Shown here piece after piece: positions 1 to 64,000 of a stretch of 64,000 nt of DNA. The translations under genes were made by a program, and so were the position numbers. The stretch is from Pantoea trifolii (lineage in GTDB: Bacteria > Pseudomonadota > Gammaproteobacteria > Enterobacterales > Enterobacteriaceae). Location: the NCBI RefSeq assembly GCF_024506435.1, contig NZ_JANIET010000001.1:2790001-2854000 (forward strand). The letters run 5' to 3'. Position 1 is the first letter of the stretch, and every line of letters begins with the position of its first letter. The notes below the pieces were generated by a model that saw only the letters and a list, made by a program, of their open reading frames with translations, was not told the origin of the DNA and did no database searches.

Positions 1-596
1 CGCAAAACCTGATTATTCCGCTCACCCAGCATCTGTTTACTTTGGTGGCTCGCGATGCACAGTTTCTCTGTAAACAACTGCCGCGCGGCACACGTCTGAG
101 CCTCAATCTCTCGCCGCTGCATCTCGCTTCTGAGAGTTTCCGTCATGATGTGCAGGTATGGATTAACGCCATGCCGCCTGATCATTTTAACTATGTGTTT
201 GAGATTACCGAACGCACCATGGTGGGAGAGAAAAACGCCGGTGAGATCTTCGCCTGGCTGCACGAAAACCATTTCAAAATTGCGATTGATGATTTTGGTA
301 CCGGACACAGTGCGCTGATCTATTTGGAAAAATATCCCTTCGATTACCTGAAAATCGATCGTGGATTTGTGCAAAGCATTGGTACGGAAACCGTCACCTC
401 GCCGGTTCTTGATGCGGTGCTGCTGCTGGCGAAAAAACTCAACCTGAAAACCGTGGCGGAAGGCGTTGAAACCGGCGACCAGGCGGCATGGCTGGTGAAT
501 CGCGGCGTGACGCATTTGCAGGGTTATCTGTTTAGCCGACCGCTAAGACCTGAAAAACTCGCCAGTTACTTCCAACGCCAGCGTGTGCTGAGTTAG
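1..596 (+). CDS. pdeN: EAL-domain c-di-GMP phosphodiesterase, C-terminal part (Rtn/PdeN-like)
   Basis: The reading frame is open from the window edge, so this is the 3' part of a longer gene; the stop is TAG at 594-596. The visible ~197 residues are the second half of an EAL domain, which hydrolyses cyclic di-GMP to pGpG. Visible signatures are the ITER motif (FEITER), the paired metal-binding aspartates in IDDFGTG, the lysine in LKIDRGF, the AEGVET glutamate and the closing QGYLFSRP. The EAL tripeptide itself lies upstream, outside the window. In E. coli the gene directly upstream of yejA is rtn/pdeN, a membrane-anchored CSS-motif EAL protein, so position supports that name. All active-site residues that can be seen are intact, so the enzyme is probably active. 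The N-terminal sensor domain is not visible. Confidence 0.85.
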   Translation, partial: QNLIIPLTQHLFTLVARDAQFLCKQLPRGTRLSLNLSPLHLASESFRHDVQVWINAMPPDHFNYVFEITERTMVGEKNAGEIFAWLHENHFKIAIDDFGTGHSALIYLEKYPFDYLKIDRGFVQSIGTETVTSPVLDAVLLLAKKLNLKTVAEGVETGDQAAWLVNRGVTHLQGYLFSRPLRPEKLASYFQRQRVLS

Positions 597-661
597 CATC
601 ACGCGAACCCCATGAAACTGCTACCATAAAGTGCGGAACACCACAGGAGATCGCCCCACTT

Positions 662-2470
662 ATGCTGCTGCGTCTTGTCACAGCGTTATTGTTTTGTAGC
701 GCCATTGCGCCGCTGCATGCCGCAACCATCAACGAAAGCTATGCCTTTGCTAAACTGGGCGAGCCTAAATATGCGGTCAATTTCACGCACTACGATTACG
801 CCAATCCCGCCGCGCCCAAAGGCGGCAAAATTACGCTGGCGGTGGTCGGTACCTACGACAACTTCAATCGCTTCGCCTCGCGCGGCAATCCCGGCATTGG
901 CACCGATACGCTGTATGACGGCCTGTTTACCACCTCCGATGATGAACCTGGCAGCTACTATCCGCTTATTGCTGAATCGGCGCGCTATCCCGACGACTAT
1001 CGCTGGATGGAAGTGTCGATCAATCCTCATGCACAGTTTCAGGACGGAACACCGATTACCGCGCAGGATGTGGCTTTCACCTTCCAGAAATTCATGACGG
1101 AAGGTGTGCCGCAGTTCCGCGTGGCGTTTCGTGACGTGCAAGTGAAAGCGCTAAACCGTCTCACCGTGCGTATCGACATGCCGAAACCGGACAAAGATCG
1201 GATTCTCAGCTGGCTGACGCTGCCGGTTATCCCGGAAAAATTCTGGCAAAATAAAAAGTTTAATGAGCCGATTGGGTATCCGCCGCTGGCCAGCGGGCCT
1301 TATCGCGTCACCTCCTATAAATCGGGTCAGTTTATCCAGTACAGCCGGGTGAAAGATTACTGGGCCGCCAATCTGCCGGTGAATCGCGGGCGTTTTAACT
1401 TCGATACTTTGCGTTATGACTATTATCTTGATGACAACGTGGCGTTTGAGGCCTTTAAAGCCGGCGCTTACGATTTGCGCGAAGAGAGTTCAGCGAAGAA
1501 ATGGGCGACACAATATCGCGGTCGCAACTTTGACAGTCACGCCATCGTCAAATCGACCATTCCCAACACCGTTTCCACCGACACGCAATGGCTGGCATTT
1601 AACAACGAAAAACCGCTGTTCGCCGATCGTCGCGTGCGTGAAGCCATCACGCTGGCGTTCGATTTCGAGTGGATGAACAAAGCCTTGTTCTATGGCGCTT
1701 ATAAACGCACGCGCAGCTATTTCCAGAACACTGAATATGCAGCGCTTGGCTATCCCAAAGCCGAGCAGTTGATCCTGCTGGCGCCCTACAAAGCGCAGCT
1801 GCCGCCCGAAGTGTTCAACAATGAGTATGCCCCGCCACGTTCTGACGGCAGCGGTTTCGATCGCGGCAACCTGTTGCAAGCCATGACGCTGCTGAAAGCG
1901 GCGGGCTGGGAGATTAAAAACCAGCAGCTGGTGAACGTGAAAACCGGTCAGCCGTTTCGTTTCGAACTACTGATGCGCAGCGGTACGCAAAACGACTGGG
2001 CGTTGCCGTTCCAGCACAGCTTGCAACGGCTTGGCATTCAGGTCTCGCTGCGCCAGATTGACAGCTCGCAATATCTCCGCCGTATGCGCGAAGGCGACTA
2101 CGACATGATCCCATCGCTCTATTACGCCATGCCATGGCCCTCGACCAGCCTGCAAACGATCTGGCAATCTCAATTTATTGACTCTTCCTGGAACAGGCCG
2201 CGCGTGAAAGATCCCATCGTCGACCATTTTGTGCAGCAGATCGTTGAGCATCAGGGCGATGAGAAAGCGCTGCTGCCGCTCGGCCAGGCGCTGGATCGCA
2301 TCCTGCTGTGGAATGCCTACATGATTCCGATGTGGTACAGCGCGGAAGATCGCATGGCGTATTGGGACAAGTTTTCCCATCCCGGGATTAAACCCGCGTT
2401 TGCTACCGGTCTGGAAAACTGGTGGTACGATGTGAACAAAGCCGGGCGATTGCCGGCCAATCGACGCTGA
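662..2470 (+). CDS. yejA: ABC transporter periplasmic oligopeptide-binding protein YejA
   Basis: Periplasmic solute-binding subunit (SBP family 5) of the YejABEF importer, which takes up peptides and in E. coli the nucleotide-peptide antibiotic microcin C. The 602-residue product matches the E. coli length (604). Residues 1-20 form a Sec signal peptide (hydrophobic [12 protein letters not shown], cleavage after PLHA). The mature protein shows the family pattern: a YGEPKY-like start, a TLYDGL segment, and a middle region typical of peptide-binding proteins. ATG at 662 is preceded by AGGAGA about 15 nt upstream. The gene is first in a tight operon; yejB begins 10 nt after its stop. It is one of the best conserved genes in the window. 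Confidence 0.96.
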
Positions 2471-2480
2471 GGAGCACGGT

Positions 2481-3572
2481 TTGGCAGCCTATTTTCTTCG
2501 CAGGTTACTGCTGATCATCCCGACACTTTGGGCGATCATCACCCTGAACTTCTTTATTGTGCAGATAGCACCCGGCGGCCCAGTGGATCAAGCGTTAGCC
2601 AACGTGCAGTTTGGTCACAGCACTGGCATTCCCGGTTCAGGCAGTGGCGACAGCGGCGCGCGCGGATCGCTGGTGCGCGACAATCCCGGCGACAGCCAGT
2701 ATCGCGGCGCACGCGGCCTTGATCCGGAAGTGATCGCGGAAATTAAGCATCGTTACGGCTTCGATAAACCGCTGCTGCAGCGTTATGGCGAAATGCTGTG
2801 GAACTACATCCGTTTTGACTTTGGCGACAGCCTGTTCCGCAGCGCATCGGTGCTGCAGCTGATCAAAGAGAGTTTGCCGGTCTCCATCAGTTTGGGATTG
2901 TGGAGCACCTTGATCATTTATCTGGTGTCGATTCCGTTAGGCATCAAAAAAGCGGTGCGCAACGGCAGCGCCTTCGATATCTGGAGCAGCACCTTTATCA
3001 TCATTGGCTATTCGATTCCGGCATTTCTGTTCGGCATCATGCTGATTGTGCTGTTCGCCGGCGGCAGCTACTTCGACTGGTTCCCGCTGCGCGGCCTGAC
3101 GTCACCACAGTTTGATGCGCTGCCGTGGTACAGCAAAATCACCGATTACCTGTGGCACATCACGCTGCCAGTGCTGGCGACGGTGATTGGCGGTTTCGCC
3201 ACGCTGACCATGCTGACCAAAAACGCCTTCCTCGATGAGATCCGCAAACAATACGTGGTCACCGCGCGCGCCAAAGGGCTGAATGAGAAGCGCGTGCTGT
3301 ACGGCCACGTGTTCCGCAATGCCATGCTGCTGGTGATCGCCGGTTTTCCTGCCACTTTTATCAGCATGTTTTTCACCAGCTCGGTGTTAATTGAGGTGAT
3401 GTTCTCGCTCAATGGTTTGGGCCTGCTCGGCTACGACGCCACCATCCAGCGCGATTATCCGGTAATGTTTGGCACGCTTTACATCTTCACCCTGATTGGC
3501 CTGCTGATGAACATTCTCAGCGATCTGACCTACACGTTGGTCGATCCGCGCATTGATTTTGAGGGACGCTGA
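2481..3572 (+). CDS. yejB: ABC transporter inner-membrane permease YejB
   Basis: One of two permease subunits of the YejABEF importer (DppB/OppB-type, binding-protein-dependent transport family). 363 residues versus 364 in E. coli. The N-terminal membrane helix (about 8-30) is followed by a glycine- and serine-rich extracytoplasmic loop (about 50-75), then five further helices. The cytoplasmic EAA loop that contacts the ATPase is visible as [10 protein letters not shown] followed by [10 protein letters not shown]. The start is TTG at 2481, preceded by a GAGGAG Shine-Dalgarno at suitable distance; the N-terminus then aligns with E. coli MGAYLIRRLL. The stop overlaps the yejE start by one base (TGATG), so the two permeases are probably translationally coupled. 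Confidence 0.95.
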
Positions 3573-4594
3573 TGCGCTTATCTCCTGTTAACCAACAGCG
3601 CTGGCAGCGTTTTCGCCATAATCGTCGCGGTTACTGGTCGCTGTGGATTTTCCTGATCATTTTTGTCCTGTCGTTGGGCGCTGAGTTGCTGGCCAACGAC
3701 AAACCGCTGCTGGTGCATTATCAGCAGCGCTGGTACATGCCGCTGCTGTTCAACTACAGCGAAAGTGATTACGGCGGTGATTTCTCTACGCCCGCTGATT
3801 ATCAGGATCCGTGGCTGAAGCAGCGCATCGATCAGCAAGGCTGGGCGATCTGGGCGCCAATTCGCTTTAGCGACAGCACCATCAATTTCGCTACCGATGT
3901 GCCCTTCCCTTCTCCACCTTCGGCGCAAAACTGGCTCGGCACCGATGCTAACGGCGGCGATGTGCTGGCTCGCCTGCTGTATGGCACGCGCATTTCATTA
4001 CTGTTCGGCATCATGCTGACGCTGTTCTCCAGCGTGATTGGCATCGTGGTCGGCGCGGTGCAAGGCTACTTCGGTGGCCGCATCGATTTGGTCGGCCAGC
4101 GGCTGATAGAAGTGTGGTCCGGCATGCCATCGCTGTTCCTGCTGATTCTGCTCTCCAGCGTGATTCAGCCCGGCTTCTGGTGGCTGCTGCTGGTCACGGT
4201 GGTGTTTGGCTGGATGAGCCTGGTGAGCGTGGTGCGCGCCGAATTCCTGCGTGCCCGTAACTATGATTACATCCGTGCGGCGCGCGCGCTCGGCGTCAGC
4301 GACAGCCGCATTATGCTGCGCCACATGCTGCCGAACGCCATGGTCGCCACGCTGACGTTTTTGCCGTTTATCCTGTGCGGCTCAATCACCACGTTAACCT
4401 CGCTGGATTTCCTGGGTTTTGGTTTGCCGGTGGGATCGCCATCGCTTGGCGAGCTGCTGTTACAGGGCAAAAACAATTTACAGGCGCCGTGGCTGGGATT
4501 GGCGGGCTTCTTTGCCCTCGCCCTGCTGCTGTCATTACTGATCTTTATCGGCGAAGCGGTACGCGATGCCTTTGACCCGAGCCGAGGACGCTAA
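3572..4594 (+). CDS. yejE: ABC transporter inner-membrane permease YejE
   Basis: Second permease subunit (DppC/OppC-type) of the YejABEF importer, forming the channel with YejB. 340 residues, the family length (341 in E. coli). A first membrane helix lies at about 20-40, followed by a ~90-residue periplasmic insert, then a five-helix core. The EAA-type coupling loop is seen as IRAARALGVSDSR followed by HMLPNAM. The ATG shares one base with the yejB stop codon. The yejF start follows the yejE stop without any gap, so the whole cassette is compact. No anomalies were seen. Confidence 0.95.
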   Translation: MRLSPVNQQRWQRFRHNRRGYWSLWIFLIIFVLSLGAELLANDKPLLVHYQQRWYMPLLFNYSESDYGGDFSTPADYQDPWLKQRIDQQGWAIWAPIRFSDSTINFATDVPFPSPPSAQNWLGTDANGGDVLARLLYGTRISLLFGIMLTLFSSVIGIVVGAVQGYFGGRIDLVGQRLIEVWSGMPSLFLLILLSSVIQPGFWWLLLVTVVFGWMSLVSVVRAEFLRARNYDYIRAARALGVSDSRIMLRHMLPNAMVATLTFLPFILCGSITTLTSLDFLGFGLPVGSPSLGELLLQGKNNLQAPWLGLAGFFALALLLSLLIFIGEAVRDAFDPSRGR

Positions 4595-6184
4595 ATGAGC
4601 CTGTTAACGGTGAATCATCTGGCGGTGGCCTTTCAGGATCGCCGCGTGGTGGACGACATTTCGCTGCAAATAGATGCCGGCGAAACGCTGGCGCTGGTGG
4701 GCGAATCCGGTTCCGGTAAAAGCGTGACCGCGCTGTCAATCATGCGCTTATTGCCGCAGCCGCCGGTCAACTATCCGCAAGGCGAAATCCTGTTTAACGG
4801 CCAGGATATTTTGCAGGCCAGCGAACGCGCCATGCGCGGGCTGCGTGGCAACCAAATGGCGATGATTTTTCAGGAGCCGATGGTGTCGCTCAATCCGCTG
4901 CATAACGTGGAAAAGCAGCTGTATGAGGTGCTGTCGGTGCATCGCGGGATGCGGCGCGAAGCCGCGCGGGGCGAAATGCTCAGCTGCCTGGATCGCGTCG
5001 GCATTCGTAACGCGGCATCGCGTTTGCAGGATTTTCCACACCAGCTTTCCGGCGGTGAGCGACAGCGCGTGATGATCGCCATGGCGCTGCTGACGCAGCC
5101 GAAGCTGCTGATCGCCGATGAACCGACCACCGCGCTGGATGTCACGGTGCAGGCACAGATTCTGCAATTGCTGCGCGAACTGCAGCGAGAACTTAACATG
5201 GGCATGCTGTTCATCACCCATAACCTGAATATTGTGCGTCAGCTGGCGCACAGCGTCACAGTGATGAGAAATGGCCGCAGTGTGGAACACAATCGCTGCG
5301 ATTTGCTGTTTAGCCAGCCGCAGCAGCCCTACACGCGCGAGCTGATCGCCGCCGAGCCGGATGGTCAACCGGTGCCGCTGCAGGATGCTAAACCGCTGTT
5401 GCAGGTGAAGAATCTGCAGGTTGGTTTCCCGATCCGGCGTGGATTGCTGCGTCGCACCGTGGCAGAGACGCTGGCGCTCAAGGATCTTAGCTTTACGCTA
5501 CGGCGTGGCGAAAGCCTGGGATTGGTCGGCGAATCGGGTTCGGGTAAAAGTACTACGGGCCTGGCGCTGCTGCGCTTAATCACCGCGCGCGGTGAGATCT
5601 GGTTTGAGGATCAGCCGCTGCATCAGCTATCGCCAAAGCAGTTATTGCCGCTGCGCCAGCGCATTCAGGTGGTGTTTCAGGATCCCAATTCCTCGCTCAA
5701 TCCGCGCATGACGGTGCAACAGGTGATTGCAGAAGGCTTAGCAGTGCATCGTCCGCAACTCAGTGCTGCCGAGCAGGAAGCCCGGGTGATTGCGGTGATG
5801 CAGGAAGTGGGGCTCGATGCCGACAGCCGTTTACGCTATCCGGCGGAGTTTTCCGGCGGTCAGCGTCAGCGTATCGCCATCGCCCGTGCGTTGATCCTGG
5901 AGCCGCAGCTGATTGTACTGGATGAACCCACCTCGTCACTGGACCGCTCGGTGCAGAAGCAAATTCTGACCTTACTGCGTCGTTTGCAGCAGCAGCATCA
6001 GCTCGCCTATCTGTTTATCAGTCATGATTTGCAGGTGGTACGCGCGCTCTGCCATCAGCTGGTTGTGCTGCGTCAGGGCGAAGTGGTGGAACAAGGTGAT
6101 TGCGAAGCGTTGTTTAACGCACCAGCAGCCGATTACACGCGGCAGCTACTGGCGTCAGCGCAGGGAAAAGATCTGAGTCAGTGA
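4595..6184 (+). CDS. yejF: ABC transporter ATPase YejF (tandem nucleotide-binding domains)
   Basis: Energises the YejABEF peptide/microcin C importer from the cytoplasmic side. 529 residues hold two ABC ATPase domains in one chain, replacing the separate D and F subunits of Opp/Dpp systems. Domain 1 has Walker A GESGSGKS at 36-43, signature LSGGERQR near 151 and Walker B LLIADEPT. Domain 2 has Walker A near 312-319, signature FSGGQRQR near 419 and LIVLDEPTSSLD. Both sites look catalytically complete. The start codon directly follows the yejE stop. The 3' end overlaps the convergent yejG by 7 bp, leaving no room for a separate terminator between them. Confidence 0.96.
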   Translation: MSLLTVNHLAVAFQDRRVVDDISLQIDAGETLALVGESGSGKSVTALSIMRLLPQPPVNYPQGEILFNGQDILQASERAMRGLRGNQMAMIFQEPMVSLNPLHNVEKQLYEVLSVHRGMRREAARGEMLSCLDRVGIRNAASRLQDFPHQLSGGERQRVMIAMALLTQPKLLIADEPTTALDVTVQAQILQLLRELQRELNMGMLFITHNLNIVRQLAHSVTVMRNGRSVEHNRCDLLFSQPQQPYTRELIAAEPDGQPVPLQDAKPLLQVKNLQVGFPIRRGLLRRTVAETLALKDLSFTLRRGESLGLVGESGSGKSTTGLALLRLITARGEIWFEDQPLHQLSPKQLLPLRQRIQVVFQDPNSSLNPRMTVQQVIAEGLAVHRPQLSAAEQEARVIAVMQEVGLDADSRLRYPAEFSGGQRQRIAIARALILEPQLIVLDEPTSSLDRSVQKQILTLLRRLQQQHQLAYLFISHDLQVVRALCHQLVVLRQGEVVEQGDCEALFNAPAADYTRQLLASAQGKDLSQ

Positions 6185-6504
6185 CCATCGAAGGTTTCGG
6201 CGATAGCGACACCCTGATTTTTCAGGCAGCAGTTGGTGGCGCTTTCGTCATCGCGTTGAATCAGCAGACAAGGTTGCCCTTCACACTGGGCGATTTTGCA
6301 CTCGACCTGAATCTGCGCCAACGTTTCTTTCAGCTGGTGCAGAATTTCCAGCGCCGGATGGCCATCGTGGCTCAGCAGGCGCAGCACCACTAAATCTTCG
6401 GCATGCACGCCATTCGCCGCTTCCTGACGCTCAATTTCTCCTGCATGTTCAAGCGACCAGCGATAATGTTGTGGCAAGCGATGCACAACGGAAAGTTGCA
6501 GCAT
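6178..6504 (-). CDS. yejG: YejG family protein of unknown function
   Basis: Small soluble protein without a defined role; E. coli yejG sits at the same place downstream of yejF. The start MLQLSVVHRLPQHYRW matches E. coli MTSLQLSIVHRLPQNYRW, and the end (CEGQPCLLIQRDDE, then LKNQGVAIAE) is equally close. I place the start at 6504. A longer frame could begin at 6540, but a GGGGG tract upstream of 6504 is a better ribosome site and the homology begins there. The product is 108 residues. It is convergent with yejF, with 7 bp of overlap. Several cysteines in the C-terminal half are conserved with E. coli. No function is assigned. Confidence 0.9.
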   Translation of the reverse strand: MLQLSVVHRLPQHYRWSLEHAGEIERQEAANGVHAEDLVVLRLLSHDGHPALEILHQLKETLAQIQVECKIAQCEGQPCLLIQRDDESATNCCLKNQGVAIAETFDGH

Positions 6505-6887
6505 AGATATACGGCCCCCAGAGACGTTAACTTTATTCACGACGACGGCACAACGTGGTGAATCCCAACCTGGTTAGCTCAGAAAACCCACTCAGTCTGC
6601 CTTCTCGTTTTCAGTACAAAGCATGTAGCCAATTTATAATTTGCGAGGCTTCTCACATTTATGCCTATGTTTACCGTGTTCGGCTGCGGTTAACAATCAT
6701 TTTAGACGCAATCTCGTTACTTTTTTATCTCTAAATTTTCACATAACGGAAACATTAAGCATAACGAATGAATGGGGATTAGCGAGTGAGGGGGAGAAAT
6801 TTAAGAGAGGCCAGGTCGCCATGAATGGCGACCCTACGGAAAGATTCAGGATATGTAGGGCCGCCATTCATGGTGACCTTGGGGATA
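6505..6887. other. Intergenic region between yejG and bcr
   Basis: About 380 bp. The part next to yejG holds its upstream region. The middle is AT-rich with no convincing coding potential; an open frame on the plus strand here has no homology I recognise and runs into bcr antisense. The part next to bcr carries two REP-like palindromes in opposite orientation (annotated separately), which lie downstream of bcr. Confidence 0.6.
6814..6878. repeat. Inverted pair of REP-like palindromes downstream of bcr
   Basis: Copy one (6814-6838) reads GGTCGCC, ATGAAT, GGCGACC, then the asymmetric tail CTACG: two 7-bp arms with a 6-nt loop. Copy two (6855-6878) is the same unit in reverse orientation with two changes. 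The head-to-head pair could fold into one larger hairpin, as BIME-type REP arrays do. Three further copies occur at 52790, 52870 and 57101, all outside genes. The position after the bcr stop suits a 3' mRNA-stabilising or terminating role, which is inference. Confidence 0.8.
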
Positions 6888-8081
6888 TCACGCTGGCTGT
6901 TGAGGCCGTGAAGCATAGGTGAACAGCACAATCGAGAGGGTGGCGCACAGCGCAATCGTAGCCACCATCGGCCAGGCGCTGTTAATGCTGACTAATGAGA
7001 GCAGCGCGCCAACTAAGGCACCCACACCAAAACGCAGTGTGCCCGCCAGCGAAGAAGCCGTGCCCGCCATGTGCGGGAACTCATCCAGAATCACCGCCAT
7101 CGCATTCGACGACACCGTTGAGACGCAGCCAATAAACATCGCCACGCCAAACACCAGCGACAGAAAACCTAAATCCAGCGCACTGGAGATCAACAGCCAA
7201 ACGCCCATCGCGAACTGAATCACCAATCCTAAACGGAACATTTTCACCGGACCAAAGCGGCGCACGGCACGGCTATTAATCAGCGTCATCACGAACAGGA
7301 ACACCACGTTCAAACCAAAGTAGTAGCCGAAGTTCTGCGGTGAAACGTGGTTCACTTCGATGTAAACAAACGGACCGGCATTGAGGAAGGTGAATAATCC
7401 GGCAAAGGAGAAACCGCTTGCCAGCATATAACTGAAGGCACGCTTGTGGCGCACCAGTGCCACGAAGTTACCCAGGGTGGTACGCAGATGAAAACGCTGC
7501 CGCTGTTCGGGCTTGAGCGTTTCACGGATTTGCGTCACCACCAGCATCGTGGTGATCAGCGCGGCACCCGCCAGCGTCCAGAAGATGGCGTGCCAGTTCC
7601 ACAGCAACAGCAACCAGCCACCAATAATCGGTGCCAGCAGCGGTGCGATGGTGGTCACCAGCATCACAAACGACATCATGCGCGAGAAGTCCTCTTTCGA
7701 GTAGGTATCGCGCATCAAGGCGTTAATTACGACGCTGGCAGCGGCGGCCGATAAGCCGTGCAGGAAGCGCATAAAGATCAGCTGGTCGATGGTTTGTGAC
7801 AGCGCACAAGCCGCAGCGGCGCAGGCAAAGATCAGCGTGCCCAGCACAATCACCGGTTTACGTCCGTAGCTGTCCGCCAGTGGGCCATACACTAACTGGC
7901 CAATGGCGAAACCGAGGATGTAGAGGTTGAGCGTCATCTGCACGCTGCCCGCCGAAACCGCAAACTCATGGGCGATTTGCGGCATGGCCGGCAGATACAT
8001 ATCAATCGAAAGCGGCATCAACATCGCCAGCAATCCGAGGATGACCACTAAACCAACCGGAGAATTCTTTTCCTTGCGCAC
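6888..8081 (-). CDS. bcr: Bcr/CflA family multidrug efflux MFS transporter
   Basis: Inner-membrane drug:proton antiporter; in E. coli Bcr exports bicyclomycin, sulfonamides and some dipeptides. 397 residues (396 in E. coli) with 12 predicted membrane helices. The family start [18 protein letters not shown] and the loop 2-3 motif ADSYGRKP are visible, as is the long central loop ending in [10 protein letters not shown]. The C-terminal segment [19 protein letters not shown] is almost identical to E. coli Bcr. The gene starts 12 nt after the rsuA stop on the same strand, so rsuA-bcr form an operon as in E. coli. Confidence 0.95.
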
Positions 8082-8093
8082 CGCGTTCTCCCG

Positions 8094-8816
8094 CTATTTG
8101 CGTTGTTTGAGTTCTTCTGGCAGGCCGATGCTGTCGACCTCTTGCTGCGTCAATTCACGATATTCACCTTCACCGAGATCTTCATCGAGTTCGATGTCAC
8201 CAATACGTTCGCGATGCAGCGCCGAGACATGGTTACCCATCGCCGCAAACATGCGTTTGACCTGATGATAGCGCCCTTCGCTGATGGTCAAGCGTGCCGC
8301 TTTCTCATCAAGAATCTCCAGCACCGCCGGTTTGGTGAGCTCTTTTTCATTGTGCAGCTGTACACCGGCAGCGAACTTCTCAACCAGTTCTGGATCGATC
8401 GGCTCTTCCACTTCCACCAGATAGGTTTTTTCCAGGTGATGCTTCGGTGAGGTAATGCGGTGTGACCATTGGCCATCGTCGGTCAGCAGCACCAAACCAG
8501 TGGTGTCGATATCGAGACGTCCCGCCGCATGCAACTTGAACGCCGCAGGTTCTTCGATAAAGAACAGCACGGTGGGATGATCGGGATCGTCGGTTGAGCA
8601 GACGTAACCTTGCGGCTTGTTCAGCATGAAGTAGCGCGGACCTTGCTGCACCACCAGTGGATTGCCGTCGTATTCGACTTCATCGTCTGGCAATACCTTG
8701 TAAGCCGCATCGCGCACGACTTCGCCGTTAATGGTGACTTTTTTGGCGCGGATTTCGCGTCCGGCGATAGCACGGCTAACTTCCAGTTGCTGAGATATGA
8801 ATTTTTCGAGTCGCAT
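8094..8816 (-). CDS. rsuA: 16S rRNA pseudouridine(516) synthase RsuA
   Basis: Converts U516 of 16S rRNA to pseudouridine during small-subunit assembly. 240 residues (231 in E. coli). An S4 RNA-binding domain occupies about 1-60 ([23 protein letters not shown]). The catalytic domain follows, with the nucleophilic Asp at position 102 inside GRLDIDTTG and the later motif [10 protein letters not shown]. The extra residues compared with E. coli are a C-terminal extension ([13 protein letters not shown]). It is divergent from radD with about 165 bp between starts, and is followed on the same strand by bcr. Confidence 0.96.
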
Positions 8817-8982
8817 GAATTCGCTTTGCCTGTTACTGCGGGGGAAACTGAAACGGTGTTTTTGTCCGTTAAGAAAGTGTGGGCAGTATAGCTTGATCCT
8901 TAGACTGCTAACAGTAGTGAACCTGCGTTTAACTGGCTTTCATGCCATAATGCGCGTCCGTTCCAGAAAAAAGTTTGCCCCG

Positions 8983-10737
8983 ATGTCATTCACCCTGCGC
9001 CCATACCAACAAGAGGCGGTTGACGCCACGCTCAACCACTTTCGCCGCCATACCACGCCGGCGATGATTGTGCTGCCAACCGGTGCGGGTAAAAGCCTGG
9101 TGATTGCTGAACTGGCGCGGTTAGCGCGCGGACGCGTATTGGTGCTGGCCCACGTGAAAGAGCTGGTGGAGCAGAATCACAGTAAATATCAGGCGTATGG
9201 CCTGCAAGCCGACATCTTCGCCGCCGGTTTGCAGCGCAAGCAGAGCGAAAGCAAAGTGGTGTTTGGCAGCGTGCAGTCGGTGGCGCGCAATCTCGATCGC
9301 TTCGACAGCGCCTTTTCGCTGGTGATCGTCGATGAGTGTCATCGCATCAGCGATAACGAAGAGAGCCAGTATCAGCTGCTGTTCGCCCACCTGCGGCAGC
9401 ATAATCCGCAGTTGCGACTGTTGGGTTTGACCGCCACGCCCTTCCGTCTCGGCAAAGGCTGGATTTACCAGTTCCACTATCACGGCATGGTGCGCGGTGA
9501 TGAGAAAGCGCTGTTCCGCGACTGCATTTATGAGCTGCCGCTGCGCTATATGATCAAACACGGCTTTCTGGTGCCACCGGAGCGCTTAGATATGCCGGTG
9601 GTGCAGTACGATTTCAGCCGGCTGATCCCGCAGAATAACGGGCTGTTTAGCGAAGCCGATCTCAACCGCGAGCTGAAACAACAGCATCGCGTCACGCCGC
9701 ATATTATCCGGCAGATTGTTGAGTTTGCTGAAGATCGACGCGGCGTGATGGTGTTCGCCTCCACCGTGGAACATGCCCGTGAAATTCTCACGCTGCTGCC
9801 CGAAAACAGCGCGCTGGTCTCGGCGGAAACGGCGGTGAAAGATCGCGACCGCTTGATTGCTGAATTTAAAGCGCAGCAGCTGAAGTTCCTGGTCAACGTC
9901 GCCGTCCTGACCACTGGCTTTGACGCGCCCCACGTTGATTTGATCGCCATTTTGCGTCCCACCGAATCCGTCAGCCTCTATCAGCAGATTGTAGGTCGCG
10001 GTTTACGCCTGTCGCCCGGCAAAACCGATTGTCTGGTGCTGGATTACGCCGGAAATCCACACGATCTTTTTACCCCTGAAGTCGGCGCGCCGAAAGGTGC
10101 CAGCGACAATCAGCCGGTGCAGGTGTTCTGTCCCGCCTGCGGTTTCGCCAATACCTTTTGGGGAAAAACCACTGAAGATGGTCACATCATTGAGCATTTT
10201 GGTCGCCGCTGTCAGGGCGTGCTGGAAGATGATGAAGGCGAGCGCGAGCAGTGTGATTACCGCTTCCGCTTTAAAAGCTGCCCGGATTGCGGCGCCGAGA
10301 ATGACATCGCCGCGCGGCGCTGCAATCAATGCGACAAAATTCTGGTCGACCCGGATGACATGCTGAAAGCCGCGCTGAAACTGAAAGATGCGCGCGTGTT
10401 GCGCTGTGCTGGCATGGTGCTGGAGCAAGGACGCGATGACAAAGGTGAATGGCTGAAAGCCACCTATTTCGATGAGGATGGCACCAGCGTCAGCGAGCGT
10501 TTTCGCCTGCAAACGCCAGCGCAACGTAAAGCCTTTGAGCAGCTGTTTATGCGTCCGCATCAGCGCGCACCGGGCGTGGAACTCGGCTGGCAAACCGCAG
10601 CAGATGTCATCGCCTTACAGCCTTTATTACGCCATCCGGACTTCGTGGTGGCGCGCGCCAAAGGCCATTTCTGGCAGATCCGCGAAAAAATGTTCGATTA
10701 TCAGGGCCGTTACCGCCGCGCCAATGAGCTGCGATAA
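8983..10737 (+). CDS. radD: RadD (YejH) superfamily 2 DNA repair helicase/ATPase
   Basis: ATPase involved in recombination-dependent repair of double-strand breaks; in E. coli it interacts with SSB and RecA. I choose ATG at 8983, giving 584 residues that start [13 protein letters not shown] like E. coli RadD (586). The frame is open about 190 nt further upstream, but that extension crosses the rsuA promoter region and has no homology. Walker A PTGAGKS is at 32-38 and the DECH box near 117-120. [10 protein letters not shown] and the arginine finger region QIVGRGLRL follow. A cysteine-rich zinc-binding segment lies at about 383-450 (CPAC, CPDC, CNQC). All helicase motifs are intact. Confidence 0.95.
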
Positions 10738-10750
10738 GCGGCGGAATCAT

Positions 10751-10780
10751 TTGCCCCTGCGGCACCATTGAGGCTATAAT
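10751..10780 (+). promoter_or_regulatory. Probable sigma70 promoter for rplY
   Basis: A -35 element TTGCCC (10751-10756) and a perfect -10 TATAAT (10775-10780) are separated by 18 bp. This would give a leader of about 80 nt before rplY, including an inverted-repeat-rich segment around 10795-10850. It is read from consensus only. Confidence 0.6.
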
Positions 10781-10868
10781 GCCGCCCGCTTTTGCATCCG
10801 TAAAAGCAGTTTGAATAACCGTCCTGTTGCTGGGTCGCCTGTAGCAGGAACTATTGAAGAGACATCAA

Positions 10869-11153
10869 ATGTTCACTATTAACGCTGAAGTACGTAAAGA
10901 CCAGGGTAAGGGTGCGAGCCGCCGCCTGCGTGTAGCAAACAAATTCCCAGCCATCATCTATGGCGGAAATGAAGCACCAGTTGCTATCGAACTGGACCAC
11001 GACGCTGTAATGAACGTGCAGGTTAAACCTGAGTTCTACAGCGAAGTGCTGACCATCGCGGTTGATGGTAAAGAAGTTAAAGTTAAAGCTCAGGCGGTAC
11101 AGCGTCATCCGTTCAAGCCAAAACTGTTCCATATCGACTTCATTCGCGCTTAA
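10869..11153 (+). CDS. rplY: 50S ribosomal protein L25
   Basis: Binds the 5S rRNA (E-loop) in the large ribosomal subunit. 94 residues, exactly the E. coli length, starting [20 protein letters not shown]. The TTG 15 nt upstream in frame is rejected because homology starts at the ATG at 10869 and a GAAGAGA sequence precedes it. A strong sigma70 promoter lies about 90 nt upstream and a hairpin-plus-T-run terminator follows at 11176, so it is a monocistronic unit. Confidence 0.97.
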
Positions 11154-11175
11154 TCGCGAAATGAGTTGTAAGTAG

Positions 11176-11208
11176 AAGGGCCGGTTGCGAAACCGGCCCT
11201 TTTATTTT
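11176..11208 (+). terminator. Factor-independent terminator of rplY
   Basis: GGGCCGGTT and AACCGGCCC form a 9-bp GC-rich stem with a short GCGA loop, followed directly by TTTTATTTT. It lies 22 bp after the rplY stop. Confidence 0.9.
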
Positions 11209-11371
11209 GTCTAAGATCTACTTCGTTTCAATATCCACTTAATTAGCTTTGTTCCCTTCTCAGCCTTGTTATTATTGTATTTAAGACCATTCTTCACGAT
11301 GAAGTCATAGGACTTTCTGGACAATGCGGTTTGCTCAGCATTTTCAAGGAAACGCCCCCTAAGGACTTCAA

Positions 11372-14300
11372 ATGAATAAAATCACCGCTTTATTTTACAG
11401 CGCGCTGCTTGTTGCGCTCCCCTCGTATGCGGGAGTCATGCGCCATGATACCAATGTGCAAGATTACCGCGATTTTGCTGAGAATATGGGCAAATTTCGT
11501 CCTGGCATCAGTAATATTCCAATTTATAAAAAAAATGGCGATTTATCGGGTAATCTGAATTTCCCTATGCCTGATTTGAGTAGCATATCCCGTCGCGGCT
11601 TCGCTGCCTTAACCGCACCTTCGTATGTTATTACTGCTCGCCATATGAAAGATTTAAACAGCGTATTTTTTGGTGGTCCTTCCGAATATTCACCACGCTA
11701 TGTTTTTATCAATCGCAATGCCATTCCAGACGATATTGATCGCGATTACATGATGCCGCGGTTAAATAAAGTGGTAACAGAAGCGTTACCGGTTGGACGT
11801 GTTGAAAGTATTGATCTAAAAAATGGTCATGGCACTCGCTACACAGCGTATGCGCGCGCCGGGGCGGGCATCATGTACCAAGTCAGCGAAGATCAAAAAG
11901 ATATGGTACATATTGCCGGCGGGTATTCATGGCTAGCCGGTGGATCTATTGATCCTAATCTCGTCGAATTTACCAAGAATTATTTTTATTTTACGCAGTT
12001 ATCACCTGATAACCCTCTTTCCACAGCTCTGACCATCACAACTCAACCCGGCGACAGCGGCAGCCCTTATTATGGCTATGACTCGATTGATAAACAGTGG
12101 AAACTGGTCGCTGCGCATTCAGCAAGCCGTTACGGTGCAATCCCAAATCCTTACTCACGAGAGTCATTGGGTGCGTTAATCCCAGATGGTTTTTATGACG
12201 GCATCGTTGCAGCCAATATCTCACCTGATGTTAAGGACAGTAACAACGCAGAAGCCATTTTATGGAATAAGGCAACAATTGATCAAGGCAGCCAACAATG
12301 GGACTGGCAGGGTCTGGATGAAAAGTATCGTCACGTGGCACCTGCCAAAGCCAGTTATCCCGAGTTGGACGCTACCAAAGATATCCGTTTCAACGGTGCT
12401 GGTGGCGAAGTTATTTTAAGTGATGCGGTAAACCTTGGCGCAGGTAAACTGCAGTTTTCTAATAATTACACGCTTAAATCTGCCGATGGTGCTGATGCCA
12501 CCTGGGTGGGCGGCGGTGTTGAAGTCGACAAAGATAAAACCGTTCTTTGGCAGGTTAATGGCCTGAAAGATGACGACCTGCATAAAATTGGCGGTGGCGT
12601 GCTGCACATTAATGCAAAAGGCATCAATGAAGGGGGGCTGAATATCGGCGATGGCACCGTAATTCTGGATCAACAAAAAGATACTTTGGGCAGTCGTCAG
12701 GCTTTTTCCCAAGTCTATATTGCCAGCGGACGCCCAACAGTGGTATTGAACAGTGGCGACCAGGTGGACGCGAATAGCATCTTCTTTGGCTATCGTGGCG
12801 GCAAGCTCGATTTAAATGGCAATAACCTTACGATGCGTAAGATTAATCATACGGACAGCGGCGCATCAATCATCAATGGGCATTTAAAGAACAACTCAAA
12901 TTTGACGTTAACCGGATTTATTGCCAAAGACATCGCTATTCAGGAATGGCAGGGTAATAACTCTGCGGGGAACATCGGCGATATTTACGAAGATTACAAT
13001 GAAAAATCAAAACGCTGGGAATATTTCCAGTTAAAGACACCTAAATATAGCTGGTTCCCAACCAATCAGAAAGACAACACCTACTGGAAGTATATTGGAT
13101 TTGATCCTGTAGAGGCACAGGAATACCGCGCTATAGAACTAAACCACCTGGTGTATCGGGGATTTCTGGGAGCAGATAACACATCCGCTGTTAATGGGAA
13201 ACTGGACTTTACCTTTTCACCCACGATGGCCAGTGCCAACCTGGCATTAGCCGGCGGGGCGAATCTCAATGGTAATATTAACGTCAACAATGGCACGCTA
13301 TTACTCTCGGGCCAGCCCGTTCCTCATGCCGGTGGCCTGATTATTGACGATGACTGGTATGCCTCTTCTTTCTCAGCCAATAACGTAGTGGTCGCCAGTG
13401 GCGCTCGCTTCCAGGTGGGTGAATACGCGCAGGTTAAAACCGATATTCAGGCCGGTGATAACAGCCAGCTTATCCTTGGCTACAATTCTGATGCGCAGGA
13501 TGAGGATCAGATCTTACGCTGCACCTCGCCGGTTCAGAGCAGCAAAGGCAGCTGTAAAGTTGCACAGCGAAACGCTGAAGAATTGCGCTTTCTTCCCGCC
13601 AGTACAGTCGAAGGCAATATCACGCTGGGTGATAACGCTGCGCTCCACCTTGGCAAGGTCAATTATCACGGCCACATCAACGACAGTCACGTAGCGCGAA
13701 TGACCCTGAGCAGTGAGACGTTCTGGAACATGAACGGTAACAGCCGCGTGCATCGCCTGGATGCAGGTAAAGGCGGTATCATTTCCCTGCTTTCTGCAGA
13801 TGAAATGGCCTGGACGCCGAAGCTGCTCTCTGTTGAACATCTGACGGCAAATAACCTGCAGCTTGGTTTCGGTATCGCGCCACAATCCGCCATCAGCGAC
13901 AGCTTATACATTGGTTCCAGCGCGCAGGGCGGCAGCAACATCCTCGATCTCGGTTTTATGCTGGGCGAAACCTTCCCCAACCGCATCGCAAAAGAGATCG
14001 TGCTGGTCAACGCACCCGCCGGTACCGCGCATGATTATTTCACGCTACCTCCGGTCAAACGCGGGTTCTCGCTGTATACCGCCGATCATCAGGTTGTGGA
14101 AGAGAATGGTCGCGTGAAATGGATCATTGCCAAAACGCCCGATCCGGTGCTGCCCCCCGATCCGGTAACCGATCCCGATCCGGTAACTAACCCCGAGCCA
14201 GAACCCGAAATTAAGCCAGAACCCGAAATTAAGCCTGAGCCTGAAGTAAAACCTGAGCCAGAGATCACGCCAAAACCGGGTACTGCAGAAGACTGGTTTG

Positions 14301-15199
14301 ACGTCATTGATAATCAGCCGCTGGTGCAGAGTACTCGCGCCCTGCTCGCTTCGCGTCACTACCTGTTTAGTGAAATCAGCAGCATGCTGACCGATCGCGC
14401 TCAGCTGCTGCGCGGTAGCCATGAAGACAGCGGCGCATGGGCCAGCCTTAGCCAGAATCGCGGCGGGATGGATAGCGTAACGTTAAAAGACAGCAAGCTA
14501 GAGATCGGCGCCGATACGCAAGCGGATGCCTGGCTGTACGGCGTCACCGCCAGTTACAGCCAGGGAAATGCCAGGGATGAAGCCAGCGTCAGCCATAAGC
14601 TGAGTACTCTGGGTCTGTATGCAAGCGGCATGAGCGAAAATGGATGGTTTATGGATCTTGCTGCCAGCTACCTGCACCTGCGTCAGGACATCAACCTTGA
14701 CCCGGTACTGGGAGTGGAAAGCACCTCAAAAACCAGCCATATGCTGGCCGGCAGTGCAAAACTGGGTAAATCCTTCCCTCTGCTGGACACGTCGTTCACG
14801 CTGTCGCCTTACGTGAAGGCCAGCGCAGGCTATGTGCCGGGTTATACGCTGCAAAGCCGAGATGCCCGCATTGCTCTGAGTTCAGCCATGCCGTGGGGAC
14901 TCACGCCGGGTATTGAAGTCAGCAAGCAGGGGCTCGGTGCGCTGCTACCAAGGGTGCGATTCAGCGCAACCGTTGAAAAACAGTTTTCACCGGGCAGCTC
15001 CGGCTCTTCACTGACTCTTGAGGATCGCCACAGCCGACGCGTGTATGGTGCGCTGGATGACGATCGTTACCGGGCTCATCTGAGCTTCGAAGGAAAAATC
15101 AGCGACAACTGGTCAGCGAATATTGGCGCGAAACACAGCTTTGGTGGCAAGTTCCGCACCGATTCACTCATCAGCAGTGGAATAAACTATTCGTTCTGA
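11372..15199 (+). CDS. S6-family serine protease autotransporter (type Va secretion)
   Basis: Self-secreting outer-membrane protein of 1275 residues. Residues 1-20 are a short signal peptide (cleavage after PSYA), without the long N-terminal extension usual in SPATE toxins. The protease domain (about 21-280) has the chymotrypsin-like triad of peptidase family S6: His91 in ITARHM, Asp125 just before MMPRLNK, and Ser229 in GDSGSP. A repetitive beta-helix passenger follows to about 915. Then comes a Pro/Glu-rich linker (about 919-970) of PDPVT and PEPEIK units. The last ~260 residues form the beta-barrel translocator ending in the aromatic SGINYSF. The gene stands alone between the rplY and yejK terminators, where E. 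coli has nothing, so it was probably gained. Its substrate cannot be told; secreted S6 proteases cut host or competitor proteins. The triad is intact and no frameshift is visible. Confidence 0.88.
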   Translation: MNKITALFYSALLVALPSYAGVMRHDTNVQDYRDFAENMGKFRPGISNIPIYKKNGDLSGNLNFPMPDLSSISRRGFAALTAPSYVITARHMKDLNSVFFGGPSEYSPRYVFINRNAIPDDIDRDYMMPRLNKVVTEALPVGRVESIDLKNGHGTRYTAYARAGAGIMYQVSEDQKDMVHIAGGYSWLAGGSIDPNLVEFTKNYFYFTQLSPDNPLSTALTITTQPGDSGSPYYGYDSIDKQWKLVAAHSASRYGAIPNPYSRESLGALIPDGFYDGIVAANISPDVKDSNNAEAILWNKATIDQGSQQWDWQGLDEKYRHVAPAKASYPELDATKDIRFNGAGGEVILSDAVNLGAGKLQFSNNYTLKSADGADATWVGGGVEVDKDKTVLWQVNGLKDDDLHKIGGGVLHINAKGINEGGLNIGDGTVILDQQKDTLGSRQAFSQVYIASGRPTVVLNSGDQVDANSIFFGYRGGKLDLNGNNLTMRKINHTDSGASIINGHLKNNSNLTLTGFIAKDIAIQEWQGNNSAGNIGDIYEDYNEKSKRWEYFQLKTPKYSWFPTNQKDNTYWKYIGFDPVEAQEYRAIELNHLVYRGFLGADNTSAVNGKLDFTFSPTMASANLALAGGANLNGNINVNNGTLLLSGQPVPHAGGLIIDDDWYASSFSANNVVVASGARFQVGEYAQVKTDIQAGDNSQLILGYNSDAQDEDQILRCTSPVQSSKGSCKVAQRNAEELRFLPASTVEGNITLGDNAALHLGKVNYHGHINDSHVARMTLSSETFWNMNGNSRVHRLDAGKGGIISLLSADEMAWTPKLLSVEHLTANNLQLGFGIAPQSAISDSLYIGSSAQGGSNILDLGFMLGETFPNRIAKEIVLVNAPAGTAHDYFTLPPVKRGFSLYTADHQVVEENGRVKWIIAKTPDPVLPPDPVTDPDPVTNPEPEPEIKPEPEIKPEPEVKPEPEITPKPGTAEDWFDVIDNQPLVQSTRALLASRHYLFSEISSMLTDRAQLLRGSHEDSGAWASLSQNRGGMDSVTLKDSKLEIGADTQADAWLYGVTASYSQGNARDEASVSHKLSTLGLYASGMSENGWFMDLAASYLHLRQDINLDPVLGVESTSKTSHMLAGSAKLGKSFPLLDTSFTLSPYVKASAGYVPGYTLQSRDARIALSSAMPWGLTPGIEVSKQGLGALLPRVRFSATVEKQFSPGSSGSSLTLEDRHSRRVYGALDDDRYRAHLSFEGKISDNWSANIGAKHSFGGKFRTDSLISSGINYSF
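14156..14266 (+). repeat. In-frame tandem repeat encoding the Pro/Glu linker of the autotransporter
   Basis: Two GATCCGGTAAC units are followed by about four imperfect copies of a ~18-bp unit encoding PEPEIK or PEPEVK. In-frame repeats of this kind change copy number easily, altering the spacer between passenger and barrel without breaking the frame. Confidence 0.75.
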
Positions 15200-15200
15200 T

Positions 15201-15237
15201 AAAAAAGCCGGGCACTTTGGTGACCCGGCTTTTTTTA
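15201..15237. terminator. Bidirectional terminator between the autotransporter gene and yejK
   Basis: A run of A, a GCCGGG...CCCGGC stem with CAC/GTG extension, then a run of T. A-run and T-run on opposite sides allow termination in both directions. It overlaps the yejK stop codon. Confidence 0.85.
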
Positions 15238-16239
15238 TTTACCGCTGGTACGACGTTGCAACTGATCGCGCAGATTTGGTGGCGTACCTTTGATAGTAAG
15301 CGTGTCAGTGGTGGGATCCCAGAAGATGCGCTCGCCAAGCAGCATGGCATCGAAGTTCAGGGTTAAGCCACCGCCGCTACCTGCGAACTTGGTCAACTGG
15401 CGCAAGGTGCTGCGATCCGCTGGGAAGGTCTCTTCCAATTCGTAACCCTGCTCCTGAGTAAACGCCTGGAAGGTTTTTTCGCCTAATGGCGGTAATTCGC
15501 TGGAGAGATCGTGCAGCGCAATCTCTTCGCCGGCCTGCAGCTGATCGTTGCAGTACGTGTAAACCTGCTGACGATAGTTCTGGCGCTCGTTTTTATCGAG
15601 ATCTGATTCGGCACAATAATCATCAACCGCTTGCAGCAAGCCACGGTTTTGCGCTTTGGTGTCTAAACCAACGCTGGCACCGAGAAAATCCATAAAGAAA
15701 TCCGCCACTTTACGGCCCACGCGACCGCGCAGGAAGGTCAAATAGCGGGTCGATTCCGGGTTGGTTTCCCACTCGGTGAGATCAATACGTGCCACAATAT
15801 CTGCATGATTGATATCCAGATAATGGGTGCTGCTGATATCCAGCTGTTCATTAACGCGCATGCTCGACTGGCTGTTCAGTACCGCAATCAGCAAATACTC
15901 GACCGCCAGATAGCGATAATGCAAAAACAGCACCACGCCGCCTTCCGCAAACGGATATTTACCCAGCTCATCGCGCAGACGTCCGGTTGCCGCACGGCTA
16001 AATGCCAGAAAGTCATCTTCCCCTTTGCGGCAGTTACGCAACGCATCGGCCAGTTCACTGTCCTCGTTAAACAGGCCGTAGGCTTTGCTTTTGGCGCTGT
16101 AAACCCGATGCAGCTCTTCTGCCATCTCTTCAACCGCGCGGGTCGCAGGCAGCAAAGTGTCGCGCAGTACCAGTTCCAGCTGGTTTTCATCACGTTTGAC
16201 TAACTGATGCAGGGCAATCTGGTCGATATCCAGACTCAT
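15235..16239 (-). CDS. yejK: Nucleoid-associated protein YejK (NdpA)
   Basis: Abundant nucleoid-associated protein that binds DNA and, in E. coli, interacts with topoisomerase IV and gyrase. I set the start at 16239, giving 334 residues (335 in E. coli) beginning [26 protein letters not shown] lies at ideal distance. An in-frame start 39 nt upstream has no homology. Strongly conserved stretches include [18 protein letters not shown] and the C-terminal [16 protein letters not shown]. The gene is divergent from yejL and ends in the shared bidirectional terminator. Confidence 0.95.
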
Positions 16240-16397
16240 GGTAGACTCTCCTTTTAGCTCAGGCGCGTATTCAAACACCGCCTGCAGCCGCTTTCAACTG
16301 CCAGCACAAACTGATCGCTCTGCTTGCGATAAAATTGCGGAAAAAAGTGCGTTGTTACGGTAATATACCGCCTTTTCACCCTTGATTAGACGACGAT

Positions 16398-16625
16398 ATG
16401 CCACAATCATCCCGTTACAGTGACGAACGCGTGGAAAAGCTCCTCGCAGAGATGGCGCAGATTCTTGAAAAAGACAAAGCGCCAACCGACCTTTCCCTAA
16501 TGGTATTGGGTAACATGGTAACTAACTTGATCAATACCAGCGTTTCACCGGCTCAACGCCGCACTCTGGCACGATCTTTCGCGGATGCGTTGCAGTCATC
16601 CGTACGCGACGATAACGCTCATTAA
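16398..16625 (+). CDS. yejL: YejL family protein (UPF0352)
   Basis: Small conserved enterobacterial protein of unknown function; 75 residues, identical in length to E. coli YejL. The central block [20 protein letters not shown] is nearly invariant. It is helical with no membrane segment. It begins divergently from yejK and precedes yejM by 22 nt, so yejL-yejM are probably co-transcribed, as in E. coli. The link to YejM suggests a minor role in envelope homeostasis, but nothing in the sequence shows it. Confidence 0.93.
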
Positions 16626-16647
16626 TATGCAGATTTGACCTCATAAT

Positions 16648-18402
16648 ATGGTAACCAACCGGCAGCGCTACCGCGAAAAAGTCTCCCAGATGATCAGCTG
16701 GGGGCATTGGTTTGCCCTGTTTAATATTATCTTCGCGTTTATATTAGGCAGCCGCTACCTGTTGGTCGCCGACTGGCCCGCGTCGCTCGCGGGACGTATC
16801 TATGCCTTTACCAGCTGGATCGGTCATTTCAGTTTCATTGTCTTCGCGGGCTATCTGCTGATCATTTTCCCGCTCACCTTTGTGGTGATGTCACAGCGAT
16901 TGCTCAGGGTGCTGTCGGCGATTATCGCCACCGCCGGGCTGACGCTGATCATGGTCGACAGTGCGGTATTTAGCCGCTTCCACTTGCATCTTAATCCGGT
17001 GGTGTGGGAGCTGGTGATTAACCCCGATCAAAGCGAGATGGCGCGCGACTGGCAGCTGATGTTTATCAGCGTGCCGCTGATTTTCCTCGTCGAGATGCTG
17101 TTCGCGACCTGGAGCTGGCAAAAGCTGCGTAGCCTTAATCGGCGTTCGTTCGGTAAGCCGCTGGCGGCTCTGTTTATCAGCGCCTTCTTCGCCAGCCATC
17201 TGCTGTATATCTGGGCGGATGCTAACTTCTATCGCCCGATTACCATGCAGCGCGCCAATCTGCCGCTCTCCTATCCCATGACCGCGCGTCGCTTCCTTGA
17301 GCGTCACGGTTTGCTGGATGCGCAAGAGTATCAGCGCCGTCTGGTGCAGCAAGGCGATCCTGAAGCGTTGTCAGTGCAGTATCCGCTGAGTGACATAACC
17401 TTCCGTGATGGCGGTACGCGCCACAATCTGCTGGTGCTGACGGTTGATGGCCTGAATAACGCCACCGTCGATAAAGCGCTGCCGTCGCTTCATCAATTCG
17501 CCAGCGAAAACGTGCGCTTCACCCAGCATTACAGCGCGGGAGTGCAGCCGGAAAAAGGGCTGTTTGGCCTGTTCTACGGCATCTCTTCCAGCTATATGGA
17601 TGGCGTATTAGCGTCACGCACGCCTTCCGTTCTGCTCAATGCGCTGAATGCGCAAGGTTATCAGTTTGGCTTGTTCTCATCAGACGGCTTCAGCCAACCG
17701 CTGTATCGCCAGGCTTTATTAGCGGACTATTCGCTGCCTCAGGCCGATAACCAGCCGAATAGCACCACGGTGACGCAGTGGCAAAACTGGCTCAACGGCC
17801 AGAGATCTAACAGCGCGCCGTGGTTCTCGTGGATTGCCCTGAACGGTGTCACGGTCAATGGCGACAACCTGAAGGCGCGCCAGCGCAGCTATACGCGTCA
17901 GGCAAGCGGTGTCGATGAGCAGATTAATGCGGTGCTGCAAACCTTGCAGGATCGCGATTTGCTGAAAAATACCGTGGTGGTGATTACGGCGCAGCGTGCG
18001 GTCAATCTGGATAGCAACGATGACAATCCAGGTAATCGCGCGACCCTGCAGGTGCCGCTGGTGGTGCATTGGCCGAATACGCCCGCGCAAACCATCGATC
18101 GCCTGACCGATCAGCAGGACGTGATGACCACGCTAATGCAGCGTCTGCTGCACGTGCGCACCAACCCCGCCAACTTCTCGCAGGGTGAAGACCTGTTTGC
18201 CGCGCAACGCAGCCACGATTGGGTGGCGAGCAGCGAAGATGGCAAGCTGGTAGTGACCACGCCAACCGTGACGCTGGTGCTGAATAACAATGGCAGCTAC
18301 AGCGCTTACGATGCGCAGGGTCATAAGCTAAAAGATCATAAACCGCAGCTGGCGTTGCTGCTGCAGGTATTGACGGAAGAGAAGCGATTCGTCGCAAACT
18401 GA
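16648..18402 (+). CDS. yejM: Inner-membrane LPS regulator PbgA/YejM
   Basis: Essential sensor of periplasmic LPS in E. coli: it controls LpxC proteolysis through LapB (YciM) and so the rate of lipid A synthesis. 584 residues (586 in E. coli). Five membrane helices lie within about the first 190 residues, followed by a basic linker (MTARRFLERHGLLDAQEYQRR). A periplasmic domain of the sulfatase/alkaline-phosphatase fold follows, with LLVLTVDGLNNATVDK at its start and degenerate metal-site residues as in the family. It ends EEKRFVAN. The start ATGGTAACC lacks a strong Shine-Dalgarno. It directly precedes tRNA-Pro as in E. coli. Confidence 0.96.
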   Translation: MVTNRQRYREKVSQMISWGHWFALFNIIFAFILGSRYLLVADWPASLAGRIYAFTSWIGHFSFIVFAGYLLIIFPLTFVVMSQRLLRVLSAIIATAGLTLIMVDSAVFSRFHLHLNPVVWELVINPDQSEMARDWQLMFISVPLIFLVEMLFATWSWQKLRSLNRRSFGKPLAALFISAFFASHLLYIWADANFYRPITMQRANLPLSYPMTARRFLERHGLLDAQEYQRRLVQQGDPEALSVQYPLSDITFRDGGTRHNLLVLTVDGLNNATVDKALPSLHQFASENVRFTQHYSAGVQPEKGLFGLFYGISSSYMDGVLASRTPSVLLNALNAQGYQFGLFSSDGFSQPLYRQALLADYSLPQADNQPNSTTVTQWQNWLNGQRSNSAPWFSWIALNGVTVNGDNLKARQRSYTRQASGVDEQINAVLQTLQDRDLLKNTVVVITAQRAVNLDSNDDNPGNRATLQVPLVVHWPNTPAQTIDRLTDQQDVMTTLMQRLLHVRTNPANFSQGEDLFAAQRSHDWVASSEDGKLVVTTPTVTLVLNNNGSYSAYDAQGHKLKDHKPQLALLLQVLTEEKRFVAN

Positions 18403-18472
18403 TTAATTATGAGGCAGTTAAATGCTGCTCATATTGCAATCGTGCGCGGAAACAGTAATATTCTTCCACGTT

Positions 18473-18549
18473 CGGCACGTAGCGCAGCCTGGTAGCGCAC
18501 GGTCATGGGGTGTCCGGGGTCGGAGGTTCAAATCCTCTCGTGCCGACCA
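18473..18549 (+). tRNA. proL: tRNA-Pro, anticodon GGG
   Basis: 77 nt with encoded CCA end. Acceptor stem CGGCACG pairs with CGTGCCG. The D-loop has AGCCTGGTAGC, the anticodon loop reads ATGGGGT with GGG at positions 34-36, and the T-arm is GGAGG-TTCAAAT-CCTCT. It reads CCC codons. It is almost identical to E. coli proL and in the same place after yejM. Its 3' end is the attachment site of the genomic island that follows; the integrated copy keeps the tRNA intact. Confidence 0.97.
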
Positions 18550-18551
18550 AA
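18527..18551 (+). other. attL: left 25-bp attachment repeat in the tRNA-Pro 3' end
   Basis: The 25 bases covering the T-loop, the 3' acceptor strand, CCA and two following A are repeated exactly at 24901-24925. The match stops on both sides immediately outside the 25 bp. This marks site-specific integration of the island by a tRNA-targeting integrase. Confidence 0.92.
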
Positions 18552-18680
18552 TTCTCCCAACGTTTTGTCTGGTGAAGTCCAGAGAGAACCATAAAAAACA
18601 GTTTAAACAGTAGGTTGTTGAAACCTGCTGTTTTTCTGTTGTCTAGTGAAATCCTGATTGATACAGTGGAATCCACCTGA

Positions 18681-18731
18681 TTTAGGCATACTCATGGGCA
18701 TACGTTTCTAAGACTGCCTTTTGATATGCCT
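18681..18731. repeat. Probable integrase arm-type sites, left end of island
   Basis: AGGCATA at 18684-18690 and GGGCATA at 18696-18702 are spaced 12 bp; the inverted TATGCCT lies at 18725-18731. The same heptamer pair with the same 12-bp spacing occurs at 24827-24845 near the right att repeat. Role inferred from symmetry with the att sites. Confidence 0.55.
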
Positions 18732-18763
18732 AAGCCTTCCGAGGAACAGAATGGAGACTGCTT

Positions 18764-19423
18764 ATGGCAAGACAGACCAAGCCCTTAAACAATACCGAAG
18801 TGAAGAACGCCAAAGCTGCTGAACGAGCATTGGTTCTTTATGACGGGGATGGTCTGGAACTGCAGGTAACTCCCGGAGGCTCAAAACTCTGGCGGTTTCG
18901 TTATTACAAACCCTTCACTCGTAAACGGGCCATGATCAGCTTTGGTTCATACCCTTCCGTTTCGCTTTCCGAAGCTCGCCAAAATCGTGAATCAGCCCGC
19001 GCTCTTCTCAGCAAAGACGTTGACCCTCAAGAGCATAAAAAGGCAGAGCAACTTCGTCAGAAGAGTGTGAGTGAAAGTACGTTTGAAAAAGTTGCAGCTG
19101 AGTGGTTTAAGACCAAAGAGGCAGCAGGATTAACAACTCACACTCTTAACGATATCTGGCGTTCAATGAGTAAATATGTGTTCCCACATATTGGCTCTAT
19201 GCCTATTTCCAACATTACAGCCCAACAGTTCATCGGATCCCTTAGCCCAACTCATGCTGCAGGCAGACTCGAAACTGTTAAAAGGTTGAGTCAGCGTATT
19301 AATGAGGTTATGGATTACGCTTTGAATTCTGGCTTAGTCACTTCAAACCCAGCGACAAAAATCGGTAAGACGTTCCATAAGCCAAAAGTAAAACATCGCC
19401 CCGCCCTCTTACCTGAACTGTAG
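18764..19423 (+). pseudogene. int: Tyrosine recombinase (P4-type island integrase), truncated by IS911
   Basis: Would insert and excise the island at tRNA-Pro. The first ~90 residues are the arm-binding domain of P4-type integrases (DGDGLELQVTPGGSKLWRFRY, MISFGSYPSVSLSEAR). The core-binding SAM-like domain follows (EWFKTKEAAGLTTHTLNDIW to about 205). Residue 219 is the last: the stop TAG is supplied by the terminal repeat of IS911. Full-length relatives have about 400 residues, so the whole catalytic domain with its R-H-R-Y residues is missing. No downstream continuation exists on the far side of the IS, so the remainder was deleted rather than only split. ATG at 18764 is preceded by GGAATGGAGA. 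Confidence 0.9.
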
Positions 19424-19426
19424 TGG

Positions 19427-20595
<1,169 letters not shown>

Positions 20596-20662
20596 TCGGA
20601 CACCTGTGTTGTTCTGAGGTGAGCATATCACCTCTGTTCAGGTGGCCAAATTCAGTAAACCA

Positions 20663-21343
20663 CTACAACAAGAGTCTCGAAAGCCTGTCATCAGAGAGAC
20701 GTAACTCGTTCATTTTTGCCCATAAAAGCACGTCAAGCATGGCTATAAGCCTGTAAGTAATAATCTTCTTTATCGTCCCATATCCGAAGCGTACCGCAAC
20801 TGACTCGTCTGCTTTTATACCTTTCACGCTCCGCCATTGCGGAAGTGCTGTTTTGATTGACTCTGCAATTTCGTCGTCTGTACCACTGGCAAGATCGATT
20901 TCCAAAAGAACTGTTTTCTCACATATTGCTGACATGACAGTTGAAACATAAGCATCGTGTTGAGGCAGGTTAACACCATATTCATCACTTCCCTGCTTCC
21001 ATGAGATGAGATTAACTCTCAATGCGGTTATGCTGAGTTCAGCAAGCCTTGTTATATCCGTAATAAAGATATGAGGGGGACTCTGAAGGGGGTGGTCATC
21101 TTCCATGTAGTCGAGTTGTTCAGATCTGAATAACATGGGCTTTCCGTTGAAGATCTGTCTCATGTATCCCCCAAGCCCGATCTTTTCTTCTTCAGTAGGC
21201 CATGGCTTAAAAAGCAGCGCTCTTGCCCAAAGCTCGTGGTAAAGGCAGTTTAGAGTTATTTCTTCAAATCTTTTGTAGTTTTCAATGTCCAGCCATGTCT
21301 TGACGGCTTTGGTGTCTTCTATTGACCAGTTTTTCATGCCCAT
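20663..21343 (-). CDS. DUF6387-like protein, 3' end truncated by IS911
   Basis: 226 residues as it stands. The N-terminal TWLDIENYKRFEEITL, the YHELWARALLF segment and the C-terminal GTIKKIITYRLIAMLDVLLWAK pattern are what I know from DUF6387 proteins, which are common next to island integrases. This assignment is from memory of family patterns and only moderately sure. The stop TAG is the first codon inside the IS911 end, so the natural C-terminus (probably a few to some tens of residues) is lost. It starts 29 nt after the end of the hamB remainder on the same strand, so it belongs to the same transcription unit. No membrane segment or catalytic motif is visible. Function unknown. Confidence 0.6.
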   Translation of the reverse strand: MGMKNWSIEDTKAVKTWLDIENYKRFEEITLNCLYHELWARALLFKPWPTEEEKIGLGGYMRQIFNGKPMLFRSEQLDYMEDDHPLQSPPHIFITDITRLAELSITALRVNLISWKQGSDEYGVNLPQHDAYVSTVMSAICEKTVLLEIDLASGTDDEIAESIKTALPQWRSVKGIKADESVAVRFGYGTIKKIITYRLIAMLDVLLWAKMNELRLSDDRLSRLLL

Positions 21344-21372
21344 GCCCTATTATTTTATGCTTTTCAAATACA

Positions 21373-21819
21373 TTAGACATATTTACAAAATATTTTATAC
21401 TCAATTTCACTCAACTTGGATTTAATCTGTCCTCTGATTTTATTAAACACCTCTTGGACTTCTTGAAAATTTTCACAAGAAATAAAAAAATCTGAAAGTT
21501 TACCAATCATCTCCCTGGGTATCCCAGCATCCCTCAAGATTATTTCGTGATTCTCATTAGTTCCATATTCGAGTAATGCAACTATATAATCTAAACTCAG
21601 TGTTTTTTTGTTCTTTTCAATTGCAACAAAATTAAATATAGCCTCGAAAGCTTTGAAGTAACGGGGCCAAATAAACTCAAAGTATTTTGTTATTGTGTCA
21701 AATGTAAGTCTAATCCTTGCATTTTCATTTGGACTTAAATACCTCATTGTGTTGGAATTTAGCAATGCATGGAAAGTTGGTTGTTGATATATATAGTACT
21801 TAGTTAAATCCAGAAGAAT
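21373..21819 (-). pseudogene. hamB: C-terminal part of hamB in the -1 frame
   Basis: This frame carries the missing end of the HamB helicase. Read from the A-run at 21819 it continues ILLDLTKYYIYQQPTFHAL and then about 130 residues to KIFCKYV. It includes YFEFIWPRYFKAFEAI and LLEYGTNE-LRDAGIPRE, a pattern usual at the C-terminus of such Ski2-like helicases. There is no good ribosome site or ATG for independent translation; the first start available is TTG at 21765. Adding one A to the six-A tract joins it to the upstream frame as one 748-residue protein. It may be a true mutation, a recoding site or a sequencing error. Confidence 0.8.
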
Positions 21820-23618
21820 TTTTTACCATACTCACTGTTCTCATTATTGAACCTCTGTCCTTTATTACTTTCAGTGAATAAGTAATCATAAATCACACTT
21901 AAGATAGCTTCTGTTTTATCTAATGTAGGTCTCTGTGAGGTGTAGTGATAAAGTTCAAAATTGCTGATATTTCTCAAATGATTAATCAGCGCTATCTGGC
22001 CTGTTATGCTTACGAACTTATTTTCCTTCAATAATGCAAGAGGAATGTTTTGTTCGTTTAAAGACTGTACAAATTTTATAAAGTCTGCCTTCTGTTCATC
22101 TGTAATGTCGCGTTCTTCTAATTGTACTAAAGTCTCCATATTTGGCGTCGAGCTATCAACAAATTCTATTTCAACATTGGTAACTTTATCTAATTCCTTC
22201 TCTACTTTTTCAAAATAGAACACCCTTCCAAGAAAGTGACGCATAAACCTTCCTGCGCGTCCCTCAATGTTTCTTCTATCTAAATTAGCTAATGGCTCGC
22301 CATTTCCAATCTTTAAGTCATATAAAATAACATTCTTTGCTGTTGAATTTACTCCTTCAGTCAAAGACGTTGTGCAAAAAAGATATTTCAAATCTCCTTC
22401 GGTTGAGTTGAATTCATCTATAATTAGATCTTGAATATGTCTTGGCATCGCCCCATGATGGAATGCAACACCTTTTTTTAAACAATCATTTAGAGACCAT
22501 GTTTTAGAAATATTTTGCTCCAAATAATTTATCAACTCTTGGTTGAACGGAACCAACGGTAAATCTTCTAAAAACTTCTCGGCCAGCTGTTCTACATATC
22601 TTTTCTGATAGCGATAAATTAAAAACTTACCGTCCACATTACTTCCCCGTGTAACTCTTAACAAGTTTTTGTATTTATCACCTATTATTTTTAGAGCAAC
22701 ACCTTCAACTTCCTTAGTCCCCCTTGAGTTTATGTAGTCAAACTCATAGTAATCCTTTTGTACTATCTCAAGGTCATATTTCAACATTGTAATATTGAAT
22801 TTTTCGCGAAACCTCTTGCTAAAATCATTTATGTAAGGGCCAATAAGATATAGATCTGCACCACTTTTTGTTAATCTATATAGTACATCTGCAAAAACCC
22901 TGAATCTTTCATCATTGAGTTTGTAGTCTGCTTTGTAAACTTCATCCATTACAAAAAAATCTATTTCCAGCAAGGGGTTATCCTGAATAAGTACGCTCAT
23001 ACGCTCAGGAGTTAGAACAAGAATATATTTCTTCTCATTGCTTATTTTTATTTTTGATGACTTTGATACAAGGTATTCAGTATTGAATTCATTTTTGAAG
23101 TCATGATATGCCTCTGATAACAATGATATGGTTGGCATTATTATCACGACTACTTTGTAGCTATTATGCGATATGATTTCTCTAATAATCCTAGTTTTAC
23201 CGAAAGAAGTAGGAGCACTTACTATTAAACGTTTGTTCTTTTGAAATGAATTAAATATTTCTTTTTGAGGTTTCGTTAAGGTTGTTTCTGATTTCGAACT
23301 TGTATAAAACCCCCTCAAAAATATATCCTGTGGAGACACTTCTGGATTGTAGTTTATTTCATTTCGTGAAAGCATATCATCATACATAAAGATTCTGGAC
23401 TTAACGATGCAATCATGAAGTAACTGCTGAATCATTTTATCTTTAATCTTTTTATCCGCTATGAAGCATATTAACTTCACACATAAATTATAATTCTCTG
23501 AGTTATCCAATTCTCTATAAATTCTAATGAGTGCATGTTCTATTCTTTCAAAATCAGGTTGACCTTTATCTTTAAATAGTTCACAGAGTTCAATTTCGAT
23601 ATCGTAAATATTTTCCAT
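21804..23618 (-). CDS. hamB: Hachiman HamB superfamily 2 helicase (frame ends early)
   Basis: Helicase component of a Hachiman-type defence locus, expected to sense or process foreign DNA together with the HamA nuclease. 604 residues in this frame. Motif I APTSFGKT at 135-142, DEVY box at 225-228, then a second RecA-like domain with FHHGAMPRHIQDLI, CTTSLTEGVNSTAKNVI and motif VI NIEGRAGR, as in Ski2-like helicases. The frame stops at GKKFFWI because of a six-A tract (21819-21824); with seven A it would read GKKILLDLTK and continue 148 residues to 21373, giving 748 residues, close to other HamB proteins. AAGGA precedes the ATG, 10 nt after the hamA stop. The helicase core is complete, so partial function is possible. 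Very AT-rich. Confidence 0.85.
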   Translation of the reverse strand: MENIYDIEIELCELFKDKGQPDFERIEHALIRIYRELDNSENYNLCVKLICFIADKKIKDKMIQQLLHDCIVKSRIFMYDDMLSRNEINYNPEVSPQDIFLRGFYTSSKSETTLTKPQKEIFNSFQKNKRLIVSAPTSFGKTRIIREIISHNSYKVVVIIMPTISLLSEAYHDFKNEFNTEYLVSKSSKIKISNEKKYILVLTPERMSVLIQDNPLLEIDFFVMDEVYKADYKLNDERFRVFADVLYRLTKSGADLYLIGPYINDFSKRFREKFNITMLKYDLEIVQKDYYEFDYINSRGTKEVEGVALKIIGDKYKNLLRVTRGSNVDGKFLIYRYQKRYVEQLAEKFLEDLPLVPFNQELINYLEQNISKTWSLNDCLKKGVAFHHGAMPRHIQDLIIDEFNSTEGDLKYLFCTTSLTEGVNSTAKNVILYDLKIGNGEPLANLDRRNIEGRAGRFMRHFLGRVFYFEKVEKELDKVTNVEIEFVDSSTPNMETLVQLEERDITDEQKADFIKFVQSLNEQNIPLALLKENKFVSITGQIALINHLRNISNFELYHYTSQRPTLDKTEAILSVIYDYLFTESNKGQRFNNENSEYGKKFFWI

Positions 23619-23628
23619 AATATATCCT

Positions 23629-24510
23629 TCAGAACCTCATCGCCATTTCTACCATTTCGATTTTTTCTTTTAATTCTGTTACATTTTCGAAAGGGAAAAG
23701 AAAAAACACCAACCTAATATTTTTATCTTCAGGCCATGTCTTTTTATAAATGGTATCAAAATGAGTTTGTAATTCTTTTTTGACCTCGGAAATAAACGGT
23801 TCACTTTTTATAGATGTATTTTTATTTCCATTGCATGAAGATATATATTTACTATCGTAAGTAAGCAATACCGGAATGGCTATATCGATTGAATCCAGTG
23901 ATTTACCACCATCCACATAACTTTTTAACTTATAATATGCATTTTCATCTAATAATTTATTGATTTCAATCTCTCCCCCAAGCAACCTTAATTCACTCTT
24001 AATTCTATTTTTATCACCTATATGCTCTGTGAGTGATTCCAGTGCTGACGAGATTGCATTACTGAGCGTTTTATGAAACTTAGCTTCTCCTAACCATAAA
24101 GTAACTTTTTCTCCATCTAATGAAAAATGAGCGCAGTCAAACCCTTTGATTTGTTCTCTTGTTGTTGATCTTAAACGAGCTTTTGTAACAAATTTAGGGA
24201 CATCATAAAAGATACTCAGAATCAGATATAAAAGAAGCTCACCATAATCTCCTTTTGACTGCTTTCTTGCATCGGAGATACGAGTGAAACTCCTTCGATG
24301 CAACTCTGATATTTCTAGTTCTTCCAGTTCACTTTGTGTTAATGAAAAGTAAGGTACTACATCCCTTATGAGACCAACGAGATCATTTTGCCTATAGACT
24401 CCTTCTTCAAAGTCTAAAGTGAATGTACTGTCGTGAATCCCGCAGCCCGCAAGAGGGATTTCATACTTGAAAATCTGATTTTTTGTCCTTAATTTCAACA
24501 TGTTATCCAT
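23629..24510 (-). CDS. hamA: Hachiman HamA (DUF1837) PD-(D/E)XK-type nuclease
   Basis: Effector of the Hachiman anti-phage system. 293 residues, the size expected for HamA. The C-terminal-type DUF1837 core shows a restriction-like nuclease pattern: Glu91 in KGDYGELLLYLIL, Asp125 in GFDCAHF, and Glu142/Lys144 in LWLGEAKF. Together these form E...D...ExK. In characterised Hachiman systems HamA and the helicase HamB form a complex, and HamA degrades DNA when released. hamB follows by 10 nt on the same strand. GGGAAG lies upstream of the ATG. The gene lies at the right end of the tRNA-Pro island and is very AT-rich, pointing to transfer. DUF1837 also occurs in other two-gene loci, so the neighbour helicase is what makes the Hachiman reading firm. 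Confidence 0.85.
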   Translation of the reverse strand: MDNMLKLRTKNQIFKYEIPLAGCGIHDSTFTLDFEEGVYRQNDLVGLIRDVVPYFSLTQSELEELEISELHRRSFTRISDARKQSKGDYGELLLYLILSIFYDVPKFVTKARLRSTTREQIKGFDCAHFSLDGEKVTLWLGEAKFHKTLSNAISSALESLTEHIGDKNRIKSELRLLGGEIEINKLLDENAYYKLKSYVDGGKSLDSIDIAIPVLLTYDSKYISSCNGNKNTSIKSEPFISEVKKELQTHFDTIYKKTWPEDKNIRLVFFLFPFENVTELKEKIEMVEMAMRF

Positions 24511-24900
24511 GCTTACTTCCCTTGATAAACTATATGCTATATTTGTATATGCATAAGAATTACTTGATTGATTAAGATTTTATCAATATCAGATGTAATG
24601 ACAAGGCGAAGAAATTCCCTACAACCACATTAAAGCCAAATCTAATTTTACATCCTTTAATTTCAATGAGTTAAAATGTAAACATAACGGTCCTTTTTTT
24701 ACCAATCTTCCATTAATAAATTCTCTTTATTTTCCTTATGTTAATCGATTACTTCGTGTTGGTTTTATGACCAACTTTTAAAGCATGCTTTTCATATTAT
24801 CGGCAACAATATTATAAAAAATATTTAGGCATACCATTAGGCATATCAAGTAAGACAATAATTAATTAAATTCATATAAAACAGTCAGTTAAAGATAAAA
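24511..24900. other. AT-rich right end of the island, upstream of hamA
   Basis: About 390 bp without a gene. It should contain the hamA promoter (several TATA-like hexamers lie at 24530-24560 on the minus strand, none decisive) and ends with integrase arm-type repeats just before attR. No coding potential or RNA gene was recognised. Confidence 0.55.
24824..24846. repeat. Probable integrase arm-type sites, right end of island
   Basis: AGGCATA at 24827-24833 and again at 24839-24845, spaced 12 bp, mirror the pair at 18684-18702 beside attL. The TTTAGGCATAC context is shared by both ends. Confidence 0.55.
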
Positions 24901-24925
24901 TTCAAATCCTCTCGTGCCGACCAAA
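24901..24925 (+). other. attR: right 25-bp attachment repeat (copy of the tRNA-Pro 3' end)
   Basis: Exact 25-bp copy of 18527-18551, starting TTCAAATCCT and ending GACCAAA. It is followed after 5 bp by a strong terminator that was probably the original tRNA-Pro terminator before integration. Confidence 0.92.
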
Positions 24926-24930
24926 ATCCC

Positions 24931-24960
24931 AAAAAAGCAGCCCTAATGGCTGCTTTTTTA
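24931..24960. terminator. Bidirectional terminator at the island/ars junction
   Basis: AAAAAA, stem GCAGCC / GGCTGC with loop CTAAT, then TTTTTT. It can end tRNA-Pro read-through from the left and the arsRBC transcript from the right (arsC stops 17 bp beyond). Confidence 0.88.
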
Positions 24961-24976
24961 TTGCCTGAGATCTGGT

Positions 24977-25402
24977 CTAAACGATTCGATTTCCGTGCTG
25001 ATCGATCACCTTCTCACCATCTTCTTTGATGAATGCTCCCTGCTGCGCATCGGGAAGAATATCAAGTACCGTTTCTGAAGGCCGACATAAGCGTGTTCCC
25101 AGCGGAGATACGACGATCGGGCGGTTAATCAGGATGGGATAGTTCAACATCGCCTCGATGAGTTGCTCATCATTAAATCTCTCCTCAGCCAAACCCAGTT
25201 GCTCAAAAGGTTCGACATTTTTGCGCAGCAAGGAGCGCACGCTGATACCCATCGCACTGATCAACGCTTTGAGCTTTTCACGACTGGGCGGCGTTTCAAG
25301 ATAGAGAATAATGGTCGGCTCAATGCCGCTGTTGCGAATGAACGCCAGCGTGTTGCGCGATGTACCGCAGGCAGGATTGTGGTAAATGGTGATGTCGGTC
25401 AT
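24977..25402 (-). CDS. arsC: Glutaredoxin-dependent arsenate reductase ArsC
   Basis: Reduces arsenate to arsenite with glutathione/glutaredoxin so that ArsB can export it. 141 residues from ATG at 25402 (E. coli plasmid and chromosomal ArsC: 141). The catalytic cysteine is in HNPACGTSRNT near residue 12; the downstream Arg cluster (LLRKN, INRPI, GTRLCRPSE) that binds arsenate is present. An ATG 12 nt upstream is less likely because GAGAG is positioned for the inner one. Last gene of arsRBC, followed by a strong terminator. Confidence 0.96.
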   Translation of the reverse strand: MTDITIYHNPACGTSRNTLAFIRNSGIEPTIILYLETPPSREKLKALISAMGISVRSLLRKNVEPFEQLGLAEERFNDEQLIEAMLNYPILINRPIVVSPLGTRLCRPSETVLDILPDAQQGAFIKEDGEKVIDQHGNRIV

Positions 25403-25415
25403 GATTGCTCTCATT

Positions 25416-26705
25416 TTAATGGGACAGTGTCAGGCGCAAGGCCAACGCACTCAGGGTGACCAGCAGCACGGGCAAGGTCATCACGATCCCCACGCGAAAG
25501 TAATAACCCCAGCTAATGTTGATGTTCTTCTGATCGAGCACATGCAGCCATAACAACGTGGCGAGACTACCAATCGGCGTGATTTTTGGTCCAAGGTCGC
25601 AACCAATCACATTGGCATAAATCATCGCTTCCTTTATCACGCCCTGCGCGGTGCTGGCATCAATCGACAGCGCACCAATCAGTACCGTCGGCATATTGTT
25701 CATCACTGATGAAAGCAGCGCCGTCACCAAACCGGTACCCAAGGTGGCAGCCCATAAACCCTGGCTGGCAAAGTAGTTGAGCAAGTCAGTAAGATGTTGC
25801 GTCAGCCCGGCATTTTTGAGGCCATAAACCACCAGATACATGCCCAGCGAGAAAATCACGATCTGCCAGGGTGCGCCGCGTAACACATTAGCGGTGTTAA
25901 TTGCATGACCTCTTTTGGCAACGATAAATAGAATTAACGCGCCCAATGCGGCGATAGCACTAACCGGAATACCCAGCGGCTCCAGCAGGAAAAAACCCAC
26001 TAATAGCAGCAACAGCACCAGCCAACCGGCTTTGAAAGTTGCGGGATCTTTGATGGCTTCTGCTGGCAGTTTAAGACGTGAAACCTCATAGCTGGCGGGT
26101 ATCTCTTTGCGGAAGAAAAGGTGCAGCACCACCAGCGTTGCGATGATGGCGGCAATATCAACCGGAACCATCACCGCCGCATAATCGATGAATCCCAGTT
26201 TGAAGAAATCAGCGGAAACGATGTTAACCAGATTGGAGACGATCAGCGGCAAACTTGCGGTATCGGCAATAAATCCGGCTGCCATGACAAAAGCCAGCGT
26301 TGCGCCTTTACTGAAGCCTAGCGCCAGCAGCATGGCGATAACGATCGGCGTCAATATCAGAGCCGCACCGTCATTGGCGAAAAGCGCAGCAACACACGCG
26401 CCGAGTAACACGATATAGGTGAACAGCCGCCGCCCTCGCCCCCTTCCCCAACGCGCGACATGCAAAGCGCACCACTCAAAAAAACCGGATTCGTCCAGCA
26501 ACAAGCTGATGATAATGACGGCGATAAAAGCAGCCGTCGCATTCCAGACGATATGCCAGACAGCGGGAATATCGTTTAACTGGATAACGCCGGTCACCAG
26601 CGCCAATAAAGCCCCTATCGTTGCCGTCCAGCCAATGCTCAGGCCGCGCGGCTGCCAGATGACAAATACCATGGTCAAAACAAATATTGCGCCTGCCAGA
26701 AACAT
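25416..26705 (-). CDS. arsB: Arsenite efflux transporter ArsB
   Basis: Inner-membrane As(III)/Sb(III)-proton antiporter. 429 residues, exactly the E. coli length, with about 12 hydrophobic segments. Family features include the start [36 protein letters not shown] and the late [13 protein letters not shown]. It lies between arsR (41 nt upstream) and arsC (13 nt downstream), one operon. No arsA ATPase gene is present, so it works as a secondary carrier. Confidence 0.96.
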
Positions 26706-26746
26706 CGCGCCTCCAATGCATTCGAAAAATCAAATGTGTTTAATGA

Positions 26747-27067
26747 TTATTCACAACCCGTAGCGGCGGCGTTCTTCAGCGACTCACGCACGTCCTCACG
26801 TTGGCTATTCCAGGCCGTATCGATAATCGATGCGGCCCAGGCCGGCATATGCGGAGAGAGACGATAGTGAATCCACTTACCTTCACGTCGATCCACAATC
26901 AGCTCAGCATCGCGCAGCAAGGCAATGTGGCGTGAAATCTTTGGCTGTGATTGTTGGGTAACGGCGCAGAGATCGCAGACACACAACTCTCCGGCCTCTC
27001 GCAATAATAAAACGATCGTCGTACGCGTTTCGTCGGCAAGCAGTTTGAAAAGTTGAACAGGAAGCAT
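26747..27067 (-). CDS. arsR: Arsenite-responsive repressor ArsR
   Basis: ArsR/SmtB winged-helix repressor that leaves its operator when As(III) binds. 106 residues. The As(III) site is the ELCVCDLC motif (three cysteines) at the start of the DNA-recognition helix region, followed by QSQPKISRHIALLRDAELIVDRREGKW. It is slightly shorter at the C-terminus than E. coli ArsR (117) and lacks its cysteine-bearing tail. First gene of the operon; a perfect palindrome that is probably its operator lies just upstream at 27095. Confidence 0.95.
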   Translation of the reverse strand: MLPVQLFKLLADETRTTIVLLLREAGELCVCDLCAVTQQSQPKISRHIALLRDAELIVDRREGKWIHYRLSPHMPAWAASIIDTAWNSQREDVRESLKNAAATGCE

Positions 27068-27094
27068 CGATTTTGGTTCCAGTGAAAATTTAAT

Positions 27095-27114
27095 ACATAT
27101 GATAATTCATATGT
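27095..27114. promoter_or_regulatory. Probable ArsR operator
   Basis: Perfect 8-bp inverted repeat ACATATGA / TCATATGT around TAAT, 28 bp upstream of arsR and 42 bp before the arsH remnant. It resembles the E. coli ars operator (CATATGCG...TATGTG type) and could control both directions. Confidence 0.7.
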
Positions 27115-27155
27115 GTTCGAAGTAAAGGCTGAATTTACTGTCTGGAGATTTTCAC

Positions 27156-27604
27156 ATGACCTCATTTCCTGCCCTTGTGACTGAACATTTTGATCCTTCC
27201 ATTGCCGAACAGATCGGTGAACCTGGGCGGCCAGCGAAATTTCTCGTTCTTTACGGTTTAGTGCGTGAACGCTGTTTAGCTGATTCTCGGCAGAAGACGC
27301 CGCTCGCTTGCTAACCAGGTCCCGATCATTCAATGCCGTCAATCAGATGCGCGTGCTGGGTTGATGGATGCGGATGTTCACCCTTCCCAATCAGTCATCG
27401 ATTGCGAAAGCGTGGCAGGAATTTGATGAAGAAGGCCGGATGAAACCCTCGGCGTACGATGATCGGATTGTTGATGTGGCCGAAGAGTTATTCAAAATCA
27501 CGCAGATCCTGAAAGGCCACGCTGACTCTCTTGCGGATCGCTTTAGCGAACGTAAGGAGAATCATCCACAGCTTTCTTCACGCGTGAATCAGGCGAAGAT
27601 TTAA
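27156..27604 (+). pseudogene. arsH: Decayed arsH (NADPH-dependent FMN reductase of ars operons)
   Basis: The first ~35 codons (MTSFPALVTEHFDPSIAEQ, then GRPAKFLVLYG) match the ArsH N-terminus, followed by a degraded LRERS-type motif and a frame loss. In the next frame EDAARLLTR can be recognised. The C-terminal part then appears: NQMRVLG, an in-frame TGA where a CGA arginine codon is expected, [29 protein letters not shown], and an end at TAA 27604. Intact ArsH has about 230 residues, so some 100 internal residues with most of the flavodoxin fold are deleted. It keeps an ATG and a GGAGA ribosome site. Divergent arsH-arsRBC is a common arrangement. Confidence 0.85.
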
Positions 27605-27737
27605 GGATGGCAGGCTAACCGTGCCTGAACCGCAAACCATTATCAGATTATCGCCAGGATTTGAATGATTATTAGCTTTTAATCAGTAACTTAACGAAAG
27701 CAACCTGACCCGAGCAAGATCACATTTTTGGATAAAT

Positions 27738-28025
27738 ATGACAGCACTTCATCAAACTGAAACAAAACTGTCACAGAATTCTCTTACTCTTGAGTCTCTT
27801 GTTTTTTCGATGGAAACCATTATGGTCATCAAAGCAAAAAACCTGCAGGATGCGGAAGAACTCCTGCACTCGGGTATCAATAAAGTTGAACTGGCTTACG
27901 ATATCGGCAGCGACGATTTCTTCCGTCTCGCCTCGCGCTGGTGCGATCGCGGTGCGCGCATCACCAAAGGCCATCAGCACTTCGTGGTGCAGATTAAAGG
28001 AATGGCGATTCCGCCAAACAACTAA
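27738..28025 (+). CDS. Small hypothetical protein (95 aa)
   Basis: I do not recognise the family. 95 residues with mixed charge, no signal peptide and no membrane segment. A repeated-turn region IKAKNLQDAEELLHSGINKVELAYDIG is followed by SDDFFRLASRWCDRGARITKGHQHF. The weak ribosome site (TTGGA) and normal chromosomal codon use favour a real gene; a start at Met26 or Met29 (27813 or 27822) is also possible. It lies between the ars region and entD with a small GC hairpin after it at 28030-28050. Function unknown. Confidence 0.5.
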   Translation: MTALHQTETKLSQNSLTLESLVFSMETIMVIKAKNLQDAEELLHSGINKVELAYDIGSDDFFRLASRWCDRGARITKGHQHFVVQIKGMAIPPNN

Positions 28026-28102
28026 AAGCAGGCGAGCCCCTTTGGCTTGCTCTCCATCCGGCTGGCTGGTAAAACTACGTTTTCCGTCAGCCGTGATTTT
28101 TT

Positions 28103-28828
28103 ATGTTCGCCTCTCAAACGCCGCTTGCTCTGCCCTCTTCCCCGTTTATCCACGCTGCTGGCACGTCGCTGCATGCCTTACCGATCGCCTGGTGTGAATT
28201 CGATCAACAACACTGGCATGCCGAACTGCATCAGGCGTGGCAATTGCCGCTGCCCGCGTCGCTACAGAGCGCGGTGCCCAAACGCAAAGCCGAACATCTG
28301 GCGAGTCGCTGGCTGGTGCAGCAAAACCTCTCGCAATTAGGTTTATCGAACTTTGTATTGTGTAATGCGCCCGATCGCTCACCGCTGTGGCCCGCCGGCA
28401 TTCAGGCGTCGCTGTCGCACACGCACCGCGTTGCGGTGATGGCTGCGACGCGCGAACCACTGTGCGTAGGCGTGGACGTTGAGCAGATAATGGCGGAGGA
28501 AACCGCTGATGAAACCGCCGGGATGTTGATGAGCACGGCGGAAAAACAGCGTCTGCTGGCGCAACCTTTGCCCTTTGCCCAGGCCGCTACGCTGCTGTTT
28601 TCACTGAAAGAGAGTGTATATAAAGCGTTGTGGCCGCAGTTGCATCAGCCGATGGATTTTCTTCAAGCGGAAGTCGTAGAGCTGGACGTACAGCAAGGCC
28701 GCGCAACGCTGCGCTTGTGTCGGGATTTTGATAGGCATTTCACCACGAAAGTATTGCTGCAGGCGCGTTTCTGGCTCGCTGGAAACCGCGTGATTACGCT
28801 GCTGACGCATCCGCTACCGACAAAATAA
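28103..28828 (+). CDS. entD: 4'-phosphopantetheinyl transferase (EntD-like)
   Basis: Transfers the phosphopantetheine arm of CoA to carrier domains of non-ribosomal peptide or polyketide synthases, as EntD does for enterobactin synthase. 241 residues. Family motifs: KRKAEHLASRWL near 60, PLWPAGIQASLSHT near 95-108, the Mg-binding GVDVE near 123-127 and FSLKESVYKAL near 167. All three acidic metal ligands are present. The start ATG at 28103 lacks a strong Shine-Dalgarno. No siderophore synthase gene is in the window, so its partner lies elsewhere. It is convergent with yojI across a terminator. Confidence 0.88.
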   Translation: MFASQTPLALPSSPFIHAAGTSLHALPIAWCEFDQQHWHAELHQAWQLPLPASLQSAVPKRKAEHLASRWLVQQNLSQLGLSNFVLCNAPDRSPLWPAGIQASLSHTHRVAVMAATREPLCVGVDVEQIMAEETADETAGMLMSTAEKQRLLAQPLPFAQAATLLFSLKESVYKALWPQLHQPMDFLQAEVVELDVQQGRATLRLCRDFDRHFTTKVLLQARFWLAGNRVITLLTHPLPTK

Positions 28829-28859
28829 AAAACCGGCTCAGAAATAAACCCGAGCCGGT
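28823..28859 (-). terminator. Terminator between yojI and entD (acting on the minus strand)
   Basis: 8-bp stem ACCGGCTC / GAGCCGGT with an A-rich tract on the entD side, which reads as a T-run for leftward transcription coming from yojI. Partly overlaps the entD stop. Confidence 0.75.
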
Positions 28860-28984
28860 GACAACACAAGACGACAGAAAAGTGTTCCAGGGACGCAGAA
28901 ACGAGGATTTCTGCTGGAAGTCACTTTACTCACTCCGCAACCTCTTGCCCAATAAGGGTTTTCGCTAAGCTTTCCCGGCTAGCG

Positions 28985-30637
28985 CTAATGGCCAGTATCG
29001 GTACGTTGCACCGCATCCAGCGTTGCCATCTCGCGTTCGTTGCCGGTCAACTCACTCAGCTGACCTTCGCGCATCTCCAGCAAGCGATCGGCATGAATGA
29101 AATAGTGATCATCGTGGCTGATGGCGAACACCGTTTTGCCCGATTCCTGTAACCACGGCAGCAGCTCACGATAGAAGATACGACGGAAATGCGGGTCCTG
29201 ATCCGCCGCCCATTCGTCGAGCAGCAGAATGTCGCGCTCTTCGGCAGCCGCCAAAAGCAGCGCCAGACGTTTGCTCTGCCCTTTCGACAGTTGCAGATTG
29301 AGCACTCTGTTGCCTTCCAGCTTGAGCTTGTCTTGCATCTTCAGACGCTCCAGCCACTGCTGCACCAGCGTTGGGTTGGCTGGTTGCCCTTGGTCACCGA
29401 TCAAGCGATCAAACAGATGCACGTCGGTAAACACCGCTGAGAAATGTTTGCGATAGGCGTCGAGGTTTTGCCAGTCAACCACCTTGCCATCCAACAGTAA
29501 ACTGCCCGATTGCGGTTGATAAAGGCCAGTGAGCAGCATTGCCAGCGTCGATTTTCCGCTGCCGTTGCCGCCAATCAGGAACACCAGTTCGCCGCGACGC
29601 AGCGTCAGATTGATCGGCCCAACCTGGAATCCGTGCTCACCATAATGGAAGCAGACATCGCGCAGCTCCAGCGTTTGCCATTCGCTGACGTTTGGCAGCG
29701 CCTTGAAGGTTTCTTCATACGGCGCCAGTTCGAATGTGTTGAGTTTGCGGAAGGCAACCTGCGCGCTGAGCAGCGTCGGCAAAGCACCCACCGCCGCCAG
29801 CAACGGCGTGCGCAGGAACAGCAGCGTCAGCGAATAGGTTGCCGCCACCGCCGTGTTGGCCCATCCTAATCCGTTCGCCATAAAGAACACGATGCCAATC
29901 GCGCCCAACATCATGATATTCGACCAGTTTACCGCGCTGAGATGGAAGGTATCGGCGCGCACAATATGGTGGCGATAGCTTTTGGCATTTTCCTGATAAA
30001 CGCTGTCGTAAATCAGCTGCGCACGTTCGCGGTTGAGCTGCAGCTCTTTACGTCCTTCAATAATGGTCTGGAAATCGCGATACAGATCATCTTCGGTTTC
30101 ACGCAGCTTTGCCATGTGCTGATAAACCCGTGACACCAGCAACCAGCCGCCAACCAGCGTCACCACCAGCCACAGGCAGGTAATCAGCAGCATTTTGGGC
30201 GAGAGCCAGGCAAGATAAAGCGCCGAACCGAGCGTAATAATGATGCCCTGAATCAGCTCGGGTAAACGCACGAAGGCGATAGTGATGGCGCGCACATCGC
30301 TGGTCAGGCCGGCTAGCAGCTGGGCATTGCCGATCTGCTCGATGCGCTCCACGCGCGTATCAAGAATCCGCTTAATGAATTCGCCGCGCAGCCGCCAGAC
30401 AAAGTGGTGGCCCAGCATGGTCAACGCCAGCTGGGAGCCGAGCGTCACTGCCATCAACAGGAACAGCTGGCCAAGGAAACTCGGCAGCACTGAAATCGAA
30501 GTATTCACCGCGACGATCAGCTCATTATTGATATAGGCAATCAGGCCAATACCGAGCACGGCGCTTAACAACGTGAGAAGAATGACGCCAATAAAAGGCC
30601 AGCGGTACTGGCGAAAAACGACTTGCAGCAATGCCAT
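28985..30637 (-). CDS. yojI: YojI family ABC exporter (fused membrane and ATPase domains)
   Basis: Half-transporter of the cyclic-peptide exporter type; E. coli YojI exports microcin J25 with TolC. 550 residues from ATG at 30637 (a TTG three bases upstream is ignored). The N-terminal membrane domain (about 1-310, six helices) holds [21 protein letters not shown]. The nucleotide-binding domain follows, with Walker [10 protein letters not shown] near 355, signature LSKGQSKR and Walker [13 protein letters not shown], the last being the YojI/PvdE variant. Position next to alkB-apbE-ompC matches E. coli. A Fur-box-like sequence lies upstream (30696), suggesting iron control. Confidence 0.92.
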
Positions 30638-30695
30638 CAAAGGGTTCCAGCGGTCAATAAAGCAGCCTGCAGTTTAATGTCGCCTTGGCTGATAG

Positions 30696-30714
30696 CAAGA
30701 ATAATTCTCATCTC
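30696..30714. promoter_or_regulatory. Possible Fur box upstream of yojI
   Basis: On the minus strand GATGAGAATTATTCTTGCT resembles overlapping Fur hexamers (GAGAAT, ATTCTT around one T). It lies about 60 bp before yojI. Consensus match only; entD nearby fits an iron theme. Confidence 0.4.
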
Positions 30715-30913
30715 ATAGTTGTCTGAGCACAGCGTTTCTCGCCGCTTGTTTGGTAGCGGCGCGATTTATCGCGCATTAACTTGCGCAATGCTTGTCAGAT
30801 AAGGAGAAATTTCGATTTAAAGCTGGTACGGGCGCTGCCACAGCAGACGCGCCAGCGCCTCTGCTAATGTGCCCTTTTTAATAACGCGCAATGAAGGTTC
30901 GGAGCTGGTCGGG

Positions 30914-31099
30914 GCCACTTTTGGGCCGGCATTCCGCAGCGCTAGCGCTGAACGAAGCGAGGAAGCCAGGAGAGCCCGCAGGACGCGGGCGAAAGGCGGA
31001 GCCGGGACAAGGATGTCCCGTCTCCGCCGGTCCGTCAGGCAGACGAACGAAGTGAAGGAACCGCGCTAGCGGCGCGAGGACCGCCGGCCCAAAAGTGGC
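30914..31099. repeat. GC-rich palindromic element with 17-bp perfect inverted ends
   Basis: GCCACTTTTGGGCCGGC (30914-30930) and its exact complement (31083-31099) enclose 152 bp. Inside are a perfect palindrome CAGCGCTAGCGCTG (30938-30951) and a double hairpin: GGCGGAG / CTCCGCC around CGGGAC / GTCCCG. Outside the ends the similarity continues imperfectly for about 10 bp. Size and symmetry are those of a non-autonomous repeat (MITE- or RIP-like). No target duplication was identified. Confidence 0.75.
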
Positions 31100-31170
31100 A
31101 CCGGTCAGCGCCCTCATCACTGGCTTAACTAACATGTATTACGCAATAAATTGCGCCGCCACAAAAATGG

Positions 31171-31812
31171 CTAAAAAGCACGGCGGAAAGTCAGGTTAAA
31201 ACGGAAAGCGCCTGCCTGCGGATGAATACCGGGTTTGAGCGGCAAAATGCCGTGATAACGCAGGCGCGATGGCCCGCCCCAAACCACAATATCGCCATGT
31301 TCCAGCAGCACACGCTGGGTGGCATCGCCGCGTTCGAAACCACCGAACTGGAACACTGCAGGCAATCCTAATGAAACCGACACAATCGGCTGGCGCAGAT
31401 CCTTCTCATCTTTATCCTGATGCAGCGTCAGTTTTGCGCCGGGTTCGTAGCGGTTAATCAGGCAGGCATCAGGATTGAAACCGGCAAAACCCGCTTCGCG
31501 TGCGGTGTGCTGCGCCAGTTCGCGGAACAGCGCGGGCATCGGCGGCCAATGGTGTCCGCTGTTACTGTCCTGCTCGGTATATTGATAGCCGCGTGAATCT
31601 GTGGACCAGCCAAAATCGCCGCAGTTGGTCATCGCCACCGACATGCGATGGCCGCCGGGCGTGATGCGATGGGCAAAGGGATTTTTAGCGGCGATGTCGT
31701 GAATCGCCCCCAGCAGCATATCAGCCTGATCGCGGGCGCGACGCCGCAGAATCACCGCGCCATCCGCCAGCGGTTCCTGCCACGGCGCTTCGTCACTAAA
31801 TAAATCCAGCAT
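31171..31812 (-). CDS. alkB: AlkB Fe(II)/2-oxoglutarate-dependent DNA dealkylase
   Basis: Removes methyl groups from 1-methyladenine and 3-methylcytosine in DNA by oxidative demethylation. 213 residues (216 in E. coli). Iron ligands His131, Asp133 (HQDKDE) and His187 (RYHG), and the 2-oxoglutarate-binding arginines Arg204 and Arg210 (FRFNLTFRR), fall at the E. coli numbers. A perfect AGGAGG precedes the ATG. In E. coli it is co-transcribed with ada, which is absent here; instead apbE lies 11 nt upstream on the same strand. Adaptive-response control by an adjacent Ada is therefore not evident. Confidence 0.96.
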   Translation of the reverse strand: MLDLFSDEAPWQEPLADGAVILRRRARDQADMLLGAIHDIAAKNPFAHRITPGGHRMSVAMTNCGDFGWSTDSRGYQYTEQDSNSGHHWPPMPALFRELAQHTAREAGFAGFNPDACLINRYEPGAKLTLHQDKDEKDLRQPIVSVSLGLPAVFQFGGFERGDATQRVLLEHGDIVVWGGPSRLRYHGILPLKPGIHPQAGAFRFNLTFRRAF

Positions 31813-31823
31813 GTGCGCCTCCT

Positions 31824-32861
31824 TTATTGAGATGCCTGATCGATGAGGAAGGTTTTAAACTGCGGCGACATCCAGTGAGTAAAGCCGTCGCCCTGCTTGC
31901 TGATCAAATAAACCGCCAGATGCTCTTTTAACGCCAACGCTTTAGCACGTTCGCTGCCGAGCACCATCAAACCGGTATCCCAGCCATCCGCCTCCAGCGC
32001 AGTGGTAGCAATCACCGTCGCCGAAACCAGCTTGTGCTCAATCGGCCTTCCCGTGGTGGGATCGATGACGTGCGAAATGCGTTTGCCGTCCAGTTCATAA
32101 TAGTTGCGATAGCTGCCGGAAGTGCTGATGCCATGCCCTTGCAGATCAACGCGCGCTTCCACCGCGTTTTCGCGATCGGTGGGTTTCTGGATCGCCACGC
32201 GCCACGGCTGCTGATTGGCATTAGCGCCACGGCTCAATACCGCGCCACCCACCGAAACCAGATAATTGGTGATGCCTTGCTGCTCCATCAGGCGCGCCAG
32301 ATGATCGGTGGCATAACCTTCGCCCATGGTGGAGAGATCGACATACAAGCCAGGCAAATCTTTCTGCAGCCATTGGCCATCAACACCCTGAATGACGCGC
32401 AGATGCTGCAAACCGGTCAGCGCTTTAGCGGCGGCGATTTCCGCCTCGCTGGGCGTGTGCGCCGGTTGCTTCGTCGGGCCAAAACCCCACAGATTGACCA
32501 GCGGGCCCACGGTGATATCCATCGCACCCGATGTTTTATGCCCGATTCGCAGCGCTTCAGTGACGATGTCCGCCATGTCAGCACTTACCGGCTGCGGTGC
32601 GTTGCCTTGATACTGATTAAAGTGCGACAGCACCGAATCGCTTTTCCATGTCGAGAGTTCGCCGTCATCGCGATCAAGCTGTTGCTGGATCAGCTGCTGC
32701 AACGCCGCTTTACGCTGCGGATCAACGCCGGCGACGCTGACGCGCCACACGGTGCCCATGGTTTTGCCTTCCAGCACCAGCGCGGGTTGGCTGCTGTTTT
32801 TTTCGCAACCGCTGAGTCCTAATGCCAGTAGGCTAATTAGCAGAATGTTCTGAAAACGCAT
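31824..32861 (-). CDS. apbE: ApbE FAD:protein FMN transferase (lipoprotein)
   Basis: Attaches FMN covalently to threonine of periplasmic flavoproteins such as NqrB/C and RnfD/G. 345 residues from ATG at 32861, which has GAGGA upstream; a TTG three bases earlier is less likely. The lipobox LSGC places the modified cysteine at 19, so it is membrane-anchored on the periplasmic side. Motifs include MGTVWRVSV near the start, SGAMDITVGPLVNLWGFGP, and the Mg/flavin site ATTALEADGWDTGLMVLG. It lies between ompC and yojI as in E. coli. Probably an operon with alkB. Confidence 0.95.
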   Translation of the reverse strand: MRFQNILLISLLALGLSGCEKNSSQPALVLEGKTMGTVWRVSVAGVDPQRKAALQQLIQQQLDRDDGELSTWKSDSVLSHFNQYQGNAPQPVSADMADIVTEALRIGHKTSGAMDITVGPLVNLWGFGPTKQPAHTPSEAEIAAAKALTGLQHLRVIQGVDGQWLQKDLPGLYVDLSTMGEGYATDHLARLMEQQGITNYLVSVGGAVLSRGANANQQPWRVAIQKPTDRENAVEARVDLQGHGISTSGSYRNYYELDGKRISHVIDPTTGRPIEHKLVSATVIATTALEADGWDTGLMVLGSERAKALALKEHLAVYLISKQGDGFTHWMSPQFKTFLIDQASQ

Positions 32862-33002
32862 CAATTCCTCATCTGTAACGCATTACTACAGCCAATTACA
32901 AAGCATAACTCGCTTGTAAAGCAGTCTAAAGCTGCTTGATGTTCGATAAACGCTGACACAGGATAAGCGCTTCCTGCAACGTTATGCCTACAGGAGCATC
33001 AG

Positions 33003-33116
33003 ATGGTTTATATGATTGTCGCAATTACCGCCGCGCTATTTATTTATAGCAGCTTCAAATGTTGGCAGACTTACCGCCATCGCCTGATTCAGCACTATCC
33101 TGCACGCCGACGTTAA
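33003..33116 (+). CDS. Small membrane protein, 37 aa
   Basis: Short frame starting MVYMIVAITAALFIYSSF: one hydrophobic segment (about 2-18), then a basic tail (KCWQTYRHRLIQHY, PARRR). A consensus AGGAG lies 7 nt before the ATG, which is the main support. Topology by positive-inside rule would put the C-terminus in the cytoplasm. Not recognised as a named family. Other small single-helix proteins of enterobacteria look similar. Confidence 0.5.
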   Translation: MVYMIVAITAALFIYSSFKCWQTYRHRLIQHYPARRR

Positions 33117-33263
33117 ATTATTGCACCAGAAAATCACCCTTCTGCACCGCTTCAGCGCTGGCGCAGTGTAGCAAAGTCGCTGCAAGGCGCGTGGCGCTGA
33201 GAGCGGTGCGCTGGCATGAATGCTGCATTGTTGAAGATGAGTTGAACTTCAGCGAGGTGCAGA

Positions 33264-33422
33264 ATGGAAAATACTAAAACACAAAACAGTAAATGGCAGC
33301 ACTGGCTTAGCTTCTCCGCCTTCACGCTGGCGGGTGTCGCGATGGAAGGCAGCCTGACCGCCATCACCAACCCGCCGCCGCAACCGGCGCCAAAAGCCAA
33401 AAAATGGCGCGGTATGCAATAA
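33264..33422 (+). CDS. Small hypothetical protein, 52 aa
   Basis: Starts MENTKTQNSKWQHWLSFSAF. A weak amphipathic or hydrophobic stretch (WLSFSAFTLAGVAM, about 14-27) is followed by a proline-rich segment (NPPPQPAP) and a basic end (KAKKWRGMQ). GCGAGG lies before the ATG. The 3' end abuts the convergent DUF1348 gene (3 bp apart). No family is recognised; coding status rests on the ribosome site and residue composition. Confidence 0.45.
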   Translation: MENTKTQNSKWQHWLSFSAFTLAGVAMEGSLTAITNPPPQPAPKAKKWRGMQ

Positions 33423-33425
33423 ACG

Positions 33426-33881
33426 CTATAACCCCAACTCACTCAGGCCCGGATGATCGTCCGGGCGCGTGCCAGCTGGCCAGTGAAAAAGACGCTGGTC
33501 GGCGCGGATCGGCAGATCGTTGATGCAGGCGAATCGCTGAATCATCAAACCATCGGCGCCAAAGTGCCAGTTCTCATTGCCATAGCTGCGGAACCAGTTA
33601 CCGCTGTCATCATGCCATTCATAGGCAAAGCGCACCGCCAGCTTATCTTCATGCCACGCCCATAACTCTTTGATCAGTCGATAATCCAACTCTTTTATCC
33701 ACTTACGTTGCAGGAAAGTCACGACTTCTGCGCGTCCATTGACGAATTCACTGCGATTGCGCCAGCGCGTATCTTCGCTGTACACCCGCGAAACACGCTG
33801 CGCATCGCAGCTATTCCAGGCATCTTCCGCCATGCGGACTTTCTGTAACGCGGTTTGTTGATTGAACGGTGGCACCAGCAT
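33426..33881 (-). CDS. DUF1348 family protein (SnoaL/NTF2-like fold)
   Basis: 151 residues from ATG at 33881, which has AGGAG upstream; the longer frame to 33944 would cross the operator palindromes. Sequence motifs of DUF1348 are clear: [50 protein letters not shown] and [21 protein letters not shown]. The family has a cone-shaped NTF2-like fold; the biochemical role is unknown. It is divergent from a TetR-type gene with two operator-like palindromes between them, so it is probably the regulated target. Confidence 0.88.
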
Positions 33882-33899
33882 GTTAATTCTCCTGATTAT

Positions 33900-33917
33900 G
33901 TAGACAGATCTGTCTAC
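33900..33917. promoter_or_regulatory. TetR-type operator palindrome 1
   Basis: Perfect 18-bp palindrome GTAGACAGATCTGTCTAC between the divergent DUF1348 and tetR genes. A second copy lies 37 bp away centre to centre. Confidence 0.8.
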
Positions 33918-33936
33918 TTGATTCATCCTGCCGTAT

Positions 33937-33954
33937 GTAGACAATTCTGTCTAC
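33937..33954. promoter_or_regulatory. TetR-type operator palindrome 2
   Basis: GTAGACA and TGTCTAC arms as in palindrome 1, with AATT in the centre instead of a fully symmetric core. It lies 20 bp before the tetR start, suiting autorepression. Confidence 0.8.
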
Positions 33955-33974
33955 ATGCAAACACAGGAATTTTT

Positions 33975-34538
33975 ATGCTTGAGCCTCTGATCTTTGATGC
34001 CACCGCCTCCGCGCGCGATCGTATCTTGCTGTGCGCGCAGCAGCTGTTTTACCAACAAGGCATTCGCGCCACCGGTGTGGATAAGGTGATTGCGCAAGCG
34101 GGCGTGACCAAAGTGACTTTCTATCGTCACTTTCCGGCGAAGAATGCGCTGGTGCTGGCGTTTTTACAGCAGCGCCATCAGCGCTGGATGCTGGCGTTTC
34201 GCCAGGCGCTAAATCAGCACGCGGCATTGATCGATGCGCTGCCCGCGGCTTTACTGAGCTGGTTCAGGGATGACGATTATCGTGGCTGTGCGTTTATCAA
34301 TACCGCTGCGGAGCTGGGCGACACGTTAGCGGAAGCCAGCGAACTGATTCGTCAACATAAGCGTGAGATGGCGCAGGCGATCAGCGACAAGTTGATGCCC
34401 GATCAGCAGGTCAAAACGGCGCAGATTGTGTTACTGGTTGAGGGTGCGATTGTGCAGGTACAGATTGGCGAGGAGTCGGAACGGGTGGTCGAGGTGCTGC
34501 GTGCCGCGCTGGATGCGCTGCTGAAAACGGGAGCGTGA
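33975..34538 (+). CDS. TetR/AcrR family transcriptional regulator
   Basis: 187 residues from ATG at 33975, preceded by ACAGGA. The N-terminal helix-turn-helix (about 12-58) reads RDRILLCAQQLFYQQGIRA, then TGVDKVIAQAGVTKVTFYRHF, then the TetR-typical FPAKNALVLAFL. The C-terminal ligand domain holds FRDDDYRGCAFINTAAEL, a pattern common in regulators of electrophile or solvent response genes. It is divergent from the DUF1348 gene, with twin palindromes between the starts that are its likely binding sites. Inducer unknown. Confidence 0.9.
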   Translation: MLEPLIFDATASARDRILLCAQQLFYQQGIRATGVDKVIAQAGVTKVTFYRHFPAKNALVLAFLQQRHQRWMLAFRQALNQHAALIDALPAALLSWFRDDDYRGCAFINTAAELGDTLAEASELIRQHKREMAQAISDKLMPDQQVKTAQIVLLVEGAIVQVQIGEESERVVEVLRAALDALLKTGA

Positions 34539-34554
34539 CCGGCAAGTCACGCTC
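34531..34554. terminator. Hairpin between convergent tetR and ompC
   Basis: Perfect 9-bp stem GAGCGTGAC / GTCACGCTC with a 6-nt loop overlapping the tetR stop codon, 9 bp from the ompC stop. There is no T-run, so termination may need Rho or the hairpin may protect 3' ends. Confidence 0.45.
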
Positions 34555-34562
34555 CATCACCC

Positions 34563-35687
34563 TTAGAACTGGTAAACCAAGCCCAGTGCTACGACGTCAT
34601 CGGTATTGATACCGGCTGCGTCGGTGAAGTTGTTGTCGTCCAGCAGGTTGATCTGGTAATCAACGTAGGTCGACATGTTTTTGTTGAAGTAGTAAGTTGC
34701 GCCTACATCAATGTATTTCTTCAGGTTCTGGCTGCCGTAACCTTCGATGTCAGAGCCGCGAGAAGAGACAAACGCCAGAGATGGACGCAGGCCGAAGTCG
34801 AACTGGTACTGTGCCACCAATTCCCAGTTATCCGCTTTGTTGGCGTAACCGTAAACGGTGCCGCTATCGCTGGCGCCGAAACGCGTTGCGTTGTATGAAC
34901 GGCTGTACATTGCGGCCAGGTAAACGTTGTTAGCGTCATACTTCAGCGCGCCGCTGTAAGCTTCGGCTTTATCACCGCGACCCAGGATGTTGGCGGTACG
35001 TGGATTGTTACCGTTCTGGTTATTGGTACGGTCAGACTGGAACATCGCTGCACCAATACCGAAACCTGAACCCAGATCGTAAGTGGTGCTCAGACCGTAG
35101 CCGTCACCGTTCTCGCCCAACACATCACGACCAGAGCCAGTAGATTCGGTTGGGTTATCGTTTTTGCCTTGATACTGAACCGCGAAGTTCCAGCCATCCA
35201 CTAAACCGAAGAAGTTGGTATTACGATAGGTTGCGAGGCCGTTGCTGCGCTGGAACAGGAAGTTGTCCGCGCCGTAGGTATCGCCACCGAACTCTGGCAG
35301 AACGTCAGTCCATGCGCCGAGATCGTACATTACGCCGTAGTTACGGCCGTAATCGAATGAACCTGCATCACCAAATTTCAGACCAGCAAAACCAACACGC
35401 GTATAGCTGTTCGCGGTGCCTTCGCTCTCTGCGGTGTTCAGTGCAGCCTGGTATTCCCACTGGCCGTAACCGGTCAGCTGATCGGTCACCTGAGTTTCAC
35501 CTTTGAAGCCAAAACGCAGGTAAGACTGGTCACCGTCTGAGCCAGAGTTATCAGAGAAATAATGCAGACCATCCACTTTGCCGTAAAGGTCTAATTTGTT
35601 GCCATCTTTGTTGTAAATTTCAGCTGCGCTTGCTGATCCTGCAACCAGCAATGCAGGAATCATCAGGGAGAGAACGCGAAGTTTCAT
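34563..35687 (-). CDS. ompC: Outer-membrane porin OmpC
   Basis: Trimeric 16-strand general porin. 374 residues with a 21-residue signal peptide ending GSASA, then [19 protein letters not shown]. The constriction loop L3 is recognisable ([20 protein letters not shown]), and the C-terminus ends in the Phe required by BamA (VALGLVYQF). Extracellular loops are variable relative to E. coli. GAGGGT precedes the ATG. The micF RNA is divergent upstream, as in E. coli, which supports OmpC rather than OmpF. OmpR sites are expected in the 320-bp upstream region. Confidence 0.94.
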
Positions 35688-36008
35688 TTTATTACCCTCT
35701 ATAATGTGCCTTTATTTTTGCCACTGCGAGCTGAACGATTAAAAAATCAGCCGGCAAGCCATTGTTATTTTATGTTGGGCAATAATCTATCACGAAAATG
35801 CTACTAAATTTCCAAAACTGTTTCATTCTATTAAATAGTTATTTCAGGATGTAAATATCGGGGAACTAATAACCAGCACAGATAGGTAAAAAATATAGCA
35901 CTTTTTGACAACATATAATTTAATCGTTTAAAAACATAAAATTACATGAGTTACAATTCCGCACTGAATGACAAAACTTTAACCCATCCAGAGCATACAA
36001 TTATCCCC
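35688..36008. promoter_or_regulatory. ompC-micF divergent control region
   Basis: About 320 AT-rich bp between ompC and micF, without coding potential. It must contain both promoters and by homology OmpR sites. For micF, a TACAAT -10 at 35996-36001 lies 7 bp before the predicted start; its -35 is poor, as expected for an activator-dependent promoter. Confidence 0.65.
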
Positions 36009-36102
36009 GCTATCATCATTTATTTCATTATTACCTTCATTCACCCCGAATGATTTGATTTACCCTAATTTCCCGCCGGGCTAGATTGCCCGGCATTTTT
36101 TT
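36009..36102 (+). ncRNA. micF: MicF antisense RNA
   Basis: Trans-acting Hfq-dependent RNA that represses ompF translation. The 5' end GCTATCATCATT is identical to E. coli MicF, and the ompF-pairing region follows (TTATTTCATTATTACC, then TCATTCA). The 3' end is a terminator: GCCGGGC / GCCCGGC stem with loop TAGATT and a T7 tail. About 94 nt (93 in E. coli) and divergent from ompC. The first 16 nt and the terminator are the conserved parts; the middle has drifted. Confidence 0.9.
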
Positions 36103-36284
36103 GCCCGAAATTCAGATATCACCCTATATTGCGTAAAGTTAATTATGCGAGTTAAATTAACCACAACCATCGCTATGCATTATTTGCTGCTTTCCGCACA
36201 TTTTGTTCAATTCATAGTCTTAAAATGGCAATGTTAATTTCGGAGCGTAACAAAGATCGCTGCGATAATAATCGGTGCAGATTA

Positions 36285-37454
36285 TCAACGCTCGCGCAGT
36301 GATTCCTGCGCTTTATTCAGCGGCTTAAGTAAATATTCCATGACGGTTTTCTGACCGGTTTTAATTTCAACATTGGCCACCATGCCGGGCATGATGGCGA
36401 ATTTGCGTCCGCTTTTATTGGTCAGCTCGGCTTTTTGCGTGCGTACATAGACGCGATAGTAAAATTCGTCGTGCCGCACGTCGTCCTGCAACGTATCGGG
36501 CGAGACGGTTTCGACTTCACCGCGCAGATCGCCATAGATGGAAGCGTCGTAAGCGGTGATCTTCACTACCGCAGGCAAACCTGGCCGAATATAGCCGATA
36601 TCGCGCGGATTGATGCGCGTCTCAATCAGTAGCTGATCCTCCAGCGGCACAATCTCCATCAGCTTGCCACCCGGCTCCAGCACGCCGCCCACGGTGGTGA
36701 CGCGTACATCTTTCACAATGCCGCGCACCGGCGAAGTCAGCGTGGTGCGCGTCAGCAGATCCTGTTTGCCCGCCGCCACCTGCAATTGCGCATCCAGCTC
36801 ACCGTTGTTCTTCACCTGCTCTTCGTGAGCGCGCACATAATAATCGTTGCGTGCTTCGTCGATTTTGCCGCGCAGATCGCTCACCTGACGACGCAGACGA
36901 ATCACGTCCACCTTGCCCGCCGCGCCGCGCAGCATCAGCGGTTCCGTCACGTTAAGTTCTGCCTGCACCAGCGCGAGGGATTGCTGCAAATTACCGATGG
37001 TCTCGATAAAGTTCTGCCGCCGCGCCTGGTAAAGCTGCGTTTCACGCGTCACCAGATCGGGATGTTGCAGGATATCGGCACTGAATTTCAGCGGCGTGTC
37101 GCTGAGCTCGGCCTGTAAACGTTCAGAGGAAGCTCTCAGCGTGCGCACCCGCGCAATCGCTTCACCAAAGTTGGTTTGAAAGCGCGTGGGATCGAGCGTT
37201 GCCAGCACCTCGCCGCGCCGCACGATAATGCCTTCGTGCACATTGAGCTGTTTGACGATGCCGCCATCAAGGCTATCGATGATCTGCGCGCGGCTGGAAG
37301 GCGTGACTTTGCCGATGCCCACCGTCACTTCATCCAGCACCGCAAAGTACGCCCATAGCAGAAACAGCAGCAGCGCTACCACGCACAGCCAGATGATGGC
37401 CGAGGTGCGACGTTCACGCCGCGCCAGATCTTTATCCAACAGCACCACGCTCAT
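36285..37454 (-). CDS. Type I secretion membrane-fusion protein (HlyD/LapC family)
   Basis: Periplasmic adaptor linking the inner-membrane ABC exporter to a TolC-like channel. 389 residues. One membrane helix at about 18-40 (AIIWLCVVALLLFLLWAYF) precedes the lipoyl half-motif VGIGKVTPSSRAQIIDSLDGGIV. A long coiled coil spans about 90-230, followed by the second lipoyl half (TLTSPVRGIVKDV) and a beta-barrel domain. It ends with the HlyD signature GMVANVEIKTGQKTVMEYLLKPL. Its ATG overlaps the end of the ABC gene by 4 bp (ATGA), so both are translationally coupled. No outer-membrane partner gene is adjacent. Confidence 0.92.
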   Translation of the reverse strand: MSVVLLDKDLARRERRTSAIIWLCVVALLLFLLWAYFAVLDEVTVGIGKVTPSSRAQIIDSLDGGIVKQLNVHEGIIVRRGEVLATLDPTRFQTNFGEAIARVRTLRASSERLQAELSDTPLKFSADILQHPDLVTRETQLYQARRQNFIETIGNLQQSLALVQAELNVTEPLMLRGAAGKVDVIRLRRQVSDLRGKIDEARNDYYVRAHEEQVKNNGELDAQLQVAAGKQDLLTRTTLTSPVRGIVKDVRVTTVGGVLEPGGKLMEIVPLEDQLLIETRINPRDIGYIRPGLPAVVKITAYDASIYGDLRGEVETVSPDTLQDDVRHDEFYYRVYVRTQKAELTNKSGRKFAIMPGMVANVEIKTGQKTVMEYLLKPLNKAQESLRER

Positions 37455-39583
37455 GCCGCATCTCCTTTTTTACTGGCGGCATGACGCAGAATCTCGTCGC
37501 GCGCGCCATCAGCCACAATACGGCCGTTATCCATCACGATAATGCGATCAACCATGCATAGCAGCGCGGGACGATGCGTGACCAGCACCAGCGTGCGCCC
37601 GGTTACCCATTGCGCCAGCTGACGAATCACCTGCGCTTCCAGCTGTTCATCCATCGCCGCCGTCGGTTCATCCAGCAAAACCACCTGCGGCTGGCGCAGA
37701 ATCAGCCGGCTGAGCAGCACCATTTGCCGCTGGCCGCCGGACAAGCCGCGTCCGCCTTCATGAATAATGCGATCGAGGCTGGCAGCGTCCTGCTGCACCA
37801 GCGCAAGCGCGCCGCTGATGCGCAACGCCTGTAGCATCTCCTGCTCGCTGGCGTGCGGATTGCCGAGCAGCAGGTTCTGGCGCAGCGTGCCGAAAAACAG
37901 CCGTGCATCCTGCGACAGCCAGCCAAGCTGACGCCGCAGATCGACCGGATCGATGCAGGTGAGATCGACGCCGTCCACCAGCACTTTGCCCTGACTGGCG
38001 CGCGCCTGACCGGCCAGCATCTTCAGCAGCGTCGATTTACCCGCGCCGACTTTACCGAGGATCGCCACACGTTCGCCGGGCGTAATCTGCAGCTGCGGAA
38101 TGTTGAGCACGCTATTTCCGCTCTCCTCTTCGTAGTGGTAATGCACGTTTTGCAGTTGATAGCTGCCGGTCAGCACCGGACAGTGCGCCAGCGTGGCGTG
38201 ATCGGGTTGGTCGAGCGGCTTTTTCAGCAGCTCATCCAGCCCTTTCATTGCCGATTTAGCATGCTGCCAGCGCGAGAACACCATGGTGAGCTGCATCAGC
38301 GGCGCGATGGTGCGTGACGAGAGCAAGCTGCATGCCACTAGCGTGCCGGTGGTGATCTGATTGTCGAGCACCAGATAGACACCGACCACCAACATGCCGG
38401 CATAGGTGAGCTGCTGCACGCTGGCGGACCAACCGGTGAGGCGCGCGCCCCACAAACGTTGCTGATTGCTGATGGCCGCGCTGACTTCGTGCGTTTGCTC
38501 CCATTGCCGCTGAAAATAGGGTTCCGCTTGCAGCGCTTTGATGTCTTCGACACCTTCAAGGGTTTCCACCAGCACCGCCTGGCGCAGCGCGCTTTCACGC
38601 AACCCTTCCTGCGCCAGCCGCGCCATTGGGATCTGAACCAGCAAACCGGGAATGACAATCAGCGGAATAGCCAGTAACGGAATCAGCACCAGCCAGCCGC
38701 CAATCGACGCCATGATCAGCAGAAACAGCAGCACAAACGGCAGGTCGGCGGCGGTATTCACCGTGGTGGAAGTCAGCAGTTCACGTACCTGATCAATTTC
38801 ACGCAGTTGGGCAATAAAGGAGCCGGTGGAACGCGGACGCGCCTCGTTGCGGATAGTCATCGCCCGCGCGAACAGCATGGCGGATATTTTCAGGTCGATG
38901 CGTTTGCCCATCAGATCGGAAACCTGGGTGCGCATCAGGCGAATCAGATACTCGATCGCCGCCGCCAGCACCACACCGGCAAACAGCACCCACAACGTCG
39001 GCTGCGACTGCGCCGGAATCACCCGATCGTACACCTGCATGGAAAACAAAATGCCCGCCAGCGCCAGCACGTTACCGACCAGCGAGGCCAGGCAGATCTC
39101 CGCGATGCGCCGCTTCATGCCACGAAAGTTATGCCAGAACCAGTGCGGCTGATACGGCTGCACAAACTGGTCGATGCGCGCATCGCGCGCCCGTGCCGCC
39201 ACGCCAATCACGCCAACCTGCATGTCAGCCTGCAGTAACAAATCCTGCAGCTGACCTGCGCGCACCACATCGCCACTTTCGCTCAGCCAGTAACGCACGC
39301 CACCGTTGCGATCCACCTCTTCTATCAACGCCACGCTGCCGTTTTCCAGCAGCAGCAATACCGGCACAATTTCCTGCCGCCAGCGCAGTTTGCTATGCGG
39401 CACCAGCATGAAATGCAGGCCTAACAGCCCGGCTAAACGTTCTAGTTGTTGCGTGGGTGCCAGATGTTGAAACCAGCGCATCTGCTGACGCAGCGTGCTG
39501 GCGTCTGCGGGTTTACCGAAGCGTGCCGCCACGCGCAGCATCGCCGCGATGCCGCTGTCGCTGTTGAAGGCTTGTACAGTCAT
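37451..39583 (-). CDS. Type I secretion ABC exporter (LapB-like, C39-like domain)
   Basis: Inner-membrane exporter for a large surface protein. 710 residues. The N-terminal ~130 residues are a C39 peptidase-like domain in which the catalytic Cys is replaced (DSGIAAML where peptidases have CG), so it recognises but does not cut its substrate. Six membrane helices span about 160-430. The ATPase domain has Walker A GKVGAGKST, signature LSGGQRQM and Walker B VVLLDEPTAAMD. This domain order matches LapB-type exporters of Bap/LapA-like adhesins. The probable substrate gene lies 72 bp upstream on the same strand. Confidence 0.92.
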   Translation of the reverse strand: MTVQAFNSDSGIAAMLRVAARFGKPADASTLRQQMRWFQHLAPTQQLERLAGLLGLHFMLVPHSKLRWRQEIVPVLLLLENGSVALIEEVDRNGGVRYWLSESGDVVRAGQLQDLLLQADMQVGVIGVAARARDARIDQFVQPYQPHWFWHNFRGMKRRIAEICLASLVGNVLALAGILFSMQVYDRVIPAQSQPTLWVLFAGVVLAAAIEYLIRLMRTQVSDLMGKRIDLKISAMLFARAMTIRNEARPRSTGSFIAQLREIDQVRELLTSTTVNTAADLPFVLLFLLIMASIGGWLVLIPLLAIPLIVIPGLLVQIPMARLAQEGLRESALRQAVLVETLEGVEDIKALQAEPYFQRQWEQTHEVSAAISNQQRLWGARLTGWSASVQQLTYAGMLVVGVYLVLDNQITTGTLVACSLLSSRTIAPLMQLTMVFSRWQHAKSAMKGLDELLKKPLDQPDHATLAHCPVLTGSYQLQNVHYHYEEESGNSVLNIPQLQITPGERVAILGKVGAGKSTLLKMLAGQARASQGKVLVDGVDLTCIDPVDLRRQLGWLSQDARLFFGTLRQNLLLGNPHASEQEMLQALRISGALALVQQDAASLDRIIHEGGRGLSGGQRQMVLLSRLILRQPQVVLLDEPTAAMDEQLEAQVIRQLAQWVTGRTLVLVTHRPALLCMVDRIIVMDNGRIVADGARDEILRHAASKKGDAA

Positions 39584-39655
39584 CCCTGTTGTCCCGTGAG
39601 AAATGATAGTGGGCTGGCAACCGCTAGCCGAGGTCGCTAGCGGCTGATGTGCGGA

Positions 39656-41116
39656 TTACGCCAGGCTCTGAACCTGATGTTGCTGCAGATGATCGGCGAG
39701 GGTGTAGCTGCTATCGCTGGCGTTGTAGTGGTTTTCCGTGGCGCGCGCATCGCTGTGCGGAGCGGCGGCGCTGTCGCCTGACGGTTGATTCAGCGTAACG
39801 GTCGGCACCTGATGCGTGGCGACGGTGAACAGGTTCTCGATGATTTGCGTGTCGTGGTTACCGTACTCATCCCAGCGCGTGGCCAGCGGCGACACTTCAC
39901 CATCCGGCAGCGCCTGCAGATCGTCGGCGCTGATGGTCACCATGCCATTGACCGGCGTGTAGTTTTTGCCGTTGAGCGTCAGCTCCTTTACGCCTTCGAG
40001 ATAGAAACTGAGATCGTGCTGTGCTTCCTGCTGACTCAGCGTGGTATCGCCGCCAATATCAATTTCGTAATAGATGTCTGGCAGTTTGGTGACCACGTTG
40101 AGTTCCAGCAATGCGTCGGTGCTGTTGCCGGCGCCATCCTGCGCATATACACGCACTTCGCCCAGTGAAATGAAATTCGCTACGTCACTGGACGGAATCG
40201 TTGCCTGCCAGTGACCATCGCTGCCAATCTGAGCGTGATAGACCGCATCACCGCTGCACAGCAACAGTTGCTGGCCCGGCACCATCACCGAGAGGTCACC
40301 GCTAAAGGTGAGATCGTTTTGGCTCTCATCTTTATTGATCACGTTGTCTGCCGTGACCTTATCGAAGCTGATGTGCGGCAAACTGCTGACGTGGGTAATT
40401 AAGGTGACATCCTGCTGATAAACGGTGGTTTTGCCGTTGGGATCGGTGGCGCTGACTTTCAGGCTATAGATGCCATCCTGTAATGCCTGAAGATCTTGTG
40501 AGGGAATGGCGGCGGTCCATTCGCCTTTGTCATTAACGCCGCCAATATATTTATTACCGGCTAAGATCACCGTGAGATGGCTGTTCGCCGGCATATGCGT
40601 GACGCTACCGTGCACCTCCACGCCGTAAATGCCTTCTGCCACGTTAACCGCGTTATCCCCGCTGATTGGATCCACCGTCAGCGTGGGCTTGATGGTTTTA
40701 TCCATGTAAACCCCGAAGCCCACCTGCGTATCGGTGCTGTTGCCAGCTTTGTCGGTGATGGTTAGCGTCAGCGAATAGGCGCCGTCGGCTAATCCGTTGA
40801 GCACCGAAGGCGGCATTGAGGCATTCCAGTAACCCCATTTATTCACCGTGCTGTGCCAGCTTTCACCGTTAAAGGTCATCGTCACGGTGGCGCCGGGTTC
40901 GGATTCGGCGCGACCACGCAGGTGAATGTTCCTGCCGGATTCCCACGCGGCGATCACACCATCCATCGCTATGGGTTCATACGGACGTAGCGGCGCGGGC
41001 GGCGTGGTATCCACGCTGCGCGTTTGCAGAGTTGAAGCGTCGTCTGCCACCGGATAAAGGCTGACCGCGGATTGTAGAATCGCCGCTAATTGTTGTTCTG
41101 ATTGATGTAAAGACAT
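39656..41116 (-). CDS. Short Ig-like repeat protein, probable T1SS substrate (Bap-like)
   Basis: 486 residues with no signal peptide, as for type I substrates. An N-terminal ~45-residue segment is followed by about four bacterial Ig-like repeats. Visible repeat marks: GDNAVNVAEG, ADNVINKDESQNDLTFSG and GDTTLSQQEAQHDLSFYLEG at module starts, with ITDKAGNST, DGAGNSTD and similar closings. The C-terminal ~45 residues (DSSYTLADHLQQHQVQSLA at the end) look like the uncleaved secretion signal of such adhesins. No RTX nonapeptides were seen. Relatives exported by LapB-like systems usually have thousands of residues, so this is either a reduced adhesin or a distinct short class. GAGGT precedes the ATG. 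It is the first gene of the operon. Confidence 0.75.
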   Translation of the reverse strand: MSLHQSEQQLAAILQSAVSLYPVADDASTLQTRSVDTTPPAPLRPYEPIAMDGVIAAWESGRNIHLRGRAESEPGATVTMTFNGESWHSTVNKWGYWNASMPPSVLNGLADGAYSLTLTITDKAGNSTDTQVGFGVYMDKTIKPTLTVDPISGDNAVNVAEGIYGVEVHGSVTHMPANSHLTVILAGNKYIGGVNDKGEWTAAIPSQDLQALQDGIYSLKVSATDPNGKTTVYQQDVTLITHVSSLPHISFDKVTADNVINKDESQNDLTFSGDLSVMVPGQQLLLCSGDAVYHAQIGSDGHWQATIPSSDVANFISLGEVRVYAQDGAGNSTDALLELNVVTKLPDIYYEIDIGGDTTLSQQEAQHDLSFYLEGVKELTLNGKNYTPVNGMVTISADDLQALPDGEVSPLATRWDEYGNHDTQIIENLFTVATHQVPTVTLNQPSGDSAAAPHSDARATENHYNASDSSYTLADHLQQHQVQSLA

Positions 41117-41676
41117 GGGTAACCTCGTTACAGGGAATCTATTGCAGCGGCCATTAAGCTTATTAATGATTTAAGCGTACCGGTGCGCCATACAGGCCGT
41201 TAATAAACGGTCCGCTTCGCCTGATGAAAACGGGTTACCAGCAGGTAACAAGGATTAAAAGAAGACACAGCAAAACTCTCCCAATCGGGAGAAATATTCT
41301 CGATCTCGCTATATTCCGCATCGGGAGCCGATGGGATGACTAACATATCGGTTTTAGGTGGTCGCTGCCTATTGGCGAAAATCCGGAAATGCATGCTTTG
41401 CGACAGCGCCAAAAAATTGACGTGTAAGCCGCGTCTGGCGCGGAATCTTTCATCAGTATACTGCATCATTCAGCAGAAAAAATTTTACTTAAGTCACTCC
41501 AGTTATGGTTGGCACATGCCAGGAAAGTTCTGGAAAAGCGCAGCGACGCGTGAAAAATCGGTAATATGCCTGTTTCTGGCGTTTAATCGCTGCCATCCGA
41601 ATTGTCTGATGCGCGGTGTGACGCCCGCTTTGATGCTAAACTTCGTCGCTTCAACCGCTAATGAAAAATACTCTTT
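41117..41676. other. Intergenic region upstream of the T1SS operon and MFS gene
   Basis: About 560 bp between divergent genes; it should hold both promoters. Open frames of 89 aa (minus, 41200-41469) and 114 aa (plus, 41336-41680) exist but overlap each other, lack ribosome sites and resemble nothing I know. A small hairpin (CCGCGTC-TGG-CGCGG region, near 41428) is present. No further features were recognised. Confidence 0.5.
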
Positions 41677-42831
41677 ATGACAGCACTGGACGCCGCGCCG
41701 CACAATAAATTGCATCACCGTGTCAACCTTGGGACACGCATCGTTTTCCTCATCGCCGGATTGGGCATGTCCGCATGGGCACCGCTGGTGCCGTTCGCCA
41801 GCCAGCGTCTGGCGTTGAGCGGCGCGTCATTGGGCGGTTTGTTGCTGTGTTTAGGCATTGGATCGCTGGCGGCGATGCCGATTACCGGCGGGTTAATCGC
41901 GCGTTTCGGTGGTCGTCGGGTGATGTTGTGCTCCACGCTGGTGGTGCTGGCGGTGTTACCGCTGCTGGCGACGCTCAATGTGATGTGGCTGATGGCCGCC
42001 ACTTTAATGGTGTTTGGTGCCGGACTCGGCATGCTGGATGTCGCGATGAACGTGCAGGCGGTTGAAGTGGAAAAAGCCGCGCGCAAGCCGATGATGTCCG
42101 GTTTCCACGGTTTCTTTAGCCTCGGCGGCATTATCGGCGCGGGCTCCGTCAGCCTGCTGCTCGGCAGCGGCCTGACGCCGTTGCAAGCGGTTGGCGCGGT
42201 GATGGTGCTGATTGTGTTGCTGTTGGTATGGAGCCTGCCAACGCTGATGACCGAACGCCTGCATCAGCCCGATCAGCCGTGGCTGGTTATTCCGCGCGGC
42301 TGGGTGGCTTTCCTCGGTTTGCTCTGCTTTATTCTGTTTCTTGCCGAAGGTGCGGTGCTGGATTGGGGCGCGCTGTTGCTGCTGCAAAGCCCGGAGATGA
42401 GCCCGGCGCACGCCGGTTTAGGTTATGCGGTGTTCTCGGTGGCGATGACCATTGGTCGTCTGACCGGCGATAAAGTGATTCAGCGCTTTGGCCGTTATCC
42501 GGTGATGTTGACCGGTGCGCTAGCCGCTGCAGCGGGCATGACGCTGGCGGTGTTGCTGCCGTGGCCGCAAATTGCGCTGCTGGCTTTCCTGCTGGTGGGT
42601 TTTGGTCTCGCCAATACGGTGCCGATGTTGTTCAATGCTGCCGGGAATCAACACGATATGCCGTCGAATCTGGCGATTTCGGCCATGACAACGTTAGGCT
42701 ATGCAGGTATTCTTTCAGGTCCGGCTTTAATCGGATTAATTTCCCAGTGGATCAGCCTGAGTGGTGCATTTTTGCTTATCGCTCTGCTGCTGCTGGCCGT
42801 CGCTGCCAGTGCCCGACGGGTTGCGCGCTAA
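41677..42831 (+). CDS. MFS transporter (YbjJ-like)
   Basis: Major facilitator superfamily protein of 384 residues with 12 hydrophobic segments. The loop 2-3 motif GGLIARFGGRRVM is present, and MSGFHGFFSLGGIIGAG, LAEGAVLDWGALLL and the closing NTVPMLFNAAG resemble E. coli YbjJ and related sugar or drug transporters of the FucP-like branch. Substrate unknown. The ATG at 41677 lacks a good Shine-Dalgarno. It sits just upstream of rcsD (20 nt gap), where E. coli has the micF/ompC region, so it may provide or alter transcription into rcsDB. Confidence 0.82.
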   Translation: MTALDAAPHNKLHHRVNLGTRIVFLIAGLGMSAWAPLVPFASQRLALSGASLGGLLLCLGIGSLAAMPITGGLIARFGGRRVMLCSTLVVLAVLPLLATLNVMWLMAATLMVFGAGLGMLDVAMNVQAVEVEKAARKPMMSGFHGFFSLGGIIGAGSVSLLLGSGLTPLQAVGAVMVLIVLLLVWSLPTLMTERLHQPDQPWLVIPRGWVAFLGLLCFILFLAEGAVLDWGALLLLQSPEMSPAHAGLGYAVFSVAMTIGRLTGDKVIQRFGRYPVMLTGALAAAAGMTLAVLLPWPQIALLAFLLVGFGLANTVPMLFNAAGNQHDMPSNLAISAMTTLGYAGILSGPALIGLISQWISLSGAFLLIALLLLAVAASARRVAR

Positions 42832-42851
42832 TTCCATGATCCTGAGACACT

Positions 42852-45518
42852 ATGCTGCCTTATAAATTTCCTCTGACATCCGGCAATGTAACGCGCTTTT
42901 TCGTGGTGTTTAACCTGGTGCTTTTTCTGGCGCTGGGCGCGATAGTGCACAACAGCGTGAATGCCTGGATTACAGAGAAGCGCTATGCGATGACCGATTT
43001 GGCGCGTGCGATGCAGAAACGCATCGATGCGTCGCGCTTCGCTACGTGGCAGATCTATGAAAACCTGGCCACCAGCGCCGCCGGTTCGTCGCCGAACAGC
43101 AATCTTCAGGAAACCCGCCTGCGCCCGGATGTCTATTATCTGGAAAAAACCCGCCGCAAAACCGAAGCGCTGATTTTTGGTTCGCACGATAGCAGCACGC
43201 TGGATATGACCATGCGCATGTCCAACTATCTCGATACGCTGTGGGGCGCGGAAAATCCGACCTGGTCGATGTACTTCCTTAATGGTCAGGATAACAGCCT
43301 GATTATGATCTCCACGCTGCCGCTGAAAGACATGGCGACGCGTTATAAAGAGAGCGCGATTAATACGCTGGTTGATAGCCGCCGCGCCGAAATGCTGCAG
43401 CAGGCTAATGCGCTGGATGAGCGCGAAAGTTTCTCGCCGCTGCGTCATTTCGCCTGGCAGAACGATCACTACTTTACGCTGCGTACTACCTTCAATCAGC
43501 CAGGCCACTTAGCCACCGTGGTGGCGTTCGATTTGCCGGTTAACGATCTGATCCCGCGCAATATGCCGCTGGAGAATTTCCAGCTGCGTCAGGACGCCAC
43601 GCAAACTTCCACCACCGCCACCACCAGCGACGACACCAGCAGCGAAAGCACCCACGTGGCGCTGGTGAATCCGAATCTGGAGATCGCCGCATCGCTGCCA
43701 AGTACGTCGCTGCAGCTGGTGTACCGCGTGCCGCTTACCAGCCTGGCGCTGGATACGCTGCATAACCTGATGTGGCCGCTGTTGATCAACCTTGTGCTGT
43801 TTTTATTGTCGATTGCCGGTATTACGCTGCTGCGTCAGCAGTCGCTGCGCCCGAACGAAAACCAGAGCGCCGAGCTGGATTCGCTGCGCATGCTGAATGA
43901 AGAGATTGTCGCCAGTTTGCCGGTCGGCTTGCTGGTGTACGACTTCGCCACCAACCGCACGCTGCTCAGCAATAAAATCGCCGAACATCTGCTGCCGCAC
44001 CTGAATTTGCAGAAGATCATCAATATGTCGGATCAGCATCAGGGCGTATTGCAGGCCACCATCAATAACGAAGTGTATGAGATTCGCCACGCGCGCAGCG
44101 TGCTGTCGCCGCATACCCAGCTGTTTATGATGCGCGATCAGGACCGTGAATTACTGGTGAATAAGAAGCTGCAGAAGGCGCAACAGGTGCTGGATCGCAA
44201 TCACCAGATGCGTCAGCAATTAATGCATAACCTCGGTCACGCGCTGAACCGTCCGCTGCAAAGTATGGTTAAGCAGTTGGTGCAATTCAGCCAGCGTGAC
44301 GATGACGAAAGCGTGCTCGATCTGCTCGACGAGAGCCAGGGATTGGCGCGCCTTGTCGATGACATCGTGCTGCTCAATCGCCTTGAAGCGCATGACTGGT
44401 CTCCAGATGCCAGCGTGTTCAACCTGCAGGATATGCTGGATGAAATCGCGCTGGAAAGCCTGCCGCTGCTGCGCCGTAAAGGTCTGGCTTTAGTGGTGAA
44501 CAACCATTTAGCCAATGACGAGATGCGCTTTGGCGATCGTCGTGCATTGCGTAAAGTGCTGACCACGCTGATGCACTATTCGCTGACCACCACGCGCTGG
44601 GGCAAGATTTCGCTGGAGATTAAAACCACTGAAGACAAGCCTAATCAGGTCTTGCTGCAGCTGGTGGATACCGGCTCCGGCTTAAGCGTCGATGAACTGG
44701 CGAATGTCGATTTCCCCTATCTTGGTGAAACCACGCAGGATCGTTTTGGCCAGGCATCCGGCATGGCATTTTTCCTCTGTAAGCAGCTGTGCAAACAGAT
44801 GGGCGGCCAGCTGGAGATCATCGCTAAACCTGATATCGGCACACGCTACAACATCCAATTGCCGCTGGCGTTAGAGCAGCAAGGTGAGCAGGAAGAGAAA
44901 CTGCTGGAAGGCGTGACCGCGTTGGTGGATATCGCCGTCGAAGATGTACACAAGATCGTTTGCCGCCACCTCGAAAACTGGGGCGCGAAATGCCTGACGT
45001 CGGATGAACGTTTGACCGGTCAGGATCATGATGTGCTGGTAACCGACGATCCCGCCCGTCTGAACGGTTGGGCGCTGTTACTGGCTGGTGACGAAATGGG
45101 TCATCACGCGTTGAACGATCAACAATTCCGGGTCAACTTCAATCTCAGTAATGCACTGCTTGATGCGCTGCTGGCCCTGATTGAAAAGCAGCTTTCTCAT
45201 GATTTGTTAGAGGAGAGTCGCGAAGATGAAGAAGCCACGCCGCTGATGAGCGGAGGCTATTTCCAGCTGTTTACCGAGACAGTACCGCCAGATGTGAAGA
45301 GACTGTATACTGAAGCGGCGGAAAAGGATTATCCCTCGCTTGCTCAGACAGCACATCGCCTGAAAGGCGTGTTTGCCATGCTCAATCTGGGGTCAGGTAA
45401 ACTGCTTTGTGAAGCGTTAGAACAACACATTAAAGTATGTGACGATTTAACCATTAAAAATACCACCAGTGAAATTGACGCGTACGTCAGCCAACTGCTG
45501 CAGCAAGGTAACCAATAA
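42852..45518 (+). CDS. rcsD: Phosphotransfer protein RcsD
   Basis: Inner-membrane intermediate of the Rcs envelope-stress relay, passing phosphate from RcsC to RcsB. 888 residues (890 in E. coli). Membrane helices at about 15-35 and 305-325 flank a periplasmic domain. A degenerate kinase-like region follows without a catalytic His box, then the RcsD-ABL domain. The C-terminal HPt domain has the phospho-accepting His near 835 in TAHRLKGVFAML. Conserved starts (VIVHNS-type, NAWITEKRY) align with E. coli. rcsB starts two bases after its stop. The gene appears intact. Confidence 0.95.
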   Translation: MLPYKFPLTSGNVTRFFVVFNLVLFLALGAIVHNSVNAWITEKRYAMTDLARAMQKRIDASRFATWQIYENLATSAAGSSPNSNLQETRLRPDVYYLEKTRRKTEALIFGSHDSSTLDMTMRMSNYLDTLWGAENPTWSMYFLNGQDNSLIMISTLPLKDMATRYKESAINTLVDSRRAEMLQQANALDERESFSPLRHFAWQNDHYFTLRTTFNQPGHLATVVAFDLPVNDLIPRNMPLENFQLRQDATQTSTTATTSDDTSSESTHVALVNPNLEIAASLPSTSLQLVYRVPLTSLALDTLHNLMWPLLINLVLFLLSIAGITLLRQQSLRPNENQSAELDSLRMLNEEIVASLPVGLLVYDFATNRTLLSNKIAEHLLPHLNLQKIINMSDQHQGVLQATINNEVYEIRHARSVLSPHTQLFMMRDQDRELLVNKKLQKAQQVLDRNHQMRQQLMHNLGHALNRPLQSMVKQLVQFSQRDDDESVLDLLDESQGLARLVDDIVLLNRLEAHDWSPDASVFNLQDMLDEIALESLPLLRRKGLALVVNNHLANDEMRFGDRRALRKVLTTLMHYSLTTTRWGKISLEIKTTEDKPNQVLLQLVDTGSGLSVDELANVDFPYLGETTQDRFGQASGMAFFLCKQLCKQMGGQLEIIAKPDIGTRYNIQLPLALEQQGEQEEKLLEGVTALVDIAVEDVHKIVCRHLENWGAKCLTSDERLTGQDHDVLVTDDPARLNGWALLLAGDEMGHHALNDQQFRVNFNLSNALLDALLALIEKQLSHDLLEESREDEEATPLMSGGYFQLFTETVPPDVKRLYTEAAEKDYPSLAQTAHRLKGVFAMLNLGSGKLLCEALEQHIKVCDDLTIKNTTSEIDAYVSQLLQQGNQ

Positions 45519-45519
45519 G

Positions 45520-46170
45520 ATGAATAACTTGAACGTAATTATTGCCGATGACCATCCGATCGTTCTGTTCGGTATCCGTAAGTCACTGGAACAGATTGAA
45601 TGGGTTAACGTTGTAGGTGAGTTTGAAGACTCAACAGCATTAGTAAACAGCTTGCCCAAACTGGACGCCAATGTCCTGATTACCGACCTCTCCATGCCAG
45701 GCGAGAAGTACGGTGACGGTATCACCCTGATCAAATACATCAAACGTCACTATCCGGATCTCTCGATTATCGTTCTTACCATGAACAATAACCCAGCGAT
45801 CCTGAGCGCGGTGTTGGATCTGGATATCGAAGGGATCGTACTGAAGCAAGGTGCACCAACCGATCTGCCAAAAGCGCTGGCTGCTCTGCAGAAAGGCAAA
45901 AAATATACGCCGGAAAGCGTGGCAAAACTGCTGGAGCGCATCAGCGCTGGCGGTTACGGTGACAAACGTCTGTCACCGAAAGAGAGTGAAGTACTGCGTC
46001 TGTTCGCAGAAGGTTTCCTGGTGACTGAGATTGCTAAGAAACTGAACCGCAGTATCAAAACCATCAGTAGCCAGAAGAAATCAGCCATGATGAAACTGGG
46101 CGTGGAAAATGATATCGCGCTGCTGAACTATCTCTCTTCGGTTAGCGCCACTCAGGTCGACAAAGAGTAA
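45520..46170 (+). CDS. rcsB: Response regulator RcsB
   Basis: DNA-binding output of the Rcs relay; alone or with RcsA and other partners it controls capsule, motility and envelope genes. 216 residues from ATG at 45520 (identical to E. coli length). The receiver domain has the phospho-acceptor Asp56 in LITDLSMPG; the LuxR-type helix-turn-helix is near 150-205 (LSPKESEVLRLFAEGFLVTEIAKKLNRS). An in-frame start 51 nt upstream lies within rcsD and is not used. It directly follows rcsD and ends at a strong terminator. Confidence 0.97.
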   Translation: MNNLNVIIADDHPIVLFGIRKSLEQIEWVNVVGEFEDSTALVNSLPKLDANVLITDLSMPGEKYGDGITLIKYIKRHYPDLSIIVLTMNNNPAILSAVLDLDIEGIVLKQGAPTDLPKALAALQKGKKYTPESVAKLLERISAGGYGDKRLSPKESEVLRLFAEGFLVTEIAKKLNRSIKTISSQKKSAMMKLGVENDIALLNYLSSVSATQVDKE

Positions 46171-46175
46171 TCCTC

Positions 46176-46209
46176 AATGGGCGGCGTCTTCTGACACCGC
46201 CCATTTTTT
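46176..46209 (+). terminator. Terminator between rcsB and rcsC
   Basis: Stem AATGGGCGG / CCGCCCATT followed by TTTTTG, five bases after the rcsB stop, in front of the convergent rcsC end. Confidence 0.88.
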
Positions 46210-46218
46210 GCTCGCGTA

Positions 46219-48057
46219 TTACGCCCCTTCCCTGCCCTTTCTGACGCGTTCCGCATACACCGCCAGCGTACTTTTCAGCACATCCAGTGTAACCGGCTTC
46301 GACAAACAGTTATCCATGCCCGCATCCATACAGCGCTGCTTCTCTTCCGCTAACGCATTGGCCGTGACGCCAATCACCGGGAAAGTATGTCCTAACTGAC
46401 GCAGACGTTGTGTCAGACGATAACCATCCATGTTCGGCATGTTCACATCGCTCAGTACGATATCAATATGGTTGCGGCTCAGCACGTTCAGCGCATCCAC
46501 GCCGTCCTGCGCGGTTTTGGTCTGATATCCCACGGTGCCGAGCTGTTCTGACAGCAGCATGCGGTTGATCGGATGGTCATCAACAATCAGCACGATGATA
46601 TCTTCGAAGGTCGCAGCTGCTTTTGCCGCGGTTAACGGCAGCGGCGTGGCGGTTTCGCTATTGATGTTGATGCGGTAGATGCGGCCGAGCAGCTGCGGCA
46701 GATCGTGCAGCATCGCGCTGCTCTGGATCCATTGACCCGGCGCGGTTTCGTGCGGCATATCGATGTGCTGACCACAGATACGAATATGCGCGCGTCCGCT
46801 TTGCGCAGCGAGCTCATCGTGATCGCTAATGATCACATCATCCGCTGCCGCCTGACCGCGATAATACGCCACCTGAATGCCCTGCTGTTGCAGCAGACGC
46901 AGCAGGAAGCTGGCGAGGTATTCATTACGCATATCCAGCCAGATGGCTTTTTCCTGCAAGCCGTCCAGCAGCGGTGGTGCCGCCATCTGACCGGAATAGA
47001 TCGGAATGCGCACGATAAACTGACTGCCCATGCCCGGTTCGGAATCAACTTCGATATCGCCGTCCATCATGTTGATCAGCTTTTCACAGATCGCAAGCCC
47101 TAAGCCGGTTCCCTGGAAGTTACGTTGCACGCCCGAACCTACCTGGAAGAACGGATCGAACAGGCGCGTCACCTCTTTGGCCGGAATACCGACGCCGGTA
47201 TCACGCACGCGGAACGCCAGATATCCCTCTTTGACGTAAGCATGCAAGATGATACAGCCGGTATGCGTGAATTTGATGGCGTTGTTCAGCAGGTTAGATA
47301 TCACCTGCTGCAGGCGCATGGCATCGCCATCCAGGGTCAGCGGCACATCGTTTTCGATAAACACGTACAGCGTCAGGCGTTTGCGCACCACCAGCGAGAG
47401 ATAGTTGCTGGCAATGTGGTTGACCACTTCACGCGGCGAGAAAGGATGGGGCTCAATTTTCAGCTGTTCGGATTCAATCTTCGAGAAGTCGAGGATGTCG
47501 CTGATGATCTTCAGCAGCAGGCTCGACGAGTTGTTCATCGCCGTCACCAGTGAATCGACGCCTTTCGGCAGCACTTTGGTTTGCAGCAGATCGAGGTTAC
47601 CGATAATGCCGTACAGCGGCGTGCGCAGTTCGTGGCTGACGGTGGCAAGGAACATTGATTTCGACTGGCTGGCCTGCTCGGCCGAGTGCGCCATCTCCTG
47701 CAGCGACTGCTCCATACGCACGCGCGCCGAGACATCGACCAGCACGCAAATCGCCACGTTTTCATTGCGATAACGCGAATGCACAAAGCTGATTTGCAGG
47801 TTAGTGTTGCTGCCGGTCAGCACATCGACAAAGTTAACCTGCTGACCACCGATGATTTCATTCAGACGCTGACGATCTTCCTGCGTCAGCAGCGTCAGAT
47901 AGTTATGTGCCAGCTCGTTACTCAGAATGTTGGTGCCGTCGCTGGTGCGCAGAATACAGATGCCGACCGGCGCCGAGGCGACAATTTTGCGGTTGAACTG
48001 TTCGTGCTCCTCCAGTCGATGCGCATTCTCTTCAGCCGGCAGGAACATGCGGCGCTC
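46219..48057 (-). pseudogene. rcsC: rcsC 3' part: kinase core and receiver, out of frame with its N-terminus
   Basis: About 610 residues carrying the cytoplasmic half of RcsC. The linker LEEHEQFNRKIVASAPVGICIL and PAS-like region lead to the phospho-accepting His in VSHELRTPLYG. The ATPase motifs (NLLNNAIKFT, GTGLGLAICEKL) follow, then the RcsC-ABL domain and the receiver with Asp in VLSDVNMPNMDG. The sequence ERR-MFLPAEE upstream matches the E. coli linker, but it is reached from the N-terminal frame only if one base is removed from the six-base run at 48058-48063. No good ribosome site precedes the internal ATG at 48048. All catalytic motifs are intact, so damage is confined to the single frameshift. 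Confidence 0.88.
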
Positions 48058-49075
48058 AAAAAACCCACGCCAGCGTGAACAAAATTACCGCCGTAAAGAT
48101 ATTAAGCAGCAGCGCGTTAATCAGCATCAGCTTGAGTTGATCCATCAACACGTCGGTGGAAAGCGACCACACCACATTGAGATTGGAAGGTGGCAGCGGC
48201 TTCTTCAGCACCAGCTGGCGATAGCTGTCGAGATAGCCGAACCAGGTGCTGTTGTCCGGCAGATCGTCAAGCGAGTAGCCCGGCCCGCCGCGACGTGAAC
48301 TGAGCAGCGGACGGTAATTTTCATCGGTGATGGTGGCCACCAGCGGCAAACCGCCCGGCTGAATGAACTCATCCAGGCGGATATTCTGCTCCACGCCCAG
48401 CAGCGCCTGCAGTTTGTTCGCCACATACACCGGCATCACCATATAGAAGTTGCCGACGCCCGGCTGCGCGCTGCTGGTGATCCAGTACATCGGCTGGCGG
48501 CGCTCTTCTTCATTGCCGTTGCGATAGTGCAGCACGCGTTCACGCAGCGCTTTCAGGCTACGTTCACGATCGACTGAATTGTTGCTGCCGATGGTGAAAT
48601 CGGCCAGACACTGGTTCTCGCCACCGATGAAGAACACGCGGTTCAATTCATAGGCAGAGGCAAAATTGCTTTTCCAGTAATTGATGTAGTAGCTGAGCGA
48701 ATCCAGCGAGTTGCGCCAGGTGTTGCTCATTGAGGTGCAGTCGCCATCGGAAAACAGCGGCGTGAACTGCGGCAGCGCACCTTTGCCCGGCGGCAAACCG
48801 TTGAGCACATCCAGACCATTAGCGCTGCTGCTCAGGCGATTTTCGGTGATGTATTTCAGCTCGCGCATCACATCCGCCGAGTGGCGTACGTACCACTCAG
48901 CCTGACCGTAATTGGTGGCAAACTCCTGACGCACCGCGTTCTCTTTCTCGTGCAGCACGTTGATGATGTAGAAAGTGGTCAGCAGCGCACCCAGCGCCCA
49001 GAGCAGCAACGCCAGCGCACGAAATAGATAGCGCGAAATTCGAAGCGTAGTGCGAAAGGAGACAAGATATTTCAA
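48056..49075 (-). pseudogene. rcsC: rcsC 5' part: membrane sensor domain, frame ends early
   Basis: 339 residues holding the N-terminal membrane helix (about 18-40) and periplasmic sensor domain of RcsC, closely following E. coli (MKYLxSFRTTL, SNTWRxSL, GVEQxIR). The second membrane helix begins (LILFTLAWVF) and then TGA ends the frame where E. coli continues into the kinase. The cause is six T on the coding strand where five restore ...WVFERRMFLPAEE. Expected full length is about 950 residues. The site TTT TGA resembles the RF2 +1 recoding context, but no SD-like spacing supports that. A real mutation or a homopolymer sequencing error are the main options. Confidence 0.88.
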
Positions 49076-49185
49076 AAGAGGCTCACTGGCGGTAAGAGTT
49101 ATCAGGATGTTGAAAAGCTTTCATACACTAGCTTTATCGGCCCTAAAAAGCCAGCTAGCCCGCGCCTTTAGGGGAAAACTCAGAT

Positions 49186-49221
49186 AAAAAAACGGCAGGT
49201 CAGTTTCCTGACCTGCCGTTT
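49186..49221 (-). terminator. gyrA terminator
   Basis: 12-bp perfect stem ACGGCAGGTCAG / CTGACCTGCCGT with loop TTTC and an A-run (T-run for the minus strand) at the outer side, 18 bp after the gyrA stop. Confidence 0.92.
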
Positions 49222-49238
49222 AATAAAGCCGTTACGAA

Positions 49239-51878
49239 TTACTCTTCGTCGTCAGCTTCGGGTGCTTCGTCGTCGCTGTCCACTTCCGGCGCGATATCCT
49301 CCTCGCCTTCCGCGACGCTACCGTCGATGGCGTCGAGTTCTTCCTCTTCCACCGGCTCAGCAACCCGTTGCAGACCCACCACGTTTTCATCTTCCGCAGT
49401 ACGGATCAGAATCACGCCTTGGGTGTTACGGCCAACCACGCTGACTTCCGATACGCGAGTACGCACCAGCGTACCGGCATCGGTGATCATCATGATCTGA
49501 TCGCCATCCACCACTTGTACCGCACCGATAACCGGTCCGTTACGATCGGTGACTTTAATCGAGATCACACCCTGGGTCGCACGCGACTTGGTTGGATACT
49601 CGGTATTGGCGGTACGTTTACCGTAACCATTCTGCGTCACGGTGAGGATCGCGCCCTCTTCGCGTGGCACAATCAGCGACACCACTTTATCGCGTTCAGC
49701 CAGCTTGATACCGCGCACGCCCGAAGCCGAACGGCCCATCGCACGTACCGCAGTTTCAGCGAAGCGCACCACCTTACCGGCGGCAGAGAACAGCATCGCT
49801 TCGTCGCTACCGTTGGTCAGCGCCACACCAATCAGCTCATCATCCTCACGCAGGTTGATGGCGATAATGCCCGCGCTACGCGGACGGCTGAACTCTTGCA
49901 ACGCGGTTTTCTTCACGGTACCGCTCGCGGTGGCCATGAAGATGTTGAAGCCTTCGGTGTATTCACGCACCGGCAGAATGGCGGTGATACGTTCGTTAGC
50001 TTCCAGCGGCAACAGGTTGACGATTGGACGACCGCGCGCGCCACGGCTGGCTTCCGGCAGCTGATAGACCTTCATCCAGTAGAGACGGCCACGGCTGGAG
50101 AAGCACAGAATGGTGTCATGGGTGTTGGCCACCAGCAGACGGTCGATAAAGTCTTCTTCTTTAATACGTGCGGCGGATTTGCCTTTACCACCGCGACGCT
50201 GGGCTTCATAGTCCGTCAGCGGTTGGTATTTGACATAACCCTGATGCGACAGCGTCACCACAACGTCTTCCTGATTAATCAGGTCTTCGATGTTGATGTC
50301 TGCACTGTTCGCGGTGATTTCAGTGCGACGTGCATCGCCGAACTGATCGCGCATCAGCTCCAGCTCTTCACGGATCACTTCCATCAGGCGCTCAGCGCTC
50401 TGCAGGATGTGCAGCAGTTCAGCGATCTGATCCAGCAGCTCTTTGTATTCGTCGAGCAGTTTTTCATGCTCAAGGCCGGTCAGTTTCTGCAGACGCAGAT
50501 CCAGAATCGCCTGCGCTTGCTGTTCGGTCAGATAATATTGACCCTCGCGAATACCAAACTCGGCTTCCAGCCACTCCGGACGCGCGGCATCGTTACCTGC
50601 ACGTTCCAGCATCGCGGCAACGTTACCCAAATCCCACGACTGCGCCAACAGGCCCAGTTTCGCTTCGGCTGGCGTGGGTGCACGACGAATCAGTTCGATG
50701 ATTGGATCGATGTTCGCCAGCGCAATCGCCAGGCCTTCAAGGATGTGAGCACGATCGCGCGCTTTACGCAGTTCGAAAATGGTACGGCGCGTAACCACTT
50801 CACGACGGTGACGCACGAAGGCCTCGATGATGCCTTTCAGCGTCATGATCTTCGGCTGGCCCTGATGCAGCGCCACCATGTTGATGCCGAATGAGACCTG
50901 CAGCTGGGTCAGCGAGTAGAGGTTGTTGAGAACCACTTCACCGACCGCATCGCGTTTGATCTCAATGACAACACGCATGCCGTCTTTGTCAGATTCGTCA
51001 CGCAGCGCGCTGATGCCTTCCACGCGCTTCTCTTTCACCAGCTCAGCGATCTTCTCGATCAGACGCGCTTTGTTCACCTGATACGGCAGTTCGTGCACGA
51101 TGATGGTTTCACGGCCGGTCTTGGCATCGGTTTCCACTTCGCCACGTGCGCGAATGTAAATCTTACCGCGCCCGGTGCGATAGGCTTCTTCAATACCACG
51201 ACGACCATTGATGAAGGCCGCCGTCGGGAAGTCTGGCCCGGTAATGTGCTCCATCAAGCCTTCAACGGTGATCTCTTCATCTTCGATGAACGCCAGGCAG
51301 CCGTTGATCACTTCCGTAAGGTTGTGCGGTGGAATGTTGGTTGCCATACCTACCGCGATACCAGAAGAACCGTTTACCAGCAGGTTAGGAATTTTGGTTG
51401 GCAGGACTTCAGGGATCTGCTCGGTGCCGTCATAGTTCGGCACGAAATCGACGGTTTCCTTTTCCAGGTCAGCCAGCAGCTCCGAAGAGATCTTTGCCAT
51501 GCGCACTTCGGTATAACGCATCGCTGCGGCGGAGTCGCCGTCGACCGAACCAAAGTTACCCTGACCGTCAACCAGCATGTAGCGCAGGGAGAATGGCTGG
51601 GCCATACGCACGATACTTTCGTATACCGCGGAATCGCCGTGCGGGTGATATTTACCGATGACGTCACCGACCACACGGGCGGATTTTTTATAGGGTTTAT
51701 TCCAGTCGTTGCCCAGTTCGCTCATGGCAAAAAGCACACGGCGGTGTACCGGCTTCAGACCATCACGCACATCGGGTAAGGCTCGGCCAACAATGACCGA
51801 CATGGCGTAATCGAGGTAGGAGTTTTTTAACTCTTCTTCGATATTGACCGGTGTAATTTCTCTCGCAAGGTCGCTCAT
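49239..51878 (-). CDS. gyrA: DNA gyrase subunit A
   Basis: Breakage-reunion subunit of gyrase. 879 residues (875 in E. coli). The active-site Tyr122 is in MRYTEVRM. In the quinolone-resistance region Ser83 is present (wild type), while position 87 is Glu where E. coli has Asp ([10 protein letters not shown]). The C-terminal DNA-wrapping beta-pinwheel carries the GyrA box QRRGGKGK. The tail is highly acidic ([22 protein letters not shown] in part), as in E. coli. Divergent from ubiG, with its own terminator. Confidence 0.97.
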
Positions 51879-52054
51879 GGAGCCGCTATCCCTCTACATA
51901 ATCCCGGATTTAAAGGTGCGAAAGTATATCACATCGCTTCCCTTCGGTGAACGTTAACCAGGCCTTAATCCCGCTTTTCCTTGAGCGTGAAAGATGCGTT
52001 CGCGTGACTTAAGCGTTTATACTGAGGGAATATTTTGTCTGGAGTGATGATTCA

Positions 52055-52780
52055 ATGAGTGAACAACCGCAGGAAAGCCGCCAGAACGTTGACCACGCCG
52101 AGATTGCCAAGTTTGAGGCCGTGGCATCCCGCTGGTGGGATTTAGAGGGTGAATTTAAGCCGTTGCACCGTATCAATCCCCTGCGACTCGGCTGGATAGC
52201 ACAGCACAGCAATGGCCTGTTCGGTAAGAAAGTGCTTGATGTCGGCTGCGGTGGCGGCATTCTGGCGGAGAGCATGGCGCGTGAAGGCGCTGAAGTTACC
52301 GGCCTGGATATGGGCGCGGAGCCGCTGGAAGTGGCGCGTCTGCACGCGCTGGAGAGCGGCGTTAGCGTTAACTATGTGCAGCAAACCGTGGAAGATCACG
52401 CCGCAAGTCATGCCGGGCAATATGATGTGGTGACCTGCATGGAGATGCTCGAGCATGTGCCTGACCCGCGCTCGGTGGTATTGGCCTGCGCGCAGCTGGT
52501 GAAGCCCGGCGGCGAAGTGTTCTTCTCCACCATCAACCGCAATCCAAAAGCCTGGCTGCTGGCGGTGTTTGGTGCGGAGTATGTACTACGCATGGTGCCG
52601 CATGGGACGCACGACGTGAAGAAATTCATCCGTCCTGCCGAACTGCTGAACTGGGTCGATGAAACCCCGCTGCGTGAAAGAAACATGATTGGCCTGCATT
52701 ACAATCCGCTGACCAATCAGTTCCGTCTGGGTCGCGGGGTCGATGTGAACTACATGATTCATACGCATCGCCAGGAGTGA
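52055..52780 (+). CDS. ubiG: Ubiquinone biosynthesis O-methyltransferase UbiG
   Basis: SAM-dependent methyltransferase for both O-methylations of ubiquinone synthesis. 241 residues (240 in E. coli). Motif [17 protein letters not shown] lies near 60-75, followed by GLDMG and [11 protein letters not shown]. The start region after the ATG ([27 protein letters not shown]) shows the family N-terminus. GGAG lies upstream of the ATG. Divergent from gyrA as in E. coli. Its 3' end is followed by REP-like palindromes rather than by yfaL. Confidence 0.97.
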
Positions 52781-52789
52781 TGTCATCCC

Positions 52790-52894
52790 GGTGCGCATGA
52801 ATGCGCACCCTACGAAAAATCGCACCATCGTCGTATGTCATCCCGGCGCGCATCAACACGCAGTATCACCGTAGGGTCGCCATTCATGGCGACC
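52790..52894. repeat. Two REP-like palindromes after ubiG
   Basis: Copy A (52790-52814) has arms GGTGCGC / GCGCACC around ATGAAT-type loop and the CTACG tail. Copy B (52870-52894) is inverted: CGTAG, then GGTCGCC / GGCGACC around ATTCAT. The arms of copy A differ from the usual GGTCGCC in a compensating way, so the hairpin is kept. Confidence 0.75.
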
Positions 52895-53242
52895 TCTTAT
52901 CCAGATCAATTTCCTTTTAGACGCGTACCCGCCTTTTTTATAGGCTAAGCAAGTCACAAAAAATTCATAAGCAATTTTAGATAAGTTCGCTGCTGACGGC
53001 CTTGTCGGGGCTTTTTTCATCTAAGAAAATTCCTGAAGCACGGTGGTTGAGCAAGAAACACGCGTCCGATCATAAAGTGAAAAAAAAGTGCTTAGCGGTT
53101 GACACTAAGTGCAGGCCTTGCGGCATGCGGATCCAGGATTTTAGCCAGCCGCTAAGGACGATTTTTTAGTGAAAATCAACTCTTGTTAAGAAGAGATTGC
53201 TGACTAGAATACTCACCATATTGTTGTTCAAACTTCCCGCAC

Positions 53243-53258
53243 CCCCTATATATAGTGT
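53243..53258. promoter_or_regulatory. NrdR-like box upstream of nrdA
   Basis: CCCCTATATATAGTGT matches the NrdR consensus (ACAC-TATATATAGTGT type), about 100 bp before nrdA. NrdR represses class I reductase when dATP is high. A second box was not found with confidence. Confidence 0.65.
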
Positions 53259-53267
53259 TTATCCACA
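53259..53267 (+). promoter_or_regulatory. DnaA box upstream of nrdA
   Basis: Perfect TTATCCACA consensus directly next to the NrdR-like box. DnaA control of nrdAB is known in E. coli. Confidence 0.7.
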
Positions 53268-53358
53268 GGCTTACTCACAACGAGCGGCTTGTGCATAAAC
53301 CTTGTGCATAGATGGGGGATAAATACGTCATTCATGCATGGACAGGTAAAAACGCGAC

Positions 53359-55644
53359 ATGAACCAAAGTCTGCTCGTTACTAAACGCGATGGCCGCCAG
53401 GAGCGCATTGATCTCGACAAAATTCACCGTGTACTGGATTGGGCAGCCGAAGGGCTGAACAACGTTTCCGTTTCACAGGTTGAACTGCGCTCACACATTC
53501 AGTTCTACGATGGCATCAGAACTTCTGATATTCATGAGACCATCATTAAGGCTGCCGCAGACCTGATCTCTCGTGATGCGCCGGATTACCAATACCTGGC
53601 CGCGCGTCTGGCTATCTTCCACCTGCGTAAAAAAGCGTACGGCCAGTTTGAGCCGCCGAAGCTGTACGATCAGGTGGTGAAGATGGTGGAGATGGGCAAA
53701 TACGACCGTCACCTGCTGGAAGATTACAGCACCGAAGAGTTCGAGCAGATGGACGCGTTTATCGACCATTGGCGCGACATGAACTTCTCCTACGCAGCGG
53801 TTAAGCAGCTGGAAGGGAAATATCTGGTGCAGAACCGCGTCAGCGGCGAAATCTACGAAAGCGCCCAGTTCCTCTATATCCTGGTAGCAGCGTGCCTGTT
53901 CTCTGGCTACCCGCGCGAAACCCGTATGGACTACGTGAAGCGCTTCTACGATGCGATCTCAACCTTCAAGATCTCACTGCCAACGCCTATCATGTCCGGC
54001 GTGCGTACACCAACGCGCCAGTTCAGCTCTTGCGTATTGATCGAGTGCGGCGACAGCCTCGACTCTATCAACGCCACTTCTAGCGCCATTGTGAAATACG
54101 TTTCACAGCGCGCCGGTATCGGTATTAATGCTGGACGTATTCGTGCGCTGGGTAGCCCGATTCGTGGCGGCGAAGCCTTCCACACCGGCTGTATTCCGTT
54201 CTATAAACATTTCCAGACTGCCGTGAAGTCCTGCTCACAGGGCGGCGTGCGCGGTGGTGCAGCGACGCTGTTCTACCCAATGTGGCATCTGGAAGTTGAA
54301 AGCCTGCTGGTGCTGAAAAACAACCGTGGTGTTGAAGGCAACCGCGTGCGTCACATGGATTACGGCGTGCAGATCAACAAATTGATGTACACCCGCCTGC
54401 TGAAAGGTGAAGACATCACGCTGTTCAGCCCGTCTGACGTGCCTGGCCTGTACGACGCGTTCTTCGCCGATCAGGACGAGTTCGAGCGTCTGTACACCAA
54501 ATACGAGAAAGACGACAGCATCCGCAAGCAGCGCGTGAAAGCCGTTGAGCTGTTCTCCCTGATGATGCAGGAACGTGCTTCTACTGGCCGTATCTACATC
54601 CAGAACGTCGATCACTGCAACACGCACAGCCCGTTCGATCCAAGCATCGCGCCGGTTCGTCAGTCGAATCTGTGCCTTGAGATCGCCCTGCCGACCAAAC
54701 CGCTGAACGACGTCAATGACGAAAGCGGCGAAATCGCTCTGTGTACGCTGTCTGCCTTTAACCTCGGTGCAATTAACAGCCTCGACGATCTGGAAGAGCT
54801 GGCCACCCTCGCGGTGCGTGCACTGGATGCGCTGCTGGATTATCAGGATTACCCCATCCCGGCAGCACAACGCGGCGCAATGGGCCGTCGTACCTTGGGT
54901 ATTGGCGTGATCAACTACGCGTACTACCTGGCGAAAAACGGCGTACGCTACTCCGATGGCAGCGCCAACAACCTGACGCACAAAACCTTCGAAGCCATTC
55001 AGTACTACCTGCTGAAAGCCTCGAACGAATTGGCGAAAGAGCAAGGTGCCTGCCCGTGGTTCAAAGAGACCACTTACTCGCAGGGCATTCTACCCATCGA
55101 TACCTATAAAAAGGATCTCGACGCGGTGTGCAACGAGCCGCTGCATCTGGATTGGGAAGGTCTGCGTGAGTCCATCACCACGCACGGTCTGCGCAACTCA
55201 ACGCTTTCTGCGCTGATGCCGTCTGAAACCTCTTCGCAGATTTCGAACGCCACTAACGGTATTGAGCCACCGCGCGGACATATCAGTATCAAAGCATCGA
55301 AAGACGGCATTCTGCGTCAGGTAGTGCCAGAGTATGAGCGTCTGAAAGATCAGTACGAACTGCTGTGGGAAATGCCGTCTAACGACGGTTATCTGCAGCT
55401 GGTTGGCGTGATGCAGAAGTTCATCGATCAGGCGATTTCGTCGAACACCAACTACGATCCGAGCCGTTTTGCTAATGGCAAAGTGCCGATGAAACAGTTG
55501 CTGAAAGATCTGCTGACCGCGTACAAGTTCGGCGTGAAAACCCTGTACTATCAAAACACCCGCGACGGGGCGGAAGATGCACAGGACGATCTGGCGCCTT
55601 CCATTCAGGATGATGGCTGCGAAAGCGGCGCATGTAAGATCTAA
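53359..55644 (+). CDS. nrdA: Class Ia ribonucleotide reductase large subunit NrdA
   Basis: Catalytic alpha subunit reducing NDPs to dNDPs. 761 residues, the E. coli length. The ATP-cone is at the N-terminus ([19 protein letters not shown]). Active-site cysteines are visible in [22 protein letters not shown] (with the catalytic Glu) and CTLSAFNLG; the radical-path tyrosines lie in [13 protein letters not shown]. The C-terminal CESGACKI carries the redox pair that is re-reduced by thioredoxin. First gene of nrdA-nrdB-yfaE. Confidence 0.98.
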
Positions 55645-55656
55645 TCTCATCTTGTC

Positions 55657-55678
55657 AGGGCCGACATTGGTCGGCCCT
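55657..55678 (+). other. Intercistronic hairpin between nrdA and nrdB
   Basis: Perfect 9-bp stem AGGGCCGAC / GTCGGCCCT with loop ATTG in the 53-bp gap. No long T-run follows, so partial attenuation or mRNA processing is more likely than full termination. Confidence 0.6.
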
Positions 55679-55697
55679 CTTCACATTTGGACTCAAA

Positions 55698-56828
55698 ATG
55701 GCTTACACCACATTCTCGCAGAACAAAAATGACCAGCTGAAAGAGCCGATGTTCTTTGGCCAGTCTGTCAACGTTGCCCGTTTCGATCAGCAGAAATATG
55801 ACATCTTTGAAAAGCTGATTGAAAAACAGCTCTCCTTCTTCTGGCGTCCCGAAGAAGTGGACGTCTCGCGCGATCGTATCGATTATCAGGCGCTGCCAGA
55901 GCATGAAAAGCACATTTTCATCAGCAACCTGAAGTATCAAACGCTGCTGGACTCGATTCAGGGCCGTAGCCCGAACGTGGCGCTGTTGCCGCTGATTTCC
56001 ATCCCTGAGCTGGAAACCTGGATTGAAACCTGGGCGTTCTCCGAGACTATTCACTCGCGCTCTTACACCCACATTATCCGTAACATCGTTAACGATCCGG
56101 CAGTGGTGTTTGACGATATCGTCACCAACGAGCAGATTCTGGCGCGCGCCGAAGACATCTCGAAGTACTACGATGATCTGATCGAGATGACCAGCTACTG
56201 GCATCTGCTGGGCGAAGGTACGCATCAGGTCAACGGTAAAACCGTTACCGTGAACCTGCGCGATCTGAAAAAGCAGCTCTATATCTGCCTGATGAGCGTC
56301 AACGCGCTGGAAGCGATTCGCTTCTACGTAAGCTTCGCCTGTTCATTTGCTTTCGCCGAGCGCGAGCTGATGGAAGGTAACGCCAAAATCATCAAGCTGA
56401 TTGCACGTGATGAAGCGCTGCACCTGACTGGCACTCAGCACATGCTGAACCTGCTGCGCACCGGTGAAGACGATCCAGAGATGAAAGCCATCGCCGCAGA
56501 GTGCCGCGACGAATGCTACGACCTGTTCAAGAAGGCAGCCGAGCAGGAAAAAGAGTGGGCAGAATATCTGTTCAGCGGCGGTTCGATGATTGGCCTGAAC
56601 AAAGACATTCTGTGCCAGTACATTGAGTACATCACCAACATCCGTATGCAGGCGGTCGGTCTTGATCTGCCGTTCCAGACGCGTTCGAACCCGATTCCAT
56701 GGATCAACTCGTGGCTGGTGTCGGACAACGTGCAGGTTGCCCCGCAGGAAGTTGAAGTGAGCTCGTATTTGGTCGGTCAGATTGATTCTGAAGTGGGCGA
56801 AGACGATTTCGACGGCTTCCAGCTGTAA
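55698..56828 (+). CDS. nrdB: Class Ia ribonucleotide reductase small subunit NrdB
   Basis: Beta subunit holding the diferric-tyrosyl radical cofactor. 376 residues as in E. coli. The radical Tyr122 is in [10 protein letters not shown], with iron ligands in [13 protein letters not shown] and the later FAERELMEG and [12 protein letters not shown]. The C-terminal peptide (DDFDGFQL) that docks on NrdA keeps the terminal FQL. It follows nrdA by 53 bp with a hairpin between them, and yfaE begins two bases after its stop. Confidence 0.98.
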
Positions 56829-56830
56829 GC

Positions 56831-57091
56831 ATGAGCCGCTCTGTTGTTATTCTGCGCAGCTCCGGCTCCCGGCTGGAGTGCGCAGAAGATCATCCCAATC
56901 TGCTGACGACGCTGGAAGCTAATAATCTGTGCGTTGAGTTTCAGTGTCGCGAAGGCTACTGCGGCTCTTGCCGTATGCGCTTGCTTAAAGGCGAAGTGGA
57001 TTATGCGGAAACCCCGTTGGCGTTTGTGCAGCAAGGCGAGATTTTGCCGTGCTGCTGTCGCGCCAAAGGGGAGATTGAGATCGAGTTGTGA
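56831..57091 (+). CDS. yfaE: 2Fe-2S ferredoxin-like protein YfaE
   Basis: Plant-type 2Fe-2S ferredoxin that maintains the NrdB diferric-tyrosyl cofactor by supplying electrons. 86 residues (84 in E. coli). Cluster cysteines are in CREGYCGSC and the later CCC of ILPCCCRAKGE. Starts two bases after nrdB, so it is translationally linked. A REP-like palindrome follows 10 bp after the stop. Confidence 0.95.
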   Translation: MSRSVVILRSSGSRLECAEDHPNLLTTLEANNLCVEFQCREGYCGSCRMRLLKGEVDYAETPLAFVQQGEILPCCCRAKGEIEIEL

Positions 57092-57100
57092 TTTTAAGTT

Positions 57101-57125
57101 GGTCGCCATGAATGGCGACCCTACG
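57101..57125. repeat. REP-like palindrome after yfaE
   Basis: Exact copy of the 6814 unit: GGTCGCC / GGCGACC around ATGAAT with CTACG tail. It lies between convergent yfaE and yfaY, 2 bp from the yfaY stop. Confidence 0.85.
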
Positions 57126-57127
57126 AA

Positions 57128-58324
57128 TTAACGTTTCACGGTTTCCAACACATCAATCCAGCCGTGCCCGGTGCTGACTTCGCTGCCGTGCAGCCAGCGA
57201 CGCAGCATGTTCATCGCCATCATCGCCACCACTTTCTGCCGCGTTTCCACGTTATGACGTCCATGAGTGAACTTCACGCGTTGGCCCCAGCTCGCTTCGG
57301 GCGTGTGCAGCGCAATCGACACTTCGCCTTCGACTAAATGTCCCACCGACAATGCCAGCGCTGCGCCCTGCTGTTTCGCCCAGTCACGCGTGCGCGCAAC
57401 CTGCGCTTCCAGATCTTCATCCTGCGGCGGCAGAATCTCGGCTTTGCTGAGCGCCACGTCTGCCGCGGCCAGCTGCCAGTTAAGCAAACCGGCGGTGAAC
57501 TGCTCGCTGAGCGCCAACTGGAAGCCGCGCTGCTGCAACTCGCGCGCCAGTAGCGCCGGTAAACCTTCGGTGCCTTCAAAGATGGTGCACTCCGCCAGCA
57601 ACAGTTTTACCTGCTGCCACACCTGCTCCATCGCCGCGCGCTGGCTGGCGGGTCCGGTAAGTTTGATTTCAATAATCGGCATTGATGAGCGATAGCCCAT
57701 CACCACGCCTTCCGGCAGCGGTAGCGGCTCCAGCTCAGCGGCAATATCGCTCTCGCCGCGGCCAAAGGTGGTGAGGCGTAAACACAACGGTGGTTCCGGC
57801 AATTCGAAGCGTGCTTTGAGGCGCGGAATAATCTCCTGCTCGACCATCACTTTAAATTCCGACGGCACACCAGGCGTGAAGAAAATCCAGCAGCGATTGA
57901 GCTGTATCGCAAAGCCGCACGCGGTGCCGACCGGGTTATCCAGCATCTCGGCGATGGCGGGAATTTCTGCCTGCTTGCGATTGCTCGGCGCCATCATGCG
58001 TCCGCGACTGGCGAACCAGGCTTCCATTTTTTCCAGCCAGGCTTGCTGAATGATTAACTCGCTGCCGCTGGCAATGGCTGCGGCCTGCGCACTGAGATCG
58101 TCGCTGGTCGGTCCTAAACCACCGTTAACAATCAGCACGTCTGCAATCTGGCTCCGGCTCTGTAGCGCCTCCACCAGCGAGCTCATCGCATCACCGACGG
58201 TGCTGCGGCTGGTCATCGGCAAACCGTGCTGGAACAGCACATCGGCCAGCCAGGCGGCGTTGGTATCGACAATCTGCCCATGTAACACTTCATCGCCCGT
58301 TGAGAGCATTTCTACACGTATCAC
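57128..58324 (-). CDS. yfaY: CinA-like protein YfaY (nicotinamide mononucleotide deamidase-related)
   Basis: Member of the CinA/YfaY family: an N-terminal MoaB/MogA-like domain (MLSTGDEVLHGQIVDTN, VNGGLGPTSDDLS, NPVGTACGF) and a degenerate C-terminal CinA-type deamidase region. E. coli YfaY lacks NMN deamidase activity, and the PncC catalytic features are not obvious here either. I choose GTG at 58324, preceded by AGGAGA, giving 398 residues starting VIRVEMLSTG like E. coli MLKVEMLSTG. The frame is open further upstream to 58381, but without homology. Confidence 0.92.
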   Translation of the reverse strand: MIRVEMLSTGDEVLHGQIVDTNAAWLADVLFQHGLPMTSRSTVGDAMSSLVEALQSRSQIADVLIVNGGLGPTSDDLSAQAAAIASGSELIIQQAWLEKMEAWFASRGRMMAPSNRKQAEIPAIAEMLDNPVGTACGFAIQLNRCWIFFTPGVPSEFKVMVEQEIIPRLKARFELPEPPLCLRLTTFGRGESDIAAELEPLPLPEGVVMGYRSSMPIIEIKLTGPASQRAAMEQVWQQVKLLLAECTIFEGTEGLPALLARELQQRGFQLALSEQFTAGLLNWQLAAADVALSKAEILPPQDEDLEAQVARTRDWAKQQGAALALSVGHLVEGEVSIALHTPEASWGQRVKFTHGRHNVETRQKVVAMMAMNMLRRWLHGSEVSTGHGWIDVLETVKR

Positions 58325-58469
58325 GTTGCGTTCTCCTTTTCCCTGTCGCTTTACTGTAGGAAGCGCGCAGGTGAAACACAATCGCGGATGATGCGAAACA
58401 GGGATTTAGCGGGAATAAGCGGCGGGATAATCAGGAAGCGGGCGCGAAGCGTGTCGCGCCCGTTGGAAC

Positions 58470-58778
58470 TTAACGTCGAGCCAGCAGTAAACCGACAAAC
58501 AGGCCAGCGGCGGCACCGATGCCAATCCCCTGCCACGGTTTTTCATGCACATAATCATCGGCACGGTAAGCCGCATTTTTGGCACGATAGTAGTAGCTGT
58601 CTGATGCCTGGCTAACGCGCGATTTCACGTCTTCAAGTGCTTGTTCAGCTTTGAGTTTCAGCTCGATATATTTCTGGTCGGCCGGATCGCCCGATGCGCG
58701 TAACACTTCTTCCAGCGTTTCCGTCAGCAGCGTCAGGTCGTCGTCAAGGTGCGTTTCAAATTGGTTTGAAGATGACAC
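58470..58778 (-). CDS. elaB: ElaB, tail-anchored ribosome-associated inner-membrane protein (DUF883)
   Basis: 102 residues (101 in E. coli). The N-terminal part is helical (DDDLTLLTETLEEVLRASGD, KAEQALEDVKSRVSQASD). The C-terminal WQGIGIGAAAGLFVGLLLARR is the single tail-anchor helix. Paralogues YqjD and YgaM bind ribosomes in stationary phase under RpoS control. Between it and yfaY lies a GC hairpin (58440-58461) without a T-run that may end its transcript. Confidence 0.95.
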   Translation of the reverse strand: MSSSNQFETHLDDDLTLLTETLEEVLRASGDPADQKYIELKLKAEQALEDVKSRVSQASDSYYYRAKNAAYRADDYVHEKPWQGIGIGAAAGLFVGLLLARR

Positions 58779-59069
58779 TATGTAGTTCCTCCATGTTCCT
58801 AACTCGTTGTGGTTTAACTATAGTCTTAAATTCCAGCTTTGCTGGGCGGCAACTGCCAGGATTTAACCGAGTTTCGTCTATCTCAATGCAAAGTTGTGTC
58901 ATGCCGGGTGGAGCGGCGCGAATTCTGCTTCGCTTATTTGAGTAATCTGATAAATTTTCCGCAGACTGAATTTTTTATTTCCACGACTGTCGTAACTCCC
59001 TGTAGTCAGACGTTTCTCGTCTTACGAGAGTCAAAATACACCCGAGCAGCTAAGGATTAGATCTCCGGC

Positions 59070-60728
59070 ATGAATCGTAGAAAATTTATGAAAGCGTCCA
59101 TGGCCCTCTCCGCTGTTAGCGGCATGACGGGTCTCTCCACGCTGTTTGCACAATCCGCCTGGGCCGATGATGGTATCGCCGACGGTACCGCGGTGCGCTT
59201 CGATTTCGATACATTGAAAAAGAAAGCCTCCGCACTGGCAAAACAGCCCTGGGGCGGCGCACCCGGCCCCTTGCCCGACACCCTGGCCAATCTAACGCCT
59301 CAGGCCTATAACGAAATTCAGTACGATGCTAATCACTCGCTGTGGAACAACATTGCCGATCGTGAGCTGGACGTGCAATTCTTCCACGTCGGTATGGGCT
59401 TCAAGCGCCGCATCCGCATGTTCTCGGTCGATGCCGACAGCCGTGAAGCGCGTGAGATCCACTTCCGCCCGGAGCTGTTCAATTATCACAACGCCAACGT
59501 TGATACCAAACAGCTGGTGGGTAAAACCGAGCTCGGCTTTGCCGGTTTCCGCGCGTTCAAGAAGCCAGAACTGGCGCGCCGCGATATCGTCTCTTTCCTC
59601 GGCGCCAGCTATTTCCGTGCAGTTGATGAGACCTTCCAGTACGGCCTCTCCGCACGCGGCGTGGCGGTCAACACCTTTAGCAACGGCAAGGAAGAGTTTC
59701 CGGACTTCACCGCGTTCTGGTTTGAAACGCCAAAAGCCGATGACACCACTTTTGTAGTTTATGCCCTGCTGGATGGCGCGAGCGTTACCGGTGCCTATAA
59801 GTTCACCATTCACTGCGAAGAGAAACGCGTGGTGATGGAAGTGGAAAACCACCTGTTTGCGCGTAACGACATTCGCCAGCTCGGCATTGCACCGATGACC
59901 AGCATGTTCAGCTGTGGCACCAACGAGCGCCGCATGTGCAACACTTACCATCCGCAAATCCATGACTCCGATCGTCTGGCGATGTGGACCGGTGAAGGCG
60001 AGTGGATTGCGCGTCCGCTGAACAACCCGCAGCGTTTGCAGTTCAACGCTTATCAGGATGAAAACCCGCGTGGTTTTGGCCTGCTGCAGCTGGATCATGA
60101 CTTCAAAAATTATCAGGATGTGATTGGCTGGTACGACAAACGTCCAAGCCTGTGGGTGGAACCGATTGGTAAATGGGGCAAAGGCGCCATTAACGTGATG
60201 GAGATTCCAACCACCGGTGAAACCCTGGATAACGTGGTGTGCTTCTGGCAGCCGTCAGAACCGGTGAAAGCCGGCAGCGAGTTCAACTTCCAGTACAAAC
60301 TCTACTGGAGTCAGTTACCGCCAGTGCGCAGTGGTTTGGCGCGTGTCGATGCCACGCGCACCGGTATCGGTGGCTTCCCGGAAGGTTGGGCGCCAGGCGA
60401 ACACTTCCCGGAAACCTGGTCACGTCGTTTTGCGATTGATTTTGTTGGCGGCGATCTGAAAGCCGCAGCGCCGAAAGGCATTGAGCCGGTGATTACCGTT
60501 TCGGAGGGCACATTCAAGCAGGTTGAGATTCTTTACGTCGAGCCATTAAACGGTTACCGCATTCTGTTTGACTGGTATCCGAACAGCGACTCAACCAAAC
60601 CGGTTGATATGCGCCTGTTCCTGCGTACTAAGGATGAGACGCTGAGTGAAACCTGGCTTTATCAGTACTTCCCGCCACCGCCGGATCAACGTAAATATGT
60701 TGATGACCGGCAGATGACGCCGGGCTGA
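59070..60728 (+). CDS. opgD: Glucans biosynthesis protein D (OpgD/MdoD)
   Basis: Periplasmic protein controlling the backbone structure of osmoregulated periplasmic glucans; recent work on the family shows beta-1,2-glucanase activity. 552 residues (551 in E. coli). A Tat signal with Arg3-Arg4 ([18 protein letters not shown]), cleaved near Ala32, is followed by the MdoG domain ([44 protein letters not shown]). In E. coli opgD is elsewhere on the map, so its place between elaB and elaA is a difference from E. coli. Confidence 0.95.
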
Positions 60729-60732
60729 TGAT

Positions 60733-60760
60733 TAACGGCGAGGAGCAATCCTCGCCGTTA
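60733..60760. terminator. Terminator hairpin between convergent opgD and elaA
   Basis: Perfect 12-bp stem TAACGGCGAGGA / TCCTCGCCGTTA with loop GCAA; it begins 5 bp after the opgD stop and includes the elaA stop codon. T-run is short. Confidence 0.75.
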
Positions 60761-61210
60761 TGCTTTCTGCATGCCGATGTGGGGAATGTCATCTTCCATA
60801 TACACTTCGGTTACCGCTTTAAAGCCCAGACGACCGTAGAAACCTTCCAGATGTGCCTGCGCAGAGAGATAGATAGCGCGCTGCGACCAATGCTTCTCGC
60901 AGCTCTCAAGCGCCTTCTCCATCAAGCGATACCCCAGCTTCAAACCGCGCGCCTCTTCAGAAACGATCACACGACCAATCAGCACGGGTGCAGAGTCTGA
61001 AGCTGGCGTTAACACGCGTGCATAGGCCAGCAGCTTACCGTCAAGGAATCCCAAGATGTGGCGGTTATCAGCGGCTAAATCCTGACCATCAATATCCCGA
61101 TAGGGACAGTTTTGTTCCACGATGAAGACATGATTGCGCAGCGCCAGCAAAGTATAGAGTTGTTGCGCCGTCAGTTCACTGTGATGGCAATCAAGCCAAA
61201 GCATTTCCAT
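60758..61210 (-). CDS. elaA: GNAT family N-acetyltransferase ElaA
   Basis: Predicted acyl-CoA-dependent acetyltransferase with unknown substrate. I choose the ATG at 61210 (150 residues), with AAGGA seven bases before it; a second ATG lies two codons later and a longer frame to 61231 lacks homology. Key stretches match E. coli ElaA: VFIVEQNCPYRDIDGQDL, DNRHILG, the acetyl-CoA loop RVIVSEEARGLKLGYRLM, and EGFYGRLGFKAVTEVYMEDDIPH. Convergent with opgD. Confidence 0.93.
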   Translation of the reverse strand: MEMLWLDCHHSELTAQQLYTLLALRNHVFIVEQNCPYRDIDGQDLAADNRHILGFLDGKLLAYARVLTPASDSAPVLIGRVIVSEEARGLKLGYRLMEKALESCEKHWSQRAIYLSAQAHLEGFYGRLGFKAVTEVYMEDDIPHIGMQKA

Positions 61211-61350
61211 GGTGCTTCCTTGTCTGAGCAAAAAAAGTGATCCGTTGAGAATATCACACCGGCTAGGCCAAACGCAGTGAGCAGCAGCGGCAGCTGAAAA
61301 GCTCGTGATGACTCTGTGCTCAATCTCTCACTACACAGTAAATTGCAGGC

Positions 61351-61379
61351 AAAAAAAATCAGGCCCGAAGGCCCGATTT
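61351..61379 (-). terminator. Terminator of the nuo operon
   Basis: A-run (T-run on the minus strand), then AATC-GGCC / GGCC-GATT stem with one mismatched pair and loop CGAA, about 20 bp after the nuoN stop. Confidence 0.75.
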
Positions 61380-61399
61380 AGTCATGACGCGGGTCTGTA

Positions 61400-62857
61400 T
61401 TACATCAGCGGCTGCGCCATCTGCACCAGTGTAATCAGCGGCTGCGGATAAACACCGAGCAGCAATACCAGAATCGCAGAGATTAGCACCACAACACCGC
61501 CCGCCGTAAACGCCCAGTTGGCTTGCGTGTCGCGGTTGTGCAGTTCCGGCGGGCTGAGGTACAGACTTACCGTTACGCGCAGATAGTAGTAAAGACCAAT
61601 CGCACTACCTGCAACCACCGCACCACTCAACCACCATAGGTGTGCATTCACACTCGAGGCGATAACGTAGAACTTACCGATGAAGCCGAGCGTCATTGGA
61701 ATACCGGCCAGTGACAACATCATCACCGTCATTACCGCAGACAGAATCGGACGATGCCAGAACAGACCGCGATAAGAATAGAGCGTGTCGGCATCCGGAC
61801 CGCGATACGGGCTCGACATCAGGCTTACTACGCCGAACGCGCCCAGGCTGCTGAACAGGTAACCGGCCAGATAAACGCCCGCGGTTTCCAGCGACAGCTG
61901 ATGAGTTTTCACCGCAATCAACGCCACTAACAGATAACCAAGGTGCGCGATTGACGAGTAACCAAGCAGACGCTTGATGTTGCTCTGGGAAATCGCCATC
62001 AGGTTACCGAACAGAATCGACGCGAAGGCAATGATGCCCAGCACGGTACGAACAGCTTCGCTATCTGTAACTGGCGCGTACATGAACAGGCGCATAATCA
62101 CGCCAAAGATGGCGATCTTGCTGGCGGTGGCGAGGAAGGTTGAAACCGGCGCAGGCGCACCCTGATAAACGTCTGGCGTCCACAGGTGGAAAGGTACCAG
62201 CGACAGTTTGAAGCCCAAACCGATAATCATCATACCCAGACCCAGCAGCAACAGCGGCTCCTGAATCATGCTATCGCTCAGACTTTTGCCGAGCTGCACA
62301 AAGCTCAGGCTGCCGGAATCAGCATAAATCAGCGCGATACCGAACAGCAGGAACGATGAGGCCGCCGCTGAAAGAATGGTGTATTTCAGCGACGCTTCCA
62401 GCGAACGTTTCTGGCGGAAAGCGTAACCAATCAAACCAAACAGCGGCAGTGACAGCAGTTCGATACCGATGAACAGCGCGGCCAGATGGTTGGCGCTTGC
62501 CAGCACAATCCCGCCGAGTGCTGCAATCAGCACCAGCAGATAGAACTCATCTTTGTTGTCCGGGAAACCGGCCAGCCACGGATAAGCGAAAGTGCAGGTG
62601 GCTAAACTCGCCAGCACTACCAGCGCGGTATAGAACATCGAATAGCCATCAACGCGCAGCAGCGGCGTGACATCCATCGCTCCCGCCTGGCCCACAAACC
62701 ACAGAGAAAACAGCGCAATGTTAAGTCCGATCACCGTCAACGTGGCATTAACAAAGTGATTGCGTCGCCACGCAATGGACAGCATCACCACCACCACCGT
62801 CAATCCGACGATCAACAGCGGCAGTAACGCGATCAGATGTTGAGGAGTTATTGTCAT
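61400..62857 (-). CDS. nuoN: NADH-quinone oxidoreductase subunit N
   Basis: Antiporter-like proton-pumping subunit of respiratory complex I. 485 residues (485 in E. coli), 14 membrane helices. The key lysines and glutamate of antiporter-like subunits lie in TM5 ([15 protein letters not shown]), TM7 ([18 protein letters not shown]) and the broken TM7-8/TM12 region ([25 protein letters not shown]). Last gene of the nuo operon, 6 bp after nuoM, followed by a terminator. Confidence 0.97.
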
Positions 62858-62863
62858 GGCGAA

Positions 62864-64000
62864 TTACGGCCTTGTAGTTGAAATTGAAGCGGTAAACCAC
62901 TGCTGAATATTGCTCATCGCAGCATGGGATGTGTCGAGGATTGGCTGTGGATAAATCCCCAGCAGCACCAGCAACACTACCAATACGCCGATAGTCAGGA
63001 ACTCACGCGGTGACATGCCTGGCAGCGGATCTTTCGACTTGGCTTCGCCGAAGTAAGCGCGCTGCATCATGATCAGGGAGTAAACCGAAGCAAACACCAG
63101 ACCAAAGGTTGCGATGACGATAATCACCGGCACCACCTGGAAACTGCCGGTCAGAATCATGAATTCGCCAACAAAGTTACCGGTGCCCGGCATACCGAGG
63201 TTTGCAACCGCAAAGAACAGTGACAGACCCGGAATCCATTTGATTCGTGACCACAGACCGCCCATCTGACGAAGGTCGCGGGTATGCAGACGCTCATACA
63301 GCTGACCGCACAAGATGAACAATGCCGCAGCAGAAAGACCGTGCGCAATCATCTGAATGACCGCGCCCTGGAAGGCCAGTTGGCTGCCGGTGTAGATGGC
63401 GATCAACACGAAACCCATGTGCGAAATCGAGGTGTAAGCAATCAAACGTTTGATATCGAACTGGGAGAACGCCATCCATGCACCGTAGAAGATGCCGATG
63501 ATACCGAGCCACATGGCAATCGGTGCGAACTCTGCTGACGCATTTGGGAACAGCGGCAGGCTAAAACGCAGCAAGCCGTAGGCCGCGGTTTTCAGCAAGA
63601 TACCTGCGAGGTCAACCGAACCGGCGGTTGGTGCCTGGCTATGCGCATCTGGCAGCCAACCGTGCAATGGCACCACCGGCATTTTTACCGCAAAGGCAAT
63701 GAAGAAGCCGAGCATCAGCAGATACTCAACGGTGTGCGACATCGGCGTTTTCAGCAACTCTTCGTAGCTGAAAGTCCAAACGCCAGTGGCGTTATAGTGC
63801 ACAAACACCAGCGCCAGAATCGACACCAACATGATCAGACCGGATGCCTGGGTGTAGATGAAGAACTTGGTTGCCGCGCTGATACGCGTTTTACCGTCGG
63901 ATGCTTTATGGCCCCAAAGTGCGATGAGGAAGTACATCGGCACCAGCATCATTTCCCAGAAGAAGAAGAACAGGAACATGTCGATGGAGAGGAACACGCC
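62864..64000 (-). CDS. nuoM: NADH-quinone oxidoreductase subunit M, 5' end outside window
   Basis: Antiporter-like membrane subunit of complex I. About 378 C-terminal residues are visible of about 509; the frame is open to the window edge. The essential TM5 glutamate lies in FFFFWEMMLVPMYFLI and the TM7 lysine in AFAVKMPVVPLHGWLPDAH. ISHMGFVLIAIYTGSQLAFQGA and LGMPGTGNFVGEFMIL are typical of NuoM. It continues leftward into nuoN. Confidence 0.97.
   Translation of the reverse strand, partial: GVFLSIDMFLFFFFWEMMLVPMYFLIALWGHKASDGKTRISAATKFFIYTQASGLIMLVSILALVFVHYNATGVWTFSYEELLKTPMSHTVEYLLMLGFFIAFAVKMPVVPLHGWLPDAHSQAPTAGSVDLAGILLKTAAYGLLRFSLPLFPNASAEFAPIAMWLGIIGIFYGAWMAFSQFDIKRLIAYTSISHMGFVLIAIYTGSQLAFQGAVIQMIAHGLSAAALFILCGQLYERLHTRDLRQMGGLWSRIKWIPGLSLFFAVANLGMPGTGNFVGEFMILTGSFQVVPVIIVIATFGLVFASVYSLIMMQRAYFGEAKSKDPLPGMSPREFLTIGVLVVLLVLLGIYPQPILDTSHAAMSNIQQWFTASISTTRP

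Follow-up and report, generated by a model that had tools for sequence, protein, structure and literature searches.

A Hachiman locus with an interrupted helicase gene on an eroded tRNA-Pro island in Pantoea trifolii

The Hachiman defence system has been characterized in E. coli ECOR31, where the helicase HamB monitors DNA, captures free 3' single-stranded ends and moves (PMC12278908). This movement activates the D-ExK nuclease of HamA, and phage and host DNA are cleared (PMC12278908). Mild toxicity and a risk of autoimmunity were raised in the same structural paper for cells that carry the system (PMC12278908). In the AbpAB system, AbpA carries an additional nuclease domain at its N-terminus, and its HamA-like domain is catalytically inactive (PMC12278908). 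The locus described here was found in a 64,000-nucleotide stretch of Pantoea trifolii (the window; contig NZ_JANIET010000001.1, positions 2,790,001 to 2,854,000), and its features are collected in Table 1. Judged from its sequence it is Hachiman by descent, and it is probably an ordinary Hachiman locus that has decayed recently.

Table 1. Features of the island and its integration site (positions in the window)
Feature	Position	Strand	Basis or remark
tRNA-Pro (GGG), integration site	18473..18549	+	ARAGORN; Rfam RF00005
att repeat, left copy = tRNA-Pro 3' end	18527..18551	+	single copy at G395 and G439 empty sites
Possible arm-type integrase site, left copy	18680..18702	+	repeat D3 (23 nt, 83% identical)
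P4-type tyrosine integrase, N-terminal half only, 219 aa	18764..19423	+	Pfam Arm-DNA-bind_3, Phage_int_M; PRK09692
IS3-family element	19419..20667	-	transposase ORFs 20293-20631 and 19427-20266
DUF6387 gene, C-terminus lost at IS border, 226 aa	20663..21343	-	Pfam PF19924 2-220/258
hamB 3' part in another reading frame, 130 aa	21373..21765	-	PADLOC PDLC00184
hamB first 604 codons: N-terminal helices, both helicase domains, part of C-terminal region	21804..23618	-	PADLOC PDLC00184; Pfam DEAD, Helicase_C; alignment
hamA, DUF1837 nuclease, 293 aa, open	23629..24510	-	PADLOC PDLC00171, Pfam PF08878; E91, D125, E142, K144
Possible arm-type integrase site, right copy	24823..24845	+	repeat D3
att repeat, right copy	24901..24925	+	

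An earlier note had named the locus Hachiman and had left the name to stand or fall with the HamA and HamB profiles. Both profiles match strongly and the name is right. The top PADLOC models are HamA1 and HamB1, in which the numeral presumably denotes type I Hachiman. HamA matches HamA1 (PDLC00171) over positions 3-285 of 286 (E 1.6e-112) and the Pfam HamA family (PF08878) with an E value of 5.5e-36. The E91...D125...E142xK144 pattern previously read in this DUF1837 protein was borne out: all four residues are invariant across 46 aligned HamA sequences, and D125, E142 and K144 are the predicted D-ExK nuclease residues. A search of the PDB with the HamA sequence found nothing, and the match to solved structures came from the predicted fold, the nearest solved folds being HamA and chain A of 8zue. 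The helicase gene runs in the same direction, 10 bases away.

The Ski2-like helicase adjacent to hamA is as described before, but it is not a single open gene. Its frame changes after codon 604, in a short run of one base, and the HamB1 profile (PDLC00184) is split over two frames, with positions 12-595 of 738 on the 604-aa ORF (E 1.5e-227) and 618-738 of 738 on the 130-aa ORF (E 4.1e-44). HamB as encoded thus ends at codon 604, against about 748 in relatives, which have 724-834 aa in 110 of the 120 listed. The C-terminal helical region missing from the 604-codon ORF contains 15 of the 93 invariant columns and, in alignment, corresponds to the end of the structure of AbpB. A single open HamB frame is needed for a working system, so the split lowers the claim of function, not the claim of descent. 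What stands of the Hachiman module in the earlier note is its identity; that the module works is unsupported, with the hamB frame broken and the integrase halved.

The segment carrying the locus had been described as AT-rich and bounded by a 25-bp direct repeat from the 3' end of tRNA-Pro, and both descriptions hold. The repeat is exact over 25 bp and matches at 27 of 28 positions over the extended match. GC content is 0.30-0.37 in 500-base windows that start between 21250 and 24500, and the flanks have 0.46-0.59. A comparison of tRNA-Pro in relatives, which had been proposed as a check, found an empty site in G395 and G439, where both island flanks align and are joined at one 28-base att copy; in G395 the fused copy was read directly in the sequence. 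Since the flanks align as one stretch with the two repeat copies merged into one, the segment is a clean tRNA insertion, and in its repeat and its empty sites it resembles P4-type tRNA-integrated islands. Of 30 tRNA loci, 15 were readable; in the others the probe string was absent from that orientation. The readable loci comprise the window's own, 12 with a terminator directly after the tRNA and two (G443 and G441) with other DNA, from which the tRNA-Pro site seems to be a repeatedly used target. The DNA after tRNA-Pro in these two (L036 of G443 and L197 of G441) is unrelated, and L197 has a tyrosine-integrase-like ORF, identified by eye.

Repeat D3 has one copy near each end of the island, and these might, at a guess, be arm sites of the integrase. 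Directly to the right of the island, at 24977-27067, lie ORFs that look ArsC-, ArsB- and ArsR-like; the first part of this DNA also adjoins the empty tRNA site of G395. In an Rfam scan only the tRNA scored above its cut-off, AaHKsRNA82 being a sub-threshold match right of the island. A promoter scan found fewer sites (13) than shuffled sequence would give (18.1), and no promoter is claimed. A phage or plasmid origin of the cargo was considered and rejected. None of 50,697 phage records matched HamA at E 1e-5, none of seven pattern matches in an IMG/VR scan was confirmed, and the matches in 11 plasmid records were all partial, none covering over 80% of the query. The cargo DNA had no match in E. 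coli genomes by megablast.

The island is a remnant, with an integrase that lacks its catalytic half and a DUF6387 gene cut at the IS border. The P4-type integrase remnant noted before was recovered and covers positions 1-217 of 413 of PRK09692; with the catalytic half gone, the island could not leave by its own integrase. The IS3-family element and the DUF6387 gene had gone unmentioned. The element sits between the two truncated genes and has three identical copies in the genome, of which the other two have 3-bp target duplications and the island copy has none. Such a copy would fit an IS-associated deletion of adjoining DNA, and the small size of the island may be at least partly due to it. 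Many DUF6387 relatives among the matches listed have about 281-285 aa, against 226 aa here. A role for DUF6387 as a third Hachiman part is unsupported, as the gene is also present in other members of the genus that have no close HamAB. It was found in eight places in 7 of 61 genus genomes, besides the window genome (G000) and G421. Its neighbourhood was read in stretch L195 of G444 (DUF6387 at 5687-6574), with L194 (the rest of the G444 insert), L196 and L199 outside this reading, and no HamAB was seen by eye in L195 among ORFs of at least 100 aa. In G444 about 26 kb separate the gene from tRNA-Pro; a displaced copy of the tRNA-side terminator is close by, and the gene is probably in an insert at the same tRNA-Pro site.

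A second island of this kind was found in G421, the only one of 60 other genus genomes with a close hamB copy (97% across codons 1-601, with a single internal stop). Another four of the 60 have distant helicases of 28-30% identity. One of these, in G442, has an internal stop and an open part of 661 codons, and no HamA was matched within the 4.4 kb examined. In G421 the island occupies the same tRNA-Pro and hamA is open with 293 aa, while hamB has an in-frame stop after codon 473 and stays open from there on. The integrase and DUF6387 genes are broken differently from those of the window, with other transposase ORFs between them. The two islands were compared by the Nei-Gojobori method. DUF6387, hamA and hamB have dS values of 0.09-0.29, whereas the core gene on the left of the tRNA has 0.63 and the integrase, over its first 88 codons, 0.46; the cargo, more than the integrase, therefore looks younger than the host split. 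The dN/dS ratio is 0.10 for hamA and 0.05, 0.08 and 0.14 for three parts of hamB, highest after the window's break, where seven differences change the amino acid. Because both genes have such low ratios (0.05-0.14), the hamB breaks look recent, and hamA and hamB seem to have been under constraint until recently.

If the locus is an ordinary Hachiman locus in recent decay, a P4-type integrase island would have brought hamA and hamB to tRNA-Pro. A HamB without its C-terminal helical region would then have cost the system its function while hamA stayed intact, and HamA would be silent without full HamB. The 604-aa HamB might keep some activity. As far as sequence can tell, the locus is probably switched off with its nuclease gene intact.

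Could the frame change instead be an assembly error in a working Hachiman system? An assembly error is possible, not likely, and a working system hidden by one is an unlikely reading, although HamA is open, dN/dS is low in both genes and the break lies in a short one-base run. A similar indel is present in a window gene that is open in G395. This sensor-kinase-like gene (46219-49075, minus strand), which looks like rcsC from gene order, consists of two ORFs (609 and 339 aa) where G395 has one of 952 aa; the split is a real mutation or an assembly error. For an indel control, G395 ORFs of at least 150 aa were used, 144 of which have a full-length counterpart in the G000 stretches and the window. 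The split gene was the only one of the 144 (about 167 kb) with a one-base indel in a run in G000, and three others have an in-frame stop without an indel. From this single event, the chance that such an error would fall in the 2.2-kb hamB is about 1 in 75. In the reverse comparison, 8 of 148 G000 ORFs were flagged against G395, five with one-base indels, and several of these may be false ORFs. The island also erodes in other ways (integrase, DUF6387), and hamB of G421 is broken too, by a stop codon.

Is the decay of hamB general? HamA was found in 24 of 394 genomes of the order, with 25 matches, and 20 of these were examined for HamB (all but the window's own and four weak ones). HamB stands beside HamA in 18 of the 20, each time as one open frame of 706-1186 codons; the remaining two are a contig end and a HamA fragment with no HamB found. 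HamB is open in all six of loci L002-L007. Among 22 further HamB-like loci, 10 also match the HamA profile in the short stretch examined, and HamB is a single open frame in all 10. The sets of 18 and 10 overlap in at least one genome (G240), and a break outside the profile-matched part of HamB could be missed. The decay of hamB seen here thus belongs to the island at tRNA-Pro. Two incomplete loci were also seen. The HamA of L137 is a fragment, open over 156 aa and with one internal stop, and no HamB was found close to it. L077 has an internal stop in a distant HamB-like ORF (661 codons), and nothing in its vicinity matched HamA.

The two lesions in related islands could also mean that selection has repeatedly removed the HamB sensor and spared hamA, an armed genome-integrity sensor costing the host more than it gives. 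This is doubtful, as two events in the longer of the two genes do not by themselves show selection for hamB loss. If it were true, the two islands would document a natural disarming of Hachiman driven by autoimmunity; should the lesions reflect selection, the pair would offer a handle on the cost of carrying the system. That HamA, alone or with a truncated HamB, is kept for another role, with hamB loss selected against self-damage, is very unlikely. Different hamB lesions accompany an intact hamA in the window and in G421, a third short HamB (P0089, 375 aa) occurs in Cronobacter with a full-length HamA (P0123) probably on the same contig, and Hachiman expression has been called mildly toxic (PMC12278908). 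Yet hamB has about 2.5 times the length of hamA, and it is no surprise that two or three hits fell in hamB alone; outside the island, hamB is open in every checked locus with an adjacent HamA match (18/18 and 10/10), and deletion of hamB ablates defence in ECOR31.

It is highly improbable that hamB is switched or tuned by slippage, through run length, ribosome or polymerase, to give a mix of short and full-length HamB. The break does fall in a one-base run with both sides still open and conserved, but the run is interrupted in the Rahnella gene and is therefore not a conserved switch. A pattern search gave no comparable site in L003-L007, and G421 has its in-frame stop elsewhere instead. Runs of this kind are also no rarity in the hamB region, where six of them have a length of six or more. 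AbpAB or another DUF1837 system of two genes can be set aside with near certainty on domain layout: both predicted models have 8zue as their closest solved structure, in which chain B bears the name Anti-bacteriophage protein B and chain A would then be AbpA, but HamA here has no extra N-terminal nuclease fused to it, its model (residues 2-291) aligns only to 256-537 of that chain, the D-ExK residues are present whereas the HamA-like domain of AbpA is inactive (PMC12278908), and the best PADLOC matches are Hachiman models.

For an ordinary Hachiman locus in recent decay, a caution follows for surveys: a profile search that detects HamA together with the long piece of hamB would score this genome as Hachiman-positive despite its interrupted helicase. 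Compared with Hachiman as modelled by PDLC00171 and PDLC00184, the locus is alike in HamA coverage, HamB pieces, adjacency and direction, and unlike in its broken hamB frame. The HamB of the solved ECOR31 structures is larger, with 1174 aa. AbpAB (8zue) differs in the extra nuclease and the inactive HamA-like domain of AbpA, neither of which is seen here. In the HamAB locus of Rahnella laticis (L002), HamA is 71% identical and HamB is open with 744 aa, but the genes are at another site, behind a 503-aa integrase-like ORF identified by eye. The G421 island shares the tRNA-Pro site, hamA, hamB, DUF6387 and integrase, with 94% DNA identity in the cargo half, and differs in its in-frame hamB stop, its transposase ORFs (by eye) and the chromosomal genes to its right.
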